From positions 1 to 21,561 of the IMG/VR virus record IMGVR_UViG_3300044645_001693: a DNA stretch of 21,561 bases; one strand, 5' to 3'. Position 1 is the stretch's first letter; each line of letters opens with the position of its first letter. Below, piece by piece: positions 1-21,561 of the stretch. This DNA comes from a virus. A model generated the notes under the pieces. The model did no database searches. It saw only the letters and a program-made list of their open reading frames with translations, and was not told where the DNA came from. The position numbers were made by a program, and so were the translations under genes.

Positions 1-45
1 CGGTTGCCAAAGGGCTTCATACTTTTCACTAACCTTTATCTGCAT
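1..45 (-). CDS. 5' end of a gene leaving the window, possibly terminase large subunit
   Basis: An ATG at complement(43..45) opens a frame that stays open to the window edge, giving 15 residues that begin MQIKVSEKYEALWQP. The opening resembles the start of some phage large terminases, where a short lead containing a Y-x-x-L-W/F segment precedes the Walker A ATPase motif, but the ATPase domain itself lies outside the window. The gene directly upstream on the same strand pair is a DUF4406-like protein, and the one before that is small-terminase-like, which is the usual place for the large subunit. The product call is inference from context; only the open frame is seen. Confidence 0.35.
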   Translation of the reverse strand, partial: MQIKVSEKYEALWQP

Positions 46-58
46 TTAAAAGGATTGT

Positions 59-388
59 TTAAATTTGTTCCTCATATAAAATATCTAAGCCATATTGCAA
101 GGCAACTTCATGTTCAATCTTACAACCTCTTGCATTTTCCCAGCCTTTTGCAAAGTAAACAACATTACAATGAGCCATTTTTTCAAGTGATTTTGCCAAA
201 TAATACATAGGTACTTGAATTACGCCTATTGATTTTAATTCGATTTTTGCAAACCATTCATCTTTAAAATATGTGTGTACTACTTCCATATTTTCTTTTT
301 TCGCAAATTCCAAAAACCTGTTTTTTGCTTCTACAATCTGTTCACCTGTTAAGCCATTTATAGGTTGGCTCATCATAATTTTAATCAT
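59..388 (-). CDS. DUF4406 / nucleoside 2-deoxyribosyltransferase-like protein
   Basis: The 109-residue protein looks like a member of the DUF4406 group, small Rossmann-like proteins related to nucleoside 2-deoxyribosyltransferases. The N-terminus has a beta strand followed by a turn (KIMMSQPINGLTG, about residues 3-15). The C-terminal half has the typical pattern of an aspartate/asparagine region, then a GWEN-A-G-C segment (about 83-89), then an IEHE helix (91-94), matching the family pattern of a WexSxGAxxE nucleotide-binding region. The known family enzymes transfer or hydrolyse deoxyribose from nucleosides, so a role in nucleotide metabolism is plausible but unproven. The start overlaps the stop of the preceding gene by 8 nt, indicating one transcription unit. 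Confidence 0.6.
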   Translation of the reverse strand: MIKIMMSQPINGLTGEQIVEAKNRFLEFAKKENMEVVHTYFKDEWFAKIELKSIGVIQVPMYYLAKSLEKMAHCNVVYFAKGWENARGCKIEHEVALQYGLDILYEEQI

Positions 389-689
389 TTGCCTTATCCT
401 TTGTAAATATTATCGTTGGCACGGTCACCTTTTCCCCTTGCGTCGTAATGTCAATGTTCTGCTTACTTTTCCCGTAGGCACGGTCAAGGAGCAACTGAGC
501 CGCCTTAATGTCACCCTTTGCCGCCTGTTCCCTTAGCTTCATGATAATGGCTTCGGCTGCGGTGATACCGTCCTTTTCCTGACCCATGACATTAGCCATA
601 ATAAGGTCAAGGGCTGGGAGTTTCTTAGGTCTGCCTGTTCCAACCGTGTTTCCTGATTTTAATTTGCCTCCGTGTTTTCCTTCCCTCAT
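381..689 (-). CDS. Small terminase-like / DUF5681-like DNA-binding protein
   Basis: The 102-residue protein begins with a glycine- and lysine-rich stretch ending in TGRPKK (about residues 18-23), the KxGNxxGRPK type of N-terminus that marks DUF5681-like and small-terminase-like phage proteins. The middle is a helical region (ALDLIMANVMG, then ITAAEAIIMKLREQAAKGDIKAAQLLLDR split over two helices, residues 42-70) resembling the helix-turn-helix and oligomerisation part of those proteins. It would recognise phage DNA for packaging. Its position, two genes before the putative large terminase, supports this. It overlaps the Mom-like gene by 4 nt (ATGA). A general DNA-binding protein is the alternative. 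Confidence 0.5.
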   Translation of the reverse strand: MREGKHGGKLKSGNTVGTGRPKKLPALDLIMANVMGQEKDGITAAEAIIMKLREQAAKGDIKAAQLLLDRAYGKSKQNIDITTQGEKVTVPTIIFTKDKAND

Positions 690-1525
690 ATTTCGAGATT
701 TAAACGAGAATTGAGCGCAAGGGTCGGATTCGAACCGCCTATTTCAATGCTGGAAGCATCGCGTTTATCCTGATTAACTTCTTGCGCTTGTTGCCTTTCG
801 GCTAATGTTATCTTTTCACCTTTGTACATTCCCGCACCCATTTTGTCAATCATTGAGAAAGGTAAAACGGGAACGGTAATTTTACATGATTTGTCAATCA
901 AATAAATGTAACGAAGTTGGAAACCTTGCAATGGTTTATATCCTAATTCTTTAAATTTACTCATTGATGATGCCCCGTTATTTAAAATATTAATTCCTTT
1001 TGTTACTGAAACCCTTGAAACAACTTTATTAAATGTTTTTAAACTTCCAATATTTGGTCTTATGGAAGTATCAGTTACCTTCATTCCTTCAATTTCCCAT
1101 ACTTGGTCATTCTTTTTAATACTTGTCAACACAAATCCACTTGCCCTGTATATTGTTCCATCTCCGCATTGCGTACCATCGCTAAAAGATAAAATCCATT
1201 TTATATGAGGCGCATTTTTTTTAATCAATCGAATACTTATTGCAATACATCTGCTTTCTGAATACTTTGGTAAATATTCATCAAAAGCCATTCTATTTAA
1301 TTCTAACATTTCATTCCATAAAGAAGGTTGAACTAATGGCAAAACCTTTCTTTTATCCAAAGGGCTTCCGTAACTTAAAACCCCGTGCAACTGATTATCT
1401 AAAAAGCAACCAAAATGCAAACTACTATTGTTTACTACCTTACCGCTATAATGGTTTTTCTTTACAAACTCATTAGCCAACTTTGGCGGTATCACCTTGA
1501 CGATTATTTCCTTTGCTCTGCCCAT
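686..1525 (-). CDS. Mom-like adenine hypermodification protein
   Basis: The 279-residue protein matches the pattern of the phage Mu Mom family, GNAT-fold enzymes that convert adenine in DNA to a carbamoylmethyl derivative and protect phage DNA from restriction. Visible family signatures are NHYSG (residues 24-28), LELNRMAF (74-81), the SESRCIAISIRLI helix (89-101) and FSDGTQCGDGTIYRASG (114-130), which corresponds to the Y/F-A/S-D-xxxGHxGxIYQAS block of the family. One deviation is that the histidine usual in that block is replaced by a C-G-D context. The C-terminal 60 residues are not recognisable. The start overlaps the end of the ParB-like gene by 22 nt. Established: family role in anti-restriction. 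Inferred: that this copy is active. Confidence 0.75.
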   Translation of the reverse strand: MGRAKEIIVKVIPPKLANEFVKKNHYSGKVVNNSSLHFGCFLDNQLHGVLSYGSPLDKRKVLPLVQPSLWNEMLELNRMAFDEYLPKYSESRCIAISIRLIKKNAPHIKWILSFSDGTQCGDGTIYRASGFVLTSIKKNDQVWEIEGMKVTDTSIRPNIGSLKTFNKVVSRVSVTKGINILNNGASSMSKFKELGYKPLQGFQLRYIYLIDKSCKITVPVLPFSMIDKMGAGMYKGEKITLAERQQAQEVNQDKRDASSIEIGGSNPTLALNSRLNLEI

Positions 1526-2094
1526 TTACTTACAATTAAATACAAAGCATTCCCGTTGCTATTTTCGTTTCCCATTGTTTCAATATACTTATATTCGTCC
1601 GTGTGCTTTATGTCTCTTATTGCGTTCTGTATAACCGTTGCCTGTTCATCTGCTAAAGTAAATGTCATTTGCTGAAATGGTTCTTTGTCGCCCTCAGGCA
1701 AAGTAAAATCTTCGTCAAAATCTTCGGGTCTGTCAAACTGCGGTATATCCAAACCCCACGCTTCCAAGTCCACAACCTCCCAATCATTCGCCAACGTGTC
1801 CCAGTCCCATTCACCAAATGCTACATTGTCCGCAATAATAAATCGTTTCTTTTCTTCCTCGGTTAAATCGCTGCTTTGTTTTACCCATGCCTCGTCAATG
1901 TCATTAAATCCAAGTTCCTGTAAAGCCCTTAGTCTCATGTTGCCTCCAAGCACTACATTGTTTTCATCAATGACCATAGGGCGAAGGGAAAGCATCTTTG
2001 GAAACTCCGTAATACTTTGCTTTAGCTTTTGAAACTTGTCATCCCTGAGAACCCGTGGGTTGTTTGGGTTCGGTTTTATATCCTTTAATTTCAT
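1504..2094 (-). CDS. ParB/sulfiredoxin-like nuclease-domain protein
   Basis: The 196-residue protein has a ParB N-terminal (ParBc) domain: KPNPNNPRVLRDDKFQKL (residues 7-24) followed by VVLGGNMRLRALQELGF (about 47-63), where GGNMRLRAL is the family's GGERRLRA nucleotide-binding box. In phages this domain is commonly found alone or fused in front of adenine methyltransferases. Here the frame ends without any methyltransferase motif, so it is the stand-alone type. The C-terminal half is acidic (about residues 100-150), and could be a partner-binding or DNA-mimic-like region. It lies directly before the Mom-like gene, with a 4-nt overlap to the glycosyltransferase upstream. Role in modification, packaging or replication control is open. 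Confidence 0.85.
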   Translation of the reverse strand: MKLKDIKPNPNNPRVLRDDKFQKLKQSITEFPKMLSLRPMVIDENNVVLGGNMRLRALQELGFNDIDEAWVKQSSDLTEEEKKRFIIADNVAFGEWDWDTLANDWEVVDLEAWGLDIPQFDRPEDFDEDFTLPEGDKEPFQQMTFTLADEQATVIQNAIRDIKHTDEYKYIETMGNENSNGNALYLIVSKWAEQRK

Positions 2095-3098
2095 ATAGCG
2101 TTTAATACGTTTATCCTTAATTCATTCACCTTAACCAAGTCCCTTTCTTCCTTGAGCCATTTGCGTCCAGCCTCTAAGTCAACAAAGTACGCATCATCTT
2201 TGTCTAAAGCCTTAGTAAATTTGTGGATTAAATCTAATTCGTTTTTATAAGTCCTCACCCCAGCGATGTTAAATTCCTTGATTTCCTCAGGTGCGTATGA
2301 AATACAACCAGCTACCAACATTTCCATCGCAAAGTTATTTGACTTCGCTTGATTGAAATTGTCAATCGTCAATGGGAATACGCCATAATGTGGCGCTGAG
2401 TGTTTGACCATTTCAAAATATTGGAACAATGAATTATTCCACGGCACAATAATTGCTTTGGGGTATAATGTTTTACCGAGCCAATCGGCTAAACCAACCA
2501 TACCTAATTCAACCTTATCGTTTTTTTGTAACTCAATCCAAAAGTTTTTTACCGTTGCAAGGTCTTCCAGGTGCGTTTGAGATCCGCGCCACATAACTCG
2601 TTTCTTTGCGTCCATTAACTTATCCCTTTTTACAGGCTGCATCGGTGTAACGGTAAAGTCAATGGCGTTGGGAACAACGGTTATTTTATCTTTATCGTAA
2701 AACTGGGCGTAAAATTCTTTTAGGTACGGGGTTGAGGTCATAACCCAATCAGCGTATTTGAAAGCCTTTTCGACTGACTCCTTTACCTGAGGCTTGTTAA
2801 AATGTTGGCTTGCTGGGTTGGCTGGACTTACCTCATGTAGCAGGTCGTCATGGTCTAAGATAATCTTCTTACCCATTCGCTTTACCTCGTTAATCATGCC
2901 AAGTAAATCGTTACCATTAGCACGCTGGAAGATAACAACATCAACGTCGTAAAAATCATACCACTTAACGGTATCAGGGTTAATCATCTTTATTACAAAG
3001 TTCGAAGGGCAAACCTCCCGAAGCCTAATAAATGGATTAACCGTGCGATAGTAGTCAGTAGTTGGGCTGCTTAAATTACAAACAATGCCAATCCTCAT
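2091..3098 (-). CDS. GT-B fold glycosyltransferase (GT4-like)
   Basis: This 335-residue protein reads as a retaining GT-B glycosyltransferase. The N-terminal half opens with a Rossmann strand (MRIGIVCNL) and contains KKIILDHDDLLHEVSP (76-91), then WVMTSTPYLKEFY (about 117-129) and VVPNAIDF (about 140-147). These are the substrate-domain strands and the hinge typical of GT4 proteins. The second domain begins at RVMWRGSQTHLEDL (168-181), and its nucleotide-sugar site probably includes KSNNFAMEMLVAG (about 250-262), the degenerate form of the E-x7-E region. It would transfer an activated sugar to an unknown acceptor. Neighbours on the same strand are another glycosyltransferase-like protein, a methyltransferase and a sugar aminotransferase, so it probably belongs to a decoration pathway. 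Confidence 0.75.
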   Translation of the reverse strand: MRIGIVCNLSSPTTDYYRTVNPFIRLREVCPSNFVIKMINPDTVKWYDFYDVDVVIFQRANGNDLLGMINEVKRMGKKIILDHDDLLHEVSPANPASQHFNKPQVKESVEKAFKYADWVMTSTPYLKEFYAQFYDKDKITVVPNAIDFTVTPMQPVKRDKLMDAKKRVMWRGSQTHLEDLATVKNFWIELQKNDKVELGMVGLADWLGKTLYPKAIIVPWNNSLFQYFEMVKHSAPHYGVFPLTIDNFNQAKSNNFAMEMLVAGCISYAPEEIKEFNIAGVRTYKNELDLIHKFTKALDKDDAYFVDLEAGRKWLKEERDLVKVNELRINVLNAI

Positions 3099-3265
3099 TT
3101 ATTTTTACTTTTGTAGGTATCTAATAAAACTTCCAATACCGCTTCCATAGAATGCTTTTTCCCTGTTGCCTTCCACAAATCAAATTGAATGTCAAGCAGC
3201 CTTTCCCTTATAACCTTGTTTCTGAAGGTTACCCCGTACATTTCTTGAGGTTTTGTTGTGTTCAT
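3095..3265 (-). CDS. Small hypothetical protein
   Basis: I do not recognise this 56-residue basic protein. The start chosen is the ATG at complement(3263..3265). A longer frame from a TTG at 3286 is possible, but that codon lies inside a good promoter box (TATATTTG, complement 3284..3291), so the ATG is preferred. The sequence is predicted helical in its second half (RLLDIQFDLWKATGKKHSME, residues 25-44), vaguely like small DNA-binding or antitoxin-type proteins, but no fold can be claimed. It overlaps the downstream glycosyltransferase by 4 nt (ATGA), which supports it being translated. Confidence 0.55.
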   Translation of the reverse strand: MNTTKPQEMYGVTFRNKVIRERLLDIQFDLWKATGKKHSMEAVLEVLLDTYKSKNK

Positions 3266-3283
3266 TTTTTTTAAATTATTATA

Positions 3284-3291
3284 CAAATATA
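3284..3291 (-). promoter_or_regulatory. Bacteroidota-type -7 element inside the left operon
   Basis: The minus strand reads TATATTTG, an exact match to the Bacteroidota TAnnTTTG -7 box, in a very AT-rich gap between two genes. Transcription would start about 14 nt before the ATG at 3265. No clear -33 TTTG box is seen upstream, so the site is a candidate secondary promoter for the ParB, Mom and terminase genes. Confidence 0.4.
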
Positions 3292-3294
3292 ATA

Positions 3295-3999
3295 TTATTT
3301 TTTTAAAATTGGGGAAATAAATCCGCGTTCACCCTCGGACACAAACATTGAATGCCTGTATGTCTTTGACAAATAACCGATTGGCACTTTATTATCAGTG
3401 CAATACTTCATTAACGGGTGTACCGTGTTGTTCCAATTAAAAATATCAATCCATTTATCTGGTGAATAAACTTCGCCTTCGCGGTTTAAATCAACCAATG
3501 ATAAATCGAACTTACCACCAATCTTATCAAGCATAGAAGGTTTAAAGAACTCACACGAACCCCGAAGCCAACCAACAGGATCACCGCAGGAATTGGAAAG
3601 GATTTCCCAAGCGCCTCCCATAAAGTGAATGATGTTCCCGAACCATTTGTAATTATGTATAAAATTGTCATCATGCGTAAAAAGAAGCAAGTCGTAATCT
3701 TTGTAATTATGTTCTTCCAGCCATTGGTTAGAACAACCCCAATCGCCAACCGTGTTCGGGTATTCTTTATAATTCCAGCCTAAGTCTTTAATCTGCTCAA
3801 TGGTTGCAATTTCTTTGTAAAGAATTGTATCCAATTCTTTTATTGCCAAATCCTTTTTTTCCTCGTATGAATACTTTGGGTCACGGTGTGAGATACAAAA
3901 TAAATCATACGTCCAATCTTTGACAACGATTTGCCTTGCCACTGATTCATAAAAATCTAAGGGAAAGTGCCAACCTGAGGCGACAACGGCTAATCTCAT
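3295..3999 (-). CDS. GT-A-like glycosyltransferase-type protein
   Basis: The 234-residue protein is probably a nucleotide-sugar-dependent transferase of the GT-A type. It opens with a strand and loop (MRLAVVASGWHF). Near the middle it has YDLLLFTHDDNFIHNYKW (about residues 99-116), where the hydrophobic strand followed by HDD resembles the metal-binding DxD site. Further on come GGAWEILSNSCGDPVGWLRG (128-147) and a PDKWIDIFNW segment that resemble acceptor-side loops. It overlaps the methyltransferase gene upstream by 4 nt and lies in the same glycan-type cassette. No signal peptide or membrane segment is present, so it acts in the cytoplasm. The family call is by pattern only. Confidence 0.55.
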   Translation of the reverse strand: MRLAVVASGWHFPLDFYESVARQIVVKDWTYDLFCISHRDPKYSYEEKKDLAIKELDTILYKEIATIEQIKDLGWNYKEYPNTVGDWGCSNQWLEEHNYKDYDLLLFTHDDNFIHNYKWFGNIIHFMGGAWEILSNSCGDPVGWLRGSCEFFKPSMLDKIGGKFDLSLVDLNREGEVYSPDKWIDIFNWNNTVHPLMKYCTDNKVPIGYLSKTYRHSMFVSEGERGFISPILKK

Positions 4000-4535
4000 A
4001 GGAGTAGGGATAAAGAAGGAAAGTCCTCGTTAATTGTAATAAAGTTTATTCCCGATGAATTGATAGGCTGGAAGTCTTTCATCCATTCGACCTTGTCCCT
4101 TTCCTTGCTACCACCTTCAAACAAGATTGAGCCGTTTAAAAAATGGTATTCCTTTAAACTTTTTAAATACTTTAAATGTCCAGCATGGTTGCTTATATCA
4201 AAGTGCATTAAATCAAAAGGTTCTGGTTTCCAATTATAAAAATCCAATTCAATCAATTCAATATATTTTGTTAAGCCAAGTTGGTCGATGGTGTTCTGTG
4301 TTTTATCCATCGACGTATTTTTATACGGGTACTTTTGCCAAAGGTCATGACACATGATGACGGTATCGCTATCTAAGTCCCTTAACGCTTGAGCCATTGC
4401 GACGGCAGAATAACCGTGCAACGTGCCAAACTCAAGTATTACAGAGGGATTCATAGTAAGCACCGTGTTATAAAGAGTCTTACCAATTTTATTCTTATAA
4501 TAACTTGAGGGTATATCGTAATTATAATATGCCAT
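3996..4535 (-). CDS. Class I SAM-dependent methyltransferase-like protein
   Basis: The 179-residue protein has the class I methyltransferase layout. Motif I is VILEFGTLHGYSAVAMA (residues 32-48), with the acidic residue and glycines that bind S-adenosylmethionine. A second strand, VIMCHDLW (about 59-66), ends in the acidic residue that contacts ribose, and PFDLMHFDIS (about 107-116) fits motif IV. It is closest in layout to the Methyltransf_24/cephalosporin-hydroxylase-like group, often found in sugar-modification clusters. It starts on the stop codon of SSB (TAATG) and overlaps the next gene by 4 nt. The substrate is unknown; a sugar hydroxyl or amino group is likely given the neighbours. 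Confidence 0.65.
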   Translation of the reverse strand: MAYYNYDIPSSYYKNKIGKTLYNTVLTMNPSVILEFGTLHGYSAVAMAQALRDLDSDTVIMCHDLWQKYPYKNTSMDKTQNTIDQLGLTKYIELIELDFYNWKPEPFDLMHFDISNHAGHLKYLKSLKEYHFLNGSILFEGGSKERDKVEWMKDFQPINSSGINFITINEDFPSLSLLL

Positions 4536-4918
4536 TAGAAAGGAAATTCTGATTCTGGTTTAAATGTGGTTTCTTCTGTTACTTTTTGATTCTCCCCTGT
4601 CGTTGGCTTACCTCCAAATTCAAGGGAATTAACCATACACCTAATGACAGCTTCGGCTGCTCCAGTATTTTTATTAAGGTATCCATTTACCCCGCCTGTT
4701 CCTTCTACGACAACATAAGTACCTTTTAAAATATGTGGCGCAAGTTTGACACCACGCTCACCCCAAATTGAGCAAGTAACCCAAATCGTCTTTTCTCCTT
4801 GCACTTGACCGTAAACCCTTTCAGTGTGTGCTACGGAAAAAGAACAAACGGTATTATCACCGACATTTTTTACCTCAGCGTCCTGACCGACGCGACCACT
4901 TACAATTAACTTAATCAT
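4535..4918 (-). CDS. ssb: Single-stranded DNA-binding protein
   Basis: The 127-residue protein is a bacterial-type SSB: one OB fold followed by a short tail. Its N-terminus, MIKLIVSGRVGQDAEVK (residues 1-17), is the family's first strand. VCSFSVAHTE and the conserved tryptophan strand TIWVTCSIWGERG (about 44-56) follow, then the LKGTYVVVEG strand. The tail ends ESEFPF, which mimics the acidic DDDIPF tip used to recruit replication partners. The start chosen is the ATG at complement(4916..4918), overlapping the aminotransferase stop as TGATG. An upstream TTG at 4924 would add only two residues. It is odd that a replication protein sits inside a run of sugar-modifying genes. Confidence 0.92.
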   Translation of the reverse strand: MIKLIVSGRVGQDAEVKNVGDNTVCSFSVAHTERVYGQVQGEKTIWVTCSIWGERGVKLAPHILKGTYVVVEGTGGVNGYLNKNTGAAEAVIRCMVNSLEFGGKPTTGENQKVTEETTFKPESEFPF

Positions 4919-6027
4919 CACCAACCTTTTTTTATCTGTTTAACAATATATTCCCTGTCCTCGTCCGTTACCCACCAACCGACTGGAAGACTGGACAACT
5001 TGCCAATCACCTTATCAATGTTTGGTAGTTCTGTTTTAAATTGCTTTACACATGGGTGTAAATCGTTCCGCTCATGTACCTGAGAAGTCATTACACCCCT
5101 ATCTTTCATTGCCCTTTGAAAATTGTCCCTGTCCTCAACCAAAATAGAAAATATCCAATAAGACGAACCAGAATCAAACGCCAAAGTATTTATTTTTGGC
5201 TCACATTCATTTAACCACCAGTCGTAAAAACCAGCGTTATTTTGGTGTCTTCTAATGTTATCGCCAAATATTTTTAGGTTCTCAATCCCGATGGCGGCGT
5301 TGATGTCGTTCATGTGGAATTTATACCCCCAATCGTTTATCGGTGCTTCACACCTAAAGTCCTTCCTGTCACCTTCACGGTCAATGCCATACCACCGAAG
5401 TAACTTTGCCTTTTTGTATTCATATTCCCCTGGCAAGATTAAAATTCCACCGTCACCCGTGGTAAGGTGTTTTATTGCTTGAAAGGAAAAGCAACAGTAA
5501 TTTCCTGAGTTACCAACCAACGTACTTTCGTCTTTAGTGGCTGGTAATTCGTAATATGAGCCGAAAGCGTGGGCACAATCCTCAATTATATCAAGCCCCG
5601 TTAATGACTTTATTTTCTTTACGTCTGCTGCTGCACCTCCCCAATGCACAACCATAACCGCCGCAACCAAAGGAGTAACAGATTTTGCCACCGACAAAGG
5701 ACAAATATTTAATTTGTTAGGGTCAATATCTGCCCAAATGATTTCAAAACCAGCCGCAAGTATCGCCCAGTTGGTTGCAGTGCAAGTCAACGGGGTTGAT
5801 ATAATATATTTCTTTTCGGGGTGTTTGTCCTTAATTAACCTTAAAGCAAGATGCAAAGCGCTTGTCCCTGAGTTGACTGTAACAAGGTAAGGATTATTGA
5901 AGCTTTGTTTTAATTGGCGTTCAAATTCCTCAACGACTTCGCCTTGACCGATAAAGCCTGAGGATAAAACTTTTTCCACGGCTTTTGATGCCTCTGGATT
6001 CATGGCAACTTTAAATAATGGTATCAT
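4918..6027 (-). CDS. DegT/DnrJ/EryC1/StrS-family PLP sugar aminotransferase
   Basis: This 369-residue protein is full length for the DegT family, cytoplasmic PLP enzymes that aminate keto-sugars linked to a nucleotide. The phosphate-binding VNSGTSAL (51-58), IIEDCAHAFG (147-156, with the aspartate that pairs with the PLP ring) and the Schiff-base segment FSFQAIKHLTTGDGG (180-194, lysine 186) are all intact. The C-terminal part carries the usual GYKFHMNDINAAIG (233-246) acceptor loop. It is one of the clearest genes here. Placed between two glycosyltransferase-like genes and a methyltransferase, it probably makes an amino sugar for the same pathway. Overlaps by 4 nt with the upstream gene show co-expression. 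Confidence 0.95.
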   Translation of the reverse strand: MIPLFKVAMNPEASKAVEKVLSSGFIGQGEVVEEFERQLKQSFNNPYLVTVNSGTSALHLALRLIKDKHPEKKYIISTPLTCTATNWAILAAGFEIIWADIDPNKLNICPLSVAKSVTPLVAAVMVVHWGGAAADVKKIKSLTGLDIIEDCAHAFGSYYELPATKDESTLVGNSGNYCCFSFQAIKHLTTGDGGILILPGEYEYKKAKLLRWYGIDREGDRKDFRCEAPINDWGYKFHMNDINAAIGIENLKIFGDNIRRHQNNAGFYDWWLNECEPKINTLAFDSGSSYWIFSILVEDRDNFQRAMKDRGVMTSQVHERNDLHPCVKQFKTELPNIDKVIGKLSSLPVGWWVTDEDREYIVKQIKKGW

Positions 6028-6725
6028 TTAATGTGGTTTGCATGGTTTATAAAATATTTATTCCCCTCGTTTTCAAAAGGCGTCCCGATATATTTTGAAC
6101 AATTACCTTTTAGGATTGCAACCTTTATTCTTTCCTCATAGTTCCAAAGGATAAAAGGAAAAGAAATCTGGTCACGGCTGGAAAACTTGCATACTTGTTC
6201 AAACCAAGCTAAACCAAAATCAATGGTAATTTGATTTACCTTCCTGATATAGCAACCCATTTCATAAAGCCCAAAATAAGGCGGCATTCCAACAGATTGA
6301 TAAAAATTCATTTGGCTTTTTACAAGGTCTTCATTGTCTAACTTTGCCTCAAGAACGGCGGCTATTTCTTGATATAAACAACGTCTTTGCGCGTGACGGA
6401 AAACATACAAATCAGCGTCGCCGTATTCCTCAATAATTTCTTCGGGGTGCATTGCCAGTTGATGTGTTCCATCATGCCATATAATGTAATCGAAGTCAAT
6501 GTTTAAAGCCTGTGGAATGCAAAGTATCTTTTCAGCCTTCGCGTTGCGTCTGTGCCTTAACGGGTCAATCATACTAAACTGGTGATTTTGGACTTGATTC
6601 CAAACATTTAGGTCATGGTTAACTTCATCGACAAAAGCGACGTAAGTGCAATTATCAAAAGTCGTCTCAGGGTCAACCAGCACGTCTTTGTTTCCAGTAA
6701 TTGAGGTAATAATCAAATAGTTCAT
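6024..6725 (-). CDS. DUF616/TOD1-like glycosyltransferase
   Basis: The 233-residue protein resembles the DUF616 (TOD1/MUCI70-type) glycosyltransferase domain. Visible parts are a first strand with TSITGNKD (residues 7-14), a segment with an aromatic/arginine cluster DPLRHRRNAKAEK (54-66), and FDYIIWHDGTHQL (77-89), where the strand ending in W-H-D-G occupies the donor-site place of the family's W-x-D-x motif. ADLYVFRHAQRRCLYQE (103-119) and RDQISFPFILWNYE (184-197) match the conserved later blocks. It is the first gene of the left minus-strand operon. The promoter box ends only four bases before its ATG, so the messenger is probably leaderless or nearly so. Confidence 0.62.
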   Translation of the reverse strand: MNYLIITSITGNKDVLVDPETTFDNCTYVAFVDEVNHDLNVWNQVQNHQFSMIDPLRHRRNAKAEKILCIPQALNIDFDYIIWHDGTHQLAMHPEEIIEEYGDADLYVFRHAQRRCLYQEIAAVLEAKLDNEDLVKSQMNFYQSVGMPPYFGLYEMGCYIRKVNQITIDFGLAWFEQVCKFSSRDQISFPFILWNYEERIKVAILKGNCSKYIGTPFENEGNKYFINHANHIK

Positions 6726-6729
6726 AGGG

Positions 6730-6737
6730 CAAATATA
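6730..6737 (-). promoter_or_regulatory. Promoter -7 element of the left operon
   Basis: The minus strand reads TATATTTG, matching TAnnTTTG, and is followed by CCCT and then the ATG at 6725. The expected transcription start is therefore at or next to the start codon, implying a leaderless messenger. The upstream 45 bp are almost purely A and T. Confidence 0.5.
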
Positions 6738-6785
6738 AACTTTATTATTTTATAAATTAAATATTATTTTTAACAAAATTATTTT

Positions 6786-6793
6786 TATCTTTG
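6786..6793 (+). promoter_or_regulatory. Promoter -7 element for the tRNA-like RNAs
   Basis: TATCTTTG matches TAnnTTTG and lies 4 bp before the 5' strand of the first tRNA-like element. Transcription would start close to 6798, the first paired base. It is divergent from the promoter at 6730..6737 and lacks the TGTAAATA boxes seen at the four other plus-strand promoters. Confidence 0.45.
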
Positions 6794-6797
6794 TGGC

Positions 6798-6859
6798 GCA
6801 AGGTGGTGTAAATGGAAACATTTGAGCAATCAGATATAGGTTCGAATCCTGTCCTTGCT
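6798..6859 (+). tRNA. tRNA-like element with a tetraloop in place of the anticodon arm
   Basis: The RNA folds as a tRNA cloverleaf with one arm replaced. The acceptor has six pairs (GCAAGG 6798-6803 with CCTTGC 6853-6858). U8 and G9 follow. The D arm is GTGT/ACAT (6806-6809, 6818-6821) around a loop containing GG. The T arm is ATAGG/CCTGT (6836-6840, 6848-6852) with the classical loop TTCGAAT. Between the D and T arms there are only 14 nt; they form TTGA-GCAA-TCAG (6822-6833), a short hairpin closed by a GNRA tetraloop, so no anticodon exists. No CCA is encoded (TCAA follows the stem). It cannot decode; a degenerate tRNA or a tRNA mimic are the options. Confidence 0.5.
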
Positions 6860-6937
6860 CAACTAAGGTAGAAATATGAGAATCCTGAATTGTACACAAA
6901 ATATCCATATTGACAGCACGGACAGACGGCATTTTTA

Positions 6938-7076
6938 GCAAGGTGGCGAAATGTAGACGCTCAACTTAAAATAGAGGACTCAGCAATGTTGGTTAGTGGC
7001 TGAACACCTTGTTTAAGAAGATAAATGACCTATACCAACTAAGGCGGTCATGCTGGTATCGAATCCAGCCCTTGCA
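6938..7076 (+). tRNA. tRNA-Leu(UAA)-like element with a large insertion
   Basis: The 5' part follows tRNA-Leu: acceptor GCAAGG (6938-6943), U8-G9, a D arm GCG/CGC with TAGA in the loop (6946-6960), and an anticodon-type arm CTCAA/TAGAG (6960-6976, one A-A mismatch) with loop CTTAAAA, i.e. anticodon UAA. The 3' end also fits: T arm GCTGG/CCAGC (7052-7069, loop of 8 nt containing TCGAAT) and acceptor CCTTGC (7070-7075) with A as discriminator. Between them are 75 nt rather than a normal 15-20 nt variable arm, holding hairpins TCAGC/GCTGA (about 6980-7002) and ATGACC/GGTCAT (7025-7051). An alternative acceptor pairing AGCAAGG (6937-6943) with CCTTGTT (7007-7013) exists. Too short for a group I intron. 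Function is uncertain. Confidence 0.42.
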
Positions 7077-7095
7077 CAATTAAAAAAAGTAAAAA

Positions 7096-7119
7096 TGTAA
7101 ATAATATTTTGTAATTTTG
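7096..7119 (+). promoter_or_regulatory. Early promoter P0 with TGTAAATAAT box
   Basis: TAATTTTG (7112-7119) matches the TAnnTTTG -7 box. A TGTAAATAAT box starts at 7096, exactly 16 bp upstream of the -7 box, the same spacing as at 9796/9812 and 13896/13912. Transcription is expected to begin at about 7124-7126, the first base of the three-hairpin RNA. Confidence 0.55.
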
Positions 7120-7123
7120 TATT

Positions 7124-7225
7124 GTTCTTTTGAATCAGGTAGGAGCGATTCAAAAGAGTTTTGGGACAATATCCGCATTGTTTCACTTAGCCAATGAACT
7201 CCTACTCATTGGCTATTTTTATTTT
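7124..7225 (+). ncRNA. Three-hairpin structured RNA with complementary loops
   Basis: Immediately after promoter P0 the transcript can form three consecutive hairpins with almost no unpaired linker. H1 pairs 7126-7136 with 7147-7157 (11 perfect pairs, loop AGGTAGGAGC). H2 pairs 7162-7170 with 7177-7185 (9 pairs, two of them G-U). H3 pairs 7188-7197 with 7206-7215 (10 pairs, loop ACTCCTAC) and is followed by ATTTTTATTTTAT. GTAGGAG in loop H1 (7139-7145) is perfectly complementary to CTCCTAC in loop H3 (7199-7205), allowing a 7-bp kissing interaction. It is either a free small RNA of about 100 nt or the leader of the HNH gene at 7232. I do not recognise it as a named RNA family. Confidence 0.55.
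7188..7222 (+). terminator. Terminator-like third hairpin before the HNH gene
   Basis: The 10-bp stem 7188-7197/7206-7215 with an 8-nt loop is followed by a U-rich run (ATTTTTATTTT), so it can act as an intrinsic terminator or attenuator. It ends only about 10 bp before the ATG at 7232, so transcripts of the early operon must read through it. Pairing of its loop with the loop of the first hairpin could influence this. Confidence 0.5.
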
Positions 7226-7231
7226 ATCAAA

Positions 7232-7717
7232 ATGGCTAAAGAAATTCAGTTAACACAGGGAAAAGTTGCAATCGTTGACGATGAGGACTTTGATTATTTA
7301 AATCAGTTTAAATGGTTTGCAAATTTACAAGGTAAAAAATTTTATGCAGGAAGAAATATTACAATGTTTAATGGCAAGCGAACTATGCTTTGGATGCATA
7401 GATTTATAATGAATCCTGAAAAAGGTATGGTAATTGACCATTTAGATGGCAATCCTTTAAATAATCAAAAAAATAATCTTAGAATATGCACTCATGCAGA
7501 AAACATGAGAAATTCTAAAATTAATAAAAATAATAAAAGTGGACACAAAGGTGTTTACTGGAATAAAATATCTTCAAAATGGATGGCTTATATTAAATAT
7601 AATAATAAATTATTGTATTTAGGATATTTTCCCGTACTTATCGACGCCGCCCGTGCTTACAACGATGCTGCTTTAAAGTATCATGGAGAATTTGCTCACA
7701 TTAATAAAATAGATTAA
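7232..7717 (+). CDS. HNH homing endonuclease with AP2 DNA-binding domain
   Basis: The 161-residue protein is an HNH-AP2 endonuclease. The first 45 residues form the common N-terminal strand region. The HNH core runs from the histidine in WMHRFIM through VIDHLDGNPLNNQKNNLR (about residues 69-86), including the DH-DGN-LNN pattern, to ICTHAENMRN. A C-terminal AP2 domain follows: SGHKGVYWNKISSKWMA (about 103-119), YLGYFPVLIDAARAYNDAA, and a final AHIN. These enzymes cut DNA at a specific site and spread their own gene. The ATG at 7232 is preferred to a TTG at 7130, because the longer frame would run through the three-hairpin RNA and adds nothing conserved. It is the first gene of the early region. 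Confidence 0.87.
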   Translation: MAKEIQLTQGKVAIVDDEDFDYLNQFKWFANLQGKKFYAGRNITMFNGKRTMLWMHRFIMNPEKGMVIDHLDGNPLNNQKNNLRICTHAENMRNSKINKNNKSGHKGVYWNKISSKWMAYIKYNNKLLYLGYFPVLIDAARAYNDAALKYHGEFAHINKID

Positions 7718-7718
7718 A

Positions 7719-8741
7719 ATGGATTTTTCTTTTAACATTGAATTCGCAAAAAGATACGGAGTTGACGAAGCTATAATGGTTAAATCATTTCAATTCTGGA
7801 TAAGGCTTAATAAAGCAAATAAAACAAATTATCATGATTTAAGGTATTGGACTTACAACACAAATAAGTCACTAACTGAATATTATCCATTTTGGACTGA
7901 AAAACAAGTTAGAAGGATTATTGAATCATTGGTTGATAAGGAAATTTTAATAAAAGGTAATTATAATAAAATTGCCTATGATAGAACTATTTGGTACGCG
8001 TTTATGAATGAAGATTTATATCTATCAGATAATTTCCATCTTGAGGAAATTGGAGATTACCAAAAGGTAAATACCATTTTACCAAATGGGCAAATGGAAA
8101 ATACCAAACAGTCAAATGGAATTTCACGAAAGGGCAAACCTATACCAGTTGCTAACCAAGTACTAAATACATTTACTAACTCAGTTAATATTAAAAATCT
8201 TTCAGATTTTACTTCATTCGAAAAAATTACAATTGAAGATTCTCAAAGTTCCAAAGTAAATCCTTTTACCGTGATTTCTAATTTGCAAGGAGAAAAAGAA
8301 GAAAAGAAAACTTCGGGCAAAAGAAAAGAAGAAAGCGAGCCTAAAGCCGAGCGAAAGCCGAATCCGACATACGAAGCCTTTACCGTGTTCTGCCAAACAT
8401 TTGAGCAATTATCAGGCGCGGCGTATCCCACGGATCAAAAAGGAAATTACATAATGAGTCCCAAAGATGCTGGAGGCATGGTGTATTTGTTGCGGTGGAT
8501 TGAAAAAGTTGATCGGAATAACGACACAAACGAAGCTTTAAAAGTATTTTTGCAAGCCGCCTGGAGCCTGCCTGACAAATGGTTAAAAGCCAATTTTACC
8601 CCACCCATTTTATACGGACAGGCAAACAAAGTTTATACGGCTTACCAGACTTCGTCCCCAGCGGCAAAGAAAAAGGCGTATGACGATGAAGTTGATAGGC
8701 TACTTGCTGAGTATATACAAACTTTAAAACAAACACAATAA
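7719..8741 (+). CDS. Phage replication protein, DnaD/replisome-organizer-like
   Basis: The 340-residue protein has an N-terminal winged-helix-type region common in phage replication initiators: MDFSFNIEFAKRYGVDEAIM (1-20), YHDLRYWTYNTNKSLTEYYP (39-58), then WTEKQVRRIIESLVDKEIL (60-78) as the recognition part and YDRTIWYAF (about 88-96). A low-complexity, lysine- and glutamate-rich linker lies around residues 185-215. The C-terminal part (about 218-330) is predicted helical and could be the DnaD-like or helicase-loader-contact domain. It would melt or mark the origin and recruit a helicase. It starts 1 bp after the HNH stop. Exact family is inferred from the N-terminal pattern. Confidence 0.65.
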   Translation: MDFSFNIEFAKRYGVDEAIMVKSFQFWIRLNKANKTNYHDLRYWTYNTNKSLTEYYPFWTEKQVRRIIESLVDKEILIKGNYNKIAYDRTIWYAFMNEDLYLSDNFHLEEIGDYQKVNTILPNGQMENTKQSNGISRKGKPIPVANQVLNTFTNSVNIKNLSDFTSFEKITIEDSQSSKVNPFTVISNLQGEKEEKKTSGKRKEESEPKAERKPNPTYEAFTVFCQTFEQLSGAAYPTDQKGNYIMSPKDAGGMVYLLRWIEKVDRNNDTNEALKVFLQAAWSLPDKWLKANFTPPILYGQANKVYTAYQTSSPAAKKKAYDDEVDRLLAEYIQTLKQTQ

Positions 8742-8753
8742 AAACCAACTTAT

Positions 8754-8966
8754 ATGACAAACGACGAAATTTATTTAAAATCTTTAATTGGAACTAAAGT
8801 ACATGATTTAACTATGAATAGGAATGGATTTATTAAAAGTATTGCTTTTCATTCTAAAGATTGGAAAATTTGCTGGTTTAATTTTAAATGGGAACATGGA
8901 GAATATATGAGGCAAATAACTGAACTTAAAATATATAAACCAAAACAATTAACTTTAGAATTATAA
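8754..8966 (+). CDS. Small hypothetical protein
   Basis: A 70-residue protein I do not recognise. It contains several lysines and a tryptophan-rich patch (KDWKICWFNFKWEHGEYM, residues 36-53), which looks like a small compact beta-sheet protein. It has the recurring leader AAAAACCAACTTAT directly before its ATG, which supports translation. It lies between two replication-region genes and may serve the same process. Confidence 0.6.
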   Translation: MTNDEIYLKSLIGTKVHDLTMNRNGFIKSIAFHSKDWKICWFNFKWEHGEYMRQITELKIYKPKQLTLEL

Positions 8967-8978
8967 AAACCAACCTTT

Positions 8979-9713
8979 ATGAATTTACCAGCCATTGCAA
9001 TGAACATCGAGGAAAAGATACAAGACATTCAACTTGTTATCGACAATCGAGAAAAAAGATTATTTAAAACGGGCATCGTTGAAAACCTGCCCAAAATTAA
9101 CGAGGTTGTTAAAAACATCCTGCCCCTTTATGGCATTGATGCAAGTCCAGAACACTTGACTGAGGTTACAAAGTTTATCACCACTTACAAATTAATTGCC
9201 GTTGATGAAATTAAATTGGCTTTTGAAAAGTTTGCAAGGCAAGAATTGAAAATTGATGACCACAAGTTATACGGCAAAGTTGATCTGGCTGCTATTGGAA
9301 GGATTCTTACCGCTTATATCAATTGGCGGCAAAAGGTTTATTTTACCGTTGATATGGAAGATGAAAAGAAACGGGCAAAGCTACAGGAAGAACAAAGGCA
9401 GGTTGAGGCAAAGCGCAAGTTTTACGCCGAATTTCCCGAGATGTTAAGCGGCTTTAAAGGTGAATCATACGAAGACGTGCCAGTATATTGGTACGACGCG
9501 GCGATGGAGGCTGGGTTAATTGGTTACGCTGAAGGAGAAAAACGTGCCATTTGGGAGGAGGCTCAGGAAATTGCAAAGAAACAAAAGATACAAGCGGACA
9601 GTTACATTGATTTTAAAACCCAGTTGCATAGGGTGGAAGAAGAAGGGAAAAAGCGGGCGATTATCATAGCGCAAAAATTGGCGGTCTGGAGGATCGTGTT
9701 AAATAAGGCATAA
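8979..9713 (+). CDS. Hypothetical helical protein of the replication unit
   Basis: The 244-residue protein has no family I can name with confidence. It is highly charged and predicted almost entirely helical, with a long coiled-coil-prone segment MEDEKKRAKLQEEQRQVEAK (about residues 126-145) and a second one near 196-230. The first 110 residues, with YGIDASPEHLTEVTKFITTY and LAAIGRILTAYINWRQKVYF, resemble helical adaptor domains found next to DnaD-like initiators in Bacteroidota phages, so a helicase-loader or adaptor role is a reasonable guess. The recurring leader AAAAACCAACC precedes the ATG. The first ATG is used; a second at residue 8 is also possible. A terminator follows the stop. Confidence 0.6.
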   Translation: MNLPAIAMNIEEKIQDIQLVIDNREKRLFKTGIVENLPKINEVVKNILPLYGIDASPEHLTEVTKFITTYKLIAVDEIKLAFEKFARQELKIDDHKLYGKVDLAAIGRILTAYINWRQKVYFTVDMEDEKKRAKLQEEQRQVEAKRKFYAEFPEMLSGFKGESYEDVPVYWYDAAMEAGLIGYAEGEKRAIWEEAQEIAKKQKIQADSYIDFKTQLHRVEEEGKKRAIIIAQKLAVWRIVLNKA

Positions 9714-9738
9714 TTTTTCATGCAATCTGGTTTTCATG

Positions 9739-9769
9739 GTGGGAGATAAATTATTTCCCACTTTTTTTT
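9739..9769 (+). terminator. Intrinsic terminator after the replication unit
   Basis: GTGGGA (9739-9744) pairs with TCCCAC (9756-9761), extended inward by GAT/ATT, and is followed directly by eight T (9762-9769). It closes the unit 7232-9713. Confidence 0.88.
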
Positions 9770-9846
9770 AAAATAATGTTGTAAATATTTTTTAATATAA
9801 ATAATTATAATTAAATTTACATATTGAAAATAACAAAAACAACCAA
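9762..9846 (+). repeat. Direct repeat copy 1 (promoter plus leader)
   Basis: This 85-bp segment is nearly identical to 13862-13946, with five base differences, exactly 4100 bp apart. It contains the terminator T-run, the TGTAAATA boxes, the -7 element and the A-rich leader up to a few bases before the ATG. Both copies follow a terminator and precede a small gene. Confidence 0.9.
9780..9819 (+). promoter_or_regulatory. Early promoter P1 with two spaced TGTAAATA-type boxes
   Basis: TGTAAATATT starts at 9780, TATAAATAAT at 9796 and the -7-like TAAATTTA at 9812, so the three units sit in a 16-bp register. The -7 box differs from TAnnTTTG by the last base and overlaps ATTTACA, the inverse of the TGTAAAT box. 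It should drive the unit 9849-13832. Confidence 0.6.
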
Positions 9847-9848
9847 TC

Positions 9849-10031
9849 ATGAAAAAGCAAATGACAATTAGAGAAATTTTAAGATTATTGTATGATAGCA
9901 AAAAATATGCTGTCGTTGGTTCTGAAGAAATGAGAAACCAACAATGCAGAGATTTTTTAGCATATATGAATAATCCTGACAAAACTTACAATGTTATCGA
10001 TGAAGGTTCTCACCTTCTTATCTGGAACTAA
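9849..10031 (+). CDS. Small hypothetical protein
   Basis: A 60-residue protein I do not recognise, first gene of the unit driven by P1. It begins MKKQMTIREILRLLYD, a helical start, with KYAVVGSEEMRNQQCRDFLA in the middle and an acidic end. The leader ACAAAAACAACCAATC directly before the ATG is the recurring initiation motif of this region. As the first product of a strong-looking promoter and very small, it may be an early host-takeover protein, which is inference only. Confidence 0.6.
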   Translation: MKKQMTIREILRLLYDSKKYAVVGSEEMRNQQCRDFLAYMNNPDKTYNVIDEGSHLLIWN

Positions 10032-10055
10032 TTATTTATTTTAAAACAACCAATT

Positions 10056-10313
10056 ATGAAGATTACAAAATTTACAGCCCGCATTCCACTGGGCGACGAA
10101 AGAAAGAAATACTTTGTCAATGTGGTTTTTTCATGCGGCTTTGGCTTATTTGGGCAAACGTTTAAAAATTCCCCAGACTACCTTATCGACTTGCATTCTT
10201 TTGAGGTTGATCCCGATTACCTTGAGCAACATCCTGAGAAAAACGTTGGCGCAAGAATGTTACTGCCAATGATAGATGAATACCAAGACCTTTGGCAAAT
10301 TTGCAACGATTAA
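10056..10313 (+). CDS. Small hypothetical protein
   Basis: An 85-residue protein without a recognisable family. It alternates short strands (KFTARIPLGDERKKYFVNVV, residues 4-23) with a hydrophobic glycine patch (FSCGFGLFGQTF) and an acidic second half. There is no membrane segment or signal peptide. The ATG follows the recurring leader AAAACAACCAATT, which supports the start. Its neighbours are equally small unknown genes of the early unit. Confidence 0.6.
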   Translation: MKITKFTARIPLGDERKKYFVNVVFSCGFGLFGQTFKNSPDYLIDLHSFEVDPDYLEQHPEKNVGARMLLPMIDEYQDLWQICND

Positions 10314-10338
10314 TAAACAACTTTAAAAACAACCAATT

Positions 10339-10680
10339 ATGAATTATTTACCAGAAAGCGCAAACAAAATGATAGATTTTTATCAAGAAACTATTGAACG
10401 ATATCAGGCTGATATCAACAAGTTAAACAAAGAAAACGACATTTATTGGTATGCCTCTTTAGATATGTATATGTATTGCCTAAGATATACATTTAAGGTA
10501 ATTGATACTTATAGACAATTCCCAATTCAATTTTACAAGGATGAAATTATTGAAATGAAAAACCGTTTTCTTAAACATGCAGAAAGTAGCAAAGATACAA
10601 GGCTCTATAACTTGAATATAAGTATCGTAAGGTATTGCGAAAGTGCATTTGCTGAAATAGAAAAAATACCAACAAAATGA
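10339..10680 (+). CDS. Hypothetical helical protein
   Basis: A 113-residue protein I do not recognise. It is predicted fully helical, with heptad-like stretches (MIDFYQETIERYQADINKL, residues 11-29) and many tyrosines around DIYWYASLDMYMYCLRY (36-52), suggesting a small helical bundle. The leader AAAAACAACCAATT precedes the ATG. The stop overlaps the next gene's start as ATGA, so translation is probably coupled. Confidence 0.6.
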   Translation: MNYLPESANKMIDFYQETIERYQADINKLNKENDIYWYASLDMYMYCLRYTFKVIDTYRQFPIQFYKDEIIEMKNRFLKHAESSKDTRLYNLNISIVRYCESAFAEIEKIPTK

Positions 10681-10934
10681 AAATACAAGACTTCGCGTTA
10701 AACGCCTCATTGACCGTTTGCCCTTCCCATATTGTTGAGCCTGATCACCTGAAAAGATGGTGGAGGCAGCGCGGGGTTGGCGAACTTGAAAAATGGTTTG
10801 TCTCAGGAAACTCCATTCACTACAATGATGAAATAGACTGGAAAAAAATAAGTGACCATAAAAAATCCTTATGGTACGATTCTCAAAACTTTCAAATAAA
10901 TATGGGTCATGAATATTCTAAAAGGACGAGTTAA
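10677..10934 (+). CDS. Small hypothetical protein
   Basis: An 85-residue protein of unknown family. It carries a basic, tryptophan-rich centre (HLKRWWRQRGVGELEKWFV, about residues 22-40) that could contact nucleic acid, and further tryptophans near residues 55 and 65. It starts within the previous stop codon (ATGA) and its end overlaps the following gene by 26 nt, which fits a compact phage operon. No stronger statement is possible. Confidence 0.55.
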   Translation: MKIQDFALNASLTVCPSHIVEPDHLKRWWRQRGVGELEKWFVSGNSIHYNDEIDWKKISDHKKSLWYDSQNFQINMGHEYSKRTS

Positions 10935-11367
10935 ATACACCGCGGGCAAAGTTTTTGAAGGGCAATACGGTCCTTCCATCAACGCCGCAATTACTTTGGA
11001 TAACGGTACGGACATCCGCGTGTACGGCAAACCAGACGATAACAAGTTGATGGCATTGAAGAAAGACGATGTCGTTACGATTATCCACGACGGCAAAAGT
11101 TACAAGGTTGCTTTTGATATGGTTACCGCCAACGAAATACCCGAAAAGGTACAAACACCCACGGAAGGAAATAACGTGCAACAGGCGGCAAATGTAGCCC
11201 CTAAAACGAACGGTAAATTGACTGCTGAAGAAATAAGCGAAAAGGCTACTTTTATGACGGGCATTTACGCCGACATATACCACCAGTTGCAAGCCTCAGG
11301 TTTAGAACCAGCGCAAGCGCAACCAGCAGCCGCGACAATATTTATACAGATAGGAAAATTATTTTAA
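10909..11367 (+). CDS. OB-fold-like protein, possible second ssDNA-binding protein
   Basis: The 152-residue protein opens with a beta-rich domain of about 75 residues. Its strands LKGRVKYTAGKVFEGQYGP, INAAITLDNGTDIRVYG, DDVVTIIHDGKSYKVAF have the spacing and lengths of an OB fold similar to those in single-strand or RNA-binding proteins. A linker rich in proline, threonine and glutamine (about 80-102) joins it to a helical C-terminus (EEISEKATFMTGIYADIYHQ and a final helix) that may mediate oligomerisation. It precedes a RecB-type nuclease, which suggests recombination or repair. The fold is inferred from strand pattern only; the true SSB lies at 4535-4918. Confidence 0.55.
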   Translation: MNILKGRVKYTAGKVFEGQYGPSINAAITLDNGTDIRVYGKPDDNKLMALKKDDVVTIIHDGKSYKVAFDMVTANEIPEKVQTPTEGNNVQQAANVAPKTNGKLTAEEISEKATFMTGIYADIYHQLQASGLEPAQAQPAAATIFIQIGKLF

Positions 11368-11372
11368 TTTCA

Positions 11373-11421
11373 TATTGGTATGTTTGCCCCAGCCTGAAAA
11401 ATGGCTGGGGATTTACCAATA
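11373..11421 (+). other. Long two-part hairpin between two early genes
   Basis: An outer stem TATTGGTA/TACCAATA (11373-11380, 11414-11421) and an inner stem CCCCAGCC/GGCTGGGG (11387-11394, 11403-11410) with loop TGAAAAAT give 16 base pairs. The plus strand has no T-run after it; the minus strand would have one. It is a candidate mRNA processing, stability or attenuation element just before the nuclease gene. Confidence 0.7.
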
Positions 11422-11434
11422 CAAAAAAACTTAG

Positions 11435-12037
11435 ATGCTTTTACCAAAACCATACATATCAGTGAGCCAAATAAACCTTTGGTACAGTGACCGACAAAAG
11501 TACATTAACCGATATTTCCTTAACCTTCCCGAAGAACCATCTATTTACATGAACTTTGGAAAACAATTTGCCGAAGACACGGAGGCGTATATCAAAGATG
11601 GAATCATCATGGAAACCTTTCCCGATTTTTACATTGACAAGATTCAAAGCTTCAAAGGTTGCGAGGCTGAAAAAGAAATAAGCCTGAGTATTAATGACAT
11701 TCAAGTCAAAGGTTTTATTGACGTTTGGGACGTTGAAAATAACAGGGTCATTGATTTTAAAACCTCAGGAAAGCCGTGGACAATGGATACGTTAAAAGAT
11801 AGCCTTCAAATGAAGGTGTACGCTTTGGCGATGTTTGTCAACGGTGAATCAATACCCGAAAGTCAAATCAACTGGCTGGGGACTAAGAGAACAAAAGACG
11901 GCTTATCTTTCACGGGTGAAAGTTTTGAATTAAATTATACCTTTGAAATGGATGAACTTTTAAAAGCCATTGTTTTAATTGAGCAAACTTGCAAGGAGAT
12001 AAGCGAGGTTTATAAAGGTTTTATAAATAAATACTAA
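11435..12037 (+). CDS. RecB/Cas4-family PD-(D/E)XK nuclease
   Basis: The 200-residue protein has a complete PD-(D/E)XK nuclease core of the RecB/Cas4 type. An early helix (SQINLWYSDRQKYINRY, 11-27) is followed by FGKQFAEDTE (41-50) in the position of the family's GxxxHE motif, with glutamine replacing histidine. GFIDVW supplies D96, VIDFKTS supplies D107 and K109, and the signature QxxxY lies at Q125-Y129. The metal-binding acidic residues and lysine are thus intact. It would degrade or trim DNA ends during recombination or replication. The ATG at 11435 lies after the large hairpin. The next gene starts on its stop codon (TAATG). Confidence 0.87.
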   Translation: MLLPKPYISVSQINLWYSDRQKYINRYFLNLPEEPSIYMNFGKQFAEDTEAYIKDGIIMETFPDFYIDKIQSFKGCEAEKEISLSINDIQVKGFIDVWDVENNRVIDFKTSGKPWTMDTLKDSLQMKVYALAMFVNGESIPESQINWLGTKRTKDGLSFTGESFELNYTFEMDELLKAIVLIEQTCKEISEVYKGFINKY

Positions 12038-12342
12038 TGAAAGAAGCAATCCGACACAATGAAAACAAAATCCGCTACGACCTTTGCCCAGCCATTGCGC
12101 AAAGGGAATACGCGAAGGTTTGGACGCAAGGACTTGAAAAATATGATGCTGGTAATTGGGAAAAAGGATTTCCCTTTTCTGTTGTCATTGCCTCCGCTAT
12201 GCGTCACCTGGAAGCCATGCGACTTGGTGAAATGATTGACGCTGAAAGTGGGCTTTTGCATTCAGCGCACTTAATGGCAAATGCGGCAATGCTAACAGAA
12301 TTTCATTTTACTCACCCAGAACTAAATGATTTAAAGAAATGA
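12037..12342 (+). CDS. dATP/dGTP diphosphohydrolase-like protein (DUF5664)
   Basis: The 101-residue protein matches the DUF5664 / dATP-dGTP diphosphohydrolase N-terminal family. Visible signatures are NENKIRYDLCPAIAQREYAK (residues 5-24), KYDAGNWEKGFPFS (35-48), RHLEAMRLGEMIDAESGLLH (55-74) and the following AHLMANAAML helix (76-85), all in the family order RYDL / KYG-RNWEKG / RHLWA-GE-IDPESGLPH. Members hydrolyse purine deoxynucleoside triphosphates to monophosphates and pyrophosphate. The length is close to the single-domain form. Together with the dCTP deaminase two genes later it would reshape the host nucleotide pool for phage DNA. It overlaps both neighbours by 1-4 nt. Confidence 0.85.
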   Translation: MKEAIRHNENKIRYDLCPAIAQREYAKVWTQGLEKYDAGNWEKGFPFSVVIASAMRHLEAMRLGEMIDAESGLLHSAHLMANAAMLTEFHFTHPELNDLKK

Positions 12343-12542
12343 GCAAACAAACGGCAGTTGAATGGGTAATTGAGCAATATATTAATAAAAATCGTGGACT
12401 TGAAGTATTTATGAAAGCAATACAAATGGAAAAGGAGCAGATAACGGAGGCTTTTAAAGAAGGAAATTTATATAATGGGTGGGCATTAAAGCATGAGCCA
12501 GAACAATATTACAACGAAACTTATAAAAAAGAAGAAAAATGA
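12339..12542 (+). CDS. Small hypothetical protein
   Basis: A 67-residue protein of unknown function placed between two nucleotide-metabolism genes and overlapping both by 4 nt (ATGA at each junction). It is helical and charged: AVEWVIEQYINKNRG (5-19) and FMKAIQMEKEQITEAFKEG (24-42), followed by GWALKHEPEQYYNETYKKE. Many short Bacteroidota-phage proteins begin with this EW-IEQ type of helix, but no function is known to me. Confidence 0.6.
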   Translation: MSKQTAVEWVIEQYINKNRGLEVFMKAIQMEKEQITEAFKEGNLYNGWALKHEPEQYYNETYKKEEK

Positions 12543-13072
12543 TTTTAACAGACAAGACAATTATTGACGAAATCGCCTTAAAAAACATAGTCATTGAGCC
12601 ATTAATAGAGGCAAACATTGGTACTAATAGCGTTGATTTAACGCTGTCAAAAACTTTGTTATTATACACCGAGCAAGTTCTTGACACAAGAAATAAAAAC
12701 GATTATGCAGAAATTGTAATTCCCGATGAAGGCATGATTTTGCAACCTGGCATTCTTTATCTTGCGTCAACTGTCGAATATACCGAAACCTTGCGCCACG
12801 TTCCAATCATTCAGGGCAAATCATCATTAGGAAGATTAGGGTTATTTGTTCACATAACCGCAGGATTTGGCGATGTAAACTTTAAAGGACATTGGACGTT
12901 GGAACTTGCTTGCATTCAGCCAGTAAAGATTTACCCTGGAATGAAAATAGCCCAAATTTGCTACCATGATATTTCAGAAATGCCTTACACTGATTACGCA
13001 TCAAAAGCAGATGCAAAGTATAAAGACCAGGGAAGTAATCCAGTGCCTTCAAAAAACTATTTAAACAAATAG
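12539..13072 (+). CDS. dcd: dCTP deaminase / dUTPase-family enzyme
   Basis: This 177-residue protein is a dCTP deaminase-type trimeric enzyme. The motifs are SVDLTLSKT (31-39), IIQGKSSLGRLGLFVHITAG (90-109), where SSLGRLG binds the triphosphate, and VNFKGHWTLELA (113-124), with E122 in the place of the catalytic glutamate. KIYPGMKIAQICYHDI (130-145) and KYKDQGSNPVPSK near the C-terminus, the flexible lid, complete the family pattern. It would convert dCTP to dUTP, or hydrolyse dUTP if bifunctional. A separate dUTPase or thymidylate synthase is not seen in this window. It follows the diphosphohydrolase-like gene in the same translationally coupled unit. Confidence 0.9.
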   Translation: MILTDKTIIDEIALKNIVIEPLIEANIGTNSVDLTLSKTLLLYTEQVLDTRNKNDYAEIVIPDEGMILQPGILYLASTVEYTETLRHVPIIQGKSSLGRLGLFVHITAGFGDVNFKGHWTLELACIQPVKIYPGMKIAQICYHDISEMPYTDYASKADAKYKDQGSNPVPSKNYLNK

Positions 13073-13074
13073 CC

Positions 13075-13326
13075 ATGACAGAGGAGCAAAGGGAAAAACA
13101 AAGGAAATACGACCGCGATTATTATCGAAATATGCTTCCTTTTGTAAAGGAGAAAAGAAAAGAAGATGCAAGGAATAGGAACAGAGATAAATACTGGAAG
13201 TTAACAGAGGAAGAAAGGCAGACAAAGAAAGACAAAAGTCTTGCTTATTATTACGCAAATATCGAGACATTGAAAATCAAATCAAAAGCCTATCGAGAAC
13301 GAAAATTAAAAAGTAAGTATGAGTGA
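13075..13326 (+). CDS. Small basic charged protein, paralogue A
   Basis: An 83-residue, very basic protein made of one long predicted helix rich in lysine, arginine, glutamate and tyrosine, with the recurring pattern E-K-x-R-x-Y-x-R-x-YYRN (residues 5-19) and SLAYYYANIETLKIKSKAY (54-72). The same layout appears in the next gene, so the two are paralogues. Phage proteins with YY-x-N-x-EKIKAY repeats are common beside HNH enzymes and probably bind nucleic acid, though no function is established. It starts 2 bp after the dCTP deaminase stop. Confidence 0.6.
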   Translation: MTEEQREKQRKYDRDYYRNMLPFVKEKRKEDARNRNRDKYWKLTEEERQTKKDKSLAYYYANIETLKIKSKAYRERKLKSKYE

Positions 13327-13576
13327 CGAGGAAAAAAAAGCACGGAAATCGGAGTATATGAAAAAATACTACCTAAACATGAGCGATTATCAAAAGGAAA
13401 AAAGGCGGTTAAAAAACCTTGAGAACAAAAAAAGGAGATACGAGGAGAATAAAACAAGGTGCAAGAATTTAAACTACGACAAAAACAAGGCTTATTATTA
13501 CAAAAACATTGAAAAAATTAAGGCTTATCAAGCCGAATATCGTAAAAAACAAAAAGAAAAAAAAGAATCATGTTAA
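13319..13576 (+). CDS. Small basic charged protein, paralogue B
   Basis: An 85-residue paralogue of the preceding protein. The shared pattern is an N-terminal SDEEKKARKSEYMKKYYLN (2-20), matching EEQREKQRKYDRDYYRN, and a C-terminal KAYYYKNIEKIKAYQAEY (60-77), matching SLAYYYANIETLKIKSKAY. Almost half the residues are charged and lysine is the most common. It overlaps its paralogue by 8 nt and the next small gene by 7 nt. A tandem duplication followed by divergence explains the pair. Confidence 0.6.
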   Translation: MSDEEKKARKSEYMKKYYLNMSDYQKEKRRLKNLENKKRRYEENKTRCKNLNYDKNKAYYYKNIEKIKAYQAEYRKKQKEKKESC

Positions 13577-13698
13577 CAGAAAACGAAAAACAAAAATTAG
13601 GTAAAGACATTGCACTTATGATTGTAGCTGCTGGAGGTATCTTAACCTTATCCTTTGCCATTTACTTCATTGTTGACCTTGTAAAAAAATGGTACTGA
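13570..13698 (+). CDS. Small single-pass membrane protein
   Basis: A 42-residue frame from the ATG at 13570 to TGA at 13698. After a short charged N-terminus (MLTENEKQKLGKD) there is one clear hydrophobic helix (IALMIVAAGGILTLSFAIYF, residues 14-33), then VDLVKKWY. The overlap with the preceding gene (7 nt) and the TGATG junction with the next support translation. It could be a small membrane-active early protein or an accessory lysis protein; nothing specific identifies it. Confidence 0.55.
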   Translation: MLTENEKQKLGKDIALMIVAAGGILTLSFAIYFIVDLVKKWY

Positions 13699-13832
13699 TG
13701 AAATACGAAATCAAATGGAAAAGCGGGAGAATTATTACCGACGCGGAAACGGTTGAAGATGCAATAAAAAAGTTTAAAGAACTGGGTATAGAGGTTGCAG
13801 ATAAAGAAATAAGTATTGCATCATTTGGTTGA
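13698..13832 (+). CDS. Small hypothetical protein
   Basis: A 44-residue frame starting on the previous stop (TGATG). It reads as a small alpha/beta protein: MKYEIKWKSGRIITDAE, then an amphipathic helix TVEDAIKKFKELGIEV and a last strand EISIASFG. The strand-helix-strand pattern is typical of very small phage proteins with a single fold unit. It is the last gene before the terminator at 13838-13869. No function is known. Confidence 0.5.
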   Translation: MKYEIKWKSGRIITDAETVEDAIKKFKELGIEVADKEISIASFG

Positions 13833-13837
13833 TTTTG

Positions 13838-13869
13838 TCCCGTATCTCATTGGTACGGGATTTTTTTTT
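13838..13869 (+). terminator. Intrinsic terminator after the nucleotide-metabolism unit
   Basis: TCCCGTA (13838-13844) pairs perfectly with TACGGGA (13854-13860) around a 9-nt loop and is followed by nine T. It closes the unit 9849-13832, 6 bp after the last stop. Confidence 0.9.
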
Positions 13870-13946
13870 AAAATAATGTTGTAAATATTTTTTTATGTAA
13901 ATAATTTAAATTAAATTTACAAATTGAAAATAACAAAAACAACCAA
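13862..13946 (+). repeat. Direct repeat copy 2 (promoter plus leader)
   Basis: Second copy of the 85-bp segment at 9762-9846, with five base differences. It again runs from the T-run of a terminator to just before an ATG (13948). Confidence 0.9.
13880..13919 (+). promoter_or_regulatory. Early promoter P2 with two TGTAAATA boxes
   Basis: TGTAAATATT starts at 13880, TGTAAATAAT at 13896 and the -7-like TAAATTTA at 13912, again a strict 16-bp register. ATTTACA overlapping the -7 box is the inverse of TGTAAAT. It should drive 13948-15292. Confidence 0.6.
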
Positions 13947-13947
13947 A

Positions 13948-14169
13948 ATGATTACATTAACCACTTCACTAAGAGAAACACTAAAGGCTCAAGATATTAT
14001 CAGAGACCTTAACATTGCTTGTATTTTTGATATTCAAGAAGAACAAGTTGCATCAAATTGCTGGACTTTTACCACGTTTGAGGAAGACATGGAAGACATT
14101 TGCCATGATATTGAAAATATGTTATCTAAATCAGGGTTAGTAGAATTTGAAATTTCTTTTAACAACTAA
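13948..14169 (+). CDS. Small hypothetical protein
   Basis: A 73-residue acidic protein I do not recognise. The ATG at 13948 is chosen over an upstream TTG at 13924 because the TTG lies in the promoter-leader repeat and the ATG directly follows the recurring motif ACAACCAAA. The sequence (MITLTTSLRETLKAQDIIRD, residues 1-20; then ACIFDIQEEQVASNCWTF, a helix with several acidic residues and a last strand LVEFEISFNN) suggests a compact alpha/beta fold of ferredoxin-like topology. Confidence 0.6.
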   Translation: MITLTTSLRETLKAQDIIRDLNIACIFDIQEEQVASNCWTFTTFEEDMEDICHDIENMLSKSGLVEFEISFNN

Positions 14170-14180
14170 AAACAACCAAA

Positions 14181-14444
14181 ATGGAAAAGACAATTTATTC
14201 AGTAATGTACTTTGGCAACGCCAAAAGGTATCAAGATTTAAACGAGGAAGTAGCCGCTTACTCAAAGCGCCATGCTGTTGAACAAGTTTATTCAAAGATG
14301 CGCAATGAAGATTATTTCCCTGAGGATGAGTTTACATGGGGTGGACTTGTTCGCGATTGCGATGGCAACGTGATTGCAGACGCCAACGACATAACCATCG
14401 AGTATGATGGTGGATACTTTTTTGCTGAACCAGTAATGCAATAA
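14181..14444 (+). CDS. Small acidic hypothetical protein
   Basis: An 87-residue acidic protein without a known family. It starts with a strand KTIYSVMYFG (3-12), has a helix EVAAYSKRHAVEQVYSKM (23-40) and an aspartate-rich end with DCDGNVIADANDITIEYDGG (59-78). The strong negative charge and small size are reminiscent of DNA-mimic or anti-defence proteins, but this is only a possibility. The leader AAAAACAACCAAA precedes its ATG. Confidence 0.6.
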   Translation: MEKTIYSVMYFGNAKRYQDLNEEVAAYSKRHAVEQVYSKMRNEDYFPEDEFTWGGLVRDCDGNVIADANDITIEYDGGYFFAEPVMQ

Positions 14445-14446
14445 TC

Positions 14447-15292
14447 ATGAAAGAGCCAATTATTGAGACATACGTCCCTCAGAACAAACGCCTTCCCTAT
14501 CAAATAGCTGGAGGCATCGGCATTGCTTTTGTCATTGGTTTAATTTATTCACCAATCAACACCCAATACAATTATACTTCCTTTGTGCCCATCATTCAAA
14601 AAGATACTGTTTACGTTCACAAAATTACGTCGCTTACTATCCAGGGTAAAGAGGAAAAAAAGGAAGTTGATGAAAGCGCCTACGGATCTCGCAGCTACGG
14701 TTGGGAGGTGCGCAAGTTATCAGGGGAACAACTCAGGCAAACGCTAGAAGGTAGAGGATTCCGCAACCTTGCAAAAGTTGACAGGGCGAAGCTTCGCCGC
14801 ATATACCTTGCCTATTGTTACGAATCAATGTTAATGAACATACACGTTTTAACCGACTTTCCCGTATCCATGATTTATTCCTTTTTTATAATTGAAGCAA
14901 CCTCGCAAGGTGTTGAAACGGAGTTGTGGCGTAAACACGCCAACGCTGGAGGAGTTAAGGCTTTAAAAGGTCATGATTATGTAACGTATAAAACACGCGA
15001 AGTCATCAGGGGAAGAAACAAGTTTATTAGGGCAAAGTTTATGAGTGCAGAAACAACCGAAGAAGGCATGAAGCTTTGGGCAGGTGTTTTAAACTCTGGA
15101 AGGTACGCGGCTTGTAAAAAGGCAAATTACAAGATGAAAGGAATCAAGTTGTACGAATCAATATGTAAATGCGTGTACAAATCAGGATACCACACGGATA
15201 CCGATTACAAGTTCCGTGCCTCATTGATGGCTGAATACTGGCAAATCAAACGGGATAATTTCCCTTTGAAGAAAGAATACAATCAATTTTAA
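14447..15292 (+). CDS. Membrane-anchored glucosaminidase-like lysin (GH73-type)
   Basis: The 281-residue protein has a short cytoplasmic start, one transmembrane segment (about residues 19-34, AGGIGIAFVIGLIYSP) and then an external domain, a signal-anchor layout. The C-terminal two thirds resemble GH73-type endo-beta-N-acetylglucosaminidases: FPVSMIYSFFIIEATSQG (138-155) with E150 as the candidate catalytic acid, HANAGGVKAL (164-173), and the closing KSGYHTDTDYKFRASLMAEY (245-264), a hallmark of lysin repeats of the G-x-A-T-D-x-x-Y type. It would cleave peptidoglycan from the periplasmic side. Unlike the amidase at 17268 it lies in the early region, so it may act in genome entry or serve as a second endolysin. 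Confidence 0.7.
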   Translation: MKEPIIETYVPQNKRLPYQIAGGIGIAFVIGLIYSPINTQYNYTSFVPIIQKDTVYVHKITSLTIQGKEEKKEVDESAYGSRSYGWEVRKLSGEQLRQTLEGRGFRNLAKVDRAKLRRIYLAYCYESMLMNIHVLTDFPVSMIYSFFIIEATSQGVETELWRKHANAGGVKALKGHDYVTYKTREVIRGRNKFIRAKFMSAETTEEGMKLWAGVLNSGRYAACKKANYKMKGIKLYESICKCVYKSGYHTDTDYKFRASLMAEYWQIKRDNFPLKKEYNQF

Positions 15293-15311
15293 GTTTTTTT
15301 TTAAATTTTTG

Positions 15312-15353
15312 TGTAAATATTTTTTTGTTTCATAATTTGTTTTTATATTTACA
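15312..15353 (+). promoter_or_regulatory. Early promoter P3 with inverted TGTAAATAT operator
   Basis: TGTAAATAT (15312-15320) and its exact inverse ATATTTACA (15345-15353) flank 24 bp. The second arm overlaps the -7-like box TATATTTA at 15344, which is 32 bp from the start of the first box, as at P1 and P2. ATATCG/CGATAT (15353-15358, 15370-15375) forms a small hairpin in the leader. Confidence 0.55.
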
Positions 15354-15399
15354 TATCGAAACAAGGAAACGATATTTCACCACTTAAAAAACAACAAAA

Positions 15400-15585
15400 A
15401 TGACAGCTTCAGAATTAAAAATCGGAGACACTATTAAAAGACAAGGTATTAAGTTTACTGTTCAAAATATCGAACAAGAAACTTATAAAAACGGGACACC
15501 TTCTTTACTTGTATCCTGTACGGCAAATAACAGTAAAGTAGTAGATAGTTTTTTCCACTTTAAATTAACAACAAAAGTAAAATAA
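15400..15585 (+). CDS. Small hypothetical protein
   Basis: A 61-residue protein with a beta-rich pattern: MTASELKIGDTIKRQGIKFT, then VQNIEQETYKNGTPSLLVSC and a last strand FFHFKLTTKVK. The ELKIGDTI start resembles small SH3-like or Hfq-like barrels, often found in RNA- or protein-binding modules, but the family cannot be named. It stands alone between promoter P3 and a terminator, so it may be expressed as a single strong transcript. The ATG follows AAAAAACAACAAAA. Confidence 0.6.
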   Translation: MTASELKIGDTIKRQGIKFTVQNIEQETYKNGTPSLLVSCTANNSKVVDSFFHFKLTTKVK

Positions 15586-15594
15586 TCAACTTAA

Positions 15595-15626
15595 AGGGCA
15601 GTCCCCCAGCTGCCCTACTTTTTTTT
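15595..15626 (+). terminator. Intrinsic terminator
   Basis: AGGGCAG (15595-15601) pairs with CTGCCCT (15610-15616) around TCCCCCAG and is followed by a run of eight T (15619-15626). I see no separate promoter before 15650, so partial read-through is likely needed for the genes after it. Confidence 0.88.
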
Positions 15627-15649
15627 CAACCACTAAAAAACCAATAATC

Positions 15650-15883
15650 ATGACTGAAAGCCAAGCTGAATTAATTGTTTCAATTCTTAAAAATATTAAA
15701 GAAATAGAACAAATTATAAAATCTTTAAGTGCAATTAATGGAGATTGTTTTTCTTTTTCTCCATACGGCCCTGACGATGTAATGATTAATAATCCTACGC
15801 TTTACAAACACTTAAAGGAGGAAGTAATTATATATTACAAAAATCAATTAGCCTATTTAAAAAAACAATTTGAAAACTTATAA
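15650..15883 (+). CDS. Small helical hypothetical protein
   Basis: A 77-residue protein predicted helical with coiled-coil tendency at both ends (ELIVSILKNIKEIEQIIKSL, residues 6-25, and YYKNQLAYLKKQFENL near the end), separated by a loop with SPYGPDDVMINNPTLY. It looks like a helical hairpin that could pair with a partner. The leader AAAAAACCAATAATC precedes the ATG. No function is known; the next gene encodes a membrane protein 4 bp downstream. Confidence 0.6.
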   Translation: MTESQAELIVSILKNIKEIEQIIKSLSAINGDCFSFSPYGPDDVMINNPTLYKHLKEEVIIYYKNQLAYLKKQFENL

Positions 15884-15887
15884 ACTA

Positions 15888-16424
15888 ATGGAAAAAAACT
15901 TTACCAACACCCAGTTTAAATGGACATTTGAAAGCATTAGCGATAATATTCCTACAATCATGCTTTTGACAATCGTCCTTACCTACGGCATCAATGCTTA
16001 TTTAACTGCCATATTTTTACCTATTAATTTTTGGGTTGCAATTACCGCTTCCACCATTTTACAACTCGGACGATTTGCCGTGGTTTTTATGGACTTTCTA
16101 AACCCTACTAAGGGAAGAAGCCCTTTCCCACCTAAAATAGCATTAGGAGCGACGGTAATAGCCTTAATCGAAGTTTTCTTCGGGTTAATGGAAAAGTATT
16201 CTGGAAGCGAGTTTATAACCATGTTCTTTTTCGTGGGAACAATCGTCTGTTTTGGCTACCTTTTGGAAATAAACTTTGTTAACAAAGGGGTTGAGGCATA
16301 CGGTTTGGTTGAGCCAAAAGTTATCAAAAGACGCAAAAGAAGGGTCGTTGTAAAAAAAGTCACGGAAGATGCACCAAAAGAAAGTAAGGGTTATGTAACT
16401 TCGTTTCAAACGATAACACTTTGA
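15888..16424 (+). CDS. Four-helix membrane protein with basic tail
   Basis: The 178-residue protein has four hydrophobic segments at about residues 22-42, 46-66, 82-100 and 108-126, and a strongly basic cytoplasmic tail (KVIKRRKRRVVVKKV, about 144-158). The second segment is followed by the loop LNPTKGRSPFPPKI. No family is recognisable. The ATG at 15888 is chosen over a TTG at 15870 inside the end of the previous gene. The basic tail suggests contact with DNA or the membrane surface, for instance anchoring replication, but this is only inference. The resolvase gene starts in its stop codon. Confidence 0.6.
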   Translation: MEKNFTNTQFKWTFESISDNIPTIMLLTIVLTYGINAYLTAIFLPINFWVAITASTILQLGRFAVVFMDFLNPTKGRSPFPPKIALGATVIALIEVFFGLMEKYSGSEFITMFFFVGTIVCFGYLLEINFVNKGVEAYGLVEPKVIKRRKRRVVVKKVTEDAPKESKGYVTSFQTITL

Positions 16425-16915
16425 GGATATACATCGGGGTTGACCCAGCAATCAGAATAAACGGAATGGCAGCATGTTTTATTAATCCAGACAAAGTTGT
16501 TGAATTTAAAAAATACAAAAGATTTGTAGATTTTTTGGAAGACTCATTTCACTGGCATAAAGATTATGAAAACGCTGTCGTTCTGGTGGAAGATTCCAGC
16601 CTCCAAAATGTAACCTTTAACTCTTCCATTAACCGTGCAATCCTTTCCCGTATGTCTCGCAATGTAGGTATGAATCAAGCTGCATCAAGAATTGCTTATG
16701 AATGGATTAAGGAGCAAGGTTGTGAAGCCTACAATATTTCCCCAGAGCAAAAGGGGAAGAAATGGGGAAAGGAAATATTTTTAAAAATCTTCCAAAGCGA
16801 AGGTTACAAGTTTGAACCAAATTTTAAACCAGCTAAAATAAGTCAGGACGAAATCGACTGTTTTACCCTGGCATTACAAGCTAAAAATTACCAAAAACAT
16901 GAAAAGAAACATTGA
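16421..16915 (+). CDS. RuvC-like Holliday junction resolvase
   Basis: The 164-residue protein has the RNase H-like resolvase pattern. The first strand MRIYIGVDPA carries D8, VVLVEDSSLQN (53-63) carries E57 with D58 next to it, and SQDEIDCFTLAL (141-152) ends with the acidic pair D143/D146 at the position of the last catalytic aspartates. These residues bind two metal ions and cut branched DNA; phage versions also clear junctions before packaging. The start is a TTG at 16421, overlapping the previous stop, because the first in-frame ATG (residue 15) would remove the catalytic D8. The next gene overlaps it by 17 nt. Confidence 0.78.
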   Translation: MRIYIGVDPAIRINGMAACFINPDKVVEFKKYKRFVDFLEDSFHWHKDYENAVVLVEDSSLQNVTFNSSINRAILSRMSRNVGMNQAASRIAYEWIKEQGCEAYNISPEQKGKKWGKEIFLKIFQSEGYKFEPNFKPAKISQDEIDCFTLALQAKNYQKHEKKH

Positions 16916-17186
16916 AATTGTTGACGGTTTAAACGCCGCAACGTGGAAGGAAATTGAAAAGATAACCAGAAATTATCCTAAAGAAATTAAGTTCGCCCAG
17001 GGCACTCAGGCGAAAATTGCCATGCTTAAATTTTACCTTGACCCAATACTTCCAGATGTTCCGCCACCGATTGAAAGAATGGATCAGGGCAGAATGCTAA
17101 CCATAGCGTACAGGATTTACAAAGAAGCCGACGGCGATGTGATAAAGGAATTATGTATGAAAATTATAAATCAAATTATAAACTAA
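16899..17186 (+). CDS. Small hypothetical protein
   Basis: A 95-residue protein of unknown function, last gene of the plus-strand region. It appears helical, with TWKEIEKITRNYPKEIKFAQ (15-34), AKIAMLKFYLDPILPDVPPP (38-57) and a closing helix KEADGDVIKELCMKIINQ. A proline-rich turn separates two helical halves. It overlaps the resolvase gene by 17 nt, so the two are translated from one message. The following 80 bp contain only a terminator. Confidence 0.55.
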   Translation: MKRNIEIVDGLNAATWKEIEKITRNYPKEIKFAQGTQAKIAMLKFYLDPILPDVPPPIERMDQGRMLTIAYRIYKEADGDVIKELCMKIINQIIN

Positions 17187-17236
17187 GAAATTGATTACGT
17201 TTGTTTATGTTAATTAGTTTAGGAGTGGTGAATTAG

Positions 17237-17266
17237 AGGGTTGGCAGTTGCGTCAACCCTTTCCAT
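17237..17266. terminator. Bidirectional terminator between converging units
   Basis: AGGGTTG (17237-17243) pairs perfectly with CAACCCT (17254-17260) around a 10-nt loop. A T-rich stretch follows on the plus strand (TTCCATTTT). It lies 8 bp from the amidase stop and 51 bp from the last plus-strand gene, where both transcripts should end. Confidence 0.7.
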
Positions 17267-17267
17267 T

Positions 17268-17930
17268 TTAAAACGTAACCCCTTGCGTCTTTGCGTAATC
17301 AACCACCGCCCGTGCATGACAAAGAGCCAATGTATCTTGGAAGGCTGGGTCGAACATCATGACTGCATCCTTGTAATTGGTAAAGAATCCGTTTTCCGAT
17401 AACACGGCTGGCATACTTGTTTGGCTCAGTACAAAGAAATTAGCCTCCTTGTCTGGGTCATTGTCAATGGTATCTATTCGGTAAACCCATTTAGGAAAAG
17501 CCTCCTGCACTTCATTGAAAAGAAACGTGGCGTAAATGTCAGCCTTTGTTTCCCCGATTGATGTGAAAACTTCAAAGCCCCTTGCGGCTGTTGATCCTGC
17601 CGCGTTGCCGTGAATACTTAGGTACAAAGAAGCCTCATAGTTCTGGGCGTTTATGTTCGCCTTTGCTACGCGCTTAGTAAGGCTAACATCAATCACGGGG
17701 TCGTAAACATTGATAACCGACATTCCCCAATCCTTTAAATACTGCTCAATCTTTGCCGCTACCTCACGATTAAAAACGCCTTCAAAGAACCAACCGTAGC
17801 CGTGGAACTTTGCGTTGTTATGCTGGAAGCACTTTGATGGATACGTCGTATAATTAAATGGTAACTTTTTCTTTGCATCAATGCCTCCATGACCCGCGTC
17901 AAGGAATACACAAAATTTATTTGCTTTCAT
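17268..17930 (-). CDS. N-acetylmuramoyl-L-alanine amidase (Amidase_3)
   Basis: The 220-residue protein is a zinc amidase of the AmiA/LytC type that cleaves the bond between muramic acid and the peptide stem. Zinc ligands are visible as H14 in FLDAGHGG (9-16), E50 in FFEGVFNREVA (48-58) and H107 in LSIHGNAAG (104-112). The catalytic glutamate is E179 in PAVLSENGFFTN (174-185). There is no signal peptide, so the enzyme depends on a holin for release, and the holin gene lies two genes upstream in the same late unit. Length is that of a single catalytic domain. It is the endolysin of the late lysis cassette. Confidence 0.93.
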   Translation of the reverse strand: MKANKFCVFLDAGHGGIDAKKKLPFNYTTYPSKCFQHNNAKFHGYGWFFEGVFNREVAAKIEQYLKDWGMSVINVYDPVIDVSLTKRVAKANINAQNYEASLYLSIHGNAAGSTAARGFEVFTSIGETKADIYATFLFNEVQEAFPKWVYRIDTIDNDPDKEANFFVLSQTSMPAVLSENGFFTNYKDAVMMFDPAFQDTLALCHARAVVDYAKTQGVTF

Positions 17931-17945
17931 ATTTTTATATTTTTA

Positions 17946-17973
17946 AGGGCGACGCAAATCAATGCACCGCCCT
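17946..17973. other. Stem-loop before the amidase gene
   Basis: AGGGCG/CGCCCT (17946-17951, 17968-17973) with an inner GCA/TGC stem forms a compact hairpin in the 73-bp gap between the small unknown gene and the amidase. No T-run follows on either strand, so it is more likely a message-stability or translation element than a terminator. Confidence 0.5.
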
Positions 17974-18003
17974 GTAAACGCATAAGGTAGCGATTCTCTG
18001 CGC

Positions 18004-18303
18004 CTATAATTTAAACCCGATGAGCGAAAAAGCTGCGGAAATCAAAGAAAATTTAGGCGGTAAACTAACCGAAATTTCTTTGCCAGCACATTCTCTGGAT
18101 GTCTCTTTGATTTTGTCCCAAATGATTTGAGCAAGTTTAACATATTCTCGCCATGTAAATTTGACCTTCTTTCCATCATCAGTAAGAAGTACATTTACCT
18201 CTTGTGCAAGTTCCGCAAAATTAAAAGCGTAACAACTCACTGAACCTAAAGGACTGGAAATTGTATCTGCATTTTTTAAAACTTCTTTGAAATTAGTTTC
18301 CAT
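18004..18303 (-). CDS. Small hypothetical protein of the lysis region
   Basis: A 99-residue protein with no recognisable family. It has no signal peptide. The centre (FAELAQEVNVLLTDDGKKVK, residues 29-48, and WREYVKLAQIIWDKIKE, 51-67) is helical, and the last 20 residues (FSLISAAFSLIGFKL) are moderately hydrophobic, possibly amphipathic. Its place between holin and amidase suggests a lysis accessory or regulator, which is positional inference only. Confidence 0.55.
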   Translation of the reverse strand: METNFKEVLKNADTISSPLGSVSCYAFNFAELAQEVNVLLTDDGKKVKFTWREYVKLAQIIWDKIKETSRECAGKEISVSLPPKFSLISAAFSLIGFKL

Positions 18304-18314
18304 TTTATTTTGTT

Positions 18315-18719
18315 TTAACGTCTAAAAAATCTAAGAATAATTGTACCAATATTTGTTCCAGTTATGGATTTTATATTTTCCGAAATACTAAACAATTCCG
18401 TAGCTGCAATAATGAAGCTGACAGAATAGGTGATTTGCGATGGCAGTTGAAAAGTTATACTTGCCCCGTGAAAAATCATTATACCGCAGAAATAGGTCAC
18501 CACCTTTTGCGATGTGCGATAAAGCCCTTTGCTTGTTATCGGCTCTCCCCTTTTCCTTGCCGCCATGATTCCCGTGACTGTGTCTGCAAAAACTACAAAG
18601 ATTGTAAATATCAAGAAATGTTTAATGGGTAAGAAAAACGAGAATAGCACTCCGCAACAAATGGAATAGGCAATGCCATCGTAGCCAAGTTTAAAAATGT
18701 TGTAGATAACTGCTTTCAT
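18315..18719 (-). CDS. Phage holin (holin_4 family)
   Basis: The 134-residue membrane protein fits the phage_holin_4 family. Hydrophobic segments lie at about residues 15-30, 34-50, 72-90 and 96-112. The family mark is the loop after the second segment, FADTVTGIMAARKRGEPITS (44-63), followed by KGLYRT. Holins collect in the inner membrane and open it at a set time so the endolysin reaches the wall. It is the partner of the amidase encoded two genes later in the same direction. Its start overlaps the stop of the preceding gene by one base (TAATG). Confidence 0.88.
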   Translation of the reverse strand: MKAVIYNIFKLGYDGIAYSICCGVLFSFFLPIKHFLIFTIFVVFADTVTGIMAARKRGEPITSKGLYRTSQKVVTYFCGIMIFHGASITFQLPSQITYSVSFIIAATELFSISENIKSITGTNIGTIILRFFRR

Positions 18720-19315
18720 TATTCAAGTTTTATGAGCCTTACATCACCATCCACCGTTGCAAATTTGCCATCAGCATATTTATACAAGTCGTATTTAATA
18801 CCGTTAAAGGCAAAGGAAACTTGATTGGTAAATGTGGCTAAAAGTAGGTTGGTTGAAATGGTATAAACCTTGCCATTGTCTGGGTTGAAGATTAAACGCT
18901 TATTGCTGTTTAATTGAATTACTCCATCAATGATTTCACCGTTAAAATTTAACTTCCAGTCACCTACAAACTTTGCCGTGTCTCTTTGAGCCGTTGTAAA
19001 ATAAACAGGCTTACCGCTTATTTGAACGTGTAAATCATTGTAATAATTAATCCTTTGCACCGCTTTACCCTTTGTGATAATAGGCTTTGCATGAATAGCC
19101 AATGTGTTACTTTGCCTTTCAGCATCGGTGACAAGGCTTTGAATGGCAGTTGCAGAATCGCCTAATATTTGCTTTGAGCCTGTGACTGTGCTATCAGACA
19201 AAGTCGTTTGCTGAATAATGTAATAAATGGCTCCTTGCTTTTGGATATAAACGGTATCCTTTACAACGTCTTGGGCAAAGGAAAAGAAAGGAAGGAATAA
19301 AAATAGGTATCTCAT
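18719..19315 (-). CDS. Secreted-type hypothetical protein next to the tail fibre
   Basis: A 198-residue protein with a Sec signal peptide: MRYLFLFLPFFSFAQ, cleavage expected after A14. The ATG at 19315 is chosen because it places the signal peptide at the N-terminus and lies 1 bp after the tail-fibre stop; a start at 19351 would bury it. The mature part is beta-rich and polar, with KDTVYIQKQGAIYYIIQQTT (19-38) and, near the end, FNGEIIDGVIQLNSNKRLIF. No domain can be named. Its position between fibre and holin suggests a virion or lysis-time function, but an exported signal is unusual for a virion part. Confidence 0.6.
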   Translation of the reverse strand: MRYLFLFLPFFSFAQDVVKDTVYIQKQGAIYYIIQQTTLSDSTVTGSKQILGDSATAIQSLVTDAERQSNTLAIHAKPIITKGKAVQRINYYNDLHVQISGKPVYFTTAQRDTAKFVGDWKLNFNGEIIDGVIQLNSNKRLIFNPDNGKVYTISTNLLLATFTNQVSFAFNGIKYDLYKYADGKFATVDGDVRLIKLE

Positions 19316-19316
19316 T

Positions 19317-20636
19317 TTATTTATTTTCGAGGTTAATAATTCTTTGTTCAAGGGCTTTGATAAGGGCTTGTTGTTCTTGGATGGCTTTGACTAATGTAGC
19401 AGTAATCGCCCTATAATCAAGTTGTAAATCGCCAGTTCCTGTTGATGAAACCGCGTTTGGTATAATGTCAAAAACATCTTGAGCAATAAAGCCAACTTCT
19501 TTTACATCGCTATCAATTTTTCTATTAGTATCATTATACAAAAATGTAACAGGATTTAAAAGTAATATTTCATTTAATCCAAAAGGACTATTTTCTATTG
19601 TATTTTTTAAATTCATATCAGATGTTGCGGCTTGTAATTTTCCGTTTGCATCTGCTCCTACGTCATTTATACCAGCTAAATTAGGTATTGTAACTGCGCC
19701 TGCTGATGTTAATTTAAATAAAGTACTACAACAATCTTTTATGTTATAATCACCAGTTATTAATAATCTTGTATCATCTGTACCAGATTCAATGCCCAAT
19801 AAATCTATAAGTAAGTTGCTTGAATTTCTTCTTGCTTTATAATATTGCCCATTACCTACCTCAAAAGATGTTGCAATTACACCACTAAATGTACCTACTC
19901 CCGTAGATGATATAGTTGCTTTAGGAGTTCCTGTACTATCTCTAAATGCAAAATTTGAACGTGAAAAGGGTAAATCAAATAAAGTTCTATAATTCAATGT
20001 GTTTTCAAACCAAATTCTTCTGAAACTATTTGCATCTGATATATAACCATAATCAGTTCCTCCCGTTAAAGTGATTGCACCTCCTGTTATACTTGATGAT
20101 GCTGTTAAAGCTCCCGTAAACCTTCCACTACCTGTTACATCAAGTTTAAAACTTGGACTTGCATTTCCAACACCTACATTGCCATTAGCTTCATATATTG
20201 AGGCTGTATCAAATATTCCGCTTGAATTGGTTCTAATTAAAAAATTATTTGGACTAAATGAACTTGCTCCCGTTCCTCCATTTGCCACCGCTAAAGTGCC
20301 ACCCAATGTCACCGCGCCACTTGTTGCAGTGTTTGGTGTTAATCCCGTTGTTCCACCGCTAAAGGTTGTGACCGATGTACCGCCTCCTGCCACGCTCCAA
20401 ACATTTGTAGCACGATTATAATTGTAAAATCTATGATTTACAGTATCAAGAATTATATACGCACTTGTATCACTTGATGGGGTAATGATACCTGTGTCCG
20501 CAAGTACGCCTCGATAAATAAGTCCGTCTGCACTTGTCTGTTCACCGAGCGTTATCTTTTGGTTGCCATTGCTCGGATACTGTGCCAAGACAAAGCAAGG
20601 CAAAAGGAAGAGGAAGAGGGAAAGGAGTTGTTTCAT
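19317..20636 (-). CDS. Tail-fibre-like protein with S74 intramolecular chaperone
   Basis: The 439-residue protein starts with a signal peptide (MKQLLSLFLFLLPCFVLAQ). A glycine/threonine-rich fibre region follows with LAVANGGTGASSF (115-127) and NGNVGVGNASPSFKLDV (151-167), the NVGIG-type strand repeat of Bacteroidota fibre proteins. The C-terminus from S339 is a peptidase S74 (endosialidase-type) chaperone: SDMNLKNTIENS (339-350), with the S-D cleavage site, then VGFIAQDVFDIIPNAVS, LDYRAITATLVKAIQEQQ and a final coiled coil. The chaperone folds the trimeric fibre and then cuts itself off. It should bind the host receptor. The signal peptide is odd for a protein built into virions in the cytoplasm. 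Confidence 0.85.
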   Translation of the reverse strand: MKQLLSLFLFLLPCFVLAQYPSNGNQKITLGEQTSADGLIYRGVLADTGIITPSSDTSAYIILDTVNHRFYNYNRATNVWSVAGGGTSVTTFSGGTTGLTPNTATSGAVTLGGTLAVANGGTGASSFSPNNFLIRTNSSGIFDTASIYEANGNVGVGNASPSFKLDVTGSGRFTGALTASSSITGGAITLTGGTDYGYISDANSFRRIWFENTLNYRTLFDLPFSRSNFAFRDSTGTPKATISSTGVGTFSGVIATSFEVGNGQYYKARRNSSNLLIDLLGIESGTDDTRLLITGDYNIKDCCSTLFKLTSAGAVTIPNLAGINDVGADANGKLQAATSDMNLKNTIENSPFGLNEILLLNPVTFLYNDTNRKIDSDVKEVGFIAQDVFDIIPNAVSSTGTGDLQLDYRAITATLVKAIQEQQALIKALEQRIINLENK

Positions 20637-20646
20637 GTTTTTGTTT

Positions 20647-21561
20647 TTAATTTCTTTGCATTATATGCCAATTTGTACCATCTGCAACTAATGTACACCA
20701 TTGAGGGGTAACGTTACCAGCGCCTAAAATTGCAGTACCAGCCGAACCACCGTTAAAAGGTATTACATTTGATGCCGTGCTGACAATTGTTCCACTTGCA
20801 AGGTTTTTAATCATGTACATTCTTCCATTAGTTGCAGTCGTTAAATCTAATTGTGTTGTTAAAGATCCTCCTGTATTTACAAGAGATACTCTATTACTTG
20901 TAAGTGTAGCAACTGTACCTGCAGTTACTTCAATGAATAGATAACCAACCGCCAAAGTAGTTCTTGCCACCGATGCACTTTCCGCACCAGTTCCACCGTT
21001 GGCAATAGGCAATGTTCCCGAAAATCTTCCAGACCTCCAATAAGGATTTAGCATTGTAGCCGTGTCGCCACGTTCAATGTACGGCGCTAACATTGTTGTA
21101 GTATCCGCACTTGTAAGAACATTGTTGCCGTTTTCGGTTATATCGCCTGTCACCGCAAGGGTACTTGATAAAGTTGTTGGTTTATGAATAGTAACATTTC
21201 CTGTTTGTCTTACGATTGAAATTGCTAATTCATCGCCACTTGGGTCGGCTGCAAATGAGTCACGCATTATAAATTCTAACCTATCGCTTGGTGAATTGTA
21301 TTGTATTTTTGCACCAAATTGTACGTCGTTTTCATTTCTTGCATTTGTTTCGTAAAATAATAACCGCGGCACATTATTTAAACTTGCATCTAACATTATA
21401 TTTTTACCCTGACCTAAAGTCAATGAGGCAAAAGGAGTGGTATTAATCCCAATATTTCCGCTGCTTTCTTGAATGACAGAATTACCTAATGTAGATGTGC
21501 CTGTAAATAATGGCAAAGTGTTTGTTGTTCCTGTGCCAGTAACTGGGTTGGTTAATGTGTT
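20647..21561 (-). CDS. Tail-fibre-like protein, 5' end outside the window
   Basis: The frame is open to the window edge, so only the last 304 residues are seen. The TTG at 21516 is not its true start, since 15 further codons run upstream without a stop. It has the fibre style of the neighbouring gene: SSGNIGINTTPFASLTLG near the visible start, the LPIANGGTGAESASVARTTL type linker in the middle, and a beta-rich end with an aromatic tip (WCTLVADGTNWHIMQRN). No S74 chaperone follows, unlike the next gene. The two share repeats such as ANGGTGA, so they are probably parts of one adsorption apparatus. The gap to the next gene is 10 bp. Confidence 0.8.
   Translation of the reverse strand, partial: NTLTNPVTGTGTTNTLPLFTGTSTLGNSVIQESSGNIGINTTPFASLTLGQGKNIMLDASLNNVPRLLFYETNARNENDVQFGAKIQYNSPSDRLEFIMRDSFAADPSGDELAISIVRQTGNVTIHKPTTLSSTLAVTGDITENGNNVLTSADTTTMLAPYIERGDTATMLNPYWRSGRFSGTLPIANGGTGAESASVARTTLAVGYLFIEVTAGTVATLTSNRVSLVNTGGSLTTQLDLTTATNGRMYMIKNLASGTIVSTASNVIPFNGGSAGTAILGAGNVTPQWCTLVADGTNWHIMQRN

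Follow-up and report, generated by a model that had tools for sequence, protein, structure and literature searches.

A 21,561-nt (21.6-kb) IMG/VR virus record, hereafter the window, carries between a promoter and an early gene a compact RNA element of 3 adjacent hairpins, the first and third of which have loops complementary over 7 nt, and this complementarity is maintained in related phages while the loop sequences themselves change. We regard the three-hairpin fold together with its loop-loop (kissing) helix as virtually certain, and give about even chances to the reading in which the element is a cis-acting 5′ leader that would set the readthrough of its own intrinsic terminator. Judging from its sequence and its relatives, the element is a new structured-RNA family and a so far undescribed putative control element. 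In the window, the 3 hairpins (12, 9 and 10 pairs) lie between a Bacteroidota-type promoter on one side and a U tract with an open reading frame (ORF) for an HNH-AP2 protein on the other, as follows:

7112–7119, + strand: Bacteroidota −7 promoter box, TAATTTTG, recognized by sequence
7125–7158, + strand: hairpin I, 12 pairs (7125–7136/7147–7158) with a loop of 2+7+1 nt (7137–7146), located at the expected transcription start
7139–7145, + strand: loop I half of the kissing helix, GTAGGAG, 100% Watson-Crick with 7199–7205, 7/7 pairs covarying
7162–7185, + strand: hairpin II, 9 pairs (7162–7170/7177–7185), a spacer hairpin with a variable loop
7188–7215, + strand: hairpin III, putative terminator stem, 10 pairs (7188–7197/7206–7215) with a loop of 1+7 nt (7198–7205)
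7199–7205, + strand: loop III half of the kissing helix, CTCCTAC, Watson-Crick with 7139–7145
7216–7225, + strand: U tract of the putative terminator
7232–7717, + strand: downstream ORF, HNH_3 and AP2 endonuclease (PF13392, PF00847), its ATG 16 nt past stem III
7719–8741, + strand: DnaD-like replication initiator, second gene of the transcription unit

The promoter and the 3 back-to-back hairpins are present as described in the initial annotation, except that the hairpins hold 31 base pairs rather than 30. Together with the ring closed by the 2 loops, they occupy nearly every base of the element. The minimum free energy is −32.6 kcal/mol, compared to a mean of −17.5 (sd 3.4) for shuffled sequences (z = −4.5), none of 200 of which folded equally well. 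GTAGGAG and CTCCTAC are exact reverse complements; for a single sequence, we estimate the chance that loops of 10 and 8 nt match over 7 nt at roughly 5 × 10⁻⁴ (8 register pairs/4⁷).

Homologues were collected by using the replication protein encoded at 7719–8741 as a scan query, which yielded 31 loci, nearly all with a homologous RNA. Pattern scans, the first of which was too loose and returned mostly noise, and a covariance model built on 25 copies then widened the set beyond these loci to 52 distinct copies, 51 of them complete, in about 45 related IMG/VR phage contigs, and a search of whole records added 2 further copies (L373:2949 and L372:929–1026). With the covariance model, complete true matches score at least 44 bits. 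The next match below them (38 bits) is a copy truncated at the end of its contig; echoes of hairpin I on the reverse strand score up to about 35 bits. When 2.9 Mb of sequence was searched with a sequence-independent descriptor of the layout, it matched at 50 unique places, of which all but 2 belonged to the covariance-model set; 2.65 Mb of block-shuffled sequence gave no match. The layout is nearly constant across copies: stem I spans 12 positions with a loop of 2+7+1 nt, stem III mostly has 9 to 12 pairs with a loop of 1+7+0 nt, the linker between hairpins I and II measures 2 to 6 nt and that between II and III mostly 1 to 5 nt. The 7-mer of loop I begins at an offset of 14 nt from the element start in 49 copies and of 13 nt in L011 and L025. 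On stereochemical grounds, these loop layouts would suit a kiss in which the paired strand would continue the 3′ arm of each stem, leaving 1 to 2 nt to cross the deep groove. Each contig holds 1 or 2 copies of the element. In one 40-kb record (G008), similar copies lie near both ends (L373 2949–3043 and L374 1234–1328).

Comparison of the copies settles the kissing helix at the level of sequence. The seven-base complementarity noticed in the window proved exact and recurs in 51/51 complete copies, always over 7 or more contiguous Watson-Crick pairs and at constant places in the loops, with 16 different 7-mers and neither a G-U pair nor a mismatch. On a 28-row alignment, 196/196 cells of the helix are Watson-Crick and 56 are changed on both sides, with all 7 pairs affected, whereas controls with slid registers are only 26% to 46% paired. 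At least 24 compensated pair changes are needed to link all 16 loop sequences, which is very strong covariation for so short a helix. L013:3471 and L163:1069 differ at 6 of 100 positions, all 6 making up three compensated pairs, and represent a natural compensatory mutant. The natural codes also include GTAGCAG with CTGCTAC, which departs from the helix of the window by one compensated pair. Of the 2 copies found later, L372:929–1026 has a perfect loop match and L373:2949, with 6 pairs and an A·C, the only imperfect one, so that the rule of matching loops is strong but not absolute. The stems covary as well, and a check for covariation in relatives, which had been suggested together with the original description, came out in favor of the structure throughout, the loop changes being compensated: hairpin I is paired in 94% of cells with compensatory changes at 7/12 pairs, hairpin II in 81% with such changes at 5 pairs, and hairpin III in 94% with such changes at 10/10 pairs.

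The stems contain 67 G-U and 17 A-C cells, a bias which places selection on the + strand transcript, that is, apparently at the RNA level. A DNA-level palindrome or protein-binding site was considered and rejected, since 16 sequences cannot be one protein site and the stems tolerate G-U four times more than A-C. The suggestion that the loops might contact ribosomal RNA through AGGAG and CUCCU was likewise abandoned: the loops change to 15 other 7-mers, most of which lack such a motif, while the mutual match is kept. The stacking energies of the 16 loop helices cluster at −13.2 kcal/mol (sd 0.86), compared to an sd of 1.99 for column shuffles (P about 10⁻⁴); since this test counts related codes as independent, the result is an indication, not proof, that the strength of the loop helix is tuned.

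A TAnnTTT box ends 4 to 7 nt before the element in 52/52 copies, and 5 or 6 nt before it in 48, which puts the expected transcription start at the base of hairpin I, in line with the start originally proposed next to this hairpin. Shortly upstream of the −7 box, the window has a TGTAAA-type motif (gtaaaaatgtaaa, 7089–7101) which is found at the same place in many copies and is possibly a candidate site for a phage regulator. At the other end, a run of at least 5 T within the 20 nt preceding the start codon accompanies 28/28 genes preceded by the element compared to 5.9% of 290 other genes of the same loci, whose starts are instead preceded by A-rich sequence. The U tract thus belongs to a terminator rather than to the usual start-site context, as anticipated when loop III was described as sitting on a terminator-like stem, and we rejected the alternative of a translation signal on the same grounds. 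Hairpin III has a mean energy of about −14.5 kcal/mol, is among the strongest terminator-like sites and, by its sequence, is very likely an intrinsic terminator. In 48/51 copies, the start codon follows stem III by 13 to 20 nt, which leaves no room for another promoter, so that the gene would be expressed only by polymerases passing the terminator. A promoter, a structured leader, an intrinsic terminator and a start codon directly behind it are, as far as sequence can tell, the general signature of a cis-regulatory leader, and the loop pairing is placed where it could act on termination before the early operon, as had been proposed.

A specific tie to the HNH gene, also part of the initial annotation, did not withstand comparison. 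The proteins encoded downstream form 8 groups (ParB/methyltransferase, 15 copies; replication initiator, 13; HNH-AP2, 13; a 93-residue protein, 4; and others, among them small unrelated genes), so that HNH-AP2 genes follow only 13/51 copies, and an HNH-specific element was rejected. HNH relatives from loci without the replication gene (L355–L363) have no copy. The homologue of the DnaD-like initiator is directly preceded by its own copy in L048, L200 and L214, and in L372 the HNH gene and the replication gene are each preceded by a copy, the two differing in code; in the window, only the copy before the HNH gene is present and none precedes the replication gene. Given the 8 downstream families and the two-copy arrangement of L372, the element is a portable promoter-leader module. 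Within L372 (record G014; 314–1026, − strand), a unit of promoter, leader and HNH-AP2 gene is directly followed by the second promoter-leader with the replication gene, an arrangement reminiscent of a single mobile cassette made up of HNH gene and leader. Collectively, the comparative evidence demonstrates, in terms of sequence conservation, the 3 stems, the kiss, the order of promoter, leader, terminator and gene, and the portability between genes.

We favor control of termination in cis because the order of promoter, leader, terminator and start codon is fixed, the terminator loop takes part in the conserved kiss, and the element is portable between genes. Transcription would start at the foot of hairpin I, and the polymerase would make hairpins I and II and then the terminator hairpin III, whose loop (1+7 nt) would be fully paired with that of hairpin I (2+7+1 nt). 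The resulting 7-bp loop-loop helix would tether the terminator and, because the linkers flanking hairpin II are too short for a straight stack of hairpin I, kiss and hairpin III, strain the base of the terminator, thereby setting the share of polymerases that read into the early genes. Polymerases that do not pass would release a compact transcript of about 95 nt. We infer that termination takes place in vivo and that the kiss lowers rather than raises it; the sign of this effect, a possible trigger and a possible action of the ~95-nt RNA in trans are all conjectural. No antiterminator stem exclusive of the terminator appeared in single-sequence or consensus folds, and the kiss itself may take this role. 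If the kiss does set terminator readthrough, the element would be a ligand-free, sequence-programmable terminator switch, for which 16 natural variants, including near-isogenic pairs differing solely by compensated changes, are ready for testing.

Geometry leaves some latitude. By a rigid-rod estimate, which agrees with the linker stretching proposed for the guanidine-IV riboswitch, a straight stack of hairpin I, kiss and hairpin III in the window needs 80.6 Å, compared to a reach of about 62 Å for the linkers and hairpin II. Closure without opening pairs was obtained for 12/48 cases with a straight stack, 26/48 with a 60-degree bend and all with 90 degrees. Instead of the terminator being strained, the weak base of stem I could fray, and since, on paper, hairpin III can form together with the kissing helix, the kiss could just as well stabilize the terminator. 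The latter would turn the element into a strong attenuator, in which the kiss raises termination through faster nucleation of hairpin III until some factor opens it. This fits a loop III (1+7 nt) shaped to kiss with stem III formed and the coexistence of stem pairing and kissing in every copy; we nevertheless hold it to be very unlikely, as the only studied RNA of this layout, the guanidine-IV riboswitch, is an ON switch when the kiss forms.

Other readings place the function in the RNA itself or in contacts between molecules. The main product could be a nuclease-resistant ring, either a stable ~95-nt small RNA or a shield for the 5′ end of the early mRNA, in which case termination would not be switched. 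A promoter box ending 4 to 7 nt before hairpin I leaves almost no single-stranded 5′ end, the hairpins and the ring take up nearly all bases, and the terminator would release a discrete RNA; a stable free RNA, which the initial annotation had also raised, is thus possible. However, the 13 to 20 nt to the start codon (48/51 copies) and the variety of downstream genes fit a leader better than a small-RNA gene, and a pure stabilizer needs no terminator U tract before a gene, so that we regard such a product as the principal function as unlikely, if still deserving attention. Pairing of loops between molecules into a multimer, as in the packaging RNA of phi29, would be served by the complementarity of loops between identical copies, by the covariation of their letters and by a geometry that disfavors a straight intramolecular kiss, but for a leader of early and replication genes, present in 1 or 2 unlike copies per contig and not located beside packaging genes, we find it extremely improbable.

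The diversity of loop sequences raises the question of recognition between leaders. The released RNA might act in trans by pairing through one loop with a nascent leader of the same type, exerting feedback on expression while unlike types are ignored, which would resemble immunity or incompatibility groups such as those of the P4 CI RNA and plasmid copy-number RNAs. The 16 loop sequences with strict self-match, the frequent location of copies before replication-initiator genes, the strain that short linkers put on intramolecular pairing and the precedent of the P4 CI RNA (PMC4825925) speak for this scenario. All contigs with 2 complete perfect copies also carry 2 different sequences, but this pattern is expected from code frequencies alone. 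Furthermore, the loops change at about the pace of the remaining sequence of the element and not clearly faster, which leaves diversifying selection on them unsupported, and no integrase was found in 20 records, which thus give no sign of lysogeny. The own 7-mer occurs elsewhere in the loci 10 times compared to 22 expected, but a permutation test on long records was not significant (P = 0.058), and avoidance was dropped as an argument. We therefore consider action in trans quite unlikely. Slightly harder still to credit is that the loops are private, heritable 7-letter codes that restrict each leader to recognizing RNA with the same code as itself, in cis and perhaps also in trans. If true, this would amount to sequence-typed feedback on replication and modification genes and to RNA-defined incompatibility between co-infecting relatives.

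The surroundings of the element have peculiarities of their own. Between the leader and a divergent operon, the window contains 2 tRNA-like sequences with GCAAGG acceptor stems, one of 64 nt (6797–6860; 29.5 bits with the Rfam tRNA model, missed by ARAGORN) and one resembling tRNA-Leu/Ser with a long insert (6938–7078). The corresponding place in relatives holds tRNA-Tyr genes or tRNA-like ones whose anticodons have 2 or 4 nt (L372 1158–1232, L032 3263–3357 and L026 2558–2652), and the tRNA-like sequences could be odd or frameshift-type phage tRNAs. The leftward operon of the phage includes, at 2091–6725 (− strand), a cluster of glycosyltransferase-like genes and a DegT/DnrJ aminotransferase, which suggest phage-encoded sugar synthesis or glycosylation. 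A Mom-family DNA modification gene lies at 686–1525 on the − strand (PF25680, E = 7 × 10⁻⁴⁶); a tRNA-Gly called by ARAGORN at 713–787(−) falls inside this ORF and is probably spurious.

The carriers look like virulent and uncultured phages, and their host would be Bacteroidota, an assignment based on the promoter type only. Little is known of how transcription is controlled in the phages of this phylum. Searches of Bacteroidota genomes returned a copy in 0/21 and 0/395 genomes, a weak result as the search of 395 scored only 10 candidates per genome and had no positive control, and the INPHARED phages gave only a chance-level match. As already noted in the initial annotation, the element matches no named RNA family: no Rfam 15 model reached its gathering threshold over the element, where the chance hits scored far below it, and the window gave only the tRNA-like hit at 6797–6860. 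Literature searches, in which subscription journals were mostly not covered, yielded no description of this RNA.

Several known RNAs share individual features with the element. RNA I and RNA II of ColE1 also have fully paired 7-nt loops, but on two RNAs from opposite strands, whereas the phage element has both on one strand and in one RNA. The packaging RNA of phi29 is likewise a phage RNA with complementary loops whose letters covary; it forms an intermolecular ring on the portal, whereas the element precedes early, replication and DNA-modification genes rather than packaging or portal genes. The c4 antisense RNA of phages P1 and P7 (RF01695) is a phage leader RNA controlling termination via complementary segments, and the element gave no match to RF01695 in the Rfam search. 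The put RNA of HK022 and the EAR/epsC leaders modify the polymerase to pass distant terminators. They resemble the element in being folded nascent leaders that act on polymerase readthrough, putatively so in the case of the element, whose terminator is its own third hairpin rather than a distant one. The epsC motif has a predicted pseudoknot (PMC2864571). In P4, the CI RNA pairs with seqA and seqC of its own leader, leading to termination (summarized in PMC4825925). Like the element, the P4 and P1/P7 systems involve a short RNA derived from a phage leader whose transcript contains mutually complementary segments, and they control termination before early or replication genes, which is the putative role here; they differ in that a processed antisense RNA acts in trans, whereas the element pairs 2 loops of one ~95-nt leader that ends in an intrinsic terminator.

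The guanidine-IV riboswitch (GGAM-1/mepA motif) is likewise a 5′ leader in which the loop of an upstream hairpin kisses that of an intrinsic terminator, with a U tract close to the start codon and portability between unrelated genes, the latter having been used as an argument for cis regulation in the work on guanidine-IV (PMC7736828). There, the kiss was proposed to stretch the linker and block the outer terminator pairs, resulting in readthrough (PMC7736828), and a single-molecule study retains this interpretation (PMC11611296). No Rfam riboswitch family, guanidine-IV included, matches the element even at E-values up to 5. In contrast to guanidine-IV, the kiss of the phage element is a full 7-bp Watson-Crick helix whose letters change freely, conserved ligand-pocket nucleotides are lacking, as all 7 loop pairs change, and the element has an extra hairpin II and occurs in phages. 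If its kiss does set readthrough, the element would also bear on a question posed by guanidine-IV, namely by what means readthrough can arise from a kiss involving the terminator stem.
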